From: Mariluticola halotolerans
Lineage (GTDB): Bacteria; Pseudomonadota; Alphaproteobacteria; Rhizobiales; Devosiaceae
Assembly (NCBI RefSeq): GCF_021611515.1
Contig: NZ_CP090960.1
Coordinates: forward strand, 1,922,001 to 1,986,000
DNA: 64,000 nucleotides
Direction: 5' to 3'
A model generated the notes under the pieces. It was not told the DNA's origin. It saw nothing but the letters and a program-made list of their open reading frames with translations, and ran no database searches. Position numbers and translations under genes: made by a program. Shown piece after piece: positions 1-64,000 of this stretch (position 1 is the first letter of the stretch; the number at the start of each line of letters is the position of its first letter).

Positions 1-201
1 AAGGATCGACATCAGGGTCGATTTGCCGGCCCCGTTTTCGCCGACAATGCCGTGCACCGTGCCGCGCTTGACCTTGAGATCAATATCCTTGTTGGCGTGA
101 ACCGGGCCAAAGCTTTTGTTGATGCCGCGCAGTTCGATTGCCAGATCGGAATCAGCGGCCCCTGCGGGCCGCTGATCTTTATTTTTAACGGATGCGTTCA
201 T
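1..201 (-). CDS. ABC transporter ATP-binding protein, N-terminal fragment (BMP-type importer)
   Basis: Only the first 67 codons are in the window; the gene runs off the left edge. Read on the minus strand it starts at the ATG whose complement is at 199-201, has a polar N-terminus, and then the start of an ABC ATPase domain ([15 protein letters not shown]) with a complete Walker [10 protein letters not shown], at about residues 54-62. The next gene upstream is a BMP-family substrate-binding protein. The usual operon order binding protein, ATPase, permeases suggests a nucleoside or sugar importer whose ATPase normally has two fused domains, but only the first can be seen. Gap to the binding-protein stop is 21 nt, so co-transcription is likely. 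The substrate cannot be read from this fragment. Confidence 0.85.
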
Positions 202-222
202 CCCGCTATAAACCCCGGACCC

Positions 223-1248
223 TTAGGAGACCGGGCAGCTGTTGGTTTCGCGGTAATCATGCACCACGATTTCGCCGGAGCCGATCTTGGCGGTCAGCTC
301 GTCGACCTTGGCCTGCATTTCGGCGGTGATCAGGTCCTTGTTGTCATCGTCGATGGCTGCGCTGACGCCGCCCTCGGCCAGACCCAGAATCTGCACACCT
401 GATGTCCAGTTGCCGGCTTCTTCATCGGCAAAGGCATTGGCCACGGCCACGTCAACACGCTTGACCATGGAGGTCAGCATATTGCCGGGGAACAGGTAGT
501 TCTGGTTGCTGTCGACACCAATGCCGAATTTACCGGCATCGCTGACCGCCTGAAGGGCACCTTCGCCCGCGCCGCCAGCTGCCGCATAAATCACGTCAGC
601 GCCACGTTCCATCTGGGAAATGGCGACTTCGCTTGCGGTATTGCTGTCGTTAAAGGCAGCGAAATCAGTACCGATGAAGTTTTGCAGCACAGTGATGTCC
701 GGATTAACGGCCTTCGCACCCTGAACATAACCGCAACCGAAAGCCTGCAGCAGCGGGAAATCAAAAGCGGTGACAAAACCGACCGTGCCGGTTTCAGACT
801 TCATGGCCGCCAATGCGCCCACGAGGAAGGAGCCTTCCTGCTCCTTGAACAGGATGGAGCGCACATTGGGCAGATCCACGACAGCATCGATAATGGCGAA
901 ATGCGTGTCGGGGAATTCAGCGGCAACAACCTGTACCGGTGCTTCCCAGGTGAAACCGGGCACAACGATCGGGGTGGCGCCACGGCTGGCGAAACGGCGC
1001 AGGGCCTGTTCGCGCTGGCTGTCTTCGGAGATTTCAAGATCCGAATAATCATTGCCGCTTTCGGCCTTGTACATTTCCGCGCCGTTATAGGCCATTTCGT
1101 TGAACGACTTGTCGTTCTTGCCAGCCGCATCATAGATCAGTGCCGGCTCGGCGAGAGCGGTGCCGACAAGCAGCGCGCTGAGCGCGACGCCACCGGCGAG
1201 AATTCCGGCGCGGGCTGCGAGCTGTTTGGTAAGGGTTCTGGATGACAT
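223..1248 (-). CDS. BMP family ABC transporter substrate-binding protein
   Basis: A 341-residue periplasmic binding protein of the Bmp/Med family (PF02608 type), which in Alphaproteobacteria usually captures purine nucleosides or related compounds. The chosen ATG is preceded by AGGGAG ten bases upstream and starts a clear Sec signal peptide, residues 1-33, ending ALA before EPALIYDAAGKNDKSFNE. That last stretch is the typical family N-terminus (first beta strand plus the D-K-SFN loop). The frame stays open 36 codons further upstream but that extension is not signal-like. No lipobox cysteine is visible. The partial ATPase follows 21 nt downstream. Substrate is inferred from family only; sugars are an alternative. 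Confidence 0.9.
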   Translation of the reverse strand: MSSRTLTKQLAARAGILAGGVALSALLVGTALAEPALIYDAAGKNDKSFNEMAYNGAEMYKAESGNDYSDLEISEDSQREQALRRFASRGATPIVVPGFTWEAPVQVVAAEFPDTHFAIIDAVVDLPNVRSILFKEQEGSFLVGALAAMKSETGTVGFVTAFDFPLLQAFGCGYVQGAKAVNPDITVLQNFIGTDFAAFNDSNTASEVAISQMERGADVIYAAAGGAGEGALQAVSDAGKFGIGVDSNQNYLFPGNMLTSMVKRVDVAVANAFADEEAGNWTSGVQILGLAEGGVSAAIDDDNKDLITAEMQAKVDELTAKIGSGEIVVHDYRETNSCPVS

Positions 1249-1399
1249 TATTTGTTTACTCCCTGAATTCGCATCGAGGTGGCAACGAAAAGTTACCGGG
1301 GACATACCCCAAGCGCGATAAGCCTGAATTGAAACGTGCAAATGGTTCACAAGCAAGAGGAAAAACGTCAGTTTTTGAACGTTTGGTCAAAAAACGGCA

Positions 1400-2044
1400 T
1401 TAAAGCGCGATTATGTTGCCGCCCGCCGCCCTGGCGTCCTCTTCGTCATGGGTCACCAGAAGCGCTGGCAGGTTGCGGCGGCGCACTTCGGCAAATACCA
1501 GCTCCCGCACCGAACCGCGTAATTGTGCATCCAGCTTGGAAAAGGGCTCATCGAGCAACAGCGCATGCGGTTCGGCGGCGATTACCCGGACAAGCGCCAC
1601 GCGTGCCTGCTGACCGCCGGAGAGCGTTGCGGGGTCCCGCTTGCCGCAATCCTCCAGATTGACCGCCTTTAGCAGCGCATTGGCCCGCGCCGCTCGTGCC
1701 GCGCCGGTGCCCCCCGGTGGCAGGGCATAGATAATGTTATCCAGCACCGAGAAATGCGGGAACAGAAGCGGGTCCTGAAACAGCACCCCCACCCGGCGCC
1801 GCTCGGGGGGCAATTGCGTGATGTTGGTTCCATCCAGCGCAATCGTGCCCGAGCAGGCAAAAACCCTGGGCAAAAAGCCCGAGATCGCATTGATCAGGGT
1901 GGATTTGCCCGATCCCGACGGCCCCATCAATGTCAGCACCTCGCCGGGGCGGATATGGGCGCTGATTGCCATCAGTTCGGTGTCACCCTTGCTGATTTTC
2001 ACCGTATCGAGTTTGAGACCCTGATCGGGCGGGGTAATATTCAT
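1400..2044 (-). CDS. ynjD: ABC transporter ATP-binding protein, YnjD-like
   Basis: A 214-residue ABC ATPase with Walker A GPSGSGKST at 41-49, Q-loop glutamine at 90, signature LSGGQ at 141-145 and Walker B LLLDE at 162-166, followed by the D-loop SKLD and an H-loop THDEEDA. It has a single nucleotide-binding domain and no C-terminal regulatory extension, which matches YnjD/ThiQ-sized proteins. The ATG overlaps the stop of the permease gene by 4 nt (ATGA), so it is translationally coupled. I chose the inner ATG because the longer frame upstream reads through the permease gene in the wrong frame. Together with the two genes upstream it forms a YnjBCD-type importer of unknown solute. Confidence 0.9.
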   Translation of the reverse strand: MNITPPDQGLKLDTVKISKGDTELMAISAHIRPGEVLTLMGPSGSGKSTLINAISGFLPRVFACSGTIALDGTNITQLPPERRRVGVLFQDPLLFPHFSVLDNIIYALPPGGTGAARAARANALLKAVNLEDCGKRDPATLSGGQQARVALVRVIAAEPHALLLDEPFSKLDAQLRGSVRELVFAEVRRRNLPALLVTHDEEDARAAGGNIIAL

Positions 2045-3726
2045 CGGACAAATCCCGGTTGCAGGGCGCGCCGGTTGCGCCACAGGATTGTGGGGATCAG
2101 CGCGGTCAGGGCAAAAACAACAAAGGGCAGCAAGGCCTGCACCAGCGCATAAACGCCGATCAGCCGGCGATTGCCCCCACTGGCCAGCGCCACCGCTTCG
2201 GTGGTGATGGTCGGCTGCCGCCCCGCCCCGATCAGAAGGGTGGGCAGATATTGGGCGATGGAAATGGCAAAGCCAAGCGCAAAAGCTGTGAGGATCGGGC
2301 GCAGCAGAACCGGCAGGCGAATGGTCAGCAGCACCCGGTTTTCGCTTTTGCCCAGGAGCCGGGCCACTGCCAGATACCGCGTATCGAACGCGTTCCAGGG
2401 ATCGGCGAGCAGCAAATAGACATAGGGCAGGACAAATACCAGATGCGCGGCAGTGACCGCCCAGATCGTGCCGTCCCAACCGCAGATCAGCCACCAGATC
2501 GACAGGCCGAACAAAAAGGCGATCTGGGGCACCAGCAGCGGCAGATAAAGGGTCAGCCGGGCCCAGCGCGACAACTGCAACTGGTTGCGGTATTCGTTTT
2601 CAAGACAGGCCAGCACCAGGGCCACGGCGCTGAGGGACGCCAGCATGGCGATGGCAATGGCGCGGCCCGCGACATCGACGATCTGGTGGGCCTCGCGCAT
2701 CCAGGTGCCAAAATCGAGTTTTTGCGGCAAGGCATCGGGAAAACGCCAGAGGCCCGATATCGACCAGAGCGCCATCAGGGCCAGCCCGGCCAGCACCATA
2801 AGCGCCGCCCCCACAACGCCCGCCCCGGCGAACAGGCGCACGGGCAGATCATGGCAGAACCGGTGACCGCCAAGCGCCAGCACTTTGCCCAAGCGGGCGA
2901 GCAGATGTTCCCCGAGCCACCAAACCCCCAGTGCCGCCAGCGTCACCCCAAGCTGGATCAGGGCTGCAGCAGCGGCCGTCATGCGCATGGCCAGGTCGGG
3001 ATCGTTCATCCAGCGCAGGATGCGCACCGACAGCGTGGGCGGCGTGCCCGGCCCCAGAATAAGGGCGACATCAACAACAGAAGTCGCAAAGGCGACAACC
3101 GCATAAACCGGCAGCCTGATCTGGGCATAAACACCGGGGAATACCGATGTCAGCCAGGCCCAGACCTGACCACGCCCCAAAACCCGCGCCACGCGGGCAT
3201 AGCGCTCGTCGGTTTGCGGCAGGGCGGCGATCAAAACCAGAAACAGAAACGGGATTTCCTTGACCACCAGCCCGAACAACAAGGCGATCCCGGCGGGATC
3301 ATTGACCACCAGCCAGTCGGGCGGGCGGGAAAATCCGGTCAGCTCCGGGGAGAGAAGACGCAGCATGAAACCGGATGGCGCAATGAGAAAGGCGAGGCCA
3401 AAGGCTGCCGCTGCATGGGGCATGGCAATCACCGGCTTCATCAGGGTCAGCGCCCAGGTAAAGAACCGTGTGCCGGAAAAGGCGGCGGTGAACAGGGCCA
3501 CCAGCGCCAGCGAGATCAGGGCTGTGACCGGGCCGATCCAGAAACTCAGCCAGACCGAGGTCAGAAAGCCGGGGCTCAGCCAGGCGCTAGCAAAGGCATC
3601 GACCGAGATGCCGTGCGCCCCGAACAGGGGCGCATAACCGAAGGCGGGCCCGATAATGAAGATCAGCCCGGCGAGAACCGGGCCGATCAGAATACCGATC
3701 GCCAGAAAGGGCGCGAGCCGCAGCAC
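2041..3726 (-). CDS. ynjC: ABC transporter permease with two fused membrane halves, YnjC-like
   Basis: A 561-residue inner-membrane protein of about twelve hydrophobic segments. It holds two copies of the binding-protein-dependent permease fold; each half has an EAA-like loop (KEIPFL in the first half; RLLGKSENRVL before the last helices of the second). This fused architecture is that of YnjC and of thiamine/iron permeases. The start is GTG, nine bases after the stop of the binding-protein gene. No strong Shine-Dalgarno is visible, so translation probably depends on coupling. The stop overlaps the ATPase start by 4 nt. An iron or thiamine permease is the main alternative; the neighbouring YnjB-like binding protein favours YnjC. 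Confidence 0.88.
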   Translation of the reverse strand: MLRLAPFLAIGILIGPVLAGLIFIIGPAFGYAPLFGAHGISVDAFASAWLSPGFLTSVWLSFWIGPVTALISLALVALFTAAFSGTRFFTWALTLMKPVIAMPHAAAAFGLAFLIAPSGFMLRLLSPELTGFSRPPDWLVVNDPAGIALLFGLVVKEIPFLFLVLIAALPQTDERYARVARVLGRGQVWAWLTSVFPGVYAQIRLPVYAVVAFATSVVDVALILGPGTPPTLSVRILRWMNDPDLAMRMTAAAAALIQLGVTLAALGVWWLGEHLLARLGKVLALGGHRFCHDLPVRLFAGAGVVGAALMVLAGLALMALWSISGLWRFPDALPQKLDFGTWMREAHQIVDVAGRAIAIAMLASLSAVALVLACLENEYRNQLQLSRWARLTLYLPLLVPQIAFLFGLSIWWLICGWDGTIWAVTAAHLVFVLPYVYLLLADPWNAFDTRYLAVARLLGKSENRVLLTIRLPVLLRPILTAFALGFAISIAQYLPTLLIGAGRQPTITTEAVALASGGNRRLIGVYALVQALLPFVVFALTALIPTILWRNRRALQPGFVR

Positions 3727-3735
3727 TACAGGACG

Positions 3736-4959
3736 CTAGCCGCCGGTGCTGTAACGCCGGGCCCATTCGGCCTCCAGCATTTCAGCCCAGCTGGAATCCG
3801 GCTCGTTGATCGTTGAACCCAGTTCGGCGGCACCAAGGGTTGCAGGCCCTTTTTGCAGATTATCGAACAAGGCCTTGCCTGTCGCATCAAGCTTGTCATA
3901 GGCGAGCACGGTTGGGTCCCCCCATACCGTTTCATCCGCCTTTTTCGCCTGCGCTTCCGGCGAGAGCATGAAATTGGCGGCAACCATGGCCCCGGCCTTG
4001 GCATTGGCGTTGAACGGAATGGCGAGGAAATGCGCATTGCCCATACTGCCATAATCGAGCACGAAAGAGCGCACGGTCTCGGGCAGAATGCCCTGGCGGA
4101 TCGCCGAGGAGGCCCCGCCGGGATTAAAGGTCATGGCGATGCTGATTTCGCTATCGGCCAAGAGGGTTTGCAACTGGGTGATGTCGGCGGCAAATACCCG
4201 GCCTGAGCGCCACATGTCGGGATGGGCCTTGTCGAGCCAGGCCCAGAGCGGGGCCGTCTGTGCCTCGAATTTTGCGGGATCAACCGGCTGGCGCATCACT
4301 TCGGGGTCTTCCAAAAGACCAAAGGCCAATTGCTTGATAAAGGTCGTGCCGATAAAATTGGGGGGCGCGGCATAGGTGAAGCGGCCCGGATTTTCCGCGA
4401 TCCAGTCCGCCAGCGCTGCAAGGCTGGTGGGCGGATTATCGATTTCCGCGCTGTCATAATAAAACGACAGCTGGGCGGTCCCCCAGGGGCTTTCGAGCCC
4501 CTCCACCGGCACGGTAAAATCATAGGACAGCACCGCTTTGCCCTCAATATCGGCGAAGGCATAATTGGGCAATTGATCGGCCCAGGCATTGGGCAGCAAC
4601 AGGCCCTGCTGTTTCATCGAGGCGAAATTCTCGCCATTGATCCAGATGAGATCAACCGCGCCGCCTTCCATGCGCCCGGTTGCCTTTTCCGCCAGCACCC
4701 GGCTGACCGCATCGGCGGTATCGGCCAGTTTGACGTGATTGAGGGTGACGCCATAGCGGCTTTGCAGCTCGGCGCCGGCCCAGGCGATATAACCATTGAT
4801 ATCCTCAGCACCGCCCCAGGCATTGAAATAAACCGTCTGCCCTTTTGCCTCTGCCAAAACGGCCGGCCAGTCGGCAGGATCAGGATCGGCGGCATGGCCG
4901 ACCATTGGCAATGCACAAAGGCCAGCAGCCAGGACGCTCAGGGAGAGACGGGAGATCAT
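3736..4959 (-). CDS. ynjB: ABC transporter substrate-binding protein, YnjB-like
   Basis: A 407-residue extracellular solute-binding protein. The ATG begins a signal peptide (MISRLSLSVLAAGLCALPMVGHA, cleavage near residue 23). The mature N-terminus contains KGQTVYFNAWGG and later VDLIWINGEN, which I recognise from E. coli YnjB (KGQTVWFNAWGG, VDLLWVNGEN). The mature protein has no lipobox. The frame is open 16 codons upstream, but those residues are charged and lie before the signal sequence. It is the first gene of the ynjBCD-like operon, with a 9-nt gap to the permease. The solute is unknown even for E. coli YnjB; homology to thiamine and iron binding proteins makes a small cationic or phosphorylated ligand possible. 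Confidence 0.9.
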   Translation of the reverse strand: MISRLSLSVLAAGLCALPMVGHAADPDPADWPAVLAEAKGQTVYFNAWGGAEDINGYIAWAGAELQSRYGVTLNHVKLADTADAVSRVLAEKATGRMEGGAVDLIWINGENFASMKQQGLLLPNAWADQLPNYAFADIEGKAVLSYDFTVPVEGLESPWGTAQLSFYYDSAEIDNPPTSLAALADWIAENPGRFTYAAPPNFIGTTFIKQLAFGLLEDPEVMRQPVDPAKFEAQTAPLWAWLDKAHPDMWRSGRVFAADITQLQTLLADSEISIAMTFNPGGASSAIRQGILPETVRSFVLDYGSMGNAHFLAIPFNANAKAGAMVAANFMLSPEAQAKKADETVWGDPTVLAYDKLDATGKALFDNLQKGPATLGAAELGSTINEPDSSWAEMLEAEWARRYSTGG

Positions 4960-5168
4960 ATCGCGGTCATCCTCATTGTTTTGTCGCCCTTCCATGCCCT
5001 TCGGCATGCATCGCCGTCAATTCAACTGAGATCAAGCTATGGTGATTTGCCAGCATACAATGTGTGCTTGACGGAGACTATGCCTGGATCACGGCCTGCG
5101 GTCACGGGCAAAGGCCGCCCGCAATCAATCAGCCTTATCATCTCTCCCGATCGTCCCCCTCCCCCAGG

Positions 5169-5317
5169 ATCGTCACCCTCGGGCTTGACCCGAGGGCCCA
5201 TGACCAAGCACCAGCAAATACAAAAGGGCGGTTCATGCAACAACGTGTGTCCCCCATACCCACCTTTGGTCGCTGCACCATCGCATGGGTACTCGGGTCA
5301 AGCCCGAGTATGACGAT
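5169..5317. repeat. Composite palindromic element, copy 1
   Basis: Both ends carry the same palindromic unit in opposite orientation: the left end starts ATCGTCA and contains CTCGGGCTTGACCCGAG; the right end contains CTCGGGTCAAGCCCGAG and finishes TGACGAT. The middle, about 95 bp, is unique but is shared in outline with the copy at 5941-6085 (CCATGACCAA, CAGCAAATAC, GCACCATCGCATGG). This is the layout of a bipartite REP-type or MITE-like element. Confidence 0.8.
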
Positions 5318-5404
5318 TGGGGGATATATGGCGATGGTCCGTATTATGACGGTCCGGGCACCGGACCACCCCAAAGACATTGCACAATTTCCGCACCACC
5401 CCAT

Positions 5405-5513
5405 CGTCATCCCCGCGCAGGCGGGGATCCAGCAGCGGGCAGTCCTGCCCGCAGGAATTGCCTTTTGCACCGCCGACGCGGTGCACTGGATTCCCGTTTT
5501 CACGGGAATGACG
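5405..5513. repeat. Bipartite palindromic element, CGTCAT...ATGACG family
   Basis: Left half CGTCATCCCCGCGCAGGCGG followed by GGATCCAG; right half CTGGATTCCCGTTTTCACGG followed by GAATGACG. The halves are inverted relative to each other. A hairpin-forming GCACCGCC-GA-CGCGGTGC block sits inside. The last 47 bp (5467-5513) recur with one mismatch at 59949-59995. Confidence 0.8.
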
Positions 5514-5641
5514 CCGTGAGTGTGGCAAACACTGACCCCCTCACCCCCCACAAAACTTATCGACGCCCCTCAAACCTCCATTATCATTCCCCCACCTTTT
5601 CACATCACCGGCGCCGGCGCGACGAACGTCCGGGGTGGAAG

Positions 5642-5733
5642 GGAACCGGGTTCCTTGGGGGTCGCCTCAGGGAAGGCCAAAACTGTGCCGCGACCAGCCT
5701 GCCCCCGTTGGCAGGTGTACCGGGGAAACCCGG
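5642..5733. other. Candidate structured RNA or cruciform block
   Basis: Four potential stems follow each other within 92 nt: GGAACC/GGTTCC (5642-5654), GGTCGC/GCGACC (5660-5665 with 5690-5695), CCTGCC/GGCAGG (5698-5703 with 5710-5715) and CCGGG-GAAA-CCCGG (5720-5733), the last with a GNRA tetraloop in the plus-strand RNA. I compared it by eye with RNase P, tmRNA, SRP and the cobalamin, TPP and glycine riboswitches and found no match. Strand and function are unknown. Confidence 0.35.
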
Positions 5734-5787
5734 CGGGGATGGGCCCCAGCGCTAGTAAGAGTACAGGCCACGCCAAAAATCCCGGTT

Positions 5788-5849
5788 GCATGAGACGGTG
5801 TATGTCTCATTTGTTTTAACTCTCAGACGGGCCATGCACCGTCTCATGC
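5788..5849. repeat. Long imperfect inverted repeat (17-bp arms)
   Basis: GCATGAGACGGTGTATG at 5788-5804 pairs with CATGCACCGTCTCATGC at 5833-5849 with a single mismatch; the spacer is 28 nt. The 13 outer bases pair perfectly. It could form a large hairpin or mark the ends of a small mobile element. A second hairpin (CCGTCGGG with CCTGACGG) lies just downstream at about 5866-5888. Confidence 0.7.
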
Positions 5850-5940
5850 CGCCTGTTTATGGACACCGTCGGGTCTTTCGGCCTGACGGGGGTTTTGGGG
5901 TGGGTGGAATTTGAGGGGAATCTTTCACCCCCCCCCCCAC

Positions 5941-6085
5941 ATCGTCACCCTCGGGCCTGACCCGAGGGCCCATGACCAACCATCAGCAAATACCAAAGGA
6001 CCGACCAAACAAAATCACTCCCCCACGCCCACCTGATGGGCTGCACCATCGCATGGATACTCGGGTCAAGCCCGAGTATGACGAT
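5941..6085. repeat. Composite palindromic element, copy 2
   Basis: Second copy of the element at 5169-5317, in the same orientation, with the same terminal palindromes (CTCGGGCCTGACCCGAG on the left, CTCGGGTCAAGCCCGAG on the right, ending TGACGAT) and recognisable internal matches. Its centre has diverged more than its ends, which suggests that the termini are the selected part. Confidence 0.8.
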
Positions 6086-6124
6086 CGGAGATAGGACCAC
6101 GAATGGCCCCTCCCCCTTCCTTCT

Positions 6125-6195
6125 CCCTCGGGCTTGACCCGAGGGTCCATACGACACCAACCACACCGCATGGATGCCCGGATCAAGTCCGGGCA
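6125..6195. repeat. Short palindromic element pair
   Basis: Left unit CCCTCGGGCTTGACCCGAGG at 6125 and right unit TGCCCGGATCAAGTCCGGGC near 6174. The left unit is identical in type to the ends of the elements at 5169 and 5941; the right one is a diverged relative. It resembles a shortened version of the composite element. Confidence 0.65.
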
Positions 6196-6237
6196 AAAAG
6201 GAAGGTGGGTGTTAGCGGCAAACCCTTCGTCCTCAGC

Positions 6238-6273
6238 CGTCATTGCGAGCGGCGTAGCCGCGCGGCAATCCAG
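6238..6273. repeat. Short palindromic repeat (CGTCATTGCGAGC type)
   Basis: CGTCATTGCGAGCGGCGTAG followed by CCGCGCGGCAATCCAG. Repeats of this form (CGTCATTGCGAGC ... GGCAATCCAG) are familiar interspersed palindromes of Alphaproteobacteria. It sits 17 bp beyond the stop codon of the coxG-like gene. Confidence 0.65.
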
Positions 6274-6290
6274 AGCGATGGGCAAAAAAC

Positions 6291-6755
6291 CTAATCTTCG
6301 TGCAGGGGCGTTACACTGGTGCCCATGGCGTCGCCGAAGCGCTCAAAGAAATGATCGATTATCTTTTGCGCACTGGCGCCGACAATGGCCCGGCCCAACC
6401 GCATGATCTGCCCCGATGCGCCGCCATCGGCGGTGAAGGCCAGAAGGGTGCCATCGGCATGGTCGTCAAGGGTAATATTGGCGGTGCCATGGGCAAGCCC
6501 CAAAAGCCCGCCGCGCCCCTTGCCGGCAAGGGTGTATTTCACCGCCGGCTCGATATCGGAGAGTACCAGATCGCCCTTGAAAGTGGGTTTGACCACGCCG
6601 AGATTAACGGTAATGATCGCTTCGAGTTCGGTATCGGATGTCCATGAGATTTTACTGCAACCGGGAATGGCGGCGCGCAGGGTTTCAGCATCGTTCAGCG
6701 CGGCCCAAACGGCCAGACGCGGTGCCGTCAGCAAGTATCGTCCACCAAATTCCAC
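6291..6755 (-). CDS. CoxG-like SRPBCC protein (carbon monoxide dehydrogenase subunit G family)
   Basis: About 154 residues of the CoxG branch of the SRPBCC/START fold: it begins VEFGGRYLLTAPRLAVWAAL, then DAETLRAAIPGC and a GDLVLSDIEP strand, which are the family's N-terminal landmarks. CoxG proteins accompany molybdenum hydroxylases and help their membrane placement; here no such enzyme is adjacent, so the role is open. I place the start at the GTG that encodes the first family residue; a second GTG four codons upstream and an open frame up to 6842 are alternatives. No good ribosome site precedes any of them. The C-terminus keeps the long helix (KIIDHFFERFGDAM) typical of the fold. Confidence 0.8.
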   Translation of the reverse strand: MEFGGRYLLTAPRLAVWAALNDAETLRAAIPGCSKISWTSDTELEAIITVNLGVVKPTFKGDLVLSDIEPAVKYTLAGKGRGGLLGLAHGTANITLDDHADGTLLAFTADGGASGQIMRLGRAIVGASAQKIIDHFFERFGDAMGTSVTPLHED

Positions 6756-6890
6756 TTTGTCGCTCACAACCTGCGTCTTTTTAGCACCAATAGCACGAAA
6801 ATAGTCGTCATCGGGACGAGTTACAATTGTCAGCGGCCTCAAGAGTCGGAATCAATGGGGCCAACATTCTATTACGGAGGATCTTCGGGC

Positions 6891-8084
6891 ATGGCGAATG
6901 AACTTATGGACAAGCCCCTGCAATATCTTGATCGGGCGGTTTCCTCGATCAGGGATATGGGCCTTTGGCCAGAGGTAACCGAAGAACAGCCCATTACCGG
7001 CCTGTTGCAGGAGATCACAGGCCTTGATGAGACCCGCGTGGTTTTGATCGGCCGGACGCTCAGTCAGGCTTCCGTTTTCAACGAGGTGGTGCGCGAGCAG
7101 ATTGCGGCGATGAATATCGGTGCACGCTACGAAGACATCACCAAGGGTTTCGATTCGATTCGCGATGATGCCAAGGGCCTGGTCGACCAGCTGGACGATG
7201 GCAAGCTCGACCTTTTGGAGCGCGCGTCCAATGTCTGGATGAAAGTCAGCCGCGGCGACATTGCCGACCGCTTTGACAAAATCCGCAGCACCTATCTGGA
7301 AGTGACGCGCGACACCAAGGACCAGGTGGATCGCGAGCACAAAATTCTCGAGGCCTATCGCGATTTCCGGGGGGCGTTGAAGCAGTCCGAAGTCATGGCG
7401 CTCGAAGTCTTGCAGATCGCGACGGCCAAATTGCAGGAACGCAAGGATGCCCTGGAGGCCGCCTCGAGCGCTGTCTCCGGCTTTGCCGGCGGCACCCCGG
7501 CAGACCGGGCGCGGCTGGAAATGGCGCGCGACGAGCGTTTGCGTGAAATGCAGAACGAGGAACGCCGCTACCAGATCACCAAGGATCTCTCCGACAACCT
7601 GACGATTTCCTACAATACTTCGGAAGTCATCATGGCCCGCCTGATGCAGACGACCAATGCCAAGGAGCGGGTCTATCAGCAATCGATTTCGTTCTTTTCG
7701 ACCAATGAAACCGTGCTGACCGCATTGTCGGCCTCATTCACCGGCATGTTCGGCCTGCACGAATCAACGGAAACGCTGAACGCGATGAAAGAGGGCATGT
7801 CGAAATCGCTCGAAACGCTTGCCGAGATTGGCGACAAGGTGGGCGAGGCTGCCGTGAAGGCTGGCTACGGTCCGACCATCCGGGCTGACGCGGTCAAGAA
7901 GCTGGTCGATTCCGTGGTGAATTTCCAGGAAAAGTCCCAAACGATCATCACCGAGATGCGCAAGCTCTCCACTGAAAATTCAGCCGAAATCCGCGATGCG
8001 GTGGAAGATGGCAAGCGCCGGCTGGCGCGGCTGGCAACGGAGGGCAATGCTCTTCTGCTCGAGGATGGAAACAATCAGGTTTAG
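6891..8084 (+). CDS. Conserved helical protein of unknown function, first gene of a three-gene operon
   Basis: A 397-residue soluble protein, rich in Glu, Asp, Lys and Ala and predicted by eye to be almost all alpha-helical with long coiled-coil stretches (for example residues 105-245). There is no signal peptide or membrane segment. The ATG is preceded by GGAGGA nine bases upstream, which decides the start over an ATG twelve codons earlier. It loosely recalls TelA/toxic-anion-resistance proteins in its helical make-up, but I see no diagnostic motif, so I do not assign that function. It is followed after 27 nt by a one-TM protein and then a large coiled-coil protein, all on the same strand, and is divergent from the coxG-like gene. 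Homologues are, as far as I recall, annotated only as cell surface or hypothetical proteins. Confidence 0.85.
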   Translation: MANELMDKPLQYLDRAVSSIRDMGLWPEVTEEQPITGLLQEITGLDETRVVLIGRTLSQASVFNEVVREQIAAMNIGARYEDITKGFDSIRDDAKGLVDQLDDGKLDLLERASNVWMKVSRGDIADRFDKIRSTYLEVTRDTKDQVDREHKILEAYRDFRGALKQSEVMALEVLQIATAKLQERKDALEAASSAVSGFAGGTPADRARLEMARDERLREMQNEERRYQITKDLSDNLTISYNTSEVIMARLMQTTNAKERVYQQSISFFSTNETVLTALSASFTGMFGLHESTETLNAMKEGMSKSLETLAEIGDKVGEAAVKAGYGPTIRADAVKKLVDSVVNFQEKSQTIITEMRKLSTENSAEIRDAVEDGKRRLARLATEGNALLLEDGNNQV

Positions 8085-8111
8085 GCGCGGGGGCACGGCA
8101 GGCGTCTGGTG

Positions 8112-9053
8112 ATGAATACGACACCGGCTAAAGACAATACGCTGCCTCTTGACGAGGTGATGCTGGCGATGGACGTGGTGGATACGCTGCGGCATCGTCA
8201 GGATCTGGCGGTACGTGAGCTTGATGCGGTTTCCAAAGAGAAACAGCTTATCGACAAGCTGCGCGACATCTATCAGCAACAAGGCATTGCCGTTCCCGAC
8301 CACATCCTCAAAGAGGGCGTGGCGGCGCTGGCGGAAAGCCGCTTTGTCTACACCCCGCCCAAGCCCGGCCTCAAACGCACGCTGGCGCATGCCTATGTTA
8401 CACGTGGGCGCTGGGGCCGGATGGTTGGCAGCATATTGCTGGCAATTGCGGTTTTGTTTGCCGGCTACCAGTTTGCCTATCTGCCGCTGAAACAGGCAAG
8501 TGTGGAAACCGCCCGGCTGGAACTCGCCGAGACCCTGCCCGCGCAAATGGATGCGCTCTACCAGTCCATTTTCGAGGAAACCAAGGTGCAGTCCGCTGTC
8601 GGGCGCGCCGAGGAAATGCGTGATCGGGGCAAGATCGCCGCCAGCGAGGGTGACCGTTCCGGGGCAGAGGCGGCCATTGCCGCGCTCACCGATTTGCGCG
8701 ACACGATCCGGGCCGATTACACATTGCAGATCGTCAATCGCGAAAACCAGCAATCCGGGTTCTGGACCTTCCCCGAGATCAATACCGAGGCGACGAATTA
8801 CTATATCGTGGTCGAGGCCGTCGACCGGGAGGGCAACCCGCTTGAGCTGCCCATTCTCAATGAAGAGACCGGGGAGACGGATGTGGTGTCCACCTGGGGC
8901 GTGCGCGTGCCTGAGGGCATTTATGATTCCGTGGCCAGTGACAAACGGGACGACGGCATTATTCAACGCAATATCGTTGGCCGCAAACCCTATGGCTATA
9001 TTGAGGTCGATTATGTCGTTCCGGTTCTTGGCGGCGCGGTGACACGGTGGTGA
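8112..9053 (+). CDS. Membrane-anchored protein, DUF6384-like, second gene of the three-gene operon
   Basis: 313 residues. Residues 1-100 are hydrophilic and helical (cytoplasmic by the positive-inside rule: RTLAHAYVTRGRWGR before the membrane). A single transmembrane helix spans about 104-124 (MVGSILLAIAVLFAGYQFAYL). Residues 130-210 are again helical, and 220-313 look like a beta-rich domain (NYYIVVEAVDREGNPL ... GYIEVDYVVPVL) that would lie in the periplasm. This layout matches what I know as DUF6384. A GTG directly before the ATG is an alternative start. The stop is one base from the next gene's ATG, so translation is almost certainly coupled. It is the natural membrane anchor for its two soluble neighbours, which is inference. 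Confidence 0.82.
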   Translation: MNTTPAKDNTLPLDEVMLAMDVVDTLRHRQDLAVRELDAVSKEKQLIDKLRDIYQQQGIAVPDHILKEGVAALAESRFVYTPPKPGLKRTLAHAYVTRGRWGRMVGSILLAIAVLFAGYQFAYLPLKQASVETARLELAETLPAQMDALYQSIFEETKVQSAVGRAEEMRDRGKIAASEGDRSGAEAAIAALTDLRDTIRADYTLQIVNRENQQSGFWTFPEINTEATNYYIVVEAVDREGNPLELPILNEETGETDVVSTWGVRVPEGIYDSVASDKRDDGIIQRNIVGRKPYGYIEVDYVVPVLGGAVTRW

Positions 9054-9054
9054 T

Positions 9055-10518
9055 ATGTCGATAAGCGGACCCCAGGCCCTGAAATCGCTCGATGACGCCA
9101 TCAGGGATATCCGGAGCGAAGAAGACGATATTTCCCGGCGGCTGGCGCGGGGCGCGGAGCGGATCGCCAAACTGCGCGAAACCGAGGCGGAACTGTTTCG
9201 CCAGCTTGCCGAAATTCGCATGACGCCGGATGTGCGCGCCGCATTGTCCGGCCGCTTGATCCAGGCCGAAGAACGCGCCCACGAGATGATCGCGGCACAT
9301 GCAAATGCATTGGCCGATGCCGATGCGGCTTTGAAAAAATTCGATACCCAGGTTGCCGACAAGGTGCGGGCGCGGCGCAAGGTCCTCGACGAGATCGATG
9401 CCGCCCAGGAAGAATTGCGCGCTTTGTCGGACCGGATCGGCAAGGCGATTGCCAAGGATCCGACCTATGAAGCCAAACGGGTTGAGGCCGATGAGCTGGA
9501 CCGGATCGCCAGCCAGAGCATGGCCAAGACCGAGCTGGCCGAGGCAGACCGCGAGCAAAAGGGCCGCCCCTATCGCGAGGACCCCTTGTTCATGTATCTG
9601 TGGGAGGCCGGTTATGGTACCCGCAATTACCGCGCCAACAATCTGGTGCGCTGGCTGGATTCCATTGTTGCGCGCATGGTGCGCTATCACGAAGCACGGC
9701 CGAATTTTGCCATGCTCAACGAAATTCCCCTGCGTCTGCGCGAGCATGCGGAACGTCAGATGGCCTATGCGCAGGCTGCCGAGGAAGAGGTGGATGCGCT
9801 GGAGCTGGCAGCGGTTGATGCGGCGGGTGGCAAACCGGTGCGGGATGCGCTGGCGGCGGCGCAAAAGCGGCTCGAAAAGCTCGACGCCGAGATTTCGGAA
9901 ATCGAGGATGCGCGCGATGAGCAGGCCCGGGCTTTCCGGCATCTGGCCGAGGGCCGTGACCCTGCCTTTGAAGAGGCCACGCGGGCTTTGACGCAAAGTC
10001 TGGCGCATCAGGAAATCCGGACCCTTCTGGCTGATGCACGCCTGACCCGCACCAGCCAGGATGATGCACTCATTGCCAAAATCGACGATACGCGCGCCCG
10101 CATCGCCGAAGAAGAAGCCCAATCCGCCGATCACAACGCCCGGCTAAAGGTATTTGCCGAACGGCGCCGGGAGATCGAGGACATTCAGTGGGAGATCAAA
10201 AAATCCCATTTCGATGATCCCCGCTCGGTATTTCGCGAGGACGATCTTACCGGTGATCTGTTGGGAGAATTTTTGCGCGGCGCGCTCAGCGCCAGTGTGT
10301 ACTGGGAACAATGGCAGAAAAGCCAAAGCTGGCGTCCCGGCACAAGCGACTGGGGTGGCGGCATCGGCCTGCCCCGCTCCGGGCGCACGCGGCGCCGGGA
10401 CAGCGGGTTTTCCTGGCCAACAGGCGGCTCGTCATCGGGGGGCGGTTTTTCCCGCCCGCGCACCGGCTCTCGCGGCAGCCGCAAATCGGGCGGCTTCAAG
10501 ACCGGCGGCGGGTTCTAG
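9055..10518 (+). CDS. Large coiled-coil protein with Gly/Ser/Arg-rich tail, third gene of the operon
   Basis: 487 residues without signal peptide or membrane helix. Residues 1-165 and about 260-390 are long heptad-like helices (SEEDDISRRLARGAERIAKL; DAEISEIEDARDEQARAFRH). Between them lies a compact segment with conserved-looking aromatic residues (DPLFMYLWEAGYGTRNYR, NNLVRWLDSIVARMVRYHE). The last 55 residues are low complexity: GWGGG, RSGRTRRRDSG, SSSGGGFSRP, SRGSRKSGGFKTGGGF. Such a basic Gly-rich tail often binds nucleic acid or polyanions or is disordered. The start ATG is one base after the previous stop. The gene converges on edd with only 9 bp between the stops. I do not recognise a named family. 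Confidence 0.83.
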   Translation: MSISGPQALKSLDDAIRDIRSEEDDISRRLARGAERIAKLRETEAELFRQLAEIRMTPDVRAALSGRLIQAEERAHEMIAAHANALADADAALKKFDTQVADKVRARRKVLDEIDAAQEELRALSDRIGKAIAKDPTYEAKRVEADELDRIASQSMAKTELAEADREQKGRPYREDPLFMYLWEAGYGTRNYRANNLVRWLDSIVARMVRYHEARPNFAMLNEIPLRLREHAERQMAYAQAAEEEVDALELAAVDAAGGKPVRDALAAAQKRLEKLDAEISEIEDARDEQARAFRHLAEGRDPAFEEATRALTQSLAHQEIRTLLADARLTRTSQDDALIAKIDDTRARIAEEEAQSADHNARLKVFAERRREIEDIQWEIKKSHFDDPRSVFREDDLTGDLLGEFLRGALSASVYWEQWQKSQSWRPGTSDWGGGIGLPRSGRTRRRDSGFSWPTGGSSSGGGFSRPRTGSRGSRKSGGFKTGGGF

Positions 10519-10527
10519 ACCTTCAGG

Positions 10528-12342
10528 TCAGCCAAAGACGCTCGCGCCGCGATCGGCCGGGCCGACCAGAGACCGGAAGCCGGCAAACAATTCGCGTCCC
10601 ATGCCCTCGTGCTCGGGCCGCAAGTCCTCTGTTGCGGGGGTCCGTGAGAGGAATTCACGCTCATTGCCGACAAAGTCGATGGTCCCCGCTTCGGCGTCGA
10701 GCCGGATGATGTCGCCATCACGGATCTTGGAGATCGGGCCCCCATCCATCGCCTCGGGGGTCATGTGAATGGCCGCAGGCACCTTGCCCGAAGCCCCGGA
10801 CATCCGCCCATCGGTGATCAGCGCAACCTTGAGCCCGCGATCCTGCAGGATACCGAGCGCCGGGGTCAGTTTATGCAATTCGGGCATGCCGATAGCCTTG
10901 GGGCCTGAAAAGCGGACCACAGCGATCACATCTCCGGTCAATTCGCCTGCCTTGAAGGCTTCCTGCAAACCGGCCTGCGAATGGAACACGCGTGCCGGCG
11001 CCTCAACCAGACGGTGTTCTGGCTTGACCGCCGAAATCTTGATCACCGATTTGCCAAGATTGCCTTTGAGCAATTTCAGCCCGCCGCTCTTGGCAAAAGG
11101 TGCCGAGACAGGTGCCAGCACTTTGGGCAATCCTGATTCTGCGGGCGCCGGTTCAAAGCTCAGTTTCTCGTCAATATATTTGGCTTCGACCGCATAGGAT
11201 TCCAGCCCCTTGCCATAGACGGTTTTGACGTCGTTATGCAGGAAGCCGCCGGAGAGCAGTTCGCGGATCAGAAAACCCATGCCGCCAGCGGCGTGGAAAT
11301 GGTTCACATCGGCAATACCGTTGGGGTAGACGCGCGCCAGAAGCGGCACCGCATCGGACAGATCGGACATGTCATCCCAGGTCACCTGCAACCCGGCTGC
11401 ATTGGCAATGGCGATCAGATGCAGGGTGTGATTGGTGGAACCACCGGTTGCGTGCAGGCCGACAAGGCCGTTCACAATCGCCTTTTCATCGATGATATGG
11501 CCCACAGGGGTATAATCATTCCCCTCAGCGCTCAACGCGAGAACGCGCTTGGCTGCCTCCCGCGTCAGCGCATCGCGCAACGGGGTGCCGGGATTGACGA
11601 AGCTGGCACCGGGCAGATGCAGCCCCATGATTTCCATCAGCATCTGATTGGAATTGGCTGTGCCATAAAAAGTGCAGGTGCCGGGCGAATGATAGGATTT
11701 GCTCTCTGCCTCTAGCAGTTCCGGACGCCCAACCTTGCCTTCCATGAACAACTGGCGCACACGGGCCTTTTCATCATTAGGCAGGCCCGAGGGCATGGGC
11801 CCGGCGGGAATGAAAACGCCGGGAAGATGACCAAAGGTCAAGGCACCGATCAACAGGCCCGGCACGATCTTGTCGCAAATGCCGAGATAAACGGCAGCAT
11901 CAAACATGTTGTGGCTAAGGGCAATGGCAGTGGCCATGGCGATCACGTCGCGCGAGAACAGCGACAGGTCCATGCCTGGCTGCCCCTGGGTCACGCCATC
12001 GCACATGGCGGGCACGCCGCCGGCGACTTGTGCCGTGGAACCGATTTCGCGCACCGCAGCCTTGATCAGATCAGGGTAGGTTGCATAGGGCTGGTGAGCA
12101 GACAGCATATCATTATAGGAGGTGACAATGCCCAGATTGAGCGCCTTGTTGCCGGCAAGCTGCGCCTTGTCAGCGGGTGCACAAGCAGCAAAGCCATGGG
12201 CGAGATTGCCGCAACTCAACGTGCCGCGATGCACGCCCTGGGATTTTTGATGGTCAATACGGTCGAGATAGGCTCGGCGCGTCAACTCGCTGCGGGCCGC
12301 AATCCGGTCGGTCACCGCCTGAATGGTCTTGTGAACAGACAT
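10528..12342 (-). CDS. edd: Phosphogluconate dehydratase (Entner-Doudoroff)
   Basis: 604 residues, the normal length for Edd. It converts 6-phosphogluconate to 2-keto-3-deoxy-6-phosphogluconate in the cytoplasm. The IlvD/Edd family cysteines that hold the iron-sulfur cluster are visible ([35 protein letters not shown]), as is the C-terminal [15 protein letters not shown] motif. It is the last gene of the kinase-zwf-pgl-edd operon. The ATG has GAAGGAAAAAGAG upstream. A small hairpin (GCCCCT/AGGGGC, 12358-12377) sits between the pgl stop and this ribosome site and could tune translation. The aldolase gene eda is not in the window. Confidence 0.96.
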
Positions 12343-12369
12343 CTCTTTTTCCTTCTGGCCCCTCAGGGA

Positions 12370-13065
12370 TCAGGGGCACCAGTAAATGTTAACGGGCTTT
12401 TCGGTCTGGCGCAGAACGGCGCGTACCGGCATCTCGCTGACGGGACCTGCGCTGAGGGCTGCATCGAGGGTTTGGGCTTTTGCTGCACCTTCAATGTGAA
12501 GGTAAAGACTGCGTGTGGCTAAAAGATGCGGCAAAGTCAGTGTGACGCGCGGTTCGCCTGCACCCGGCGCCTGAATGGCAAGAGCAGGCCCTTTTTCACG
12601 CAACACCTGATCGAGGGCATCACCTTCAGGGAAAAACGAGGCCGTATGGCCATCACCCCCCATGCCGAGAATGACCGCATCAAAGGGATGCGGCACTTGC
12701 TGTTGCATGGCGCAGGTTTCGGCAATCGTTTCAGATGAAGGTGTCTCGCCGCCTGCATAAAGGGGCACAAATGTCGCGACAGCTGCGGGACCCTGCAACA
12801 GGTTGGTTTTAACCAGCCGTGCATTGGATCTGTCGGAGCTGTCATCGACCCAGCGTTCGTCAACAAGGGTGATGACGACCTTTGACCAATCTATATCGGT
12901 GCGCTGTGCGAGCTGGCGAAAGAACAAGGCTGGCGTGGACCCACCTGAAACCGCAATCGAGGCTGTATCACGCGAGCCGAGGCCCGCCTTGATATCCGCC
13001 GCTACAGCATCGGACAGCGCATTGGCGAGAGCCGTGTTGTCGCTTTGATCGTGACGATTAATCAT
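12370..13065 (-). CDS. pgl: 6-phosphogluconolactonase
   Basis: 231 residues. It hydrolyses 6-phosphogluconolactone to 6-phosphogluconate, linking zwf to edd. The family motifs ISVSGGSTP-like (IAVSGGSTPALFF), VDERWV and LGMGGDGHTASFFP are all present, with the Asp-Glu-Arg and Gly-Asp-Gly-His groups expected at the active site. The ATG shares one base with the zwf stop (TGATG), a typical coupled arrangement; a TTG just before it is less likely. A spacer of 27 bp leads to edd. Confidence 0.95.
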   Translation of the reverse strand: MINRHDQSDNTALANALSDAVAADIKAGLGSRDTASIAVSGGSTPALFFRQLAQRTDIDWSKVVITLVDERWVDDSSDRSNARLVKTNLLQGPAAVATFVPLYAGGETPSSETIAETCAMQQQVPHPFDAVILGMGGDGHTASFFPEGDALDQVLREKGPALAIQAPGAGEPRVTLTLPHLLATRSLYLHIEGAAKAQTLDAALSAGPVSEMPVRAVLRQTEKPVNIYWCP

Positions 13066-14552
13066 CAAAAGTCGCTTTCTTCATGCCAGGTCCGGCCATC
13101 ACGTTCGATCAGCGCCACTGAACCGGTGGGGCCCCATGTGCCCGCCGTATAGGGTTGCGGCGGCTCGGAAGCAGCGTCCCAGGCCTCACGGATCGGGTCG
13201 ACCCATCTCCAGGCGGCTTCCAGTTCGTCCCGGCGCATGAACAGGGTCTGATTGCCGCGAATAACATCGAGCAACAGGCGCTCATAGGCTTCCGGGGTGC
13301 GGTCAGCAAATGTCTCGGCAAAGGAGAGATTGAGGTGCACTTCGCGCAGGCGCATGCCGCCGGGCCCCGGATCCTTGATCATCATGAACAGTTTGACGCC
13401 TTCATCAGGCTGCAAGCGGATCACCAGTTTGTTGGCCTTGGGCGCGCCTTCCGCCCGATCAAAGATCGAATGGGGGATTTCGCGGAACTGGATGACGATT
13501 TCTGATACCCGGGTGGCCAGCCGCTTGCCGGTACGAATGTAGAACGGCACACCGGCCCAACGCCAGTTTTCGATTTCGGCCTTGAGGGCGACGAAAGTCT
13601 CGGTACGTGAGCCCTTTTTGTCATCCGGCAACTCATCCTGATAGCCCGCGACCGATGTAGTTTCTGAACTCACGCCGCGATACTGCCCGCGCACTGTGGC
13701 CCGGCCAACGCTTTCGCCGGTGATCGGTTTGAGGGAACGCAATACCTTGAGTTTTTCGTCGCGCAGGGCATTGGCGTCATCGGATGCCGGCGGCTCCATC
13801 GCCACGAGGCAAAGCAATTGCAGGATATGGTTTTGCACCATGTCGCGCAGCGCGCCGCTTTCGTCATAATAGCCGCGGGTGCCGGCACCGACCGATTCAG
13901 CGACAGAAATCTGCACATGGTCGATATGCGCCGAGTTCCAGATCGGCTCAAACATCTTGTTGGCGAAACGCAAGGCCAGCAGGTTCTGCACGGTTTCTTT
14001 GCCGAGGTAGTGGTCGATCCGGTAGACCTGATCTTCGGAAAAAACCTTGGCGATCGCGTCGTTGATTTCCATCGAGGATTCAAGATCGTGACCAAGCGGT
14101 TTTTCGACAACCACGCGGGCGCTTTCGCGCCAGTATTTGCGGCGGGCAAGATAGGTGCAGATCGGCTCGAATATGTTGGGGGCGACGGCGAGGTAGAAGG
14201 CGCGCACGATATTTTCATCCTCGCGCAACGAGTCGCGCAACTCGGCCCAGCCTTCCTTGTCGGTCACATCATTGGTGACATAGGAAAAGCAGGAAATGAA
14301 CCGGTCGATGGTTTCCTTGTCCTGAAACGACTTTTCGACAAATTCACCAACAGCCTGCCGGGCGACATCCTTGAATTTCTTGTCATCCCAGGCAGTGCGC
14401 GACACACCGATGATCCGTGACTGTTCGTCGAACTGCCCGTCCTTGAAGCGATAATAGAGCGCCGGGATCAGCTTGCGTCGCGTGAGATCACCGGTGGCGC
14501 CGAACACTACATAATCAAAGGCCGGGACCGGAATAATACGGGAGCTGGACAT
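13065..14552 (-). CDS. zwf: Glucose-6-phosphate 1-dehydrogenase
   Basis: 495 residues. It oxidises glucose-6-phosphate with NAD(P)+ as first step of the Entner-Doudoroff and oxidative pentose phosphate routes. The nucleotide-binding GATGDLTRRKL lies at 18-28, the EKPLGHD segment at 150-156 and the catalytic RIDHYLGKE at 178-186 with the active-site His181. The ATG has AAGGAG seven bases upstream. The stop overlaps the pgl start by one base; the sugar kinase ends 26 nt upstream, so all four genes probably form one unit. Confidence 0.97.
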   Translation of the reverse strand: MSSSRIIPVPAFDYVVFGATGDLTRRKLIPALYYRFKDGQFDEQSRIIGVSRTAWDDKKFKDVARQAVGEFVEKSFQDKETIDRFISCFSYVTNDVTDKEGWAELRDSLREDENIVRAFYLAVAPNIFEPICTYLARRKYWRESARVVVEKPLGHDLESSMEINDAIAKVFSEDQVYRIDHYLGKETVQNLLALRFANKMFEPIWNSAHIDHVQISVAESVGAGTRGYYDESGALRDMVQNHILQLLCLVAMEPPASDDANALRDEKLKVLRSLKPITGESVGRATVRGQYRGVSSETTSVAGYQDELPDDKKGSRTETFVALKAEIENWRWAGVPFYIRTGKRLATRVSEIVIQFREIPHSIFDRAEGAPKANKLVIRLQPDEGVKLFMMIKDPGPGGMRLREVHLNLSFAETFADRTPEAYERLLLDVIRGNQTLFMRRDELEAAWRWVDPIREAWDAASEPPQPYTAGTWGPTGSVALIERDGRTWHEESDF

Positions 14553-14578
14553 GTTGTTGATCTCCTTCGTGCGCCGTC

Positions 14579-15556
14579 TCAGGCGTCACCAAATAATTGC
14601 CGCGCAAGAATAAGTGCACCGTGCAGAGGTTCGGATTTGGCCTCAACAATCAGCGATGCGTCATATCGTTTGCGTAGAAGAGGGAGCAGCCGCGTGCCGA
14701 GCCCGCCGACAAAGGCGAGCGCCCGCGCGCCGCGCGCGGTAAACCAGTGCACATAATCGTCGATCGCGCTCAGTTCGAATTCCATCAGTTCGAGCGCGAA
14801 CGGGTCACCTTGCTCATAATACTCAAAAAACAGCGGTACAAACTCACCATAGTCGGCAGGACGCGCCGGCACATTATGGCTGGGGCTCTCGCCGGGCTTA
14901 AGACTTTGCTCAACCGCCTTGCGGGCTGCCGGGTTATTGAACGACCAGGCCATAAGATTGTTGGGATCGTTATCGAAGCGGGCCATGACCGCCTTGGTCA
15001 GCGGCGTCGCCGGGATCAGCCCCTCGTGCGCCAGGAGGCTTTTGCGGATCAGTTCGCGGCCGAGAATGGCGCCGGCCATGGCATCGCCGATGTGAAAACC
15101 CCAGCCGCCGATCTGGAAGCGCTCGCCGTCAATCAAGGCGAGACCGGCCGACCCGGTGCCAACGATCAGCACCGCGCCGTCCTCACCTGCGTGTGCCCCG
15201 GCGCGGGCGATATCGATATCGTCATAAACGTGCAGATTGGCGAACGGAAAAGCGCGTTTTTCAAAACTCTCCCGCGAGGCGGCCAAGCGCGCGCCTGCCA
15301 TGCCAAAGCAGGCATGCGTGTTTTTGGCCTCGGCAATATCGATACCGGCGTCAGCATAGACCTGATCAATAAGCTGGTTCACGGCCTCGTAGGCGGCGTT
15401 ACCATCGCGCACCTGCAGGTTGGAGGGTTTGCTGGTGACCGCCTCGCCAAGTGTGTTCAAGTCGGCATCAGCCAAACGCATACGGCATTTTGTGCCGCCG
15501 CCATCCACACCTAGATAGTACTTTGCCACTGGCCGTATCCACCCATCAGTTTTCAT
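14579..15556 (-). CDS. BadF/BadG-type N-acetylglucosamine or glucosamine kinase
   Basis: 325 residues of the BadF/BadG/BcrA ATPase superfamily. GVDGGGTKCR near residue 16 is the first phosphate-binding loop, IVGTGSAG near 130 the second, and GWGFHIGDAMAGAILGR is the typical amino-sugar kinase segment. Its place at the head of the zwf-pgl-edd operon suggests that it feeds phosphorylated sugar into glycolysis or the Entner-Doudoroff route, probably from amino sugars or glucose. The ATG start gives nine residues before the conserved core; a GTG at codon 10 is a real alternative, as neither has a strong ribosome site. The exact sugar cannot be read from the sequence. Confidence 0.85.
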   Translation of the reverse strand: MKTDGWIRPVAKYYLGVDGGGTKCRMRLADADLNTLGEAVTSKPSNLQVRDGNAAYEAVNQLIDQVYADAGIDIAEAKNTHACFGMAGARLAASRESFEKRAFPFANLHVYDDIDIARAGAHAGEDGAVLIVGTGSAGLALIDGERFQIGGWGFHIGDAMAGAILGRELIRKSLLAHEGLIPATPLTKAVMARFDNDPNNLMAWSFNNPAARKAVEQSLKPGESPSHNVPARPADYGEFVPLFFEYYEQGDPFALELMEFELSAIDDYVHWFTARGARALAFVGGLGTRLLPLLRKRYDASLIVEAKSEPLHGALILARQLFGDA

Positions 15557-15653
15557 TGCACGTCAGATTTCGGGCGGACCATAGTGCTAAACCATTGGTT
15601 GTGAAAGCCCTGCTTTGCTTGATGTTACACCCATTTGGCCCGGTGAAAAGGCT

Positions 15654-15689
15654 TGCATCCGCATGCACTGATGCTTGCATGCGGATGCA
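15654..15689. promoter_or_regulatory. 14-bp perfect inverted repeat in the divergent kinase/cobU promoter region
   Basis: TGCATCCGCATGCA (15654-15667), 8-nt spacer, TGCATGCGGATGCA (15676-15689). It lies 38 bp upstream of the cobU start and 98 bp upstream of the kinase start. It can act as a dimeric operator or, if transcribed, as a strong hairpin. No cobalamin riboswitch core is present here. Confidence 0.6.
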
Positions 15690-15727
15690 TTGCCGCCTTT
15701 GGTGCAAAAGAGTTACAATGCGGGATC

Positions 15728-16261
15728 ATGACAGATCATATTCTCATTCTTGGTGGCGCCCGCTCGGGCAAAACGTCTTTTGCGGAACGCCTGGCGATGC
15801 GCATGGGGCACAGTCCTGTCTACCTGGCGACTGCCGAAGCGCTGGATGCCGAAATGCAGGCCCGCGTTGCCAGCCACAGGGAGCAACGCGAAGGCCGGTT
15901 CACCACAATCGAGGAACCGCTCGATCTACCGGAAGCCATTGAGGCGGCCAGCCAGACCCATGACGTTATTCTCGTCGATTGCCTGACTTTATGGATTTCA
16001 AATCTGCTGGGTGCGGAACGCGACGTGACGCAGGCGGTTGATGATCTGGTTGATGCGCTTGAGGCGATCGAAAGCACACGCGTGATAATGGTCTCAAACG
16101 AAGTAGGGCTGGGCATCGTGCCGGACAATGCCTTGGCGCGGGCCTTTCGCGATCTGACCGGCTGGAGCCATCAGCGCCTGGCCGGCGTTTGCCACGATGT
16201 TTATTTTGTCGCCGCCGGCCTGCCTCTGGTCATGAAGGGCACGGCACCCCTTCTGGACTAA
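15728..16261 (+). CDS. cobU: Adenosylcobinamide kinase / adenosylcobinamide-phosphate guanylyltransferase
   Basis: 177 residues (also called CobP). It phosphorylates adenosylcobinamide and transfers GMP to give AdoCbi-GDP in nucleotide-loop assembly. Walker A GGARSGKT at 9-16, then VDCLTLWISNLL (second nucleotide-binding motif) and SNEVGLGIVP, all family hallmarks. GGGATC lies just before the ATG; the open frame continues 25 codons upstream but runs through the inverted repeat and is not conserved-looking. It is transcribed divergently from the kinase-zwf operon and converges on a small membrane protein gene. Confidence 0.95.
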   Translation: MTDHILILGGARSGKTSFAERLAMRMGHSPVYLATAEALDAEMQARVASHREQREGRFTTIEEPLDLPEAIEAASQTHDVILVDCLTLWISNLLGAERDVTQAVDDLVDALEAIESTRVIMVSNEVGLGIVPDNALARAFRDLTGWSHQRLAGVCHDVYFVAAGLPLVMKGTAPLLD

Positions 16262-16266
16262 ATCAG

Positions 16267-16485
16267 CTAACGCTGTACCGCCAGCCGGGCCAGTTTGGCG
16301 ATCAGTACCAGCCAGGGTGACAGATGCAGGAACAGATCAAAAATATCCATCGGCCGGACCAGTTGTCCGTGCACGAGCATGCGTAATTTCTCAAAAAGAT
16401 GTGGTTCCGGCACAAAAGGGGCCAGGCCGAGCGTGAGCGCCAGCAATATCGCCATCGGCCAGGAGACTGAATCGAGAAATGCCAT
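16267..16485 (-). CDS. Small two-helix membrane protein conserved near cob genes
   Basis: 72 residues. A first hydrophobic helix at about 9-25 (WPMAILLALTLGLAPF), a short central segment (PEPHLFEKLRMLVHGQLVRPMDIFDLF) and a second helix at 53-69. I recognise this small family; database entries often carry the doubtful label RND transporter, but the protein is far too small for that and the function is unknown. The ATG is preceded by GGAGCG five bases upstream. An AT-rich palindrome lies 31 bp upstream at 16516-16534. The frame stays open further upstream over the cobD stop, but without family similarity. Confidence 0.8.
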   Translation of the reverse strand: MAFLDSVSWPMAILLALTLGLAPFVPEPHLFEKLRMLVHGQLVRPMDIFDLFLHLSPWLVLIAKLARLAVQR

Positions 16486-16515
16486 GTTCGCTCCGATTGT
16501 ATTTTTAATATGCGT

Positions 16516-16534
16516 ATTATCTAAATTAGATAAT
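16516..16534. promoter_or_regulatory. AT-rich 19-bp palindromic operator candidate
   Basis: ATTATCTAA-A-TTAGATAAT, a perfect 9-bp dyad around a single A, in an AT-rich island between the cobD stop and the small membrane protein gene. It overlaps the cobD stop codon. Its size and symmetry are those of a dimeric repressor site; which regulator binds is unknown. Confidence 0.55.
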
Positions 16535-17482
16535 TGAAAAATACAAGCCCGCGACAATAACGAATGTGATCATCAGCGCTATGGCATAAAGCGTGATGGA
16601 CTTGCGGATATCGTTCGGCCCGAGATGACGGCGTCCTGACCCCATGGAGGGCAGGTTAAGCACTTCCCCGCCATAGGTGCGTGGGCCGCCCAGCTCGAAA
16701 TGCAAGGCGCCGGCCATGGCCGCCTCCGGCCAGCCGGCATTGGGCGACTTGTGCTTGCCTGCATCATGCAAAACCGCTTTCAGCGCCGCTCGCGCCGAGG
16801 CACCGGGTGTGATAATGGCGGCAAGACAGAACAGCATGGCGGTGAGGCGCGCCGGCACCCAATTGACCACGTCATCAGTTTTTGCACTGGCCCAGCCAAA
16901 ATCGGCATAGCGGGCATTAAGATGCCCCACCATGGAATCGGCGGTGTTGATCGCCTTGTAAACGGCGATACCGGGCAGGCCAAAAATCAGCAGCCAGAAC
17001 AAGGGCGCGATCACCCCGTCGGAAGCATTCTCGGCGAGGGTTTCAATAGCGGCGCGCGCGACTTCAGCTTCATCAAGCGCTTTGGTATCGCGCCCCACAA
17101 TGTGGCTTACCGCCTCGCGGCCGCGCAGGAGCGACCCCTCAAGCCCATAGGCAACAGCACTGACGGCCTGGGCCAATTGCCTGTGCGCCAGAAACACAGA
17201 TCCCAGCAGCGCTTCGATGACCCAGCCAAAGGGCAAGCGATGTAGCAGCAGGCTTATGGCGAGGGTGAGCAGCACGGTTATGGCACAGAGGACGGCCAGC
17301 ATGATGATCCCTGCCCGGCGCCGGGTTTTCGCCGCCGCAGCGTCATCATTCATATGCCTGTCAAACAGGTCAATCAGCGCGCCCATCCATTGTACTGGAT
17401 GGCCGATATGGCGCTGCAGCAGGGCCGGATAACCAAGGAGCGGCTCGGCGATGAGAGCGACCAGCCCGATCAGCATGTTCAT
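16526..17482 (-). CDS. cobD: Adenosylcobinamide-phosphate synthase (CbiB/CobD)
   Basis: 318 residues with several membrane helices. It attaches the aminopropanol arm to adenosylcobyric acid. Family motifs visible: GHPVQWMG near the N-terminus, ETLAENASDGVIAPLFW, YKAINTADSMVGH, and near the C-terminus GWPEAAMAGAL and LGGPRTYGGE. The start overlaps the cobQ stop by 4 nt (ATGA). It is the last gene of cobA-cobB-cobQ-cobD. Confidence 0.95.
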   Translation of the reverse strand: MNMLIGLVALIAEPLLGYPALLQRHIGHPVQWMGALIDLFDRHMNDDAAAAKTRRRAGIIMLAVLCAITVLLTLAISLLLHRLPFGWVIEALLGSVFLAHRQLAQAVSAVAYGLEGSLLRGREAVSHIVGRDTKALDEAEVARAAIETLAENASDGVIAPLFWLLIFGLPGIAVYKAINTADSMVGHLNARYADFGWASAKTDDVVNWVPARLTAMLFCLAAIITPGASARAALKAVLHDAGKHKSPNAGWPEAAMAGALHFELGGPRTYGGEVLNLPSMGSGRRHLGPNDIRKSITLYAIALMITFVIVAGLYFSII

Positions 17483-18960
17483 GCGCTCAGCCCGCCGACA
17501 GGACCGGCAAGCGCCAGCACTTGATCAAGATCGAGATGGGTCTCGATATGCGCGGCAAGAGCATCAAGGACGGCATCAATACTGCTTTCGTAATTCAGGT
17601 CAGCATCCGCCCTGGCCCCCAACCGTTCCAGAAAGGTTTTGCGAAACCCGTCGGCGGCGAACAGCCCATGCAGGTAAGTGCCCATGATGTGCCCATTTTC
17701 AGAAAGCGCCCCTTCAGGTTTGCCGCCAACATGGGAGAACGGGCGCAAGGCGTCTGCACCGGTGCTGACGCCCATATGCATGTGATAGCCGCTTAGAGCG
17801 GCGCCGGAACGGGTTTCCGTCGCGTGCTCGATCCGCAATTGTTTTTGCGGCGCCAGTATGGTTGCGATATCGAGCAGACCGAGGCCTGCAGTGATTCCCG
17901 GTGCGCCTTCGACACCATCTGGATCGGCTATTGTGCGGCCCAGCATCTGATAACCGCCGCAAATTCCGAGTACGGCCCCACCGGCGCGGACATGGGCGAG
18001 AATATCAATATCCCAGCCTTCGTGACGGACCTGTTCCATATCGGCGCGGGTGGATTTTGAGCCCGGCAGGATGATCAGGTTGGCATTGCGCGGCAATGGG
18101 TTGCCGGGTTGGATAAGCTCCACACGCACACCCGGCTCTGCGCGCAGCGGATCCAGATCATCAAAATTGGCAATACGGGCCAGCCGGGGCACCGCAATGA
18201 GAAAGTCACCCTCGCCACTGCGTAGATTATCGTCGAGCGCCAGCACATCTTCAGCCGGCAATTTGGCCGCATCGGCGAAAAATGGTAATGGTCCGAGGCA
18301 GACGCGTCCGGTCTTTTCCGCAATGAACTGCCGCCCGGTTTCAAACAAGGCGGGATCCCCCTGGAATTTATTGATCAGGGAAGCGACCACTAGGTCGGCA
18401 TCGTCGGGATCGATCACCGCCAAGGTGCCGATGATTGCGGCGATGACGCCGCCGCGCTGGATATCACCGCAAAGGACTACCGGCACATTCGCAGCACGGG
18501 CAAAGCCGAAATTGGCCAGATCATTGTGGCGCAGATTAACTTCGGAGGCGCTGCCTGCCCCCTCGACGATAATCAGGTCGGCCGTGTCGGCCAGTTCGTT
18601 GAACGCTGCGAGCACATCGGGCATAAAACGGGCGCGGGTGGCGAAATAATCGCGGGCGCTCATTGAGGCAACCCGCTGACCGCGGACGATGACCTGCGCG
18701 CCGGTCTCCTGCTCGGGTTTCAGCAGGACCGGGTTCATCGCCGTCACTGGCGCCCGCCCGGCAGCACGCGCCTGCAGCGCCTGGGCCCGACCGATCTCGC
18801 CGCCATCGGCGGTAACGGCAGCATTATTGGACATGTTCTGTGGCTTGAATGGTGCGACCTTGATGCCACGATTGGCGAAGGCGCGGCAAAGACCCGCCAC
18901 CACCATCGATTTACCGACATCGGACCCGGTGCCCATGATCATGAGGGCGCGGGTGCTCAT
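17479..18960 (-). CDS. cobQ: Cobyric acid synthase, glutamine-hydrolysing
   Basis: 493 residues. It amidates the b, d, e and g side chains of adenosylcobyrinic a,c-diamide. The N-terminal P-loop-like ATP site reads GTGSDVGKS (10-18); the C-terminal glutamine amidotransferase domain has the nucleophile Cys334 in GICGGYQMLG and the His in GTYLHGLF. The length is normal for the family. It overlaps cobB upstream and cobD downstream by 4 nt each. Confidence 0.96.
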   Translation of the reverse strand: MSTRALMIMGTGSDVGKSMVVAGLCRAFANRGIKVAPFKPQNMSNNAAVTADGGEIGRAQALQARAAGRAPVTAMNPVLLKPEQETGAQVIVRGQRVASMSARDYFATRARFMPDVLAAFNELADTADLIIVEGAGSASEVNLRHNDLANFGFARAANVPVVLCGDIQRGGVIAAIIGTLAVIDPDDADLVVASLINKFQGDPALFETGRQFIAEKTGRVCLGPLPFFADAAKLPAEDVLALDDNLRSGEGDFLIAVPRLARIANFDDLDPLRAEPGVRVELIQPGNPLPRNANLIILPGSKSTRADMEQVRHEGWDIDILAHVRAGGAVLGICGGYQMLGRTIADPDGVEGAPGITAGLGLLDIATILAPQKQLRIEHATETRSGAALSGYHMHMGVSTGADALRPFSHVGGKPEGALSENGHIMGTYLHGLFAADGFRKTFLERLGARADADLNYESSIDAVLDALAAHIETHLDLDQVLALAGPVGGLSA

Positions 18961-20240
18961 GTCTGACTTCCCACATCAATAACATGGGCATAGGAACCGC
19001 AGACACGCCCCACCACCTGCCCCATGGGCCGTAACCGGGTGCCCATGGCATCACTGGCAGAGAATAGCTGGGCGCCAGTGGCGTCGGTTTCGCTCGAATA
19101 ATGAAATTCATGGCCGGTGAGAGCGGCGGCGAAAGGCAATGGCCCCTGATGGCGGAGATAACGATAGCCCAACATACGGCGTGGTTGATCAATGGTGCTC
19201 GATTGCGGCAGAAGACCCGTCATTTTGAATGCCTTGCCTTCGGCATTGGTGAGGAATTTGCCAAGCACCATATAGCCACCACATTCCCCGTAGATCAGCG
19301 CACCGCGATCGCGGGCGGCGACCATACCGTGATGAAAGCGCTTGGCAGCCGCCAATTTGGCGGCATGCAATTCGGGATAGCCGCCGGGGAGGAAGATGGC
19401 GTCGGCATCGGGTTTCGGCGCTTCATCGGCCAAAGGCGAAAAGAACGAAATTTCCGCCCCGGCATTGCTCCAGTCGCGGAGCCAATGCTCATAAAGAAAT
19501 GCAAAAGCAGCATCGTGGGCAATGGCGATGCGCTGGCCGAGCGGTGGCAGCCGCATGGCATTACCCGTGGGCGGCAATGGCCGGGCAAGCGCGGCCAATT
19601 GTTCGATATCCAGCCCCGCCGACACGGTTTTTGCCGCTTCGGCAATCATTGCCTCAGCGTTGTCGATTTCGCCGGGCAGGACAAGACCCAGATGACGCCC
19701 GGGCACATTCAAGGCCTCGTTGCGGCGAATGGCACCCGCACACGCAATACCGACTTCTTCCAGCGCCATGCGCAACATGGTTTCATGCCGGTCGCTGGCG
19801 ACCCGGTTTAAAAGCACACCTGCGACGTTTACATCGCCCCGGAACCGGACAAAGCCGCTGGCGATAGCGGCGACGGACTGCGCCATATGGCTGCAGTCGA
19901 TGACCAGCAAAACCGGCAGGTCGAGCGCTGCCGCAAGATCGCCCGTTGACCCTTTGCCACCCAGCGCTCCATCGAACAGCCCCATCACCCCCTCGATGAT
20001 GACCAGATCTGCATCCTCAGCCTGTTTGCCAACCAGTGCCTGCAAGCGCTTCTGGCTCATCGCCCAGGGATCGAGATTGATCGACGGCTTGCGGGCTGCA
20101 CGACCGAGATAGGCTGGATCAATATAGTCCGGCCCCGTTTTGGCCGGGGCAACTACAACGCCCATATCGGCCAAAGCGCGGCAAAGCCCAAGCGTGACCA
20201 AGGTCTTGCCAGACCCTGAATGCGGGGCGGCAATAATCAT
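18957..20240 (-). CDS. cobB: Cobyrinate a,c-diamide synthase
   Basis: 427 residues from the ATG. It amidates carboxylates a and c of hydrogenobyrinic or cobyrinic acid with glutamine and ATP. The N-terminus MIIAAPHSGSGKT is the family ATP site; the amidotransferase Cys is in YGECGGYMVLG and a His in TGHEFHYSE-like context (HEFHYSSE). I prefer this ATG because the family normally begins right at this motif; a TTG seven codons upstream overlaps the cobA stop. The presence of both CobB and CobQ gives full amidation capacity. Confidence 0.95.
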   Translation of the reverse strand: MIIAAPHSGSGKTLVTLGLCRALADMGVVVAPAKTGPDYIDPAYLGRAARKPSINLDPWAMSQKRLQALVGKQAEDADLVIIEGVMGLFDGALGGKGSTGDLAAALDLPVLLVIDCSHMAQSVAAIASGFVRFRGDVNVAGVLLNRVASDRHETMLRMALEEVGIACAGAIRRNEALNVPGRHLGLVLPGEIDNAEAMIAEAAKTVSAGLDIEQLAALARPLPPTGNAMRLPPLGQRIAIAHDAAFAFLYEHWLRDWSNAGAEISFFSPLADEAPKPDADAIFLPGGYPELHAAKLAAAKRFHHGMVAARDRGALIYGECGGYMVLGKFLTNAEGKAFKMTGLLPQSSTIDQPRRMLGYRYLRHQGPLPFAAALTGHEFHYSSETDATGAQLFSASDAMGTRLRPMGQVVGRVCGSYAHVIDVGSQT

Positions 20241-20253
20241 CCCTGTGGCAGAA

Positions 20254-21099
20254 CTATCCAATCCGGTTCTCTCTCAACGCGTCCTGATACCAATCCAGTG
20301 TCTGGCGATAATCAACAACCGGCCCCAAAACCACAATGGCCGGCGTGGGTATATCATCCCGTGCTGCCAGGTCCGCCGCCTGTCCCAGCGTTGCCGTGAT
20401 CACCGATTGCTCGGGCAATGCCGCATTGGAGACAATGGCCAGACGGTCATCCGCCTGCCGACCTGCTGCAAGCAGCTTTTCAGCAATGGAGCCGAGATGT
20501 TTAACGGCCATATACATGACAATGACCGGCGTCGCATTGGCAATCGCCGCCCAATCAACCGATTGCGGCACGCCGCCATGCTCGTCATGGCCGGTGAGAA
20601 AAATCACCGCATGATTGGCATCACGATGGGTTGCGGGAATACCGGCATAGGCCAGCCCGCCAATCCCGGCAGAAATGCCCGGCACGATACGGAACTTGAT
20701 CCCGGCCCGGTGCAGCGCGCCCGCCTCTTCGCCGCCGCGACCGAACATGAATGGATCACCGCCCTTGAGGCGCAAGACCCGTTTGCCCTGTTGCGCCAGT
20801 TCGATAATGCGCAGGGAAATATCGGTCTGTTTGGGCGAGGGTTTGCCGCCGCGTTTACCGGCATGGATTTTCTCCGCCCGCGGATTGGCCAAAGCGAGCA
20901 ACTCTGGCGAGACCAGTGCGTCATAAACAATGACATCTGCTTTGCCCAGCGCATGATAGCCCATGAGCGAGATCAGGCCCGGTGCACCGGGTCCAGCCCC
21001 AACCAGCCAGACCGTGCCGGGGGCGAATTTCGGGAAATCCAGTGCGTCCAGACGGGCGAAGTGCTGGCGCGCAAACAGGTTTTTCAACCACGTGATCAT
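20254..21099 (-). CDS. cobA: Uroporphyrinogen-III C-methyltransferase
   Basis: 281 residues, a stand-alone SUMT of the tetrapyrrole methylase family: VWLVGAGPGAPGLISL, YDALV, RLKGGDPFMFGRGGEE and VPGISAG are all intact. It makes precorrin-2 from uroporphyrinogen III using two S-adenosylmethionine. An extra 28-residue N-terminal leader (LKNLFARQHFARLDALDFPK) precedes the fold. AGGGGGA stands just upstream of the ATG. It heads the cobA-cobB-cobQ-cobD operon and is divergent from cbiD with 47 bp between starts. Confidence 0.95.
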   Translation of the reverse strand: MITWLKNLFARQHFARLDALDFPKFAPGTVWLVGAGPGAPGLISLMGYHALGKADVIVYDALVSPELLALANPRAEKIHAGKRGGKPSPKQTDISLRIIELAQQGKRVLRLKGGDPFMFGRGGEEAGALHRAGIKFRIVPGISAGIGGLAYAGIPATHRDANHAVIFLTGHDEHGGVPQSVDWAAIANATPVIVMYMAVKHLGSIAEKLLAAGRQADDRLAIVSNAALPEQSVITATLGQAADLAARDDIPTPAIVVLGPVVDYRQTLDWYQDALRENRIG

Positions 21100-21146
21100 T
21101 GCATCCCCCTGTTCGCCCGGCTCTTTGGCCCGTATAGAACGTTATC

Positions 21147-22250
21147 ATGAATAAGCCCGAACAAGAGACCGGACCAGATGGCAGCGCGCTGCGGCGCGGC
21201 TGGACCACGGGCGCGTGCGCCACGGCGGCGGTCAAATCGGCGCTGAGCGCGCTGTTGGGCGGCGATTTCATCGACCCTGTCAGCATTCATCTGCCCGGCG
21301 GGCAGGAACCGGCCTTTGCCCTGGCGCGCGAGGCGCGGGGCGCGGACTGGGCCGAGGCCGGCATTATCAAGGATGCGGGCGACGATCCCGATGTCACCCA
21401 TGGCGCGACGATTATCGCCCGGGTGACGCGCGGCGCTTTGGGCGCTGGCATCAGTTTTCTTGCGGGGTCCGGCGTCGGCACGGTGACCAAGCCCGGCCTG
21501 CCGCTGGCCGTGGGCGAACCGGCGATCAATCCGGTGCCACGCAAAATGATGAGCGAAGCGGTCACCGCCCTTTGCACGCAATTTCAGGTGCCCCCGGATA
21601 TCGCGATTGCGATCTCGGTGCCCGATGGCGCAAAGATCGCCGAAAAAACCTGGAACCCGCGCCTCGGCATTCTGGGGGGCATATCCATTCTTGGCACCAC
21701 CGGCATTGTCATTCCCTATTCCTGCGCGGCCTGGATTCATTCGATCCATCGCGGGGTCGATGTGGCGCGGGCCATGGGGCTGGACCATGTGGTCGGCGCG
21801 ACCGGTGACGCCTCGGAACGGGCCGCCCGTGCCCGGCTTGGCTTGCCGGAAGAAGCCTATCTCGATATGGGCGATTTCGTTGGCGGCATGCTCAAATATG
21901 TCCGCCAGCATCCGGTTCGCCGGGTGACCATTGCCGGCGGCTTTGCCAAGCTGAGCAAGCTGGCGCAGGGCGCGCTCGACCTGCATTCGGCGCGCGGAAC
22001 CGTCGATCTCAATCAATTGGCCGAGATGCTGACTGCCCTTGGGGCGACGCCGGATCTGGTATCCGCCGCCCGCACCGCCAATACGGCCAACGAGGTGCTG
22101 CAATTGAGCCAGAAGGCCGGCCTGCCGCTGGCGGAGGCCGTCGCAAAAGCCGCCCAACTGGCAGCCCAAAAAATCCTGCGCGACGAGACTATCAGCGTCG
22201 GCATATTGATTACCGACCGTGCCGGGCAGATCGTGGCGGAGGCTGGCTGA
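21147..22250 (+). CDS. cbiD: Cobalt-precorrin-5B C1-methyltransferase
   Basis: 367 residues of the CbiD family: LRRGWTTGACATAAVKSA at the N-terminus, GIVIPYSCAAWIHSI in the centre and TIAGGFAKLSKLAQG further on. CbiD methylates C1 during ring contraction in the anaerobic route; in aerobic organisms the analogous step uses CobF, which is not in this window. CbiD may replace CobF here (inference). It is followed by cobK after 3 nt. The start is the first ATG; the ribosome site is weak. Confidence 0.94.
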   Translation: MNKPEQETGPDGSALRRGWTTGACATAAVKSALSALLGGDFIDPVSIHLPGGQEPAFALAREARGADWAEAGIIKDAGDDPDVTHGATIIARVTRGALGAGISFLAGSGVGTVTKPGLPLAVGEPAINPVPRKMMSEAVTALCTQFQVPPDIAIAISVPDGAKIAEKTWNPRLGILGGISILGTTGIVIPYSCAAWIHSIHRGVDVARAMGLDHVVGATGDASERAARARLGLPEEAYLDMGDFVGGMLKYVRQHPVRRVTIAGGFAKLSKLAQGALDLHSARGTVDLNQLAEMLTALGATPDLVSAARTANTANEVLQLSQKAGLPLAEAVAKAAQLAAQKILRDETISVGILITDRAGQIVAEAG

Positions 22251-22253
22251 GCC

Positions 22254-22985
22254 ATGAAGGTATTGATTTTCGGCGGCACCGGCGAAGCGCGCGATCTGGC
22301 AAACCGCCTGGTCTTTCTTGGCCATGAGGTTACCACATCGCTGGCCGGGCGCACGCTGGAACCGCTGCTGCCGCAAGGAGAATTGCGGGTCGGCGGCTTT
22401 GGCGGCGTCGACGCGCTCAAGGTATTTTTTGCGACAAACGGTTTCGATTGGGTGGTCGACGCCACCCATCCCTTTGCCGAAAACATGTCGGCCCAATTGG
22501 TTGATGCTGCCGAATTGGCCGGTGTGCCCTTGCTGCGTCTGCTGCGTCCGGCATGGGAGAAGCCGAGCGGCGCTGCGTGGGTCGATGTGGCCGATATCGC
22601 TTCGGCGTTTGCCCTGATCCCCGAGGGCGCTGTGGTTTTGATCACCAGCGGTCATGACGGGCTCGACCATTGTGCGGCGCAGAAGACCAGCCGGTTTGTG
22701 GTGCGCCTGATTGAAACCCCCAAGGCCGCGCTGCCGGGTAATTGCACGCTGCTGATCGCTCGCCCGCCCTATACGTTTGACGGCGAGATGGCGCTGATGC
22801 GCGCGCAGGGCATTACCCATATGATCGCCAAAAATGCCGGCGGCATGCAGACCCGTGCCAAGATCGACGCGGCGGCAGCGCTTGATGTCGTCACGCTCAT
22901 GATCGGACGCCAGCCGCTGCCGGCAGCCCGCGAAGTTTCCAGTGTCGATCAGGCGCTGGCCGTGCTTCAAGAGGCGCGCTCCTGA
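22254..22985 (+). CDS. cobK: Precorrin-6A reductase
   Basis: 243 residues of the CobK/CbiJ family: MKVLIFGGTGEARDLA is the nucleotide-binding start, then VVDATHPFAENMS, ITSGHDGLDH-like region and MIAKNAGG near the C-terminus. It reduces precorrin-6A with NADPH. Three bases separate it from the cbiD stop. The last 19 bp overlap the 3' end of cobM on the opposite strand, so the two operons are tail-to-tail with no room for a terminator. Confidence 0.94.
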   Translation: MKVLIFGGTGEARDLANRLVFLGHEVTTSLAGRTLEPLLPQGELRVGGFGGVDALKVFFATNGFDWVVDATHPFAENMSAQLVDAAELAGVPLLRLLRPAWEKPSGAAWVDVADIASAFALIPEGAVVLITSGHDGLDHCAAQKTSRFVVRLIETPKAALPGNCTLLIARPPYTFDGEMALMRAQGITHMIAKNAGGMQTRAKIDAAAALDVVTLMIGRQPLPAAREVSSVDQALAVLQEARS

Positions 22986-23755
22986 GGCTTTTTCTTCTTG
23001 CCCTTGTTGCGCAGCACATGGGCAAATTCGGCATCATAGAGACGGCTGTCGCGGAATTTCTTGGCCCCGAAGACATGGCCGACAAAGATCAGCGCCGTGC
23101 GGGTGATCTTTTCTTCGCGCACCCTTTGGCGCATTTCGGCGAGGGTCGTGTGGATGATCTCCTCATCCGGCCAGGTGGCCCGATAAATGATCACCACCGG
23201 ACAATCGGCCCCGTAATGGGGCGTCAGCGCCTGTTCGACATAGGCCAGGTTGCGAATGGAGAGGTGAATGGCCAGCGTCGCCTTGGACGCCCCCAATAGT
23301 TCAAGCCGTTCGCTATCGGGCACGGATGAGGCCTTGCCCGAGGTGCGGGTGATGATCACCGTCTGGGCGATTTCGGGCAGGGTCAGCTCGGTCGCCAGCC
23401 GGGCCGCGGCCCCGGCAAAGGCGGGCACGCCGGGCACCACTTCATAAGGGATATCGAGATCATCGAGCCGGCGCATCTGTTCGGCAACCGCGCCATAAAG
23501 CGACGGGTCGCCGGAATGGACGCGGGCGACATCCTCGTCCCGCTCATGGGCCGCTGCCATATCGGCGATGATATCGCTGAGATGCATGGGCGCGGTGTCC
23601 TTGACCACCGCCCCCTCGGGCGCGGCCGCCACGATTTCGCTGGGCACCAGCGACCCGGCATAAAGACAGACTGGGCAGCGCTCAATCAGTTTCAGGCCGC
23701 GCACGGTGATCAGGTCGGCAGCGCCGGGACCGGCGCCGATGAAATAGACGGTCAT
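22967..23755 (-). CDS. cobM: Precorrin-4 C11-methyltransferase
   Basis: 262 residues, tetrapyrrole methylase: VYFIGAGPGAADLITVRG, CLYAGSLVP, HSGDPSLYGAVAEQMRRL and VVPGVPAFAG are typical of CobM/CbiF. The C-terminus carries a basic tail (RNKGKKKKPQERAS) that overlaps cobK in opposite direction. The ATG overlaps the cbiG-cobJ stop by 4 nt. It is the last gene of the cbiX-cobH-cobL-cobI-cbiG/cobJ-cobM operon. Confidence 0.95.
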   Translation of the reverse strand: MTVYFIGAGPGAADLITVRGLKLIERCPVCLYAGSLVPSEIVAAAPEGAVVKDTAPMHLSDIIADMAAAHERDEDVARVHSGDPSLYGAVAEQMRRLDDLDIPYEVVPGVPAFAGAAARLATELTLPEIAQTVIITRTSGKASSVPDSERLELLGASKATLAIHLSIRNLAYVEQALTPHYGADCPVVIIYRATWPDEEIIHTTLAEMRQRVREEKITRTALIFVGHVFGAKKFRDSRLYDAEFAHVLRNKGKKKKPQERAS

Positions 23756-25518
23756 TGGGCGGCCTCGGCTTTGCGTTGATAACCTCTTGGGGTGAATGTG
23801 ATCATATTGCCGTCGCCGCGCGTGAAGGCTTTCGATTGCGACGACCCGATCAGCACAATGGTCAGCATGTCGATTTCTTCGGTATTGAGCGCATCGAGGC
23901 GGATTACCCGCACCTCCTCTTCCGGACGGCCGAGGCTTTTCGCGATGATCACCGGGGTTTCGGGCGGGCGGTGGGCCAGGAACACCTGTTTGGCTTTTTC
24001 GACCAGATCGACGCGCCGCATGGAGCGCGGGTTATAAAAGGCGGTGACGAAATCACCCAGCGCCGCCGCGTCGAGGCGCTTGAGAATATCGGCACGCGGG
24101 GTCAGCAGGTCGCTAAGCGAGATACAGCAGAAATCATGGCCGATCAAAGCGCCAGCGCGGGCCGAGGCCATCTGGAAGGCGGAAATGCCGGGATGGCTTT
24201 CAACCATGACCCGCTGTGCCGCCGGGCTGACGGCACGCGTTCCAGTCGCCTGCAATAATTCAAACACCAGCGCCGCCATGGCGTAAATCTGCGCGTCACC
24301 GGAACAGATCAGCGCCACCGACTTGCCGTTAGCGGCCAGTTCCAGCGCATGGCGCACGCGCGGTTCCTCGTCGCCAAGGCCGAAACGGTGTTCAACCTGA
24401 CCGGTTTTCAAATCATCGACCAGATCGAGATAGAGCCCGTACCCGACCCAGTCCGTTGTGCGCTCCAATGCAGCAACAGCCGAAGTCGTGCGCTGCATCG
24501 CTTCACCGGGGCCGATGCCGACCAGATGCAATTCGCCGCGCCTGCCGCCAAAATGGGCCGCTTCAATCGGCTCTGGCGCGATACCGATAGCGCAGGTGAC
24601 CTTCTTTGATTTGTGTTTCGGCACCAGCAAACTGCCTGCCTTGATGGCAGCGGCTTCGGCCACGCCCGGCGTGCCAACTTCGGCCCGCACGATTTCGGAA
24701 GGATTGGGCAGACGGTCCGCTTCCTCTGCCAGTTCTTCAGCACTGAACAGGCGCAGCGGCACATTGAAATGGGCGGCCACGGCGTTCAATGCGGTCTCGT
24801 CGGATTTGAGATCAATGGTGGCAATGGCGGCGAGGCTTTGCGGGGCCAGACCATTTTCCTGCAACACGGTTTGCAGCAGTTCGATCGCCTCTGCTGCATC
24901 GACACCGCGTTCGCAGCCCATGCCGGCAATCAGGGTTTGTGGATGATAGGTCAGGGTATCCCCCGCGCGCTTCTCGCTGACCGTGATGGCAACAGTCCCG
25001 TTTTCGACCAGAGGATAACCGGCCTCTTCCAGCCAGGGCGCATGCCCGGTCAAGGCTATGGCCGCGCCATTGAGCAGGGCGGCCATGGCGGATTTTGCGG
25101 TCTCGGGATTGGCGAGGACATAGCCGGGCGGCGGCTCGTCGAGCCCGCGCGAAAAGCGGCTGTCCGACGCGGTGGTTGGCGCGGCGGTGCCGCCCAGCTG
25201 GATGGCGATGTCATGAGCCATATGGTTGGCGCCGTGATGCCCGCCCAAAAGCGGCACCACATGCTTGCCATCGGCGGAGACGGCGATCACCGGTGGCTCG
25301 TTGTGCTTATCCCCAAGATACGGCGCCAGCAGGCGGATCAGGATACCGGCGGCACAGACGCCGATGATTGGCACTCTTTCGCGAAACAGGCGCGGCAGCA
25401 ATTCCGCTGCCCCCTCGCCCGCTGGCCCGCAGGCATGGACGCGCCCGCCGGTCAGTGTGGCGATGCGGCTGGCGGTCGCAGCGCTGGCAGTAGTGAAAAT
25501 GATAATGGCCGGCGTCAT
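23752..25518 (-). CDS. cobJ: Fused CbiG-like / precorrin-3B C17-methyltransferase (CobJ)
   Basis: 588 residues with two units. Residues 1 to about 325 are CbiG-like: an N-terminal domain (IIGVCAAGILIRLLAPYL, LLGGHHGANHMA) and a CobE/CbiG C-terminal domain (GMGCERGVDAAEAIELL). Residues about 330-588 are CobJ: LHLVGIGPGEAMQRT, GYGLYLDLV, ICSGDAQIYAMAAL, FYNPRSMRR. CbiG opens the lactone and releases acetaldehyde in the anaerobic route; CobJ methylates C17 with ring contraction. The ATG overlaps the cobI stop by 4 nt, which decides the start over a frame nine codons longer. Fusion of these two is known; whether the CbiG part is active here is open. Confidence 0.92.
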   Translation of the reverse strand: MTPAIIIFTTASAATASRIATLTGGRVHACGPAGEGAAELLPRLFRERVPIIGVCAAGILIRLLAPYLGDKHNEPPVIAVSADGKHVVPLLGGHHGANHMAHDIAIQLGGTAAPTTASDSRFSRGLDEPPPGYVLANPETAKSAMAALLNGAAIALTGHAPWLEEAGYPLVENGTVAITVSEKRAGDTLTYHPQTLIAGMGCERGVDAAEAIELLQTVLQENGLAPQSLAAIATIDLKSDETALNAVAAHFNVPLRLFSAEELAEEADRLPNPSEIVRAEVGTPGVAEAAAIKAGSLLVPKHKSKKVTCAIGIAPEPIEAAHFGGRRGELHLVGIGPGEAMQRTTSAVAALERTTDWVGYGLYLDLVDDLKTGQVEHRFGLGDEEPRVRHALELAANGKSVALICSGDAQIYAMAALVFELLQATGTRAVSPAAQRVMVESHPGISAFQMASARAGALIGHDFCCISLSDLLTPRADILKRLDAAALGDFVTAFYNPRSMRRVDLVEKAKQVFLAHRPPETPVIIAKSLGRPEEEVRVIRLDALNTEEIDMLTIVLIGSSQSKAFTRGDGNMITFTPRGYQRKAEAAQ

Positions 25519-26219
25519 GCCCATGCCTCCCGGCCTTTGTAACAAAGAATTGTCGAAAAATAGGGCCGCGTGTCGGCGGCGAAATCGCGTAAAGGGGTGA
25601 TGCGCTGCTGGTCGCTGCTGGCGTGCTCAATCACCATCGCGGCCCCGGCATGACCGGTGTCTTCCAGGAGCGCGCGGATGCGGTCAAAATGCCGCCCGAC
25701 CTTGATGATCGCCACCGCTTCGGCCCCGGTCAGTTCCGCGCGGAGGATTGCATCTTCCAGCGGGGCCGGCAGCACTTTGAGCACTTCATTGCGCGCGGCG
25801 AGCGGGCGGCCAATGGCGGCGGCAGTCGCTGTCAGCGAGGTAATCCCCGGGATCACCCGCACCTCGGCCTGGCCGGCAATGCGGGTCAGTAAATACATGG
25901 CCGAACCGTAAAACAGCGGATCGCCTTCGCAGAGATAGGCCACGTCCTGCCCCGCTTCGAGATAAGTCATGATCTCTTGGGCCACGGCATCATAGGCGGC
26001 CTGCGCCGGCCCGCGTTCGGTGGCCATGGGGATATCGGCGGGCAGCAAGTGCGCTTTTGGGTTGAGATGGCTTTCGGCAATGCGATAGCTCAGCGACGGT
26101 TCCCCCGATTTTTGCGGAAAGGCGATGACGGCAACCGCGCCGAGAATGCGGACCGCTTTCAGGGTCAACAATTCCGGATCGCCCGGCCCGGTGCCAACAA
26201 GATAGAGAATGCCGCTCAT
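25515..26219 (-). CDS. cobI: Precorrin-2 C20-methyltransferase
   Basis: 234 residues: ILYLVGTGPGDPELLTLKAVR, YLCEGDPLFYGSAMYLL and VIPGITSLTATAAA identify CobI/CbiL. It methylates C20 of precorrin-2, the branch point to cobalamin. The chosen ATG overlaps the cobL stop by 4 nt; a frame nine codons longer overlaps cobL more and lacks support. It lies between cobL and cbiG-cobJ in the operon. Confidence 0.95.
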   Translation of the reverse strand: MSGILYLVGTGPGDPELLTLKAVRILGAVAVIAFPQKSGEPSLSYRIAESHLNPKAHLLPADIPMATERGPAQAAYDAVAQEIMTYLEAGQDVAYLCEGDPLFYGSAMYLLTRIAGQAEVRVIPGITSLTATAAAIGRPLAARNEVLKVLPAPLEDAILRAELTGAEAVAIIKVGRHFDRIRALLEDTGHAGAAMVIEHASSDQQRITPLRDFAADTRPYFSTILCYKGREAWA

Positions 26220-27424
26220 GCCGTTTCTTCCTTGATCGCCAGCCATTGGGTAACCGCCATGCGTGGTTTGAAGGCGCGGTACTGGCCCACATTGTCGAGC
26301 ACGGCAATTTCAATCCGGGTCAACTCACCGCCATATTGCGCCTGCCGGTCGAACAGGGCGCGTTCGCCCTCGATTGTCACCGCATTGGCTACCATTCGCC
26401 CTCCCGGACGGAGCGCCTGCCAGCAGGCTTCAAACAGCGCCTGATTGGCGACATCGCCGCCGATAAATACCGCGTCGGGTACTGGCTGATCCATCATCCC
26501 CTCGAGCGCGTCACCGGCCCGGATCTCGAGATCCGGCACCCCGAGCGCCATCCGGTTGGTGTCGATCATTGCCAGCCGCTCGGGCGCGCGCTCAAAGCAG
26601 ATGGCTTTGGCACCACGCGCGGCACGCATCCATTCGATTCCGACCGAACCGCATCCCGCCCCCACATCCCAGAGCAGCGCACCGGGATAGGGCCCGAGCT
26701 TGGCAAGGGTTGTGGCGCGGACATCGCGCTTGGTCAGCTGGCCATCGGAAACAAAGCTTTCGTCGGGCAGGCCGGGGACCATGGGCAGAAAGGGTGCTGC
26801 GGGATCGGCCACGCATTCAATGGCGAGGGTATAGAAATCGCCGATTTCAGGCAGAGGCTCGTTGGCGATCAAATCCGTTCGCTTCTCGGCGTCAGCGCCC
26901 AAGTTTTCCAGCACTGTCAGGCGCGACTGCCCATAGCAACGGGCGTTGAGCATGTCCCGCACTTCACGGAGCGTGCCCGCATCACTGGTCAGGGCCAGAA
27001 TGCGGTTGCCGGGCAGGATATGCGGCTGCAGATGCGCCGGTTTGCGGCCATGCAGGGAAAGTGTGGTCACGTTCTGCAAAGGCCAGTGCAGTTTAGCGGC
27101 CGCCAGCTGAAACGCGGAAGCGGCGGGGTGCAGAGTGAATTCATCAGCATCCAGATGCCGACCCAGCGTCACCCCGATGCCGAACCAGTTGGGGTCGCCC
27201 GTCGCCAGCACTATTGTCTGGCTACCGCGCGCGGCCAGAACCTGTTCGATCATGGCGCTCAAAGGCGTTTGCCAGGCCATCACATTTTGCGTGCCTGCGC
27301 TGTCCGGCAGCAATCTTTGCGGCCCGAGAATCGTTTCCGCACTGTCGAGCAAAGCCCGTTGCGCTGGTGGCAGCGCCTCCAGGCCCTGTTCGGTAACGCC
27401 GATAATGTGCAACCAGGCGCTCAT
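26216..27424 (-). CDS. cobL: Precorrin-6B C5,15-methyltransferase (decarboxylating)
   Basis: 402 residues with two methyltransferase units. Residues 1-200 are CbiE-like (HIIGVTEQGLEAL, LATGDPNWFGIGVTL), residues 225-402 are CbiT-like with the Rossmann motif LLWDVGAGCGSVGIEWMR. It methylates C5 and C15 and decarboxylates the acetate side chain. Overlaps of 4 nt with cobH upstream and cobI downstream. The fused CobL form is typical of the aerobic route. Confidence 0.95.
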   Translation of the reverse strand: MSAWLHIIGVTEQGLEALPPAQRALLDSAETILGPQRLLPDSAGTQNVMAWQTPLSAMIEQVLAARGSQTIVLATGDPNWFGIGVTLGRHLDADEFTLHPAASAFQLAAAKLHWPLQNVTTLSLHGRKPAHLQPHILPGNRILALTSDAGTLREVRDMLNARCYGQSRLTVLENLGADAEKRTDLIANEPLPEIGDFYTLAIECVADPAAPFLPMVPGLPDESFVSDGQLTKRDVRATTLAKLGPYPGALLWDVGAGCGSVGIEWMRAARGAKAICFERAPERLAMIDTNRMALGVPDLEIRAGDALEGMMDQPVPDAVFIGGDVANQALFEACWQALRPGGRMVANAVTIEGERALFDRQAQYGGELTRIEIAVLDNVGQYRAFKPRMAVTQWLAIKEETA

Positions 27425-28047
27425 GTGCTCAGCCCCGCCGCCAGCGCGTTGACGGCTGCTGCGGCCAGCGCGCTACCGCCGCGCCGGCCTTTAAGCGCCA
27501 CAAACGGCACCCCTCGTGCGTTGGTGATAAGCGCGTCTTTCGATTCCGCCGCGCCGACAAAACCGACCGGGAAACCGAGGATCAGCGCGGGTTTGGGGAA
27601 GCCCTCATCCATACGTTCGAGCAGATGAAACAGCGCCGTCGGCGCATTGCCGACGGCGACGATGCTGCCGGCCATCAACGGTGCCAAAGCCTCAATGCCG
27701 GCGGCAGACCTTGTTGTCTGCAGTTTTTCGACGAGATCGGGCACGCCCGCATCCCCCAAGCCGCAGAGCACCTCATTTCCAGCCGCCAGCTTGCGGCGGA
27801 TAACGCCTTCGGCGACCATGCGCACATCGCAAATAATTGGCGCGCCTTTGGCCAGCGCCGCCTTACCCGCGACCACAGCCCCGGGCGAGATCACCAGATC
27901 ATCGGCGATATCGATCATGCCGCAGGCATGGATCAGGCGGATGACCAGATCCTGATCTTCGGGCGCAAAACGGCCGAGGCTGGCTTCGCGCCTGATGATG
28001 GCGAAGCTTTCCGCATAGATCGCCTCGGGCGCGCGCAGGTAATTCAT
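27421..28047 (-). CDS. cobH: Precorrin-8X methylmutase
   Basis: 208 residues. It moves the C11 methyl to C12 to give hydrogenobyrinic acid. The catalytic His is in RLIHACGMIDIADD near residue 41; VRMVAEGV and GFPVGFVGAAESKDAL are further family motifs. A 2-nt gap follows the CbiX-like stop; the stop overlaps cobL by 4 nt. Confidence 0.95.
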   Translation of the reverse strand: MNYLRAPEAIYAESFAIIRREASLGRFAPEDQDLVIRLIHACGMIDIADDLVISPGAVVAGKAALAKGAPIICDVRMVAEGVIRRKLAAGNEVLCGLGDAGVPDLVEKLQTTRSAAGIEALAPLMAGSIVAVGNAPTALFHLLERMDEGFPKPALILGFPVGFVGAAESKDALITNARGVPFVALKGRRGGSALAAAAVNALAAGLST

Positions 28048-28049
28048 GC

Positions 28050-29180
28050 TCAGCGCTTTTTCAGCGTCACCGGCCCCAGCGGGTGGTCGGCATGCGGATA
28101 GGGGTGATGGTGGTGATCATCATGGCTATGGCCATGCGCATGATCGTGATCGTGATCGTGATCGTGATCGTGATCGTGATGATCATGGGTGTGCAGGGGC
28201 GTAAACGGCAAGCCGTGTTGCTTGCAAAAGGCCTCGTCGCGGCAGCTTGCGTCACAATCACCCTTGCAGGGACAGTCCTCCAGACCACCGCCAATGCCCT
28301 CGACATGGTGGTGATGGCTTTCCTGCGCGGCGCCAACCTCGGCTTCAAAACCGAGCACCTGTTCGCGATATTTGCACAACGAACAATTCATCAGGTTCTG
28401 GCCGACCAGCATTTCCTGCAGCCGGTCCATGAAGGTTTCGACCACCAATTGATGATCGTTGAGGTAAGGGGCTTTGAGAATTTCAACGCCGGGATATTTC
28501 GCCGCCGCGTCATCAACCGCTGCATAAATACGCTTCACCAGCACGCCGGTGAACAGGAAATAGGGGAAGACGATGATGCGCTTATAGCCAAGCTTGACCG
28601 CGTGATCGAGGCCGGGAGCCACGAGCGGAAAGGTGACGCCGGAATAGCTGACTTCACCCCAGCCAAAGCCCATGCCTTCCCAGAGCATGCGCATGACCTT
28701 GGCGACATTGGAATTGGCGTCGGGATCGGAAGCACCCCGACCGACCACCATCAGCAGTGTGTCGTGGCGTTCGACTTTGCTTTCCGCCGCCGCTTCCGCC
28801 TCGGCAATACGGTCACCCGCCGCGCGGATCATTTTGAGATCCACCCCGAGTTCGCGCCCATAGGTGATTTCAAAATCCGCATGTTGGGCGGCATAGGTAT
28901 TAAGCACCGAGGGGATGTCGTTTTTGGCGTGGCCAGCAGCAAACAGCATGCCGGGCAGCGCCAGCACGTGTCTGACACCCTGGGCGCGTAATTTATCGAG
29001 GCCGTAATGGATGACGGGGTCGGCAAATTCGAGATAGCCGTATTCTACCGGCACGCCGCTGAGGCGCGCTTTCAGGTGATCGGCCACATGGGCGAATTCG
29101 CCCACGGCCAACTGGTTGCGGCTGCCATGGCCACAAAGCATCACGCCGGTTTCAGGCGGCAAAAGCAGGTCGGATTTCAT
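28050..29180 (-). CDS. cbiX: CbiX-like sirohydrochlorin chelatase with Cys and His-rich tail
   Basis: 376 residues. Residues 1-260 are two CbiX/CbiK-fold halves with candidate chelatase histidines in CGHGSRN (His18) and in FAAGHAKNDIP. Residues 265-325 carry cysteine motifs (NCSLCKYRE; CPCKGDCDASC; FCKQH) that may bind a metal or Fe-S centre, and the last 45 residues are rich in His-Asp pairs. CbiX inserts cobalt early, into sirohydrochlorin, so its place beside the late chelatase gene cobN is noteworthy; it may instead act in sirohaem synthesis or metal supply. It is the first gene of the cobH-cobL-cobI operon. Six hexanucleotide repeats encode part of the tail. Confidence 0.9.
   Translation of the reverse strand: MKSDLLLPPETGVMLCGHGSRNQLAVGEFAHVADHLKARLSGVPVEYGYLEFADPVIHYGLDKLRAQGVRHVLALPGMLFAAGHAKNDIPSVLNTYAAQHADFEITYGRELGVDLKMIRAAGDRIAEAEAAAESKVERHDTLLMVVGRGASDPDANSNVAKVMRMLWEGMGFGWGEVSYSGVTFPLVAPGLDHAVKLGYKRIIVFPYFLFTGVLVKRIYAAVDDAAAKYPGVEILKAPYLNDHQLVVETFMDRLQEMLVGQNLMNCSLCKYREQVLGFEAEVGAAQESHHHHVEGIGGGLEDCPCKGDCDASCRDEAFCKQHGLPFTPLHTHDHHDHDHDHDHDHDHAHGHSHDDHHHHPYPHADHPLGPVTLKKR
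28141..28176. repeat. Hexanucleotide microsatellite in the cbiX-like gene
   Basis: Six exact copies of TGATCG in a row. On the minus strand they encode alternating His-Asp in the metal-binding tail. The unit is a multiple of three, so slippage would change tail length without a frameshift. Confidence 0.9.
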
Positions 29181-29478
29181 GTCTACCTCTTGTTTAAAGA
29201 CAAAGAGGCAGAGTTCCGGGTCAAGGTATCTTTGCAGCTCCGTCTTGGTTCCCTGTTTGGGTCAACCGCACCGGAGATGTTTCTCAGTCCCCTAAATGGA
29301 ACGCTGCGCTGGCCCTGTTCTAGGCAAGGCAGCTCGCCCGGTCAATGCAACCCCGTCTATCTGACAATGCTTTTAAAAATGATTTGCAAAAACAATGACT
29401 TGAAACATGAAGCGGTTCAATCTATTTGCGGGGCATACGGAATCAGCCACACTTCTGGCAGTGGAGATTTATCCGGAC

Positions 29479-30387
29479 ATGAACCTGCGCACCTCGTCAG
29501 TCACCCGCACCACGTATATTGCGACAGCCAGCCTGTTCGTTGCGGTGCTTGTGCTGGCACTCAAATATCTCGCTTATCATTTCACGGGGTCGCTGGCGCT
29601 CTATTCGGATGCGCTGGAGAGCATTGTTAATGTTGTGACGGCGGCAGCGGCTCTGATCGCGGTGCGGCTGGCGCAAAAGCCGGCGGATGCCGCCCTGCCC
29701 TATGGGTATCACAAGGCGGAATATTTCTCGGCTGTGGTCGTTGGTGTGATGATTGTTGTGGCCGCGATTTTGATTTTCCGCGATGCATGGTTCGGCTTTT
29801 TTGCGCCGCGCACGCTGAACGCCCCGTTGCAGGGTATCGCGATTAACAGCACCGCCACCGTTCTCAATGCTGTCTGGGCCTTTGTGCTTTTGCGCTACGG
29901 CCGGCAGGTCAAGTCTCCAGCTCTCGTCGCAGATGGCAAACATCTTTTTACAGACGTCGCTTCCTCTCTGGGGGTTCTGCTCGGGCTGATATTGGTGCTG
30001 GCCACAGGATGGGCGCAGCTTGATGCGATCCTTGCCGCATTGGTTGGCCTCAACATTCTCTGGTCTGGCTGGGGTGTGATCAAGGAGAGTGTGGGTGGGT
30101 TGATGGATGTGGCAACACCGCCGGAAAGCCTGAAAAAAATCCGCGAGATCATTTCAGAAAATGCCGACGGGGCGATTGAAGCGCATGATATCCGCACGCG
30201 GCAGGCAGGACGCATGACCTTTATCGATTTTCACCTTGTGGTGCCGGGCACGATGATGGTTGAGCAATCGCACGAGATTTGCGACCGGATCGAGGAAAAG
30301 CTGCGTGAGGCAATGCGCGATACAGAGATCACCATTCATGTTGAGCCGGAAAGCAAGGCCAAGCATTCTGGTGTGGTCGTGCTCTAG
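29479..30387 (+). CDS. Cation diffusion facilitator (divalent metal efflux)
   Basis: 302 residues from the chosen ATG, six transmembrane helices and a C-terminal cytoplasmic domain. It exports divalent cations against protons. Helix 2 carries LYSDALESIVNV, helix 5 carries ADGKHLFTDVAS, the acidic/His pairs of the transport site; between helices 2 and 3 the YGYHKAEYFSA motif is present. In helix 2 a Ser stands where many members have a second Asp, so metal preference may differ from zinc exporters such as YiiP. An ATG 24 codons upstream is an alternative start. It is divergent from cbiX with 298 bp between starts and overlaps the HD gene by 4 bp at the stops. Cobalt, zinc or iron are candidates. 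Confidence 0.88.
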   Translation: MNLRTSSVTRTTYIATASLFVAVLVLALKYLAYHFTGSLALYSDALESIVNVVTAAAALIAVRLAQKPADAALPYGYHKAEYFSAVVVGVMIVVAAILIFRDAWFGFFAPRTLNAPLQGIAINSTATVLNAVWAFVLLRYGRQVKSPALVADGKHLFTDVASSLGVLLGLILVLATGWAQLDAILAALVGLNILWSGWGVIKESVGGLMDVATPPESLKKIREIISENADGAIEAHDIRTRQAGRMTFIDFHLVVPGTMMVEQSHEICDRIEEKLREAMRDTEITIHVEPESKAKHSGVVVL

Positions 30388-31040
30388 GTGCTCACCGGAC
30401 CGCCAGCCGCCAGATAGCCGCGACTGACCGCTTCCCCAATCAGTTTTTCGACCAGTGCATGCAGTTCGGCCGAGCCATCGGCAATCGTGCGCATGCGGGT
30501 GCGCACCTGGTTTTCGGTGACACCGTGCTTTTGCCACATAACGCCGCCGGTGAAGATATTATGCAGAAACGGCTGTAGCCGATCCATTGCCCGTGCGAAG
30601 TGGGCGTCGGCACTTTGGTGCGCTTCAAATTCGTCCCATAGCGCACGCAGTTCCGCTCCGTCCGGTTCCGGCAACAGGCCGAAAATCCGGTCGGCCGCCT
30701 TCTCTTCGCGTGCTTCCTGGTCCGCTGCTGCGGTGGCGTCATAAAGGAAGGTATCGCCTGCATCGATTTCAACAATATCGTGCACGAGCAGCATACGAAT
30801 GGCGCGCAGGACATCGACCTCAGGTGCTGCAAAGTCGGCCAGCACCATGGCCATCATCGCGAGATGCCAGCTATGTTCGGCATCGTTTTCCCGACGGGAC
30901 AGATCAATCAGCGGCGTCTGGCGGATGATTGTTTTCAGCTGGTCAATTTCGACGATAAAGCGCAGTTGCGCGCTTAACCGGGTGCCGCCGGTGTCGGCAA
31001 TCCTGGCGAATAGCTGTTCTTTTGCGTCCGCGTCGCTCAT
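30384..31040 (-). CDS. HD-domain phosphohydrolase (YfbR/HDDC2-like)
   Basis: 218 residues. The HD motifs are complete: NDAEHSWHLAMMA (first His), LLVHDIVEIDAGDTF (HD pair) and a distal Asp in ARAMDRLQPF. This spacing and the RRENDAEHS segment are those of 5'-deoxynucleotidase YfbR and HDDC2 proteins, which dephosphorylate nucleoside monophosphates. The start has a moderate GAGAGA upstream. It is convergent with the CDF gene and is not obviously linked to the cob genes. Confidence 0.87.
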   Translation of the reverse strand: MSDADAKEQLFARIADTGGTRLSAQLRFIVEIDQLKTIIRQTPLIDLSRRENDAEHSWHLAMMAMVLADFAAPEVDVLRAIRMLLVHDIVEIDAGDTFLYDATAAADQEAREEKAADRIFGLLPEPDGAELRALWDEFEAHQSADAHFARAMDRLQPFLHNIFTGGVMWQKHGVTENQVRTRMRTIADGSAELHALVEKLIGEAVSRGYLAAGGPVST

Positions 31041-31114
31041 CCGGTCCGTCTCTCTATTTCAGGGGAATCAGTTCGGATGAGTGTGCTTGATCACATACCC
31101 AGAGGCAAGAAAGC

Positions 31115-32077
31115 CTATTGATAACCGCCTGCCCGAAGCATTGGGCGCGGTGCCGCACTAACGGGCTGGTTGTTGTCCAGAAAATCCACAGCCGCGCGCA
31201 AGGCGGCAATATCAGCGCCTGCAGGGCCTGACGACAGAAACAGGGTCATCGTGCGGTTTTTATCCGGATTGAATTTGCCCACCAGGCCGCCGAGGTGTTC
31301 GAGGCGCTTTAACGCCACCTCCCCTTGCAGGAAATGATCCGCGCTGTTGCGCACCTGTTGCGGGCTGTCTGACACAAGCAGTTTGGCGCGGTGTACCAAG
31401 CCGATGGGCAGTTCGTGCCGCAGCCTCGTGCGCGGCCCAATGCTGGTGACATGGGCATGCGGGGCTACCCAGTCAGCATCGATGACGGGTTCGCTGGAAT
31501 CGGTGGCAAGGATTACAATGTCGGCGTTATGCACTGCCTCTTCTGGTGAGCCTGAAATCTGAATTGGCGTCTGAGTGCGGGTGCGAAACTGTTTGGCGAG
31601 TGCCGTTGCGGCCACCGGCTGCCGCCCGTAAATGCGGATCTGTTCAAACGTGCGCAGGCTGATCGCCGCCGCCAATTGTGCTTCGGCCCGCTTGCCAACG
31701 CCAATCAACGCCAGGGATTTGACTTTATGCGGGGCAAGACAATCGAGCGCGATGCCACCAATACATCCGGTGCTTATGGCCCCCAGCCTGTCGCCAACCG
31801 CCAGGCCGAACAGGCCACCGGTATTCGTGTCCCAGCCAGCCACAAGTTGTTCTTGCTGCTCGGTATCAGGGCGGTGGAATGTCTCTTCAGCGCTGATACC
31901 TGCATAGCCATTACGACCGCTCGCCGAGACGCTGATGCTGCCACGCCCAATATCGGTGACGTGACGGCTTGAACCGGCCGCATCACCATGGGCATCGGCG
32001 ATCAGATGCGCGCGGACCGCAGCCTCATAATTGCGCTGCGGCACGCGATCAATGTCCTGGTCGGTCAATATGTGCAT
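31115..32077 (-). CDS. Ornithine cyclodeaminase / mu-crystallin family protein
   Basis: 320 residues of the OCD/mu-crystallin family: an N-terminal substrate region, then a Rossmann core with SLALIGVGKRAEAQLAA (NAD(P) loop), DIVILATDSSEPVID and SIGPRTRLRHELP. Members are ornithine cyclodeaminases, ketimine reductases or imino-acid dehydrogenases, so the substrate cannot be fixed from sequence. The ATG has AAAGGG five bases upstream. It stands alone between the HD gene and an exported protein on the other strand. Confidence 0.85.
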   Translation of the reverse strand: MHILTDQDIDRVPQRNYEAAVRAHLIADAHGDAAGSSRHVTDIGRGSISVSASGRNGYAGISAEETFHRPDTEQQEQLVAGWDTNTGGLFGLAVGDRLGAISTGCIGGIALDCLAPHKVKSLALIGVGKRAEAQLAAAISLRTFEQIRIYGRQPVAATALAKQFRTRTQTPIQISGSPEEAVHNADIVILATDSSEPVIDADWVAPHAHVTSIGPRTRLRHELPIGLVHRAKLLVSDSPQQVRNSADHFLQGEVALKRLEHLGGLVGKFNPDKNRTMTLFLSSGPAGADIAALRAAVDFLDNNQPVSAAPRPMLRAGGYQ

Positions 32078-32258
32078 GGATTGGCCCTTTTGCCTGCAAA
32101 CCCGCTATCCAGGAATGTTCCAGCGATTGAGCCCGTGCTTGATCGCCTTGTTCCCATTCTGTACAGCGGTAAAACTGCTCGCATTTCCCCATATTCTCAG
32201 GCAAAAGCCCCCGATAGATATTCTCATTTTGCACCAGAAGAGTTGCGCGTTACATTCA

Positions 32259-32741
32259 ATGACCATGCACAAATTGATTCTTATTTTCGCTTTTGTTTTA
32301 ACCTTTCCTGCCGGCGCACTGGCAGCGGACACCTATGCCAATGCCCGCTATGGCGCGACCGCGATTGTGCCGGACGGGTTTGATCCGATGGGACCGGAAC
32401 AGCCCAATGGTGATGGCATGATTTTCCGCTCGCATAGCGGTGGGGCCTTGCTGACAATCTATGGTGCTGACGTGCCGGGCGGAAATTTTGAGGCCTTCAT
32501 TAACGCCCAGATCGCCCATGAAGAATCTTACAATGGCTGGTCGATGACCGGGCGCACCATCACACCGGACTGGGCCGAATATACTGGTTCGATCGGCGGG
32601 CGGTTTTTGAGCGTGCGCACGCTTGCTTCCTGTGGCGGGCGGCAGGCTGTATCGACCAAGTTCGAATATAACGGCAATATGGGCAGCACCGTTTCCAAGG
32701 TCGAAGCTTCGCTGAAAGCGGGACCGGCGACGGGCTGCTAA
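32259..32741 (+). CDS. Exported protein of unknown function
   Basis: 160 residues. Signal peptide MTMHKLILIFAFVLTFPAGALA (cleavage near 22), then a small secreted domain with YGATAIVPDGF, GGALLTIYGADVPGG, and a C-terminal half with two cysteines (TLASCGGRQ and the final GC) that could form a disulfide. A second ATG two codons later is equally likely as start. The frame is open 76 codons upstream, but that part is not protein-like and runs opposite to the cyclodeaminase promoter. It overlaps the convergent next gene by 4 bp. Family not recognised. Confidence 0.72.
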   Translation: MTMHKLILIFAFVLTFPAGALAADTYANARYGATAIVPDGFDPMGPEQPNGDGMIFRSHSGGALLTIYGADVPGGNFEAFINAQIAHEESYNGWSMTGRTITPDWAEYTGSIGGRFLSVRTLASCGGRQAVSTKFEYNGNMGSTVSKVEASLKAGPATGC

Positions 32742-33265
32742 AGCCGTCGCCCGAAGCCTTTTGCAGCATCGGGTTTTCTTAACCCTGCCTCAGTATTTTC
32801 AGGCCTTTGCACCCTGGTTGGCGGGGTGACTGGGGCTGTTGTGGGCGAAGCCTTGCGGAAAACAGCGATGATCACAAACAGACCGAAAGCGGCTGCCCCG
32901 CCATACACCATCCATTGGGCCATTTTGACCGACAGGGGTGTTGGCGGCACCGGCGGCAATTCATCAATGCCGACAGACGCCAGAACGATCAATAACTGTC
33001 CCTGAGAGAGCGGCAGATACTGGCTGGAGGTGCCGAGATAGCCGACCCATTCCCCCTCACCAAAGGCGCGATGCAGATAACCGAGATCCACATATTTGCC
33101 ATCGCTGCGCTGAAAGCCTTCCGTATCGGGAAAATCGATAACCCGCTCAATCGCTTCCTTGTGGATACCGAAAGCACCTAGCCTCACCCCCCGCGCCATT
33201 GAGGGAGAGAGCATCAGCGCGGAAGTGGAAAGCATAACAAATAACAACAAAATTGTCTTTTTCAT
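32738..33265 (-). CDS. Exported, membrane-anchored protein of unknown function
   Basis: 175 residues. A signal-like helix (MKKTILLLFVMLSTSALML, cleavage near SMA), a short extracytoplasmic domain with FGIHKEAIERVIDFPDTEGF, a transmembrane helix at about 120-139 (WMVYGGAAAFGLFVIIAVF) and a basic cytoplasmic tail. The repeated wording VDLGYLHRAFGEGEWVGYLG suggests a small folded domain. ATG chosen because the signal starts there; six codons upstream another start is possible. Convergent with the preceding exported protein. No family recognised. Confidence 0.72.
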   Translation of the reverse strand: MKKTILLLFVMLSTSALMLSPSMARGVRLGAFGIHKEAIERVIDFPDTEGFQRSDGKYVDLGYLHRAFGEGEWVGYLGTSSQYLPLSQGQLLIVLASVGIDELPPVPPTPLSVKMAQWMVYGGAAAFGLFVIIAVFRKASPTTAPVTPPTRVQRPENTEAGLRKPDAAKGFGRRL

Positions 33266-33472
33266 CGCAAAAACCCCAAACAAACATACCGCAACCCCCT
33301 ATACTCATTATGTTAAAAAACAGCTCTGCTTTCTCGCGTGGTTTTTAATTACGGGATTTGTAATATTCGAGAAGCGTATATTCCAACATCAACTGAATTT
33401 GGCACTTCGACAGATGTGTAGCGGCCTGACACTTGCAGACATTCGACCCGTGCCGACACCCGCTTGCAGAGC

Positions 33473-34012
33473 TCAGGCTTGCGGTTGGTGCAGGATAAAA
33501 CCATCGCCGGCTGGCAGGAGGTTGTTGGCTGCCGCGAAGGCGGTCTCCAAATGTGGAGAACCTGTGCATAACTGGTGGAACAACATGTGCAAAAACAGTG
33601 GAATATCCACCCCTTCAGGATCACCTTCCGGGGCGATATAGGCTGATGCGCCAGCGGTGAAAAAGGCTGGAGCAAAGGCTGCCGTGCCCGAGGTGCAGGC
33701 CGTCGAAACTATTGGAATTGCTGGGATTTTTAGCCGATCCGCAATCAGGCCGGGGGTGATGCGGTCGCCGGGCAATGTGAGAGTATCGACGCCCTCAGCC
33801 ATTTCAGGAAAGATGATACCCTCTTCATCGCCATGGGCGGAGAGGATAACTGCGTCCGGCGGCTGGCCGTAAAAGCTGAAACCGTTGAAGAAATCGGTGG
33901 GTTTGCCGGGTAGATTGAGGCACACCGCATAGCCCAGATGTTCGAGCAGGGCCCGCAGCAATTGCGCCTCGCCGGTGTCGCCGAGGCCGACAAGGGTGAG
34001 GTGCGAGAGCAT
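33473..34012 (-). CDS. Small caspase/CHAT-like protein in the cobW-cobN-cobO operon
   Basis: 179 residues; starts directly after the cobO stop (TAAATG), so it is the last gene of that operon. Two motifs stand out: VILSAHGDEEG with His60, and IVSTACTSGTAAFAPAFFTAGASAYIAP with Cys106. A His-Gly after a hydrophobic strand and a Cys-x-Ser-Gly after the next strand, followed by a helix and a GA-x-AYIA strand, is the signature of caspase-fold CHAT/C25-type domains. Whether it is an active protease is not known. The family may be annotated differently elsewhere; nothing in the sequence points to a known cobalamin enzyme. Confidence is high for the gene, low for the fold. Confidence 0.75.
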   Translation of the reverse strand: MLSHLTLVGLGDTGEAQLLRALLEHLGYAVCLNLPGKPTDFFNGFSFYGQPPDAVILSAHGDEEGIIFPEMAEGVDTLTLPGDRITPGLIADRLKIPAIPIVSTACTSGTAAFAPAFFTAGASAYIAPEGDPEGVDIPLFLHMLFHQLCTGSPHLETAFAAANNLLPAGDGFILHQPQA

Positions 34013-34657
34013 TTAGAACTCGATCCCGGCCTGTGCCTTCACGCCGTCGCGGAAGGGATGCTTGATCATGGTCATTTCGGTGACCAGATCGGCGATCTCG
34101 ATCAGTTCGTCCTTGGCATTGCGGCCAGTGACAATAACATGGGTGTCGCGCGGCTTGTTTTTCAGCACCTCGACAACGTCATTGATATCGAGATAATCAT
34201 AACGCAAACAGATGTTTAGCTCGTCGAGAAGCACCATTTTATAGCGCTCGTCGGCGATCATTTCCTTGGCCATTTCCCAGGCGCCCTTGGCGGCGGCGAT
34301 GTCGCGGGCGCGGTCCTGGGTATCCCAGGTAAAGCCCTCGCCCATGGCCTTGATGGTGACTTGGTCGGGGAATTCTTCCAGAATGTCGCGCTCGCCGGTG
34401 CCCCATTTGCCTTTGACGAATTGGACGATGCCGATTTTGAAGCCGTGGCCCAAGGCCCTGAAAACCATACCGAAAGCGGCGGTGGACTTGCCCTTGCCCT
34501 TGCCTGTGTGGACGATCAGCAGGCCTTTTTCCTCGGTCTTGGTGGCCAGGATCTTGTCGCGGGCTTCCTTCTTCTTGCGCATCTTTTCCGCGTGATAGGC
34601 GTTGCGCTCTTCTTCGCTCATCAGGTCGGTTTTCTTGGGGCGTGGGGCGTCGGTCAT
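34013..34657 (-). CDS. cobO: Corrinoid adenosyltransferase
   Basis: 214 residues of the CobO/BtuR family. It transfers the 5'-deoxyadenosyl group of ATP to Co(I) corrinoid. The modified P-loop HTGKGKGKSTAAFG lies at about 50-63; VQFVKGKWGTGE, MGEGFTWDTQD and LDELNICLRYDYLD are family blocks. The N-terminus is highly charged (EEERNAYHAEKMRKKKEARDK). The ATG overlaps the cobN stop by 4 nt, and the stop is adjacent to the CHAT-like gene. Confidence 0.96.
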   Translation of the reverse strand: MTDAPRPKKTDLMSEEERNAYHAEKMRKKKEARDKILATKTEEKGLLIVHTGKGKGKSTAAFGMVFRALGHGFKIGIVQFVKGKWGTGERDILEEFPDQVTIKAMGEGFTWDTQDRARDIAAAKGAWEMAKEMIADERYKMVLLDELNICLRYDYLDINDVVEVLKNKPRDTHVIVTGRNAKDELIEIADLVTEMTMIKHPFRDGVKAQAGIEF

Positions 34658-37600
34658 TTGGGGGTCTCCTCAAGTTCAGCGTAGGCCGAATTGGATTTCG
34701 GCGTCCAGAATCCGCGTGTCATGGCTTCGCGGAATTTGGCGATCAGCTCGTCATAGCCGTGCGGATTGTTGTTTTGAATGAATGACTTGACCTCTTCATC
34801 CTGCACGAAGGCGGTGAAGGCCAGATCGAAATGATGGGTCTTGACCGCCCCGGTGGTGGCGGCGAAGGCGAACATGTAATCGAGCGTGGCGATGATCTCG
34901 AAAGCGCCCTTGTAACCATGGCGCATGACGCCAGAAATCCATTTGGGATTGACCACGCGCGAGCGCATGACGCGGGAGATTTCCTCCTCCAGCGTGCGGG
35001 TCAGCGGGCGTTCGGGACGTGAGTGATCATTGTGATAATTCAAGGGTTTGTGGCCGGATAAGGCTTCTGCCGTGGCGGTCAGGCCACCCTCGAACTGGTA
35101 GTAATCATCGCTGTCCAGCAGGTCATGTTCGCGGTTGTCCTGATTATGGACCACGGCCTCGATATCACTGAGGCGGGCGGCGAAGCGGGCGTGTTCGGGT
35201 GTCCCTTGCGCATGGGCGCCATAGGCGTATTGGCCCCAATTGAGGAAGGCCTTGGCAAGGTCTTGTTTTTCCTGCCAGTTTCCGCTGTCGATCAGGCCCT
35301 GCAGGCCCGCGCCATAGGCACCCGGCTTGGAGCCGAAAATGCGGTGGCCGGCGGCAAAGCCGGCGTCTTCCTCGGATTTCCCCTCTTTTATCAAAGCGAT
35401 AGCATCGGTGCGCATGCGGGCGGCGATGGGGTTCTGGTCTTCGGGTTCATCGAGGGCACCGATCATGCGGATGGCGCGGTCGAAAAGGGCGATCAACTGG
35501 GGGAAGGCATCGCGAAAAAACCCGGAAATTCTAAGGGTTACGTCCACCCGGGGGCGGCCGAGCCTGGCGAGCGGGATCACCTCGAAACCAGAGACACGTA
35601 GAGAGGACGGGTCCCATTTAGGTTTGGCACCGATCAGGGCGAGGGCTTGGGCGATGTCATCGCCGCCGGTGCGCATATTGGCGGTGCCCCAGACGGAAAG
35701 GGCTATTGATTTCAGCCAGTTACCCTGATCCTGATAATGGCGGGTGATGAGGTTTTCCGCCGATTTGCGGCCCAGTTCCCAGGCGGTCGGGGTGGGGACG
35801 GCGCGATTGTCGACGGAATAGAAATTGCGCCCTGTCGGCAGCACGTCGAGACGGCCGCGCGAGGGGGCACCGGAGGGACCGGGAGCGATGAATTTGCCAT
35901 CGAGCCCATCGAGCAAGGCCTTGATTTCATTGGGACCTGAGGCCTTGAGGCGTGGGCGGATGATGGTTTCGACGGTGGCCAGAACGGCACGGGTGGCTGT
36001 CCATTCCGGGGCCGGTGCGGTGCCCGAGACGAGGGCTGCAGCCAAAGCTTCGAGGCGCTCGACGGTGTCGCCATTGGTGCGCCAGAGATTTGCTTTAATA
36101 AGGCTTATATCAGCCCCAGTTTCAGCCCCGGTTTTATCCCTGACGTCAGCCTTTTTGTTAGCCCCGATTTCAGCTTCATCAGGCTTGGGCCCGGTCCATG
36201 GGTCGCCGAGATTGGCGGTTAAGGGATCGAAGCCTAATTTCAGGTCATCGGCGAGGGCACGGATCAGGGAAGCATCGCCCGGCATCTCTTCACCACGCGG
36301 CACGCGAGCGAGGGCGACGATGAGATCGCGTTCGAGATCGCCGTCGGGCGACTGGCCGAAGATATGGAGGCCATCGCGGATTTGCGCTTCCTTGAGATCA
36401 CAAAGGAACGTGTCGATCTTGTTGAGCGCCTGCGCTTCGTCGTCGGGCAGGTTGATATCGCGGTCGAGGGCGGTGTCGCGGGTGAAGGCGAGGATGCGTT
36501 TGGTGATGTCCTCGAGACGGCGGCGGTCCATGCCGGCGGCGGCGTAATATTCATCGAGCAGGGCTTCGAGGTCTTTGAGGGGGCCATAGGTTTCGGCCCG
36601 GGTCAGCGGGGGGACCAGATGGTCTATGATGACCGCACCGGTGCGGCGCTTGGCCTGGGTGCCCTCGCCCGGGTCGTTGACGATGAAGGGATAAAGATGC
36701 GGCAGCGCGCCCCAAAGCGCATTGGGATAGCTGGCCGCATCGAGCGCCGTGGCCTTGCCCGGCAGCCATTCGAGATTGCCATGCTTGCCATTGTGAATGA
36801 GGGCGTGAGCGCCAAAGCCGTGGCGCAGCCAGAGATAGGCGGCGCAATAGGCATGGGGGGGCACGAGGTCCGGATCGTGATAGCTGGCTTCGGCATCGAG
36901 ATCATAACCGCGGGCGGGCTGCAGCATGACGGCGATATTGCCGAAGATCCTGACCGGGAGATGGAAACCATCGGCGCGGACAAACTGATCGGTTTCGGGC
37001 GCGCCCCAGCGGGTGGTGACCTGGGTGCGGATCTGGTCGGGCAGGGTTTGAAACAGGGATTTGTAGGTGTCGAGCGGCAGGATGGCGGGGCTGATGCCAC
37101 GCTCCGGGCTGGCATTGGTCGGGCCGGACTGCAGGGCTTCGATCAGGGCGTTGCCGGATTGGGGGAAGTGGTCCGCGGCGCTATCGAGGAAGGCCCCCTC
37201 ACCCGGCGCTGGCGCGCCGACCTCTCCCCCTGAGGGAGAGGTGGAAGTGGGGTGTGCTGCATGTTCGGAGTTTGAGGGATGAAATTGAGCGAGTGCGGCG
37301 TTCTCCCCTCCCCCTTGAGGGGAGGGGTCGGGGGTGGGGGTCGGCGCGTTAGCGCCATCAGGAAAGTCCGGGCTATCGTTTTGCGACGTGCCAAGCGGAA
37401 GGCTTGAGTCTTTTCTGGTCCCTTCGGGACGACCCCCACCCTGCCTCTCGGCATCCCTCCCCTCAAGGGGGAGGGAATCGATGGCTGCGGCCTCCGCGTG
37501 TGTGGGATGAAATTGAGGGGATGTAGCGGCACCAGCAGACCGCAAGTCATATCCGGCGGCGGCTAGGGCTTTCAGGATTTCGACGGTGGATTGGGGGGCG

Positions 37601-39024
37601 TCGTAGCCGACGCCGTTGGCGATGCGGCCATCGCGGATGGGGTAGTTGGCAAGGACAATGCCGACGCGGCGTTCGGACCGGGCGGTTTGGCGCAGTTTGG
37701 CCCAGTTTTGCGCCAGTTTGACCGCATTGGTGATGCCCTCCGCATCGGGGGCATAGGCGGAAAGCGGGCATTGGGTGGCCTCGTGCCAGAGCGCTTCCTG
37801 CTTGTGGCCAACGATCAACGCGCCAATGCGACCATCCATTTCAGGCAGGACGATTTGCATGGCCAGATCCTTGGCGGTGAGGCCCTGGCTGTCATCCTGC
37901 CATTGGGTTTCGGACCGGCCAGTCTGAATCAGTTGGAGGATCGGGGCGTCAGTGCCTGCAAACGGATTCTTCTCGTCGGCGAGACCATCGAGCCCGAGGG
38001 CGAAACCGGTGAGATTAAGGATTACATCGGGGGGCAGGCTTTTGAATGTTGCCTGCACGAAGGCAACGCAGGTTTTGTCCTTGAGCGAGGAGACAACCAG
38101 CGGGACCGGGGCGAGGCCCTGACGGACCAGCGTCTTGATCAGGCGGTTGAGGGTTGCCGTGCCCGCGCCTTCGAGGGCGGCGCGGTAGAAGAGGATGGGG
38201 GTTATGGGTTTTTGGGGCGAGGTTCCATCAGACAAGTGAAGGAAGGCCCCCTCACCCGGCGCTGGCGCGCCGACCTCTCCCCCTGAGGGAGAGGTGGAAG
38301 TGGGGCTGGCCGCGCGTTCCGGGCGTGAGGGATGGAATTGAGAGAGCGCGGCGTTCTCCCCTCCCCCTTGAGGGGTGGGGTCGGGGGTGGGGGGCGGCGC
38401 GGTAGCGCCATCAGGAGATTCCTGATCCAAAACACTGAGACCGGTCAGTTCGCCGAGACGGGCTGGATCGACAATGCCTTCGCCGGGCCACCAGATGCCG
38501 AAGCGGGGGAAAGGGATGGGGGGCGTTGAAGGGATGGGGGTGTTGTTGGCCAGGGCGCTAAAGGCGTTGAGGGCCAGGTCCATATTGTCGGGGCCGCCTG
38601 CTGTGAACAGGGCGTGGAGCTGATGCCATTCGGCTTCGTTGAGGGTGGAGCGGTCGAGGAGGACCGGGTCGGGATTTGGGTCGCCGGGGAGGAAGGCGAG
38701 TTTGAAGGCGCCGGTGCTGGCAAGGGTTGCGAGTTCGGCGACGCCATAGGGCCAGTAGGCCGGGCCGCCGAGCAGGCGGATGACGACGATTTTGGCGTGG
38801 CGGACGGTGTTTTCCAGCCAGAGATCGATGGAGAGATTATGCGCGAGCTTGAGCACATTGGCGAGGCGCACATTTGTGGCCCCGGCCCTGTCAACCGCGC
38901 CGGCCATTGCGGCCAGTTCGCTGTCGGCGGCGGAGGCGAAGATGATGTCGCCCGGCGTCTGGTTGAGATCGATCGCCTCGCCCTCTTGCTGCAGGGCACC
39001 GGCCTGGGCGGCTAGGAGATGCAT
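34654..39024 (-). CDS. cobN: Cobaltochelatase subunit CobN with in-frame repeat insertions
   Basis: 1456 residues against about 1275 expected. CobN is the large ATP-dependent subunit that inserts cobalt into hydrogenobyrinic acid a,c-diamide with CobS and CobT (not in the window). Recognisable blocks: MHLLAAQAGAL start, FLPGDPNPDPVLLDRS, GTDAPILQLIQ, HGFGAHALIHNGKHGNLEWL, DVTLRISGFFRDAFPQLI and YKGAFEIIATLDYMFAFAATTG. Two regions are foreign to the family: about residues 203-262 and 505-613. They translate the palindromic repeats at 38241-38416, 37188-37363 and 37417-37517 (SPSGGEVGAPAPGEGAF twice) and keep the frame open. Both lie in positions that look like surface loops. The AAGGAG is 21 bases upstream, better placed for a tiny leader frame. 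Confidence 0.93.
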   Translation of the reverse strand: MHLLAAQAGALQQEGEAIDLNQTPGDIIFASAADSELAAMAGAVDRAGATNVRLANVLKLAHNLSIDLWLENTVRHAKIVVIRLLGGPAYWPYGVAELATLASTGAFKLAFLPGDPNPDPVLLDRSTLNEAEWHQLHALFTAGGPDNMDLALNAFSALANNTPIPSTPPIPFPRFGIWWPGEGIVDPARLGELTGLSVLDQESPDGATAPPPTPDPTPQGGGENAALSQFHPSRPERAASPTSTSPSGGEVGAPAPGEGAFLHLSDGTSPQKPITPILFYRAALEGAGTATLNRLIKTLVRQGLAPVPLVVSSLKDKTCVAFVQATFKSLPPDVILNLTGFALGLDGLADEKNPFAGTDAPILQLIQTGRSETQWQDDSQGLTAKDLAMQIVLPEMDGRIGALIVGHKQEALWHEATQCPLSAYAPDAEGITNAVKLAQNWAKLRQTARSERRVGIVLANYPIRDGRIANGVGYDAPQSTVEILKALAAAGYDLRSAGAATSPQFHPTHAEAAAIDSLPLEGRDAERQGGGRPEGTRKDSSLPLGTSQNDSPDFPDGANAPTPTPDPSPQGGGENAALAQFHPSNSEHAAHPTSTSPSGGEVGAPAPGEGAFLDSAADHFPQSGNALIEALQSGPTNASPERGISPAILPLDTYKSLFQTLPDQIRTQVTTRWGAPETDQFVRADGFHLPVRIFGNIAVMLQPARGYDLDAEASYHDPDLVPPHAYCAAYLWLRHGFGAHALIHNGKHGNLEWLPGKATALDAASYPNALWGALPHLYPFIVNDPGEGTQAKRRTGAVIIDHLVPPLTRAETYGPLKDLEALLDEYYAAAGMDRRRLEDITKRILAFTRDTALDRDINLPDDEAQALNKIDTFLCDLKEAQIRDGLHIFGQSPDGDLERDLIVALARVPRGEEMPGDASLIRALADDLKLGFDPLTANLGDPWTGPKPDEAEIGANKKADVRDKTGAETGADISLIKANLWRTNGDTVERLEALAAALVSGTAPAPEWTATRAVLATVETIIRPRLKASGPNEIKALLDGLDGKFIAPGPSGAPSRGRLDVLPTGRNFYSVDNRAVPTPTAWELGRKSAENLITRHYQDQGNWLKSIALSVWGTANMRTGGDDIAQALALIGAKPKWDPSSLRVSGFEVIPLARLGRPRVDVTLRISGFFRDAFPQLIALFDRAIRMIGALDEPEDQNPIAARMRTDAIALIKEGKSEEDAGFAAGHRIFGSKPGAYGAGLQGLIDSGNWQEKQDLAKAFLNWGQYAYGAHAQGTPEHARFAARLSDIEAVVHNQDNREHDLLDSDDYYQFEGGLTATAEALSGHKPLNYHNDHSRPERPLTRTLEEEISRVMRSRVVNPKWISGVMRHGYKGAFEIIATLDYMFAFAATTGAVKTHHFDLAFTAFVQDEEVKSFIQNNNPHGYDELIAKFREAMTRGFWTPKSNSAYAELEETPK
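37188..37363. repeat. 176-bp interspersed repeat inside cobN, copy A
   Basis: Matches 38241-38416 over its full 176 bp without a gap; the first 65 bases are identical and about a dozen differences lie in the rest. It contains two hairpin units: CCTCTCCCCCTGAGGGAGAGG and CCCCTCCCCCTTGAGGGGAG. Translated on the minus strand it gives PTPDPSPQGGG ... SGGEVGAPAPGEGAF. Flanking DNA is ordinary cobN sequence. Confidence 0.9.
37417..37517. repeat. Related interspersed repeat inside cobN, third element
   Basis: Shares features with the 176-bp elements: a hairpin CCCTCCCCTCAAGGGGGAGG, the GGTCCCTTCGGGACG hairpin, and a GATGAAATTGAG end that also occurs in copy A (37279-37290). It encodes QFHPTHAEAAAIDSLPLEGR in the same frame. 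With copy A it makes one ~110-residue insertion in CobN. Confidence 0.7.
38241..38416. repeat. 176-bp interspersed repeat inside cobN, copy B
   Basis: Full-length ungapped partner of 37188-37363, in the same orientation and the same reading frame. It adds about 60 residues to the N-terminal third of CobN (PTPDPTPQGGG ... SGGEVGAPAPGEGAF) just before the conserved ITPILFYRAALEGAG segment. Confidence 0.9.
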
Positions 39025-39038
39025 GGTCTGGCTTTCAT
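39012..39038 (-). CDS. Eight-codon leader frame overlapping the cobN start
   Basis: ATG at 39038-39036 encodes MKARPCIS and stops with TAG inside cobN codons 4-5. AAGGAG (complement at 39046-39051) is seven bases upstream of this ATG, the ideal distance, but 21 bases from the cobN ATG. This suggests coupling of cobN translation to a mini-ORF. It may be coincidental. Confidence 0.3.
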   Translation of the reverse strand: MKARPCIS

Positions 39039-39059
39039 TTTTGATCTCCTTGTTGGTGT

Positions 39060-39196
39060 GACCGAGGGATGGGGCGTTTTTGATGGCGCTGCGCGCCCTC
39101 CTCACCCTGATCCCCTGCCCATCGCGCGTAGCGCTCCGGGCGTTCGGGGCTCAAAACGCGCCACCGGCGCCTTTTGTCCCTTCGGGCCGCCCCTCA
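39060..39196. repeat. GC-rich repeat-like spacer between cobW and cobN
   Basis: No gene. The sequence has the style of the interspersed repeats: CCTCACCCTGATCCCCTGCC, CGCGTAGCGCTCCGGGCG, GCGCCACCGGCGC and CCCTTCGGGCCGCCCC, each able to form a small hairpin. It resembles repeat families that surround the cobN insertions, but I find no full-length copy match inside the window. Confidence 0.4.
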
Positions 39197-40249
39197 CTAC
39201 TCCGCGGCCACCAGTGCGGTCAGGCTTTCGGTGATGGCCTGTTTGGCCAGCGGGCTTTCGCCGATGACGACGAGGGCTGTTTCACGTGGCTCATCCGGCC
39301 CCCAGGGCCGATCGAACCAGGTATTGATGCGCGGGCCGACGGCCTGAATGGCGAGGCGGGCATCGGAGCCGGTGATGGCGGCGAAACCCTTGAGGCGCAA
39401 CACGTCGTGCGACCGGATGGTTTGTTCGATGCGGTTGAGCAAGGCCTGGCGATCTGCCTCGGGCGGCAGACGCAAAGAGAAGCTGTCGAAATCATCATGC
39501 TCGTGCGGTTCGCCATTATGTTCGAGCTCGTGATGGCTGTCGCGGCCTTCAAGATTATCTTCCGAGGCCAGACCCAGACCGAGCAGAGCGCCAATATCGA
39601 CAGCGCCCTGACTGGCGTGGATGAGGCCGGTGCCGGGGCGCATGTGCTGGCGCAGCTGATCGTTGATGCGGGTCAGGGCCGGTGGTTCGACCAGATCGGT
39701 TTTGTTGATGACCACAAGATCGGCGCAGATGAGCTGATCTTCAAACAATTCACCCAGCGGGGTTTCGTGATCGAGCATTTCGTCGGCGGCGCGCTGGGCG
39801 TTGACCGCTGTTTCATTGGCGGCGAAACGGCCCTCGCTGAGGGCGGCGGCATCGACAATGGTGATAATGCCGTCAATGGTGACTTCGGGCTTGATCTCGG
39901 GCCAGTTGAAGGCGCGGACCAGCGGTTGTGGCAGGGCAAGGCCCGAGGTTTCGATGATGATGTGATCGGGGCGCTCTGGCCGGTCGAGCAGCGCCTTCAT
40001 GGTGGGGATGAAATCATCGGCGACGGTGCAGCAGATGCAGCCATTGGCCAGTTCGATCATGTCCTCTTCGCGGCAGGTTTCCTCGCCGCAGCCTTTAAGG
40101 ACATCGCGGTCGACGCCGACATCGCCGAATTCGTTGATGATGAGGGCGAGGCGCTTGCCCTTGGCATTGGCGAGCACGTGGCGCACGAGGGTGGTTTTGC
40201 CGGAACCGAGAAAGCCGGTGACGATGGTGACGGGAATGCGGGCAGCCAT
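39197..40249 (-). CDS. cobW: CobW-type GTP-dependent metal chaperone
   Basis: 350 residues, COG0523 family. Walker A GFLGSGKTT near residue 13, the metal-binding GCICC motif in ELANGCICCTVADD, GTPase motifs VDAAAL and NKTD, and a His/Glu-rich loop (HHELEHNGEPHEHDD) before the CobW C-terminal domain. CobW proteins deliver metal, here probably Co(II) to CobN, next gene in the operon. The ATG has AAAAGGAG nine bases upstream; a TTG two codons earlier is unlikely. Zinc-related COG0523 proteins are an alternative but the cobN context supports CobW. Confidence 0.93.
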   Translation of the reverse strand: MAARIPVTIVTGFLGSGKTTLVRHVLANAKGKRLALIINEFGDVGVDRDVLKGCGEETCREEDMIELANGCICCTVADDFIPTMKALLDRPERPDHIIIETSGLALPQPLVRAFNWPEIKPEVTIDGIITIVDAAALSEGRFAANETAVNAQRAADEMLDHETPLGELFEDQLICADLVVINKTDLVEPPALTRINDQLRQHMRPGTGLIHASQGAVDIGALLGLGLASEDNLEGRDSHHELEHNGEPHEHDDFDSFSLRLPPEADRQALLNRIEQTIRSHDVLRLKGFAAITGSDARLAIQAVGPRINTWFDRPWGPDEPRETALVVIGESPLAKQAITESLTALVAAE

Positions 40250-40906
40250 TTTCAAAAGGCTCCTTTTGGGATGAGATTAATTAAATCAGCCGGGATGTGC
40301 CAGCGACACCGGACAGGGCGCTTGCTGTGGCGGCCTGATGGCGGAAGGCGCGGCGCTGTGGGGTTGAGCGGACTGGAGACGGGGACGCGCTGAAGCTGTT
40401 CAGGGACAGGGCAGCGAAATGACCGCCGGGGCAGCGTTTGCTCTTTTCGGCATGAACAGGCTTGTCGCCCGTATCGAAACTTTCATGGTACCAACACCCT
40501 CCGTGTGGACATTTTCTGGACCGCACGCGCCAACGGCAAAATGCCGGAAGCTGTGCGAGGTGACGCCATGGGCGCCGGTTATCGACTGGCAGGTCTCCTG
40601 GCTGGTGGTGTCTTTGTCACTATGCCGCGCCTTCCCGCCTCCCTTTTTTGGAGACAGTGGCAGAGTGGGCATAATTCACCACTTACAGTTGCGGGGGCAG
40701 CCATGGATTCGGTCCCTTATGGGTACGCCTCACCATGTTCCCTTTTGATCCCTTGCCCTTTGCGGGCGCGGGAACCAGTACGGTTTGATTTGTGCACGAA
40801 TGCCTTTCGGGGTCAATGGCAGACCCATGGGCGCGCGCCCTATTTGGTCTTGCCCCGGGCGTGCGCGATTTTTAGGCTGCGGGCAGATTCGGCAAAGGCA
40901 AATAAG
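40250..40906. other. 657-bp spacer upstream of cobW and DUF2164
   Basis: Divergent promoters for cobW and the DUF2164 gene must lie here. The only candidate coding feature is a 28-codon frame at 40400-40486. I searched by eye for a cobalamin riboswitch (AGGGAA, then CCCGC-ACTG box) on the minus strand and did not find one. A TTAATTAA site lies at 40278-40285 close to cobW. Confidence 0.5.
40400..40486 (-). CDS. Possible 28-residue peptide upstream of cobW
   Basis: ATG preceded at ten bases by GGAGGG. It encodes MKVSIRATSLFMPKRANAAP and eight more residues ending in PCP. It could be a leader peptide or an unannotated small protein. There is no homology evidence and the coding statistics of so short a frame say little. 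Confidence 0.25.
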   Translation of the reverse strand: MKVSIRATSLFMPKRANAAPAVISLPCP

Positions 40907-41164
40907 ATGAAGAAAATCAAATTCTCTCCCGAAGAACGCAAGGCGCTGGTGGAGAGCGTGCAGACCTATTTCCATGAAGAACTGGATCAGGAGATCGGGG
41001 CGATACCGGCGGAATTGCTGATACAGTTTTTTGCCGAGGAAATGGCGGGCTATTTCTACAATCGCGGCCTTTATGATGCGCAGGCCGTGTTGATGAAGGA
41101 AATGGACAATATTACCGACGCGATCTACACGCTGGAGCAAAAGACCAAGCTGGTGCGCGGGTAA
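40907..41164 (+). CDS. DUF2164 family protein
   Basis: 85 residues. The sequence KFSPEERKALVESVQTYFHEELDQEIGAIPAELLIQFFAEEMAGYFYNRGLYDAQ is typical of DUF2164: a small, acidic, helical cytoplasmic protein without known function. The frame is open far upstream, but the family begins at this ATG and AAAGG lies nine bases before it. A hairpin with a distant T-run follows the stop. Confidence 0.88.
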   Translation: MKKIKFSPEERKALVESVQTYFHEELDQEIGAIPAELLIQFFAEEMAGYFYNRGLYDAQAVLMKEMDNITDAIYTLEQKTKLVRG

Positions 41165-41187
41165 CCTGCCCCTTTTGGGGGCAGGTT
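41163..41187 (+). terminator. Hairpin terminator after DUF2164
   Basis: AACCTGCCCC (41163-41172), loop TTTTG, GGGGCAGGTT (41178-41187): a perfect 10-bp stem overlapping the stop codon. The T-run (41202-41207) is 14 nt away, so termination may be inefficient. It also separates the converging znuA gene. Confidence 0.6.
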
Positions 41188-41205
41188 GAGGCTTGCGGGG
41201 ATTTT

Positions 41206-42234
41206 TTAGTCAGCGAGGCAGGCGGCCAGACTGCTGGCCATGTCGCTGATCAGGGTGAAATAGAGATCCGGACCATCAGGGATGGCGGCCCCCAGCGGAT
41301 CGAGAACACCGGTTTTGGCGTTTGAGCCTTCAATCACCGTTTCTACCAGGGCGGATTCGAATTCCGGCTCGGAGAAGACGCAAGCCGCATGCAGCTCGCG
41401 CAGCTTGTCGCGGATGGCGGCCACGCGCTGGACGCCCGGGGGGGTGTCCGGCTCGATGACGATGGAGCCGGCGGCGGCTATATCGAAGCGGTTTTCGAAA
41501 TAGTGATAGGCGTCGTGGAAAACGACAAAGGGGCGATCCTTGACCGGGGCCAGAAGCGCTTTGGTGTCGGCGATCAACTGATCGAGACGGGCCTCGGTGG
41601 CCGCTGCATTGGCGCGATAGGCGTCGGCATTTTCCGGATCGGCGGCGCTGAGTGCATCGGCAATCGGGCCGAGCATGAGTTTGGCATTTGCCGGGTCGAG
41701 CCAGAGATGGGCATCGACATGACCTTCGTGATCGTGCGCCGCATGATCATGGTCTGCTTCGGCATGATCATCGTGATCTTCATGCGCGTCATGATCATCA
41801 TGGTCTTCGTGTGCGTGTTCATCATGATCGTGATCGTCGTGATCCGCATGGGCGCCGTGGTCGTGATCGTCCTCTTCAAAGGTGCCGCCTTCGCGGGGCG
41901 CGAGAAGGGTGAGGCCGGGGGTTTGGGCAAGGGTGACGGTTTTTTCCGCGCTGGAGAGATTTTGCAGCGGGCTGATGAGGAAATTTTCCATATCAGGACC
42001 GATCCAGAACACCAGATCCGCATTTTGCAGCGCGCCCGCATCCGAGGGTTTCATCGCATAGGTATGGGGGGAGCCGGTGCCCGAAACGATGAGGCCGGGG
42101 GTGCCGAGATCGCCCATGATGGCGGCGGCGAGGGAATGAACCGGCTTGATGCTGGCGACGACGGCGGGGGCGGCAAAAGCCGGCGAAAGGGAGAGGGCCA
42201 GAGCGGCGAGACCGGTGGCGAAATGTTTGTGCAT
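41206..42234 (-). CDS. znuA: Zinc ABC transporter substrate-binding protein
   Basis: 342 residues. Signal peptide MHKHFATGLAALALSLSPAFA, then cluster A-I binding-protein motifs VVASIKPVHSLAAAIMGD, GTGSPHTYAMKPSDA, DAHLWLDPANA and FHDAYHYFENRF with the zinc-ligand histidines. Between the first and second domain a 45-residue loop of His, Asp and Glu (about 122-168) is typical for ZnuA and captures zinc. It is divergent from znuC over a promoter with two palindromes. Confidence 0.95.
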   Translation of the reverse strand: MHKHFATGLAALALSLSPAFAAPAVVASIKPVHSLAAAIMGDLGTPGLIVSGTGSPHTYAMKPSDAGALQNADLVFWIGPDMENFLISPLQNLSSAEKTVTLAQTPGLTLLAPREGGTFEEDDHDHGAHADHDDHDHDEHAHEDHDDHDAHEDHDDHAEADHDHAAHDHEGHVDAHLWLDPANAKLMLGPIADALSAADPENADAYRANAAATEARLDQLIADTKALLAPVKDRPFVVFHDAYHYFENRFDIAAAGSIVIEPDTPPGVQRVAAIRDKLRELHAACVFSEPEFESALVETVIEGSNAKTGVLDPLGAAIPDGPDLYFTLISDMASSLAACLAD

Positions 42235-42255
42235 GAGGCGTCCTGTAGCTAGGCG

Positions 42256-42269
42256 AATGTTATTACATT
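42256..42269. promoter_or_regulatory. Palindrome AATGT-TATT-ACATT in the znuA/znuC promoter
   Basis: A 5-bp dyad with 4-nt spacer, 21 bp from the znuA start. With the palindrome at 42283 it forms a paired arrangement across the divergent promoter, as expected for Zur control of both directions. Confidence 0.5.
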
Positions 42270-42282
42270 ACACTATTCACTT

Positions 42283-42295
42283 GTTATGCTATAAC
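42283..42295. promoter_or_regulatory. Zur-box candidate GTTATGCTATAAC
   Basis: GTTAT-GCT-ATAAC embedded in TTGTTATGCTATAACGTAT. It resembles the alphaproteobacterial Zur operator (GTTATANNATAAC type). It lies between znuA and znuC, and the zur gene is the last gene of the znuCB-zur operon, which closes the regulatory loop. Confidence 0.75.
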
Positions 42296-42340
42296 GTATA
42301 GAAAATGGCGCGACAAGGTGCGGTACGGAGAAATTTTTGA

Positions 42341-43156
42341 ATGGACGCTCCTCACAAGGAAGAGCTGATTGCCATGGCCGGCATGGGCGTGCGCGCGGGT
42401 GGCCGCTGGCTGGTGCGCGGCGTGGGGCTGTCGATTGCGCGCGGCGAAATCGTGACGCTGATCGGCCCGAACGGGTCGGGAAAATCGACGACGGCGAAAG
42501 TGGCGACGGGCGTATTGAAAGCCAGCGAGGGCAGCGTGTCGCGGCTGCCGGGGCTCAAAATCGGCTATGTGCCGCAAAAGCTGAGCATTGACTGGACACT
42601 GCCTCTGACCGTGAACCGGTTGATGACCCTGACCGGGCGGTTCAGCACGCAGGCCGTGGCCGAGGCGCTGGAGGCTGTGGGGGCCGGGCATCTGGGCCGG
42701 GCCGCGGTGCAGAACCTTTCGGGGGGTGAATTCCAGCGCGTGCTGCTGGCACGGGCGATGATCCGCGAGCCGGATCTTTTGGTGCTGGATGAGCCGGTGC
42801 AGGGCGTCGATTTTGCCGGTGAAGTGGCGCTTTATGACCTGATCAAATCGATCCGCAACAAAACCGGCTGCGGCATATTGATGATTTCGCATGACCTGCA
42901 TGTGGTGATGGCCGAGACCGATACGGTGATCTGTCTCAACGGGCATGTGTGCTGCACCGGGACACCGGACATTGTGGCCAGGAGCCCTGAATATCTGCGC
43001 CTGTTCGGCACACGGGCATCCGAGACGCTGGCGATTTACCAGCATCATCATGACCATGAGCATTTGCCGGATGGGCGGGTGCAGCATGCGGATGGCTGTG
43101 TGACAGAGGGTGGCGACCACCACCATGACCATGAGGGGCACCACCATGCTGGATGA
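42341..43156 (+). CDS. znuC: Zinc ABC transporter ATP-binding protein
   Basis: 271 residues. Walker A GPNGSGKST (44-52 region), signature LSGGEFQRV, Walker B LLVLDEP, H-loop SHDLHVV. The C-terminus ends with a His-rich stretch (IYQHHHDHEH ... GDHHHDHEGHHHAG) that could bind zinc. The ATG lies 45 bp after the Zur-box. Its last 11 bp overlap the znuB start. Confidence 0.95.
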   Translation: MDAPHKEELIAMAGMGVRAGGRWLVRGVGLSIARGEIVTLIGPNGSGKSTTAKVATGVLKASEGSVSRLPGLKIGYVPQKLSIDWTLPLTVNRLMTLTGRFSTQAVAEALEAVGAGHLGRAAVQNLSGGEFQRVLLARAMIREPDLLVLDEPVQGVDFAGEVALYDLIKSIRNKTGCGILMISHDLHVVMAETDTVICLNGHVCCTGTPDIVARSPEYLRLFGTRASETLAIYQHHHDHEHLPDGRVQHADGCVTEGGDHHHDHEGHHHAG

Positions 43157-43964
43157 TTTTTTCTATCGGGCGGTGATTGCCGGGGTCGGGCTGGCGCTGG
43201 TGACGGGGCCGCTTGGATGTTTTGTCGTCTGGCGGCGGATGGCCTATTTCGGCGACACGATGGCCCATTCGGCCCTTCTGGGTGTGGCGTTGAGCTTTTT
43301 GATGGGCGTGAACCTGACCGTTGGTGTTTTTGCGGTGGCAGCGATTGTGGCCATGGCGCTGCTCTTGCTGCAACGGCAGGCGAGCCTTTCCACCGATGCG
43401 CTATTGGGCATTCTCTCGCATTCAACGCTGGCGGTGGGGCTGGTGCTGGTGGCCTTTATGAGCTGGGTGCGGATTGACCTGATGGGATTTCTGTTCGGCG
43501 ATATTCTGGCGGTCAGCCGGCTTGATATTGCCGTGATCTATTTCGGCGGCATGGTGATTTTGGGCCTGGTGATGCTGTTATGGCGGCCCCTCCTGGCCTC
43601 GACCGTGAGTGAAGAACTGGCCGAGGCGGAAGGGCAGCGGCCGGAGGCGGCGCGGATCATGCTGATGGTTTTGATGGCCTCGGTGATTGCCATTGCCATG
43701 AAGCTGGTGGGCGTTTTGCTGATTACCTCGCTCTTGATCATTCCGGCAGCGACGGCGCGGCGGTTGAGCGCGACGCCGGAGCAGATGGCGGTGATTGCCT
43801 CGGTGCTGGGGGCGCTGGCGGTGATTGGCGGGCTCAATGGCTCCTTGCACTGGGACACCCCTTCGGGCCCCTCGATCGTTGTGGCCGCGCTTGTGTTGTT
43901 TATCGTCTCGATTATGCTGCCGATTGGCCGGTTAAAAGGAGAAGCGCATGTCCCAAACAGGTGA
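43146..43964 (+). CDS. znuB: Zinc ABC transporter permease
   Basis: 272 residues, about eight hydrophobic helices of the ABC-3 permease family. Motifs: GPLGCFVVWRRMAYFGDTMAHSALLGVAL near the N-terminus and KLVGVLLITSLLIIPAATARRLS further on, both typical of ZnuB. ATG chosen inside the end of znuC (overlap 11 bp), since the longer frame starts in the znuC His-tail. The 3' end overlaps zur by 17 bp. Confidence 0.95.
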   Translation: MLDDFFYRAVIAGVGLALVTGPLGCFVVWRRMAYFGDTMAHSALLGVALSFLMGVNLTVGVFAVAAIVAMALLLLQRQASLSTDALLGILSHSTLAVGLVLVAFMSWVRIDLMGFLFGDILAVSRLDIAVIYFGGMVILGLVMLLWRPLLASTVSEELAEAEGQRPEAARIMLMVLMASVIAIAMKLVGVLLITSLLIIPAATARRLSATPEQMAVIASVLGALAVIGGLNGSLHWDTPSGPSIVVAALVLFIVSIMLPIGRLKGEAHVPNR

Positions 43965-44343
43965 ACTGACGCGCAATCAAAGTCTGGTTCTGGCACGGCT
44001 GAGCCATGCGAGCGGGCCGATGAGCGCCTATGACATTCTCGATGATTTGCGCCCCGAAGGCATCAAGGCGCCGCTGCAGGTTTACCGGGCGCTGGAGAAG
44101 CTTTTGGAGAAAGGGCTGGCGCACCGGCTGGAGAGCCTCAATGCGTTTGTGGCCTGCGCCGAACCGCATTGCCACCGCGCCGGGATTGTGGCCTTTGCGA
44201 TTTGCGAGACCTGTGGCCAGGTCGATGAATTTTCCGACGACATGGTGCGTGAGCGGCTTGACCTGTGGACCACGCAAAAGGGCTTTGTACCCCGGCTGAC
44301 GACGGTTGAAATTCGGGGCAGCTGCAACCAGTGCGCGGCCTGA
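43948..44343 (+). CDS. zur: Zinc uptake regulator, Fur family
   Basis: 131 residues. Winged-helix N-terminal half (LTRNQSLVLARLSHASGPMSAYDILDDLRPEGIKAPLQVYRALEKLLEKGLAHRLES), then the Fur metal domain: CAEPHCHRAGIVAFAICETCGQVDE and a C-terminal CNQC. The CETC and CNQC pairs form the structural zinc site. AAAGGAGAAGCGC gives a strong ribosome site inside znuB. As last gene of znuCB-zur it likely represses its own operon and znuA. Confidence 0.94.
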   Translation: MSQTGELTRNQSLVLARLSHASGPMSAYDILDDLRPEGIKAPLQVYRALEKLLEKGLAHRLESLNAFVACAEPHCHRAGIVAFAICETCGQVDEFSDDMVRERLDLWTTQKGFVPRLTTVEIRGSCNQCAA

Positions 44344-44346
44344 CCC

Positions 44347-44904
44347 ATGACGGGCCGGGGCTATTGCCTGTTCGACACCAGCTTTGGTCGCTGCGGCATT
44401 GGCTGGGGCGAAAACGGCATAAGCCATTTTCAATTACCCTCCGCTGACAGTGATGCGGATGATGCGCGGTTACGCGAACTGACCGGCACTGCCGGACCGG
44501 GCACACCGCCGCCGGTGATTGCGAAAGCGATTGCAGATCTCGTTGCCTATTTTGACGGGGTGGCAAAAGACTTCTCGAGCTTTCCTGTCGACCTCTCTTC
44601 GGTTGAACCCTTTCATGCCCGGGTGCTGGCGGCGGCGCGCAAGGTGGGCTGGGGCGATATCAGCTCCTATGGGGCGCTGGCGCGGGAGGTGGCGGATGAC
44701 GTTGCGGTGTCGCGGGCTGTGGGGCAGGCAATGGGGCGCAACCCCATACCGGTCATCATACCCTGCCACCGCATCCTGACCGCCGATGGCAAGATTGGCG
44801 GCTTTTCGGCACCGGGCGGCACGATTACCAAGACGCGGTTGCTGGAACTGGAGGGGGCGCTGCGCAAAACCCCGGCCCTCGCCCAGACCGCTTTTGACTT
44901 TTAG
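44347..44904 (+). CDS. Methylated-DNA--protein-cysteine methyltransferase
   Basis: 185 residues. The active-site motif IPVIIPCHRILTADGKIGGFS holds the acceptor Cys (PCHR) that takes methyl from O6-methylguanine; VGWGDISSYGALA and VGQAMGRNP are the DNA-binding and asparagine-hinge blocks. The N-terminal domain is short. It starts 3 nt after the zur stop, so it is co-transcribed with the zinc operon, or has its own weak promoter. Confidence 0.93.
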   Translation: MTGRGYCLFDTSFGRCGIGWGENGISHFQLPSADSDADDARLRELTGTAGPGTPPPVIAKAIADLVAYFDGVAKDFSSFPVDLSSVEPFHARVLAAARKVGWGDISSYGALAREVADDVAVSRAVGQAMGRNPIPVIIPCHRILTADGKIGGFSAPGGTITKTRLLELEGALRKTPALAQTAFDF

Positions 44905-45000
44905 CGCGAGCCCCCTTCTTTTTAACGTGCCGATAACCATCAAGAGAAAAACAGCGGCGCGTCCTGTCGATTTAATCCGGGGTGAATCTGGGCGCGCCTG

Positions 45001-45018
45001 TTCGCAAGCTGTTGCGAA
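45001..45018. promoter_or_regulatory. Palindrome TTCGCAA-GCTG-TTGCGAA
   Basis: Perfect 7-bp dyad with a 4-nt spacer, 150 bp upstream of the GGDEF/EAL start. It has the size of a dimeric operator. Regulator unknown. Confidence 0.5.
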
Positions 45019-45066
45019 TATTAGAGAAATTTATTGGGCTGTCGGGCAGCACCGACGAGAGCTGTC

Positions 45067-45087
45067 TTAATGATGACAGGTCATTAA
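45067..45087. promoter_or_regulatory. Palindrome TTAATGA-N7-TCATTAA
   Basis: Perfect 7-bp dyad 81 bp upstream of the GGDEF/EAL start, in an AT-rich stretch likely to include the promoter. Centre-to-centre distance to the palindrome at 45001 is about 67 bp, so two different factors may bind. Confidence 0.5.
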
Positions 45088-45168
45088 ATAAAAATTATCA
45101 TCTAAAAACATAGCGTTATCCCAAAAATGACACGTGGCAGACCACGGTCGCCCCAAAGGGATGGAATT

Positions 45169-47169
45169 ATGACTGAACCGGAGATTGCGCCCACGCAAGG
45201 TGCAGCATTCGCCAAGGAACTTGACGATGCCTGCCTTCAATCCGCCATGCGCGGGGTGCCGCTTGCGATCTTTTCGAGCTGCGCGGTTGCCCTGTCTGCA
45301 GCTGCCATCATCTGGTTAAATCAAAAAGATCAGGCCGTCTTCTGGTGGTTGGCCGCACTGATCGGCACCAATCTGGGGCGTTATTTTTCCCTGCGTTTCA
45401 CGCAAGCACGGCCCGCCATTGTGCGGAAGACGAAACTGATGATCGGGTTGATGATTGGCGGCGCTCTTGTTGCCGGCCTGTGCTGGGCGTCGGTGCCTCT
45501 GTTTCTGGTCGATATCACCCAAGGTGGCTATAGCGGCTATGTGGTTTTCATCCTTGCGGGGATTTCTGCCGGATCTGCCATACAAAGTACCGGCATTGCC
45601 TGGAATGCCATCGCCTTTTTTCTCCCGCCGAACCTTGCCATGATGCTGATCATGCTGGCGACCGGCGCACCCACCCAGACCATACTTGGCCTCAACATCG
45701 CCCTTTTGACCTATATGCTTTTGCGCAGCACACGCGCCGCAGAAAAGAATTTCCGCGAAAGCAAAATGGCCGCGCTGCAGGCAACTTCGCTGGCGAAATC
45801 GCTTTCGCGTGCCAATATCAAAATCCGCGAAAGCAATACGCAGCTGGCGGTGCTGGCCAATGAGGACCCGCTGACGGGGCTGGCCAACCGGTCGCTGTTT
45901 GCGCGCCGGCTGGAAATGCTGGTCAGCGACCATGCCGGCAAAAACACCAAGGTGGCGCTTCTGGCGCTGGATATCGATCTGTTTAAATCGATCAATGACA
46001 CCTGGGGGCATCTTGCCGGTGACAATGTACTGAAAAGTTTTGCCGACCGGTTGCGCAGGGCCACCGGGCAACACGATGTGGTGGCGCGGCTTGGCGGTGA
46101 CGAATTTGCGGTGATCATCGCGGGGCCGGATGCTGACCGCCGCGCGCTGGAAGTGGCGGAAACGCTGATGGATCTCAACCTGATGCCAATGCAGACATTC
46201 GATGCGCAACCCCTGATCGGCTGCAGTATCGGGATTGCCCATTTCCCCACGCATGCCCAGACGGCAAATGACCTGTTTACCTCTGCCGACATTGCCCTTT
46301 ATGAGGCCAAGGCGAAGGGACGGCGATGCCACCATGTGTTCGATCAATCCCTTAAAGACCGGATAGACCGGCGGCTGCAGATCGAAACGCAACTGGCAAG
46401 CGCTATCGCCTCGGGCGACATCACGGCGCATTTCCAGCCGCAAATCGAGCTGGGAACCGGCAAGATTTCCGGGTTTGAGACGCTGGTGCGCTGGACCCAT
46501 CCACAATTAGGGCCGATCAGCCCACCCGAAATCGTGACGGCTGCCCGTGTTATGGGCCTGTCCGAGCAATTGACCGGGCTGATGGCTGTTGCCGCGTGCG
46601 GCATGGTCAAGCAACTCGACGCCAGCGGCCATACGGACACAATGGTGGCGATCAATATTTCGCCCAGCGAGTTCAAAAGCTATTCGCCCGCTGCGATGTT
46701 TTCGGCGATTGCCAAGGCGCAGGGCGTGCGCCCTGAACGGCTCGAAATTGAGATTACCGAGGAAGCACTGCTGGATACGGATGCCGCGCGTGCTGACCTG
46801 CAGGCGCTTGAATCGGCCGGCTTTGCCCTGGCCGTGGACGATTTTGGCATGGGCCACTCGTCGCTTGTCTATCTGCTGCGCCTGAAGATCCACCGGCTGA
46901 AGATTGACCGCAGTTTTGTGGATGGTATCGCAAAAAGCGCGGCAAACCGCGCCTTGCTGACCGCATTGGTGAGTGTGGGGCGCTCGCTCTCGGTCGATAT
47001 TGTGGCCGAAGGGGTGGAAACCGAGGCCGATGCGAAAGTGGTGCGCAAGCTTGGCTGCCGCCATGGGCAGGGATATTATTATGGCCGCCCGATGCCGCAG
47101 AAGGACGCCGCCGACTGGATGGCACATTGGGACGATAACACACCGCGCAAAATCGCCTCTCGCGCCTGA
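45169..47169 (+). CDS. Membrane-bound GGDEF/EAL protein (c-di-GMP turnover)
   Basis: 666 residues. About six transmembrane helices at 30-186 form a sensor region without a clear periplasmic domain. A linker helix (190-230) leads to a diguanylate cyclase domain with intact GGDEF at 309-313, and an EAL domain with ETL at 437-439 (EAL motif variant ETLVRW), then ITEEALL, DDFGMGHSS, KIDRSF and VAEGVET. All catalytic Glu/Asp residues of the phosphodiesterase seem present, so it may both make and cleave c-di-GMP. The ATG follows AAAGGGATGGAATT; a start 14 codons earlier lacks a ribosome site. Two palindromes lie upstream. Confidence 0.93.
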   Translation: MTEPEIAPTQGAAFAKELDDACLQSAMRGVPLAIFSSCAVALSAAAIIWLNQKDQAVFWWLAALIGTNLGRYFSLRFTQARPAIVRKTKLMIGLMIGGALVAGLCWASVPLFLVDITQGGYSGYVVFILAGISAGSAIQSTGIAWNAIAFFLPPNLAMMLIMLATGAPTQTILGLNIALLTYMLLRSTRAAEKNFRESKMAALQATSLAKSLSRANIKIRESNTQLAVLANEDPLTGLANRSLFARRLEMLVSDHAGKNTKVALLALDIDLFKSINDTWGHLAGDNVLKSFADRLRRATGQHDVVARLGGDEFAVIIAGPDADRRALEVAETLMDLNLMPMQTFDAQPLIGCSIGIAHFPTHAQTANDLFTSADIALYEAKAKGRRCHHVFDQSLKDRIDRRLQIETQLASAIASGDITAHFQPQIELGTGKISGFETLVRWTHPQLGPISPPEIVTAARVMGLSEQLTGLMAVAACGMVKQLDASGHTDTMVAINISPSEFKSYSPAAMFSAIAKAQGVRPERLEIEITEEALLDTDAARADLQALESAGFALAVDDFGMGHSSLVYLLRLKIHRLKIDRSFVDGIAKSAANRALLTALVSVGRSLSVDIVAEGVETEADAKVVRKLGCRHGQGYYYGRPMPQKDAADWMAHWDDNTPRKIASRA

Positions 47170-47173
47170 TCAA

Positions 47174-47902
47174 TTACAAGTCAGTGCCCTCATAGGCCAG
47201 ATCGGCCCAGACCGGCAGATGATCCGAGGCCCTCAGCGCTGGTCCACGCTCGTGAACACCCGCATCCCGCAACGCGAAATGACTGCTTGTGGCAATCCTG
47301 TCCAAAGCCGCCATCGGCTGGGCTGAGTGGAAGCTGCGCCCGGGCGCATGCACGCTGAAATTCTGCGCGATCGGCTCCATACCCTTGTGCGCCGACCATT
47401 CATTGAAATCGCCCAGAAGGATGGTGGGCATGGGCGCGCACCCCTCCAGATGATCGGCAATGGCCTGCAACTGCAATTGGCGGTGACGGCGCATCAACCC
47501 CAGATGGGTGGCGATCAACCGGGTTTGTTGCCCCTTGTGGTTCAACTCGACCATGACCGCGCCCCGGGGTTCAAAGCCGGGCAGCTCCAGCCGTTTGGTG
47601 GCGGTGACCTCTGCCCCCTTGCGCACCAGAACCGCATTGCCGTGCCAGCCAAGACTGACATCATTGGCGGCAAGATCGACGGGCATCATGTCGGTATATT
47701 TTTCGATATGAGTGCGGGGAATGGCCGTGCGGCGTTCGCCGAGACGCAAATCCGCCTCCTGCAGGGCAATGATATCCGCCTCGACCTCGCTTACCGCCTC
47801 GAGCACACGCTCGGGATTGCGGCGGCGGTCGAGACCCACGCATTTGCGTATATTATAGCTGCCCACGCGCAGGGGGGCGTTTGAGGCCGTTTTATCCTTC
47901 AT
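47174..47902 (-). CDS. Endonuclease/exonuclease/phosphatase family protein
   Basis: 242 residues of the EEP superfamily: VGSYNIRKC, ADIIALQEAD (catalytic Glu), THLGLMRRHRQLQ (His), LLGDFNEW (Asp/Asn) and SDHLPVWADL (Asp-His) at the C-terminus. It has no signal peptide, so it is cytoplasmic. The substrate could be DNA, a phospholipid or a phosphoester. It converges on the GGDEF/EAL gene with only 4 bp between stops. Confidence 0.9.
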   Translation of the reverse strand: MKDKTASNAPLRVGSYNIRKCVGLDRRRNPERVLEAVSEVEADIIALQEADLRLGERRTAIPRTHIEKYTDMMPVDLAANDVSLGWHGNAVLVRKGAEVTATKRLELPGFEPRGAVMVELNHKGQQTRLIATHLGLMRRHRQLQLQAIADHLEGCAPMPTILLGDFNEWSAHKGMEPIAQNFSVHAPGRSFHSAQPMAALDRIATSSHFALRDAGVHERGPALRASDHLPVWADLAYEGTDL

Positions 47903-47925
47903 CGTGCCTATATGGGGTGTGCGGA

Positions 47926-47963
47926 CCTAAAAATAAAGGAAACGGCGCATATTCGCGCCGTTT
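47926..47963 (-). terminator. Rho-independent terminator after the SIMPL gene
   Basis: AAACGGCGC (47940-47948), loop ATATTC, GCGCCGTTT (47955-47963). On the minus strand it is followed by a T-rich stretch (TTTATTTTT). It lies 32 bp past the SIMPL stop and just upstream of the EEP gene. Confidence 0.8.
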
Positions 47964-47995
47964 ACACACCTGGCACACCGGGCTGGGCATCCGGG

Positions 47996-48721
47996 TCAAT
48001 CGGTCAGGAAATAGGTGATGGTGGTGACCACCCTCACCCGCTTGTCGATCTGTTTGTCGGGCCGGTCATTGGGGATGTCGACGGCGGGCAGAATTTCGAA
48101 CACACCCTGATTGGCGGTCTGGATATCGCCGACATTGGCCCCTGATTCATCGGCGAACTGTTCTGCCGTGTCGCGGGCCCGCTGGGTGGCTTCGGTCAGC
48201 ATTTCGCTTTTCAGGTCATTAATGCCGGTGAAGACAAAGCTAGGCCCTGCCGAATAGGCATCGGAGGAAAACACGACACCTGAGCGCAACAGATCGGCGA
48301 CCGAGCGGGAGGCGTCGGCCAGGGCATCGACATCGCGGGAGGTGACCAGCATGTCCTCGGTGAGCACGAAGCGGACATCATCGGGGGTATTGCCCGCGTT
48401 ATAGCCTGCGTAACGATCCTCGACGGTGATGTTCTGTACGCCGATATCCGCCTCTTCAAACCCCTTGCTGGTGAGGAATTGCCGGACAGCGCGCTCGGAG
48501 GCTTCGAGCCCGGACCGGGCTGTTTCGAGATTGGGGCCGGTGGCGACAAAGCGGATGGGCCAGAACCCCAGATCTGCCTTGACCGGGCGCTCGGACAGGC
48601 CCTTGACGGTGACGATGCGCAAAGGCTCGCGGCTTTTGACCAGCGATGTGCCGACAAACCAGCCGCCCAGCGCCATGCCGGCGGCCAGAACAATAGCGGA
48701 TAGCAGATAAACCAGTCTCAT
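47996..48721 (-). CDS. SIMPL-domain (DUF541) exported protein
   Basis: 241 residues. N-terminal membrane anchor or signal (MRLVYLLSAIVLAAGMALGGWFVGTSLV), then a SIMPL/DUF541 domain: VTVKGLSERPVKADLGFWPIRF near the start and NDLKSEMLTEATQRARDTAEQFADESGANVGDI near the end, both conserved in this family. Function in general unclear; some relatives are outer-membrane or oxidative-stress proteins. ATG chosen because the hydrophobic anchor begins there. A strong terminator follows. Confidence 0.88.
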   Translation of the reverse strand: MRLVYLLSAIVLAAGMALGGWFVGTSLVKSREPLRIVTVKGLSERPVKADLGFWPIRFVATGPNLETARSGLEASERAVRQFLTSKGFEEADIGVQNITVEDRYAGYNAGNTPDDVRFVLTEDMLVTSRDVDALADASRSVADLLRSGVVFSSDAYSAGPSFVFTGINDLKSEMLTEATQRARDTAEQFADESGANVGDIQTANQGVFEILPAVDIPNDRPDKQIDKRVRVVTTITYFLTD

Positions 48722-48809
48722 GATGGCGCCCTCAATCTCTGCCACGGTGTGGTGGATTTGCGGGCAGAATAATGGCGCAATTGTGATCTGGCCAGCGGCT
48801 TGTTGGCGT

Positions 48810-49010
48810 CTAGGTGCGGCCCCAGCGGATGCGGGCCCAGACGCGCTCGTGAATGAAAAAGCACAGGAAGCCGGAAATGGCCCCGACGACAGCCAGCCCC
48901 CCGGCGGCGCCAAGATCGCCGGTGATCAGGAAGGCCAGCAATGTCATGGTGACCAGACCAACAAGCTGCCAGGAGATGGCTTTGACGATGCTGCGGGTGC
49001 GGGTTTCCAT
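48810..49010 (-). CDS. DUF2061 small membrane protein
   Basis: 66 residues from the ATG; METRTRSIVKAISWQLVGLVTMTLLAFLITGDLGAAGGLAVVGAISGFLCFFIHERVW is a typical DUF2061 protein with two transmembrane helices. Function unknown. A GTG five codons upstream (49025) is an alternative start. It is in the same direction as the SIMPL gene, 88 bp upstream of it, and divergent from the XRE regulator gene. Confidence 0.88.
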   Translation of the reverse strand: METRTRSIVKAISWQLVGLVTMTLLAFLITGDLGAAGGLAVVGAISGFLCFFIHERVWARIRWGRT

Positions 49011-49052
49011 ATTGTTATTGCTCACTAAATTTTAGTCTGTAACACCCGTATG

Positions 49053-49099
49053 AAGTGTCACGAAGCGGTGGCCGGGGCAATGTGTTTATGGTGACACTT
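49053..49099. promoter_or_regulatory. Inverted repeat AAGTGTCAC...GTGACACTT between DUF2061 and the XRE gene
   Basis: Perfect 9-bp arms at 49053-49061 and 49091-49099 with 29 bp between them, so the arm centres are 38 bp apart. Such spacing fits two operator half-sites for looping or cooperative binding. A related GTCACC occurs at 49140-49145. Autoregulation by the adjacent XRE protein is a reasonable guess. Confidence 0.5.
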
Positions 49100-49166
49100 T
49101 GCGGCATTCATCACTAATCATCAGCTTATGTTGATTACTGTCACCAAATGTGCGATTTCTCAACTT

Positions 49167-50015
49167 ATGGACAAAAGAGACCGTGCCACATTGTTTCGCG
49201 ACCGGCTGACCGAGGCCCTTGAACGCGCGGGGTGGACCCAGAGCCAATTGGCGAGCGTTGCCGGGCTTGACCGCTCGACCGTTTCGCAATTGCTGGGGGC
49301 CGATGTGCCGCGACTGCCCAGCGGGCATGCACTGGGGCAGATCGCCTCGGCCTTGCAGATTTCCTCGGACTGGCTGCTGGGCCTGTCCAACCATCGCGGG
49401 GTGGCGACAGAAATTCTGGAACAGGCCGTGCAGATGACGGAGGCACCGCGCCATCCGGTGGATGAGCAGGTGCAGGGCTGGATCAGCGCGGCGGCGGGGG
49501 CCAAAATCCGTCATGTGCCGGCGGGTGTGCCCGATATTTTCAAGACAGAGGCGGTGCTGAGTTTTGAGTACGAAGATCCCGTGCGGCGCACGGCCGAGCA
49601 GGCGATTACCGATGCGCAGGCGCAAATGACGCTGTTGCGGCAGCCGGAAACGGACATGGAAATTGCCGTGCCGGTGCAGGTGCTGGAAAGTTTTGCGCTG
49701 GGCCAGGGGCAATGGACCGGGCTTTCGGCGAAAATCCGCCGGGGCCAGCTGGAGCAATTGCAGGCGGACCTGAGCGAACTCTATCCCTCCGCCCGGCTTT
49801 ATGGATTTGATTTGCGGCAGATTTATTCGGTGCCGTTTTCCGTTTACGGGCAGCAGCGGGTGGCGATTTATATCGGGCAGCGCTATCTGGCCTTCACGGC
49901 CACGCAATATGTGCGTTTGATGGCGCGGCATTTTGATGATCTGGTGCGGGCGGCGACAGTGCATGCGCACCAGATGCCAGACTGGCTGGCAACGCTTGCC
50001 AAGCGGGTGCGCTAA
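49167..50015 (+). CDS. XRE family transcriptional regulator with C-terminal effector domain
   Basis: 282 residues. An N-terminal helix-turn-helix (LTEALERAGWTQSQLASVAGLDRSTVSQLL at about 12-43) followed by a helical linker and a large C-terminal domain (RARLYGFDLRQIYSVPFSVYGQQRVAIYIGQRYLAF) that may bind a ligand. Other members of this combination are repressors of transport or catabolic genes. An ATG 13 codons upstream is possible; I took the one where the charged start MDKRDR precedes the HTH. The downstream gene is a Gfo/Idh/MocA oxidoreductase 47 bp away, perhaps its target. Confidence 0.87.
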   Translation: MDKRDRATLFRDRLTEALERAGWTQSQLASVAGLDRSTVSQLLGADVPRLPSGHALGQIASALQISSDWLLGLSNHRGVATEILEQAVQMTEAPRHPVDEQVQGWISAAAGAKIRHVPAGVPDIFKTEAVLSFEYEDPVRRTAEQAITDAQAQMTLLRQPETDMEIAVPVQVLESFALGQGQWTGLSAKIRRGQLEQLQADLSELYPSARLYGFDLRQIYSVPFSVYGQQRVAIYIGQRYLAFTATQYVRLMARHFDDLVRAATVHAHQMPDWLATLAKRVR

Positions 50016-50062
50016 AAAAAAGCACACCATGATGCGGTGACCATTTGAGCAGGGGACGGGGC

Positions 50063-51100
50063 ATGGATACGCGACAAAAATTCGGGATCGGCATTGTGGG
50101 CGCGGGCATGGCGGTGACACCCCATGTGCGGGCGCTCAAAGACCTTGAAAAAACGATCGCCGTGCGCGGGGTTTATACGCGCAACAAGAGCAATCGGGAG
50201 GCGTTTGCCGCCGAACATGGCTTTGCGGCAGTGGACAGCTATGAGGCGCTGCTGGCTGATGACAGCGTGGATGCGATTTTGCTGCTGACACCACCAAATG
50301 CGCGCCTGGAACTGGTGCGGGCGGCGGCTCAGGCGGGCAAGCATATTCTGATGGAAAAGCCCGTGGAGCGGACCACGGAAGCTGCGGCCGAGATTGTGGA
50401 AATCTGCGAACAGGCCGGGGTGACGCTTGGGGTGATTTTTCAGTTCCGGTTCCGCGAAGGGTCGCTGGCGGCACGTGAGCTGATGACAAAGGGCGATGTG
50501 GGCCGGTTGGCGAACACAGTGCTGGTGGTGCCCTGGTGGCGCTCTGCGGATTATTACAGCGAACCGGGCCGGGGCACGTTTGCGCAAGATGGCGGCGGGG
50601 TGTTGCTGACCCAGGCAATCCATGCGCTGGATTTGATGCTGTCGCTCACTGGCCAGGCCGAAAGTGTGCAGGCGGTGGCCGGCACCACGCCCCTGCATGA
50701 TATCGAGGTTGAGGATTTTGTCAGCGCCGGGTTGCGGTTTGAAAACGGGGCGCTGGGTGCCATTATGGCAACAACGGCGGCCTTTCCCGGCGATCATGAA
50801 TATCTGCTGCTCAATTGCACAAAGGCGTCGTTGAAACTGAGCGGCTCCGTGCTGACAGTGTATTGGCATGACGGGCGGGTGGAGACGGTTGGCCAGGAGA
50901 CAACAACCGGGGCCGGCGACAACCGGATGGCGTTTCCGCATGACTGGCACAGGGCGCAGATTGCCGATTTTGTCAGCGCGGTGCAAAGCGGGCGCGCACC
51001 GGCTTCCACCGGCCGCACGGCGCTGCGGGCACACCGGCTGATCGATGCGATCCTTACATCATCGCGTGATGGTGCACGGGTGGCGGTTGTGCAGGATTGA
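50063..51100 (+). CDS. Gfo/Idh/MocA family oxidoreductase
   Basis: 345 residues. The N-terminal Rossmann motif GIGIVGAGMAVTPH, then the EKP block (LMEKPVERTTE) and the C-terminal domain with GGGVLLTQAIHALDLMLSL, the conserved His region of the family. Typical substrates are sugars or inositols with NAD(P). AGGGGACGGGG stands just before the ATG. It overlaps or abuts the VOC gene downstream (5-bp gap) and follows the XRE regulator, so a small catabolic operon is plausible. Substrate not determinable. Confidence 0.88.
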   Translation: MDTRQKFGIGIVGAGMAVTPHVRALKDLEKTIAVRGVYTRNKSNREAFAAEHGFAAVDSYEALLADDSVDAILLLTPPNARLELVRAAAQAGKHILMEKPVERTTEAAAEIVEICEQAGVTLGVIFQFRFREGSLAARELMTKGDVGRLANTVLVVPWWRSADYYSEPGRGTFAQDGGGVLLTQAIHALDLMLSLTGQAESVQAVAGTTPLHDIEVEDFVSAGLRFENGALGAIMATTAAFPGDHEYLLLNCTKASLKLSGSVLTVYWHDGRVETVGQETTTGAGDNRMAFPHDWHRAQIADFVSAVQSGRAPASTGRTALRAHRLIDAILTSSRDGARVAVVQD

Positions 51101-51105
51101 GCGTG

Positions 51106-51498
51106 ATGGCACAGCAGATTGCAACGCTGACGCTGGTGGTGGCAGACTATGATCCAGCGATTGCCTGGTTCACCGAGAAGCTGGGATTTGCGCTTTTGAG
51201 CGACACTGATCTGGGGGACGGCAAGCGCTGGGTTGTGGTTGGGCCCAAGGACGGGAACGGGGCGCGGCTGTTGCTGGCGCGGGCCACCGATGATGCACAG
51301 CGCGCCCGGATTGGCGACCAGACCGGCGGGCGGGTATTTCTGTTTCTCGAGACCGACGATTTCGCGCGGGATTATGCAGCGATGCAGGCGCGCGGGGTGC
51401 GGTTTCTCGAGGCGCCCCGGCACGAGCCTTATGCCAGTGTGGCGGTATTTGAGGATTTCTGCGGCAATCGCTGGGACCTGTTGCAGCCCAAGGGCTGA
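51106..51498 (+). CDS. VOC (glyoxalase/bleomycin resistance) family protein
   Basis: 130 residues: two beta-alpha-beta-beta-beta repeats, ATLTLVVADYDPAIAWFTEKLGF and RVFLFLETDDFARDYAAMQARGV, ending FEDFCGNRWDLLQP. This is the common single-chain VOC layout, which forms dimers with metal sites at the interface. Enzymatic role unknown. ATG chosen with AGGA ten bases upstream; a GTG directly before it is an alternative. Convergent with the next GGDEF gene, 2 bp between stops. Confidence 0.87.
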   Translation: MAQQIATLTLVVADYDPAIAWFTEKLGFALLSDTDLGDGKRWVVVGPKDGNGARLLLARATDDAQRARIGDQTGGRVFLFLETDDFARDYAAMQARGVRFLEAPRHEPYASVAVFEDFCGNRWDLLQPKG

Positions 51499-51500
51499 GA

Positions 51501-53462
51501 TCAGGCCACGTCGGCGGCTTTGGCCGTGGGCGTGCGCCCCATATTGCGTTGCAGATAAGCGCGGAAGGTTTCGGTATCGGCGGGGCGGGCGAAAAGAAAG
51601 CCCTGGGCCAGATCACAACCTTGCTGCATGAGAAATGACATCTGCTCGGGCGTTTCCACCCCTTCGGCCACCACCTCGGCATTGGCGGCGTGACCGGCGG
51701 CAATGATGGTGTTGATGAGGTCACGCTTTTTGGCGCTTGCCTCGATCCCCTCGATGAAGGTGCCATCAATCTTGAGCCGGTCGATCTCGAGTTCGGCGAG
51801 ATATTGCAAACCGGCGATGCCGCGCCCGAAATCATCGAGGGCCACGCGGAACCCCAGGGCCTGAAGCGCCCGCACGGTCTCGAAAGCTGTCTTGCGGTCT
51901 TCGACCAATAGTGCACCGGTGATATCGATTTCGAGCCGCGCGGGCGAGAGCCCTGCCCTGTTGGCGACGCCGGCCAGATAATCGGGGAAATCACCGGCCT
52001 GCAAATGCTGGCTGGAGATGTTGACCGAGATGATGAAGGGGCTTTGCAGCTCGACTTCCCAGCGGGCGGCTTCGGCGCAGGCCTTGACCAGAACCATGCG
52101 GTCGATGTCGTAGATCGCCTCTGATTGTTCGGCGAGAGGCAGGAATTCGTGCGGCATCAGGATGCGTCCTGTCTCCTTGTCGTTCCAGCGCAGAAAGGCT
52201 TCCGCTCCTGAAAGGCTTGCCGTGCGCAAATTGAAGACGGGCTGCCAATAGAGTTCAAATTCATCATTGACGATGGCCTGACGGATGCGGGCATGGCTTT
52301 GAATGCCATCATCAGTGGTTGCCGCCAGATCCGCGTCATAGATCATCAAGCGCGCGCGGCCGCCCTGCTTGGCCTGATAAAGGGCAATGTCGGCATTGCG
52401 CATCAACATGGCGATGCTGTCGCCATGCTCGGGGAAACAGGCGACGCCAATACTGGCACCGAGTCGCATTTGCTGGCCGTCGATATTGACCTTGGTGTTG
52501 AGGCCTTTGTGCACTTCGCGCCGCAGGGTTTCGCCAGCTTCCGCGTCATCGACGATGGCGATGAGGGCCATCTCATCGCCGCCAATGCGGACCGGCGCAA
52601 CGAGGGGCTTGCTCTCGAACGTGTCGAGCACCCCGGCGACATGGATGAGCACGGCGTCACCGAACTGGTGGCCATAGGTGTCATTGATGGATTTGAAGCG
52701 GTCGAGATCAATGACCATCAACATCATATGCCGTTCACTCTCACGGGCGGCCCTGAGCATCTTGCCGCCATTGCGGGTGAGCCAGGCGCGATTTTTGAGC
52801 CCGGTGAGGACATCATGATTGGCTTGAGACTTGAGCCGCAATGCCGCCTCGTGCCGCTTGATCAGCAGAATAATGGCGACGGCCCCGACGATAAACAAGA
52901 GAATGAGCAGAATGAACATGGCCTGGGTAAGCCGGAAGAGATGCACCTCGGCGCGGGCCATTTGCGCATCAAGACCATTGCCATAGCCGTAATAGACCTC
53001 GTTCATTTCCGATTGCAGGGCGGCGGCCAGGCCGGCAACACGCTGCAATTCGGGTACATCAAGGGGCAGGCCGCGGGCGAGGATGGCATCGACATCGGCG
53101 ACCAGCACCTGCATGCGGCTATCAATACCTGTGTAGCGCGGCACATCTGTATAAAGGCGGGCATGGTCTTCGGCCGTAAAGCGGATAAAGGCCAAATCGT
53201 TGGCCAGGGCAAGCGTATCAACGCTTTCCGGCCTGTCAGGGGCGACGATGGCCTGATTGAGCGCTGCATTGAAGCGGGTGCTGTCGAGCAGGGTGGCGTT
53301 GACCTGCCGGTAGGCATAGAAGCCAAAATTTTCGAAGACCCCGGCAACGTTGAGAAGCCCGGAGCCCAAGGTCACGATAGTCAGGCACAACATGGCGATT
53401 GCGACCGTCAAACCCAGCAAGAAACGTTTTGTATAATTGGGTTTTTCGCGCATCGGCGGCAT
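51501..53462 (-). CDS. GGDEF/EAL protein with altered active sites and periplasmic sensor domain
   Basis: 653 residues. Transmembrane helices at 13-36 and 181-201 flank a ~145-residue helical periplasmic sensor (four-helix type). The cyclase motif reads GGDEM (294-298) instead of GGDEF. In the EAL domain the motif is EAF (419-421), the LEIDITG segment has Gly514 where EAL enzymes carry the second metal-ligand Glu, and DDFGRG (541-546) lacks the usual GYSS. KIDGTF and VAEGVET remain. The EAL half is therefore probably not an active phosphodiesterase; it may bind c-di-GMP as a receptor. The gene just upstream encodes a periplasmic molybdopterin-fold protein 19 bp away, a likely sensor partner. 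Confidence 0.92.
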   Translation of the reverse strand: MPPMREKPNYTKRFLLGLTVAIAMLCLTIVTLGSGLLNVAGVFENFGFYAYRQVNATLLDSTRFNAALNQAIVAPDRPESVDTLALANDLAFIRFTAEDHARLYTDVPRYTGIDSRMQVLVADVDAILARGLPLDVPELQRVAGLAAALQSEMNEVYYGYGNGLDAQMARAEVHLFRLTQAMFILLILLFIVGAVAIILLIKRHEAALRLKSQANHDVLTGLKNRAWLTRNGGKMLRAARESERHMMLMVIDLDRFKSINDTYGHQFGDAVLIHVAGVLDTFESKPLVAPVRIGGDEMALIAIVDDAEAGETLRREVHKGLNTKVNIDGQQMRLGASIGVACFPEHGDSIAMLMRNADIALYQAKQGGRARLMIYDADLAATTDDGIQSHARIRQAIVNDEFELYWQPVFNLRTASLSGAEAFLRWNDKETGRILMPHEFLPLAEQSEAIYDIDRMVLVKACAEAARWEVELQSPFIISVNISSQHLQAGDFPDYLAGVANRAGLSPARLEIDITGALLVEDRKTAFETVRALQALGFRVALDDFGRGIAGLQYLAELEIDRLKIDGTFIEGIEASAKKRDLINTIIAAGHAANAEVVAEGVETPEQMSFLMQQGCDLAQGFLFARPADTETFRAYLQRNMGRTPTAKAADVA

Positions 53463-53481
53463 GATCTGGCCCTCTTCCGCC

Positions 53482-53997
53482 CTAGTTCACAGCTTCGATC
53501 GAAGCGATGAGCCAGATCCAGCGCGATTGATAGACAGGATCGGCAAAAGCGGGATGGGCAAGCCGGGGATAAACCATACGGACCGGCCCCTGATCGCGGC
53601 GGGTGAGCAAGGCACCATCGCGGCGGGTGGCGAGCATGGCCGGGCCGGACAGCCAGTCCTCGCGCGGGATTTCAACGGTAAAGCCATCAATGGCCCGGAC
53701 CCGGATCGCGGCCGCATCACCAAGACCGATATAGGCGACCACATCGGCCAGCAGCGGCCCCTCGAAAATGAACTCTCCCGCTTCCCAGGGCGAGGTGGTT
53801 TTGGTGCGGTAAACCCCAAGCCCTTCAATCTCGGCAAGGCTGACCGATTGCACCTGGCCCTCGATCAACACCTCAAACGCCTTGCCCTCGGGCGCGTCAA
53901 ACCGGACCAGAGGCAATTCGGCCGCCATTGCGATGGCGGGCATCGTGAACAAGATCAGGACGCTGATAAGGCGGGCAGTTGCGCGCAGATAAGCCAT
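53482..53997 (-). CDS. Periplasmic molybdopterin-dependent oxidoreductase-fold protein
   Basis: 171 residues. Signal peptide MAYLRATARLISVLILFTMPAIAMA, then a truncated sulfite-oxidase-type fold: SLAEIEGLGVYRTKTTSPWEAGEFIFEGPLLADVVAYIG, with AIDGFTVEIPREDW. The conserved cysteine that coordinates molybdenum in true sulfite oxidases is not visible (mature protein has no Cys), so it is probably not an enzyme of that type and may have become a binding protein. It lies 19 bp upstream of the GGDEF/EAL gene, in the same direction. The frame extends 13 codons upstream without a signal-like start. Confidence 0.8.
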   Translation of the reverse strand: MAYLRATARLISVLILFTMPAIAMAAELPLVRFDAPEGKAFEVLIEGQVQSVSLAEIEGLGVYRTKTTSPWEAGEFIFEGPLLADVVAYIGLGDAAAIRVRAIDGFTVEIPREDWLSGPAMLATRRDGALLTRRDQGPVRMVYPRLAHPAFADPVYQSRWIWLIASIEAVN

Positions 53998-54197
53998 ATT
54001 GCCACTTGTTTTACTCGAGCGGACGCGTCCCCGCACTTGTGGCCAGAATCGGATGATCCGGTGAATGTAGAGTTAACAAACCCTCTATTTCTGGAGTTTT
54101 ATGGTCCAAAAATAGGACGCACCTATTTGATCCCGATCAAAGCCGGGACGGCATCGCTCAGGCAAATTGCGCAAAACCATGCTGAAGGAGACCGAGG

Positions 54198-54293
54198 ATG
54201 CCCGCAGAATCCATTCCCACCGTTGCTACAATCGCTGTCGTTTTCTTTGTGTTTATGGCTGTTCTGGGGGTCAGCGCCTGGTGGTCGCGCTGA
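54198..54293 (+). CDS. 31-residue single-pass membrane peptide
   Basis: Sequence begins MPAESIPTVATIAVVFFVF and ends AWWSR, a short polar N-terminus and one hydrophobic helix of about 20 residues. GAAGGAGACCGAGG gives a very good ribosome site right before the ATG. It stands between divergent (53997, upstream) and convergent (54299) neighbours with no other gene nearby. Such small membrane peptides often modulate transporters or respiratory complexes. Function unknown. Confidence 0.6.
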   Translation: MPAESIPTVATIAVVFFVFMAVLGVSAWWSR

Positions 54294-54298
54294 GCAGG

Positions 54299-55237
54299 CT
54301 ACCAGTCGAACGGCTCGACGCTGATCCGCTCACCCACAAGGAATGCATCGGCCATCAGGCGTAGCGGTGTGCCATGGGTATCTGACTGCCCGGACTGCAA
54401 CAGCGCATCAAACCGCTCATAGATGGCCTCATATTCCATTGAGGGTTCTTCAACCGTTACCTTGCCGTCTTCGATCAGGCGCGTGCCCCCTGCCTCAAGC
54501 TGGAGTTTGCGGCCTGTTGCCGTTTCGATGGCGAGCGACCATATTTCGCCGCTTTCCTCCAGCCAGTTGAACCCGGCGCTGATGGTCGGCCCGTCGGGAT
54601 CATTGGTCTTGAAGGTAATTTCGACATCGATCGGGGTCTGCCGGTTGGCGGGCACCCGCAGCACGGCCTTGCCGACGAAAACCGGCATGGGCGTTATCGC
54701 GGTCAGGATGGACAGGGCGTTGATGCCCGGATCACACACACCGAACCCGCCGGGCGCCCAGACCCAATCCTGCCCCGGATGCCATTTGCGCACGCTTTCG
54801 CGCCAGTCTATGCGAATGGATTTCACCCCTTCGCGGCCAAGAATATCGCGGGTGCGGGTGACGGCGGCGTTGAATTGTGAGTGCCAGGTGGCGAACAGGA
54901 CACGCCCGGCCCTGTCAGCCTGGGCAACCATATCGTCAAATTCGGAAATGGTGGCTGCGGGCGGCTTTTCGATCAGCACATGTTTGCCCGCTGCGAGCGC
55001 CTCGTGCACGAGCGCCGGGCGCACGGCTGGCGGCACGCAATTGGCCACCGCGTCGAGATCGGGGAAGGCTTCAAACAGCTCGGCCTGGGTGCGGAAAGTG
55101 GGCACATCACCGACGGGAACACCACGCTGGCTGACAACCGCGACCAAATCGAAGGCCGGGTTTTTTGCGATGACCGGCAAATGCTGATCTTGTGAAATCT
55201 TGCCAATGCCAACCACGGCGATGGTGTGTCTTGCCAT
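54299..55237 (-). CDS. Sugar 1-dehydrogenase, L-arabinose/D-galactose type (Gfo/Idh/MocA)
   Basis: 312 residues. It begins ARHTIAVVGIGKISQDQHLPVI and contains ATWHSQFNAAV, RKWHPGQDWVWAPGGFGVCDPGINALS and VPANRQTPIDVE, which I recognise from Azospirillum L-arabinose 1-dehydrogenase and related galactose dehydrogenases. It would oxidise the sugar to the lactone with NAD(P) in a non-phosphorylative pathway. The inner ATG was chosen because family N-termini start there; the longer frame adds 19 non-conserved residues. Genes for the later steps are not in the window. Confidence 0.87.
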   Translation of the reverse strand: MARHTIAVVGIGKISQDQHLPVIAKNPAFDLVAVVSQRGVPVGDVPTFRTQAELFEAFPDLDAVANCVPPAVRPALVHEALAAGKHVLIEKPPAATISEFDDMVAQADRAGRVLFATWHSQFNAAVTRTRDILGREGVKSIRIDWRESVRKWHPGQDWVWAPGGFGVCDPGINALSILTAITPMPVFVGKAVLRVPANRQTPIDVEITFKTNDPDGPTISAGFNWLEESGEIWSLAIETATGRKLQLEAGGTRLIEDGKVTVEEPSMEYEAIYERFDALLQSGQSDTHGTPLRLMADAFLVGERISVEPFDW

Positions 55238-55476
55238 TTGTCCCTCCCAAGGCGAATGCTGGTGACATGAAACAGATTGTTTGGCAGGCTGCAAGCCCCG
55301 GGGCGTGTGCTGGTGTGCCGCCTTCTCAGTTCCAGGTCTCCCCGATATTCAAAATATGTCTGAATGGGGTATGCCGTGGGCCTGATTTAAATGGGCGACC
55401 GGCGGGCGCGCTTCTGCCGGGTTGCGGTTATCCGAATGGCATATCGGGCACAGGTTTTTTAACCAAGGCACGCGAG

Positions 55477-55833
55477 ATGACCCGTATTCAAGGCAGCCGC
55501 GATTGTGGCAATTCGCCGAAAAATCAATTTGTTGAGGATGCAGCGATTGCCCTTGAAACAGGGGCCGGGCCAGCGACGCTCTGGAGCGCGGATGTGATCT
55601 GGCAGCGCATTGCTGAGAACCCTATTAGCGGGAGGGACGCGGTTTCAAACCTGCTCGCCAAAAAACCTGCGCCAGCAGAGATCGTTATCGAGCATGCCAT
55701 ATCGCATGGCAAAGTGGGCGCTGCCTGTGGCGAGACCATTCTTGTGTCCGGGCAAAAGCGCCGTTTCAGCCACGTTTTTGAATTTACCAGCGCCAAGGCG
55801 GATTGCATTGCAACGATAAAGAGCTATGCCTGA
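55477..55833 (+). CDS. NTF2-like (SnoaL) fold protein
   Basis: 118 residues: NSPKNQFVEDAAIALETGAG, ISGRDAVSNLLAKKPAPAEIVIEHAISHGKVGAACGETILVSG and RRFSHVFEFTSAKADCIATIKSYA show the cone-shaped NTF2/SnoaL fold. Usually a small ligand-binding or isomerase-like protein; role unknown. AAGG precedes the ATG by eight bases. The frame is open 95 codons upstream without protein-like content. Convergent with rirA, 36 bp between stops. Confidence 0.85.
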   Translation: MTRIQGSRDCGNSPKNQFVEDAAIALETGAGPATLWSADVIWQRIAENPISGRDAVSNLLAKKPAPAEIVIEHAISHGKVGAACGETILVSGQKRRFSHVFEFTSAKADCIATIKSYA

Positions 55834-55869
55834 TATTGTAAAAGCTCTGACCGGCAGGCCGGCTCGACA

Positions 55870-56349
55870 TCAATGCCGGATGGCGGTGGGGGCTGCGGGG
55901 CTGCCGCGATCAACAGCACCAATGCCAAGGCGCTCGCGCATGAACATCTGGTTTTTGGTCAGATCGGCAATGGTGTAATTGCCCAGTGCATCAAAGAACG
56001 CCTCGAGCGCGGCATTGAGCGCGCGGTTGAAATCGCAATTGGCGACCAGCGGGCAAAGCGTTTCTGCCCCTTCAAAACATTCGGCGAGCGCGAAACTGTC
56101 TTCAGTGAGCTTTATTGCTTCAACCAGGCTGATTTCGTGTGCCGGGCGGGCAAGCTTGATGCCGCCATTACGCCCGCGCAATGTCTTGATCATGCCCCCT
56201 TCGACCAGCGGCTTGATGAGCTTGAACAAGAACAGCTCGGATATTGAATAAGCCTTGGCAATGTCACTGACACGACTGAGATTTGGCTGATTTACTGCAC
56301 AATACATTAGGGTGCGCACGGCGTAATTCGACTGTTTAGTTAGCCGCAT
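55870..56349 (-). CDS. rirA: Iron-responsive Rrf2-type repressor RirA
   Basis: 159 residues. The winged-helix part starts MRLTKQSNYAVRTLMYCAVN and holds ISELFLFKLIKPLVEGGMIKTLRGRNGGIKLARPA. The Fe-S cluster cysteines Cys91, Cys99 and Cys105 in AECFEGAETLCPLVANC are at the positions known for RirA. This makes it RirA rather than IscR or NsrR. In Rhizobiales RirA represses iron uptake genes under iron sufficiency. No obvious target operon lies in the window. Promoter region upstream contains TTTAGCTAAA. Confidence 0.93.
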   Translation of the reverse strand: MRLTKQSNYAVRTLMYCAVNQPNLSRVSDIAKAYSISELFLFKLIKPLVEGGMIKTLRGRNGGIKLARPAHEISLVEAIKLTEDSFALAECFEGAETLCPLVANCDFNRALNAALEAFFDALGNYTIADLTKNQMFMRERLGIGAVDRGSPAAPTAIRH

Positions 56350-56401
56350 AAAAGCAAAATCTCCGAGCCCGCACGAATATTTAAGCGTATTTCTGGAGAG
56401 C

Positions 56402-56411
56402 TTTAGCTAAA
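56402..56411. promoter_or_regulatory. TTTAGCTAAA palindrome upstream of rirA
   Basis: Perfect 10-bp palindrome 53 bp upstream of the rirA start, within the likely promoter. It could be a self-regulation site, but it is too short to be assigned to RirA with confidence. Confidence 0.35.
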
Positions 56412-56826
56412 ACGAATGAATGCCTCAAGTCCGGAACTGCCACATTTTGACCGGCTGACGAAAGGTGAATGTTTTTATATTTTTAAAACAAGTAGTTAGA
56501 AGATTAGAATGATAAAATTTAGCAGTTAAACCGGGGTTACTTTCCCCCCTGCCGGGAGAGTGCCTGAGGCCGGAAAACCCGGCGCAGGCGCAAAACACCC
56601 GTCGCCTGAAGTGATTCGTTGGGGGTGCTGTGGCGGTCTTGAGAGACCGCCAATAGCCACTGATTGACAAGCATAGCCGTGCTCAGGCCGCACGGGCCTG
56701 GGGGTTATACGCTTGGGTATCTGACAGAATGCGCCCCGGGGACAGGGCATTCCGGCGCCAGAGCGGTGCCGGTCTTGCCGTCTGTCGTGCCCTTGCGCGC
56801 AACGAGAATTGCGGGACAGGGACCCG

Positions 56827-56874
56827 ACCGGTGCCTGTTTCCAGACAGGGCAAGTGGGATCCACTTGCACCGGT
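56827..56874. other. Potential three-way-junction RNA element
   Basis: Outer stem ACCGGTG (56827-56833) with CACCGGT (56868-56874); inner hairpins CCTGT-N6-ACAGG (56834-56849) and GCAAGTGG-GAT-CCACTTGC (56850-56868). It lies 8 bp beyond the stop of the coiled-coil gene, read on the minus strand, without a T-run, so it is not a standard terminator. It may protect the 3' end of the mRNA or be a small RNA. Confidence 0.4.
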
Positions 56875-56881
56875 TGCGTTT

Positions 56882-57280
56882 TTAGTCAGCGTCCTGGGCT
56901 TCAAGCACCTGAACGAACTGGACCATGGCTTCGCGCACATGCATCAAACGGGCACGGGCGTGATATTTCTGGTCAAGCGAAAGACGGGTGTCCCGCAGCT
57001 TTGCCTGCTCGACATTGATCGCCTCATCGAGCTTGGCCAACTGGGCCTCGATCGATTCGATGTCCGCACGGTGACGGCTCATCTGGTGCTCAAGTTCGTC
57101 GTGGCCTTGCGTTTCGGGACGCTTGGTCGCGCTGGCGGGCTGACCTGCAACTTCGGTGATTGACCGGATTGCAAGCTTGCTCGGGTCTTCTGCTTCGGCG
57201 CGAGGCGCGGCGTGAGCGGCGGTCGCATTTTCACGCTCACTGTCTTCACGCAGCTTGCGGATAGCACTATCGAGATCCAT
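56882..57280 (-). CDS. Small coiled-coil protein of unknown function
   Basis: 132 residues. The N-terminal half is low complexity and charged (KLREDSERENATAAHAAPRAEAEDPS), and residues 60-125 form a continuous coiled coil (MSRHRADIESIEAQLAKLDEAINVEQAKLRDTRLSL). No signal or membrane segment. GGAGG lies six bases before the ATG. Nothing identifies the function; the flanking spacers are long, so it is probably a single gene. Confidence 0.8.
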   Translation of the reverse strand: MDLDSAIRKLREDSERENATAAHAAPRAEAEDPSKLAIRSITEVAGQPASATKRPETQGHDELEHQMSRHRADIESIEAQLAKLDEAINVEQAKLRDTRLSLDQKYHARARLMHVREAMVQFVQVLEAQDAD

Positions 57281-57967
57281 GCATTCCTCCATGGGTATAC
57301 TGTGCGAGCAGCCCGGGGCGGCAAATCCACCCAGACCGGCTTGTGGCCGGCATGCCCTTCTCCCGTGGTTGGGATTGTCTCACTGAAGAGGGGCGCAGCA
57401 CCGCTCGAACGGCGTTTACTAATCAACTCAATCTTCCATCCGTGCTGTGGATAAAAGACTGTCCCGTTCTACTGCCTGAAAAATGTGGCGGCTGGAAGCA
57501 AAGGACTAATTTTTAGTTAACGTAAGTGCTTACCAAACAAGGTAAAATACGTGAAGCTACGGAATGTGGGGGGATGTTGTGACCGGTGTAGCCCAATCAA
57601 TGACCGGGTGCAACTGCTGTGTGCGCCGGTGGTGATATTGTGGGGACAAGACGGCGTGTCGGCGCTGACAGGGCGCGGAAACGCGGCCGCGCTCATTTTT
57701 AATAATCATTATAATTCAATAGCTTAAATCACAAACCGATGGGTTTCTTGTAAAACCTGAGACGGTGTGAACCGGCCCGCCTGCCGGGGGCGGACGGGTT
57801 TCTGTGCGGTTTGGAGCAAGCCGCATTTCCATCGCCGGCAGCGGGGCTTGTGGCCAGGTGGCGCTATCCGGCACAAAATCCAGGCCCGCGATGCCCATTG
57901 CACGAAAGCGTGATCGCCCCGCCGCGTGACGGATGGATGGCGGCAAATGGTTAACGCGGATGCAGCA
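57281..57967. other. 687-bp spacer between the coiled-coil gene and uup
   Basis: Holds the promoter of the coiled-coil gene (near 57290-57480) and AT-rich sequence at 57500-57560 and 57695-57735 (TTTTTAATAATCATTATAATTC). The region 57740-57960 is GC-rich with a 76-codon minus-strand frame that I do not trust. No repeat copy, tRNA or strong terminator is visible. Confidence 0.45.
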
Positions 57968-59776
57968 TCAGGCGCCGGTTTCCTCGCGCAGCAGCTCCAG
58001 CTCCAGCCATTCGTCCTCGCAGGCCGACAGTTCGGTTTGCAGCTTGTCGAGCTGTTTGGTGAGTTTTGCGAAACCTTCGGGGTCTTTGGCATAAAAGTCG
58101 GGCGCTGCCAGTTTTTCCGATGTGGCGGCAATGCTGGCGGTCAGATCCTTGATGCGGCCCGGCAGGGTTTTGAGCGCGTGCTGCTGGTTGAAGGAGAGCT
58201 TTTTCTTCTTCGGTGGCGGGGGCGCGGTGGGGGCGAGGCCCGCTTTGGGTTTGCGCGCTTCGGAGGCCGCGGCGCGGGCGGCGACATCGGCGCCGCGCTG
58301 GGCCAGCATATCGGCATAGCCGCCGGCATATTCGCCCCAATGCCCATCGCCTTCAAAGGCGAGGATGGAGGTGGCGACCCGATCAAGGAAATCACGGTCA
58401 TGGCTGACCACGATGACGGTGCCGGGGTAATCGGCGATCATTTCCTGCAACAGATCGAGGGTTTCCAGATCGAGATCATTGGTCGGCTCGTCGAGGACGA
58501 GAACATTGGAGGGCAAAGCCAGAGCGCGCGCCAGGGTGACACGGGCGCGTTCGCCGCCGGAGAGCTTGCTGACCGCTGTGCCGGCCTGTTCGGGCGCGAA
58601 CAGGAAATCCCTCATATAGGAGATGACGTGGCGCGACTGGCCATTGATAAGAATGGTATCGGCACCGCCCCCGGTGAGGGCGTCCTTGAGAGTGGTTTGC
58701 GGCTTGAGGCTTGAGCGCTGCTGATCCAGCGTTGCGACCTCGAGATTGGTGCCCAGCTTGATGGTGCCGCTATCGGGCTGCAAGGTGCCGGTCAGCAGCT
58801 TGATTAGCGTGGTCTTGCCGGCACCATTGGGGCCGACAATGCCAAGCCGGTCGCCGCGCATGATGCGCAGGGTGAGATCGGTGACGATGGGGCGGCCATC
58901 ATAGCTTTTGGAAATATTCTCGGCATCGACAATGATCGCGCCGGAGGTTTTGCCTTCGGCCACGGCCAGTTGCACATTGCCGGTTTGGGCGCGCTGGTTG
59001 ACGCGCTGTTCGCGCAGGCCCGCCAATTCGGACATGCGGCGGACATTGCGCTTGCGGCGGGCGGTGACGCCATAGCGCACCCAATGTTCCTCGCGCACGA
59101 TCTGGCGGTCGAGCTTGTGGCGTTCCTGCTCTTCTTCTTCCAGCGCCTTGTCGCGCCAGGCCTCGAACCCGGCAAAACCCTGATTGAGACGGCGCGAGCG
59201 GCCGCGATCGAGCCAGAGGGTTTGGCGGGTGAGATCGGAGAGGAAGCGGCGGTCATGGCTGATGATGACCAGAGCGGAGCGCAAGGACGCCAGTTCTGAT
59301 TGCAGCCATTCAATGGCGGGCAGATCGAGATGGTTGGTCGGCTCGTCGAGCAGAAGAATATCGGGCTCGGGGGCAAGGACGCGCGCCAAAGCGGCGCGGC
59401 GGGCTTCACCGCCGGAGAGCTGACTTGGGTCCTCGGTGCCATTGAGGCCGAGATGATCGAGCAGGTATTGGGCGCGATAGGCATTGTCGCCGCCCGTGAG
59501 GCCCGCCTCGACATAATCAAGGGTGGTGGCAAAGCCGGAAAGGTCCGGCTCCTGGGGCAGGTAGCGGATGGTGGCGCCGGGCTGGATGAAGCGTTCGCCG
59601 CTATCGGCCTCGACTTCGCCGGCGGCGATTTTCAGCAGGGTGGACTTGCCGGAGCCGTTACGGCCGACCAGCGCAATCTTTTCGCCCATGGCCACGGACA
59701 GGTCCGTTCCCTCAAGCAAAGGGTCGCCGCCAAAGGTCAGATTGATGTTTTGAAGCGCCAGAAGGGGAGCGGCCAT
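57968..59776 (-). CDS. uup: ABC-F ATPase Uup
   Basis: 602 residues, two ABC domains in one soluble chain. First Walker A GRNGSGKST at 38-46, signature LSGGEARRAALARVL, Walker B LLLDEPTNHLDLP; linker with basic ARRKRNVRRMSEL; second Walker A GPNGAGKTT and LSGGERARVTLARAL, LVLDEPTNDLDLET. The C-terminal extension (PPPPKKKKLSFNQQHALKTLPGRIKDLTASI ... LLREETGA) is the Uup-type coiled coil that binds DNA. ABC-F proteins of this kind act on ribosomes and affect transposon excision. It stands alone between spacers. Confidence 0.94.
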   Translation of the reverse strand: MAAPLLALQNINLTFGGDPLLEGTDLSVAMGEKIALVGRNGSGKSTLLKIAAGEVEADSGERFIQPGATIRYLPQEPDLSGFATTLDYVEAGLTGGDNAYRAQYLLDHLGLNGTEDPSQLSGGEARRAALARVLAPEPDILLLDEPTNHLDLPAIEWLQSELASLRSALVIISHDRRFLSDLTRQTLWLDRGRSRRLNQGFAGFEAWRDKALEEEEQERHKLDRQIVREEHWVRYGVTARRKRNVRRMSELAGLREQRVNQRAQTGNVQLAVAEGKTSGAIIVDAENISKSYDGRPIVTDLTLRIMRGDRLGIVGPNGAGKTTLIKLLTGTLQPDSGTIKLGTNLEVATLDQQRSSLKPQTTLKDALTGGGADTILINGQSRHVISYMRDFLFAPEQAGTAVSKLSGGERARVTLARALALPSNVLVLDEPTNDLDLETLDLLQEMIADYPGTVIVVSHDRDFLDRVATSILAFEGDGHWGEYAGGYADMLAQRGADVAARAAASEARKPKAGLAPTAPPPPKKKKLSFNQQHALKTLPGRIKDLTASIAATSEKLAAPDFYAKDPEGFAKLTKQLDKLQTELSACEDEWLELELLREETGA

Positions 59777-59888
59777 GGTTCGTCTTTATGTCATGAGGTG
59801 TGTCGGGCGGCAGGCATGTCAGGAAAACGCGGCACATGCAAGGCCGGGTAGAAGTCAGGGATGCTGCATGGCGCGGAATTTGGTTCCG

Positions 59889-59925
59889 AAACCCTCGTGG
59901 TTCGACAGGCTCACCATGAGGGTTT
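59889..59925. repeat. Palindromic repeat AAACCCTC...GAGGGTTT
   Basis: A 37-bp unit with 8-bp inverted ends and a middle TGGTTCGACAGGCTCACCAT. Repeats of this type, giving HGEPVEP in one frame when translated, are common in alphaproteobacterial intergenic regions. It stands just upstream of the uup start. Confidence 0.65.
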
Positions 59926-59948
59926 GGGGGCCACAAAAAGGCTTCTTC

Positions 59949-59995
59949 GCACCGCCGAGGCGGTGCACTGGATTCCCGTTTTCACGGGAATGACG
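59949..59995. repeat. Half copy of the CGTCAT...ATGACG palindromic element
   Basis: 47 bp identical to 5467-5513 except one base: GCACCGCC-GAG-GCGGTGC hairpin, then CTGGATTCCCGTTTTCACGG and GAATGACG. It lies in the 251-bp gap between tamB and uup, which otherwise holds only the repeat at 59889 and the uup promoter. Confidence 0.8.
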
Positions 59996-60027
59996 TGGTG
60001 GGTGTGGCAGGCGAAGGTTGAGTGGCT

Positions 60028-63000
60028 TTAATAATCCTGCTCGTAGAAAATGCCAACGCTGGTTTCGCCATCGCTGGTGGCGGAGCCGCGGGCTTTGAGC
60101 GTGTCGGTGAGATCGAGGTCGAGGGAGACCTTGCTCTTGCCCTCGGCCCCGGCCTGCACGCTGACATAGATATTGTCCTGCAGATAGCGCCCGGCCTTGA
60201 CCGCGGCATTGCCCTCTGAATCGGTGACGATATCAAGATCATCAAGGCCGGTTGCCTCGCGCAGATCGTCTGTGAGGGAATTATTGCCTCCTCCGGCGAG
60301 TTCTGCAGCGGCAGCGGCAAGCTTGGCCAATTGCAATGGCGACAGATCGCCCAAAGCGCGCTTGAAGATGAGGAGCGACAGCACTTCATCCTGCGGCAAT
60401 TCGGGGTCGGACGAAAACTCGATATCGAGATCGGAGACAGGACCGGTGACGGTGACGAAAACGGTGGTGTCGTCCGCCGCTGACGATGCTGTGAGGTCGA
60501 TATAGGGGTTGAGGTCGCCAACAAGGGTGACCGAACCTGAGGTGAAGGTGATGCGCTGGCCGAGAATTGTCAGGCGGCCACGGATCAGTTCAAAGCCGCC
60601 AACGGGCTGGATATTGGTGGCGGAGCCGGTCAGACGGAGCGCGCCACCCAGTTCGGCATCGACACCACGCCCGCGCACGAAAATGCGGCCAGGGGCTGTG
60701 ACATTGATATCAAATTGCAGCACGCTTGGGCGCTGGTTGCTGGTTGAGGACGCCTCGTTGCCGCGGGTGCGCGCCAGGGTGCGGGTGACGGGAATGGGCG
60801 CGTTGACGTGATCAACCGCGATCAGCGGGCTATTGGCCGGGCTGAAATCGGGGATGGAGATTTCGGCGCGTTCCAGATTGATATCGCCGGACAAAAGCGG
60901 GTCGCGCAGCAGCGCGCCGGTGACCGCCAGATCGCCAGAGGCGGTGGCGACAAACATATTGCCATCGGCATAGCGGGCGGCATTGAGGCGGACGCGGATA
61001 TCGGCCGGGAAATTGGCCGCCGCATCAAGCCCGACTGTGCCGCTGGCGCTGACAGAACCGCCGGTGGCCAGATTGCCCGTGAACTGATCAATCACCAATC
61101 GATCGCCATTGAGGCTGAGACTGGTTGTGATTGATTGCAGGCGCAGATTGGTTTGCGGGTCGATAATTTCGCTATTGGCGGTGGTGACCGCACCATTGAA
61201 CAGAGGCTTGGCGAGACTGCCGGTGACCCGGGCATTGATGTTGGCGGTGCCCGATATCTGGGTGCCGCGCTCACCCACGATACGGTTGGCAAGGGTCAGG
61301 GGCACTGTGCCGGTAACGGCGAGATTGCCGCTGGAGCCGATCAACGGCATGGTGCCATTGGCGCTGGCGGCAAGACCTGAGGGGCTGTTGACCTGAAGCG
61401 CTGCGAGGGTGAGCGTTTGCTCAGCGAAGCTGCCACTGGCGCTGGCCGTGAGCGGGGTGATGCCATAGGGCGCAATCATTTGCGCGACGATATTTTTGGC
61501 ATCGATATCGAAGGTGATCTGCGGGTCGTCAGAAGTGCCGGACACCCTAACCGTGCCATCGAGCGTGCCACCCAGACCGAGATCGGCGCGGATGGTATTG
61601 GCAATGGAAAGCGGCAGGGCGGTGATGGCAACGCCCAGATCAAGCCTTGTGCCCGCCGTGCCCGAGGCGGTGACGCGGCCCCCACCGACATCAAGCTGCA
61701 CATCATCAAGAGTGACTGTTTCGTTGATGATGGTCAGGGCGGTTGGCGCGATCAGACGGGCGGACAGGGAGCCCTGGTCGAGTGCGATCTTGTCGAGGGC
61801 GATACGATAGCCCTCCCCGACCGGTGTCAGGCTGCCCGAGAGGGACGCATCGGTGCCATTCTCAAGGGCGGCGTCAACCGAGAAGCCGGTTGTGTTGGTG
61901 GCATGGGCGGCTTCTGCGGCGAGTGTTTTGATGTCGATGCCGCCAGCGGAAATATCCGCGCCATTGAGCGTGCCATTGACGGCCGGGACGCCAAACAGAT
62001 CGGCGATGACGGCATTGACATTTGCGGTACCAATGGCGGTGCCCGCGGCTTTAACAGCACTCAGATTGGCGGTGACGCGTGCCTGTTGCTGGCCACCATC
62101 CGGCGACAGGGCAATGCTGGCATTGGCAGCACCAGTGGCCTCGGTCAGCAAAAGGGCGGCGGCCATGGACAGGTCGGTTGAGGCCAGATCAAGCTGGCCG
62201 GTCAAAAGGCCATCGGCGGACTGGACCAGATCGCCGGTGAGACTGGTGCCGACAATATCGAAGTTGAGCCCGGTCAGCCTGTTGACGCCATCGGCCACGG
62301 CAATCGCAGACTGAAGGCTGGCACGATAGCCATCAAGAAAGGCATTGCCGGTGAGCTGCCCCTTGAGCCCGGCATCGCCCGCACTGCCATCGAAGCCAAG
62401 ACGGCCTTCGGTGAGCGTGCGCCCGGCGAGTTTGCCATTGGGCACATTGGCCGTGAGCTTTAAGGCGATGGGACCATCTGCGCCCTTGGCTGTGCCAATG
62501 ACACTTAAAGGCCCTGAGGCATTGTCCGAGAGACGGGCGAGATCATCAAGATCGAGGGTGAAGGCGAAATCGGCCGCTGTGCTGGCATAGGTGCCATTGG
62601 CGGTGATGCGGGCGCGCTCGTTGACGATTTGAAAGGCGCGGGCGCTCAGGCCATTTTCTGAACGGCCAATGCGGCCTGAAAGCCGGGTTTCGCCGGCCAG
62701 AATATTGTCGGCGGCGGCAATGCCAAAGCCGAGGCTGTTGGCTGTGCCGGAAAGACCAAGATCGAATGCGCCGGTGAGCAGTTCCAGCGTGCCATCGATG
62801 ACCAGATTGGCCGCGCCGGACAATTGGCGGCCAGCCAGACCGGAGAAAGGCGCAAGGCTTGGGGTTTCAACCGAGACCGCGCCATTGAAGATGAAATCGG
62901 CGATATTGCCATCCAGCGCCACATCAAGCGCCTTGCCTGCGACACGCGCCTCGGCGATTTGCAGCGGTGCATTGGCACTCCAGAGACCTGCAAGACCAAG

Positions 63001-64000
63001 GCCGATTTCGGTGCCGAGCGCATCGGCAATTTGCGGATCCCTTGCGGTGATGCCGGTGGCGGCACCATCGGCATTAAAGGTGACACGGCGGGTTGCCGGG
63101 TCGTTTAGATTGAGCGCAGCGCCCTGCAGATCGAGCCTGATGTCTTCGGCACCAAGACTGCCATTATCGAGACCATCAATTGTGAGGGCACCGACCCAGG
63201 CATCACTCTTGCCATAATCGATGGTGAGACGGGCGCTGTCGATATTGGTGGTTTGCCCGGAAACAGGCAGGAGGACCGGTGCACCGGCGCTATCTGCAAT
63301 GCGGGCATCGAGATCGAGCCGGGTCAGAAACCCGTCGCTGGCGGTATCGGCACTGGCCGAGAGCGACAATTGCCCGCCAGCCAGTTGCAGATCATTGAGC
63401 GCGAGACCGCCACTGTCGCGCAACAGGGCATTGGCGGTGAGCTGGGTTTCTTCACCGAAAAAGGCGCGATAGACCGGCGGGATCAGATTGGCGATCGGGC
63501 CGCGCATATCAGCATTGATGGCGAGACCATCACCGACCCGCGACAGCTGCGTGCGCCCGGTGAGCGCGCGGGTGCCATCGGCATCGAGGGTCAGGCTGGC
63601 GGCAAGAGAATCGACCGGGCCGGAACCCTTTATGTTGAGCACAATTGCGGGACGCCCGGTGATATTGAGCAGGTTGGCGACGACGCCATCCCTGTTCTCG
63701 GTCAAAGCGATATCGAGATCGATATTGCGGTCTGAATTCTGATACTTGACCGCTGCGACCAGACGCCCGCCGGGACCATCCTTGCGGGTGATATCGAGAT
63801 TGGTATCAAGCGAGCCGCCTTCGAGCACAAGCCGGCCCTCGATGGCGACTTCGGAACCAAGGCCAAACACCTCTTCGCCAAAGGTGACGCTTGGGACGGA
63901 AAGCTGTTCAAGCGTGACGGCGACCGGCAATTCGGGCACTTCGAAACCACCCGCTTCGGGCGCGGGCGGGGTGACGCCTTCGGGCGGGATGGAGGGGCGG
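60028..64000 (-). CDS. tamB: TamB-type inner-membrane-anchored translocation protein, C-terminal part
   Basis: At least 1323 residues; the frame is open to the window edge, so the N-terminal anchor lies outside. Long runs of repeated beta strands (LVLEGGSLDTNLDITRK; NAASGTAGTRLDLGVAITALPLSIAN) form the beta-taco fold of DUF490/TamB. The C-terminal domain contains ILGQRITFTSGSVTLVGDLNPYIDLTASS and SDPELPQDEVLSLLIFKRALGDLSPLQLAKLAAA, landmarks of TamB. It bridges the periplasm and moves phospholipids or helps outer membrane proteins with TamA. The stop leaves 251 bp to uup. Confidence 0.93.
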   Translation of the reverse strand, partial: RPSIPPEGVTPPAPEAGGFEVPELPVAVTLEQLSVPSVTFGEEVFGLGSEVAIEGRLVLEGGSLDTNLDITRKDGPGGRLVAAVKYQNSDRNIDLDIALTENRDGVVANLLNITGRPAIVLNIKGSGPVDSLAASLTLDADGTRALTGRTQLSRVGDGLAINADMRGPIANLIPPVYRAFFGEETQLTANALLRDSGGLALNDLQLAGGQLSLSASADTASDGFLTRLDLDARIADSAGAPVLLPVSGQTTNIDSARLTIDYGKSDAWVGALTIDGLDNGSLGAEDIRLDLQGAALNLNDPATRRVTFNADGAATGITARDPQIADALGTEIGLGLAGLWSANAPLQIAEARVAGKALDVALDGNIADFIFNGAVSVETPSLAPFSGLAGRQLSGAANLVIDGTLELLTGAFDLGLSGTANSLGFGIAAADNILAGETRLSGRIGRSENGLSARAFQIVNERARITANGTYASTAADFAFTLDLDDLARLSDNASGPLSVIGTAKGADGPIALKLTANVPNGKLAGRTLTEGRLGFDGSAGDAGLKGQLTGNAFLDGYRASLQSAIAVADGVNRLTGLNFDIVGTSLTGDLVQSADGLLTGQLDLASTDLSMAAALLLTEATGAANASIALSPDGGQQQARVTANLSAVKAAGTAIGTANVNAVIADLFGVPAVNGTLNGADISAGGIDIKTLAAEAAHATNTTGFSVDAALENGTDASLSGSLTPVGEGYRIALDKIALDQGSLSARLIAPTALTIINETVTLDDVQLDVGGGRVTASGTAGTRLDLGVAITALPLSIANTIRADLGLGGTLDGTVRVSGTSDDPQITFDIDAKNIVAQMIAPYGITPLTASASGSFAEQTLTLAALQVNSPSGLAASANGTMPLIGSSGNLAVTGTVPLTLANRIVGERGTQISGTANINARVTGSLAKPLFNGAVTTANSEIIDPQTNLRLQSITTSLSLNGDRLVIDQFTGNLATGGSVSASGTVGLDAAANFPADIRVRLNAARYADGNMFVATASGDLAVTGALLRDPLLSGDINLERAEISIPDFSPANSPLIAVDHVNAPIPVTRTLARTRGNEASSTSNQRPSVLQFDINVTAPGRIFVRGRGVDAELGGALRLTGSATNIQPVGGFELIRGRLTILGQRITFTSGSVTLVGDLNPYIDLTASSAADDTTVFVTVTGPVSDLDIEFSSDPELPQDEVLSLLIFKRALGDLSPLQLAKLAAAAAELAGGGNNSLTDDLREATGLDDLDIVTDSEGNAAVKAGRYLQDNIYVSVQAGAEGKSKVSLDLDLTDTLKARGSATSDGETSVGIFYEQDY

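Follow-up and report, generated by a model that had tools for sequence, protein, structure and literature searches.

Triplex-type palindromic repeats in frame within cobN of Mariluticola halotolerans, and the linkage of such palindromes to DUF559 genes

The window, the whole stretch of 64,000 nucleotides of Mariluticola halotolerans DNA that was analysed, carries on its minus strand cobN, the gene for a vitamin B12 enzyme. The gene was identified through Pfam, NCBIfam and alignment with the solved CobN 9uk9, and TIGR02257 scores 1491 bits against the frame (cut-off 822). Judged by alignment, the ATG at 39024 is more likely to be the start than the GTG at 39105. Two direct, ungapped repeat copies of 183 nt, 90% identical, and a third relative are located inside the cobN frame. 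The features, in window coordinates, are:

34654..39105, minus strand: cobN open frame, 1483 amino acids counted from the GTG at 39105
38221..38472, minus strand: CobN insert 1, residues 212-295 of the 1483-amino-acid frame, 84 amino acids against 11 in 9uk9
37171..37542, minus strand: CobN insert 2, residues 522-645, 124 amino acids against 1 in 9uk9
37187..37369, plus strand: repeat copy 1, made of third strand B, arm B, 45-nt spacer, arm A and third strand A, the third strands being outward
37220..37242, minus strand: copy-1 arm B, a hairpin of ACCTCTCCC..GGGAGAGGT whose third strand occupies 37194-37204 and scores 0.89
37256..37300, plus strand: 45-nt spacer of copy 1, with more copies at 37484-37528 and 38309-38353
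37305..37327, plus strand: copy-1 arm A, a hairpin of CCCCTCCCC..GGGGAGGGG whose third strand occupies 37330-37340 and scores 1.0
37454..37476, minus strand: third, inverted arm A, third strand at 37434-37442, score 1.0; the MITE of the genome matches 37395-37476
38240..38422, plus strand: repeat copy 2, parts in the order of copy 1, 90% identity
38273..38295, minus strand: arm B of copy 2, third-strand score 0.89
38358..38380, plus strand: arm A of copy 2, stem imperfect with one mismatch

A previous sequence-only reading of this DNA had described two ungapped 176-bp copies in cobN; they are real, being 91% identical over 176 bp, and extend to the 183 nt given above. Copies 1 and 2 are offset by 1053 nt, that is 351 codons, and therefore occupy the same frame. 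The third relative, which had been placed at 37417-37517, is also real and in frame, but amounts to only half a unit: an inverted type-A arm followed by the 45-nt spacer at 37484-37528, which lies 228 nt (76 codons) from the copy-1 spacer and hence keeps the frame. A common orientation and frame had been attributed to all repeats; this is correct for the frame and for the orientation of the spacers, but the third arm is inverted with respect to the A arm of copy 1. Just upstream of cobN, between cobW and cobN, a 22-nt match (86%) to the second hairpin of the third arm (GTCCCTTCGGG..) was found at window positions 39176-39197, possibly a remnant.

The arms are composed of a C/T-rich palindrome and a G-rich segment that mirrors the purine arm, as in CCCCTCCCC-CTTGA-GGGGAGGGG followed by GGGGGTGGGGG. 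Judged by sequence, this design is that of the BoxC/PIT intrastrand-triplex repeat. Knowledge of triplex repeats of this kind in E. coli goes back to the 1990s. Of the five arms in the window, a scan for perfect pyrimidine/purine-arm hairpins (stem of 6-15 nt, short loop) recovered four and missed arm A of copy 2, whose stem has one mismatch. The third strand mirrors the purine arm with scores of 1.0, 1.0, 0.89 and 0.89 in the four scored arms, and in three of the four it is placed 11-15 nt from the hairpin, against the 1-6 nt loops of the 2015 PIT search, so that three window arms fall outside the strict definition of 2015. Third strands are directed outward in cobN copies 1 and 2 and inward in the MITE of the genome. 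According to the available part of PMC4666352, the E. coli motif forms a triplex in vitro. The Rfam search gave matches only to microRNA families, far below the gathering scores, which are taken as chance.

Additions of about 60 and 110 residues to CobN had been estimated from the sequence; the two added segments exist, but they are larger, as indicated by the comparison with 9uk9. A model of the N-terminal CobN fragment (33 sequences, mean pLDDT 72) gave pLDDT values below 50 for residues 203-268 and 498-610, which cover most of both inserts. Both inserts thus look like occupants of loops predicted to be disordered, in agreement with the proposal that the extra segments are loops. Other CobN proteins had been thought continuous at both spots. 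A comparison set of 50 loci plus 80 loci of named genomes, giving 122 distinct CobNs after removal of eight duplicate loci, indicated that many are, but that extra length at these two positions recurs in many species: 20 of 116 distinct site-1 sequences and 16 of 120 distinct site-2 sequences hold a C/T palindrome, and more sites are lengthened by other sequence. On a generous count, 96/116 and 104/120 distinct sequences, respectively, have no C/T palindrome. Repeat-like peptides of different kinds (PEPVEG, GLSRQSMDHRDEPG) can be read in the same loops of other CobNs. In L002, L103, L109, L111 and L115, sites 1 and 2 read as peptides encoded by different interspersed repeats (CCTGAGCCTGTCGAAGG type; CCGGGCTTGTCCCGG type). 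The earlier reading had held that other long linkers at the same places would speak against mobile repeats, and different repeat-like peptides do occur there in some relatives; we read them as a probable sign of permissive loops and not as evidence against mobility. We infer that the CobN inserts are neutral; they show how repeats landing in tolerant loops can lengthen a large biosynthetic enzyme repeatedly.

The best-matching named relatives of this CobN are Devosiaceae, among them Devosia, Maritalea, Pelagibacterium and Cucumibacter. In CobN of Devosia sp. FKR38 a DUF559 domain is positioned in frame between palindromes, and in that of D. elaeis a whole palindrome-DUF559-palindrome unit is in frame. 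At site 2 of D. elaeis a solo arm stands beside the full unit; the same solo arm stands alone in two other Devosia loci (L016 and L114), and L019 has neither arm nor unit, an arrangement that looks like insertion in stages. The nuclease domains of the two Devosia fusions share 61% identity, a level also seen with some other DUF559 domains, and would fit either one event or two. A Pfam scan of the FKR38 CobN frame matched CobN, DUF559 and a REase family only, with no self-splicing domain.

The repeats are dispersed over the M. halotolerans genome, as the sequence-only reading had anticipated. The cobN repeat unit has 17 matches, full length only in the two cobN copies, and the MITE, whose ends are inverted, has 25. 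Thirteen MITE copies are near-full at 85-100% identity, one is shorter, one at 70% identity lies beside the DUF559 gene, and pieces are found in cobN. The arm pattern CCCTCCCCN{3,6}GGGGAGGG occurs at 29 sites against 0 for the reversed-letter control, and the second arm type at four sites (control 0). These counts support the view of dispersed palindromic elements that are inserted in frame in cobN and have copies elsewhere. In an alignment of 10 copies (nine of the MITE kind and one B-type) the MITE similarity drops beyond the outer palindromes, save for a short repeat beside four of them, and no target-site duplication was apparent by eye in these 10 copies, for which there is no empty site for comparison. 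The short repeat (GCGCATCTGAGCCTGCGGCATGC or near) adjoins the left side of the MITE copies L254, L257, L258 and L261. It had also been suggested that the element is built so that its frame has no stop. This finds no support, since copies 1 and 2 have two of six frames open and letter shuffles average 1.7 and 2.6; among four tested MITE copies the open frames number 1-3 in three cases, and the exception is L254 with 5, a value reached by none of 500 shuffles and opposite in tendency to the rest. None of seven frames spanning repeat copies elsewhere in the genome has a Pfam match, and cobN is the only recognised host protein in this genome so far. A single DUF559 gene is present (109 bits, cut-off 20.6); it is one-sided, and its upstream arm matches the MITE arm at 86%. 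No match to the Y1 HUH (RAYT-type) transposase, PF01797, was obtained in the genome at E ≤ 0.01 with a search whose control was positive in 6 of 14 genomes.

DUF559 (PF04480) proteins, of which ycjD encodes the E. coli member, are widespread and little studied. The family belongs to the Vsr-like PD-(D/E)XK nucleases; among solved structures 3hrl is a relative (E 7.9e-17), and Vsr is detected with the YcjD profile (PMC1189080). In Caulobacter, the DUF559 protein VsrA is needed for the DNA damage response in cells without cytosine methylase, and has been proposed to act in mismatch repair (PMC12907096, available part).

The finding of DUF559 in frame in Devosia CobN led to a general test of the association between palindromes and DUF559 genes. 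DUF559 is present in 37 of 61 Devosiaceae genomes. At 91 unique Devosiaceae sites, C/T hairpins reach 5.36 per kb within 100 bp of the gene, 3.24 at 100-200 bp, 0.74 at 200-300 bp and 0.05-0.34 beyond; under a strict rule 38 sites are two-sided, 38 one-sided and 15 have none. The hairpin class was picked after viewing 20 Devosiaceae regions, partly chosen for long frames, which are included in the 91-site count, and three weaker sites (G063:C80, G072:C29 and G028:C5) are left out of the set. Two further samples, one of Alphaproteobacteria (the class sample) and one drawn at phylum level (the phylum sample), were counted by one strict rule after the hairpin class had been fixed, their loci being the best-scoring ones. 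DUF559 was found in 39/142 genomes of the class sample, and around 30 loci the density is 6.83 per kb within 100 bp, 2.17 at 100-200 bp and 0.33 at 200-300 bp, with 0 C/T palindromes in about 70 kb at 300-1500 bp. Eighteen of these loci are two-sided, nine one-sided and three have none, so that 27/30 have a palindrome within 300 bp. The phylum sample (DUF559 in 47/200 genomes) provided 26 further loci with 4.81, 2.88 and 1.73 per kb at 0-100, 100-200 and 200-300 bp, then 0.29, 0.31 and 0.04 up to 1500 bp; 11 are two-sided, nine one-sided and six have none, a palindrome being present at 20/26 and, outside the Alphaproteobacteria, at 11/12. Individual loci in Deinococcus, cyanobacteria and Neisseria are for the most part in agreement. 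Under a looser scan (arm of at least 6) eight of nine named loci (L296-L298, L315-L320) have a C/T palindrome within 300 bp; PCC 7002 (L319) has none by the rule, and imperfect C/G-rich palindromes are visible there. Palindromes of this class are thus linked to DUF559 genes.

The third strand accompanies the linkage. It is present at 244 of 276 C/T palindromes located within 300 bp of 146 unique DUF559 genes; counted per strand, the figure is 270/544 against 134/2760 with shuffled tails. In 146 of the 174 nearest cases it points toward the DUF559 gene, and in Deinococcus outward. The left and right palindromes are of the same type at 35 of the 38 two-sided Devosiaceae sites, with a mean of 12.0 and a maximum of 22 in 10000 shuffles. 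Over the 61 Devosiaceae genomes the number of DUF559 genes correlates with that of palindromes (rho 0.76, and 0.71 after subtracting two palindromes per gene), a correlation that ignores kinship. Among genomes with DUF559, those in which the gene carries palindrome type T2 or T3 have more of that type than the rest (p 5e-5 and 5e-4), and for T1, the type in cobN and the MITE, the excess is not significant (p 0.10). Two genomes without a DUF559 match are rich in palindromes, namely G078 (92 of one type) and G030 (39).

Units bracketed in this way are found in other operons and enzymes. Two Deinococcus plasmids with syntenic hpa genes share a DUF559 stretch of 421 aligned nt, 79% identical, and a 44-nt end of the unit has an inverted match at 98%. 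The unit occupies the hpaB/oxidoreductase junction in D. proteolyticus and the oxidoreductase/hpaE junction in strain NW-56. In D. proteolyticus the latter junction is a 4-nt gene overlap, that is, the empty counterpart of the NW-56 site. In NW-56 a VOC gene also lies between hpaB and the oxidoreductase gene, and hence the region has changed in other ways too. An HsdM frame of type I restriction (L275:1-2127, plus strand, genome G249, outside the Alphaproteobacteria) contains HsdM_N, N6_Mtase and, in frame between palindromes, DUF559. In L267 (genome G404) one open frame holds DUF559 together with the C-terminal domain of CbiG (CbiG_C), the product of another cobalamin gene; this may represent two adjacent genes in one frame and was left out of the fusion count. 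At many DUF559 loci both flanks are conserved between genomes, and the gene is therefore often immobile.

Of 5426 E. coli genomes, 3363 cover at least 80% of a query made up of ycjD and the repeats downstream of it. Among 60 evenly drawn records, one of them a plasmid that was excluded, other BoxC-like places number 11-25 (median 16) in the 37 with ycjD and 2-17 (median 5.5) in the 22 chromosomes without it. Both ycjD and the place counts follow clades, and thus stand for few independent events; a clade pattern of ycjD is described in the available part of PMC12817139. The sapF-fabI region (L299, L300, L301) holds either ycjD or an efflux operon. No clean E. coli empty site for ycjD was obtained, as two strains without the gene have the efflux operon beside sapF, in agreement with the same part of PMC12817139. 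Four records of the plasmid collection (NZ_CP141089.1, NZ_OL790696.1, NZ_CP119142.1 and NZ_CP119140.1), at 2.2-4.9 Mb, appear to be chromosomes carrying a plasmid label.

We propose, as a reasonably probable reading, that the inserts in cobN represent parts of a mobile, dispersed element with triplex-type arms, moved by DUF559 in a RAYT-like fashion. In the model, the element would exist in two forms, gene-less arm pairs (the MITE) and arm pairs around a single DUF559 gene. DUF559 would recognise the arms folded as single strands, for instance on the lagging strand, and would nick or cut DNA at the arms or because of them. During repair of the break an arm pair would be copied into it; this would happen in cis or, where the copy carries no gene, in trans. 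Copies in a needed coding sequence would persist if they are in frame within a disorder-tolerant loop, and CobN would offer two such loops, hit repeatedly in Hyphomicrobiales. The part of DUF559 as mover, the folding step and the repair step are what we infer from the arm anatomy, the linkage to DUF559, the matched arms, the dispersed copies, the nuclease-bearing CobN copies and the presence of the unit at different junctions of related operons. Several observations count against DUF559 as mover: its loci are conserved in place, many sites are one-sided (only 38/91 are two-sided), palindromes occur without DUF559, the excess of T1 has a p of 0.10, and third strands run in opposite directions in Deinococcus and cobN compared with most loci. 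In its general form, put forward with slightly less confidence as somewhat probable, the proposal describes a class of mobile element with triplex-forming palindromes as ends and a Vsr-like DUF559 as sole protein, present at least in Pseudomonadota, Deinococcota and Cyanobacteriota, that spreads BoxC/PIT repeats, makes gene-less copies and enters CobN and HsdM in frame. If true, this would explain the spread of BoxC/PIT repeats, the gene-less copies and the enzyme-nuclease fusions of both proteins.

Two other explanations are live. Vsr-like nucleases are known as homing enzymes, and DUF559 could be a homing-type nuclease gene that inserts into pairs of triplex palindromes, the palindromes spreading otherwise (by slippage or template switching) and the matched arms being the halves of one invaded pair. 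This possibility fits the matched arms and the apparent stages of insertion in Devosia CobN, where a solo arm was already in place; it also fits the palindrome-rich genomes without a DUF559 match. A pure invader, however, need not show a DUF559 number that tracks the palindrome number, nor two of three palindrome types commoner where DUF559 carries that type, and we regard a homing nuclease targeting palindromes as rather unlikely. A shade less likely still is that DUF559 is a repair or genome-maintenance nuclease that tames triplex or hairpin DNA and moves nothing, the arms being near it for regulation or by chance of origin. The Vsr-like fold, the detection of Vsr by the YcjD profile (PMC1189080, accessible part), the tie of Caulobacter VsrA to DNA damage and its proposed place in mismatch repair (PMC12907096, available part) and the frequent conservation of DUF559 loci in place all agree with such a role, but a housekeeping gene leaves unexplained the Deinococcus unit at different junctions and the presence of DUF559 inside CobN and HsdM.

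The CobN inserts themselves might be functional linkers under selection, for instance for subunit contact, as the kept frame and the lengthening of many CobNs at the same two places would allow; their content varies between species, many CobNs have no inserted palindrome and the segments are predicted disordered, which makes this explanation very improbable. Ordinary terminators or G+C-rich hairpins arisen by chance are scarcely credible as an account of the palindromes at DUF559, for although hairpins near genes are common and those outside the C/T class are also somewhat denser beside DUF559 (2.1 per kb in the nearest 100 bp, 0.6-1.2 farther out, Devosiaceae sites), no hairpin of the same class was found in the roughly 70 kb around the same genes in the class sample, reversed-letter controls give 0-1 per genome, third strands recur, and PIT elements are without terminator activity according to earlier work cited in the available text of PMC4666352.

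With respect to known systems, the proposed DUF559-borne element combines features of several. The BoxC/PIT or 'TM' motifs have in common with it the pyrimidine/purine hairpin, the mirror third strand, the many copies and, sometimes, inverted pairs of two types (PMC4666352, available text). In E. coli the TMs are always intergenic according to that text, whereas M. halotolerans arms are also inside coding sequence; the arms here form MITE-like pairs and are linked to DUF559, whereas the text available for PMC4666352 reports no mobility gene nearby, and its main text contains neither 'endonuclease' nor 'duf'. RAYT genes, in turn, are often kept in place. The likeness to REP/REPIN and RAYT resides in the inverted palindrome pairs, the many gene-less copies and the few enzyme genes bracketed by the same palindromes and often conserved in position. 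The enzyme differs, being a Vsr-like PD-(D/E)XK nuclease and not a Y1 HUH protein, of which the genome has no match; the element would work like REP/RAYT without being classed as a member.

The Rickettsia palindromic elements, to which the sequence-only reading had compared the cobN repeats, are likewise palindromic and in frame in a protein gene. The comparison is useful as an analogy, but the Rickettsia elements have other arms, and those of cobN are of the BoxC/PIT type and tied to a nuclease gene, with one recognised host protein. Solitary Vsr-like DUF559 nucleases such as E. coli YcjD and Caulobacter VsrA belong to the same protein family, and the portions of the open-access literature consulted tie them to no palindrome. 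As in inteins with a homing endonuclease, the enzyme genes of Devosia CobN and HsdM have a nuclease domain embedded in frame; unlike inteins, neither frame has a splicing domain in Pfam scans. Within open-licence PubMed Central literature, represented mostly by titles and the starts of abstracts, no link of DUF559 to triplex repeats or palindromes was found. The parts of the element are thus of known kinds, and their combination in one element appears to be new. The linkage gives BoxC/PIT repeats and DUF559 proteins each a partner, and the relation between DUF559 and BoxC can be tested in E. coli K-12 by one gene deletion and simple biochemistry.
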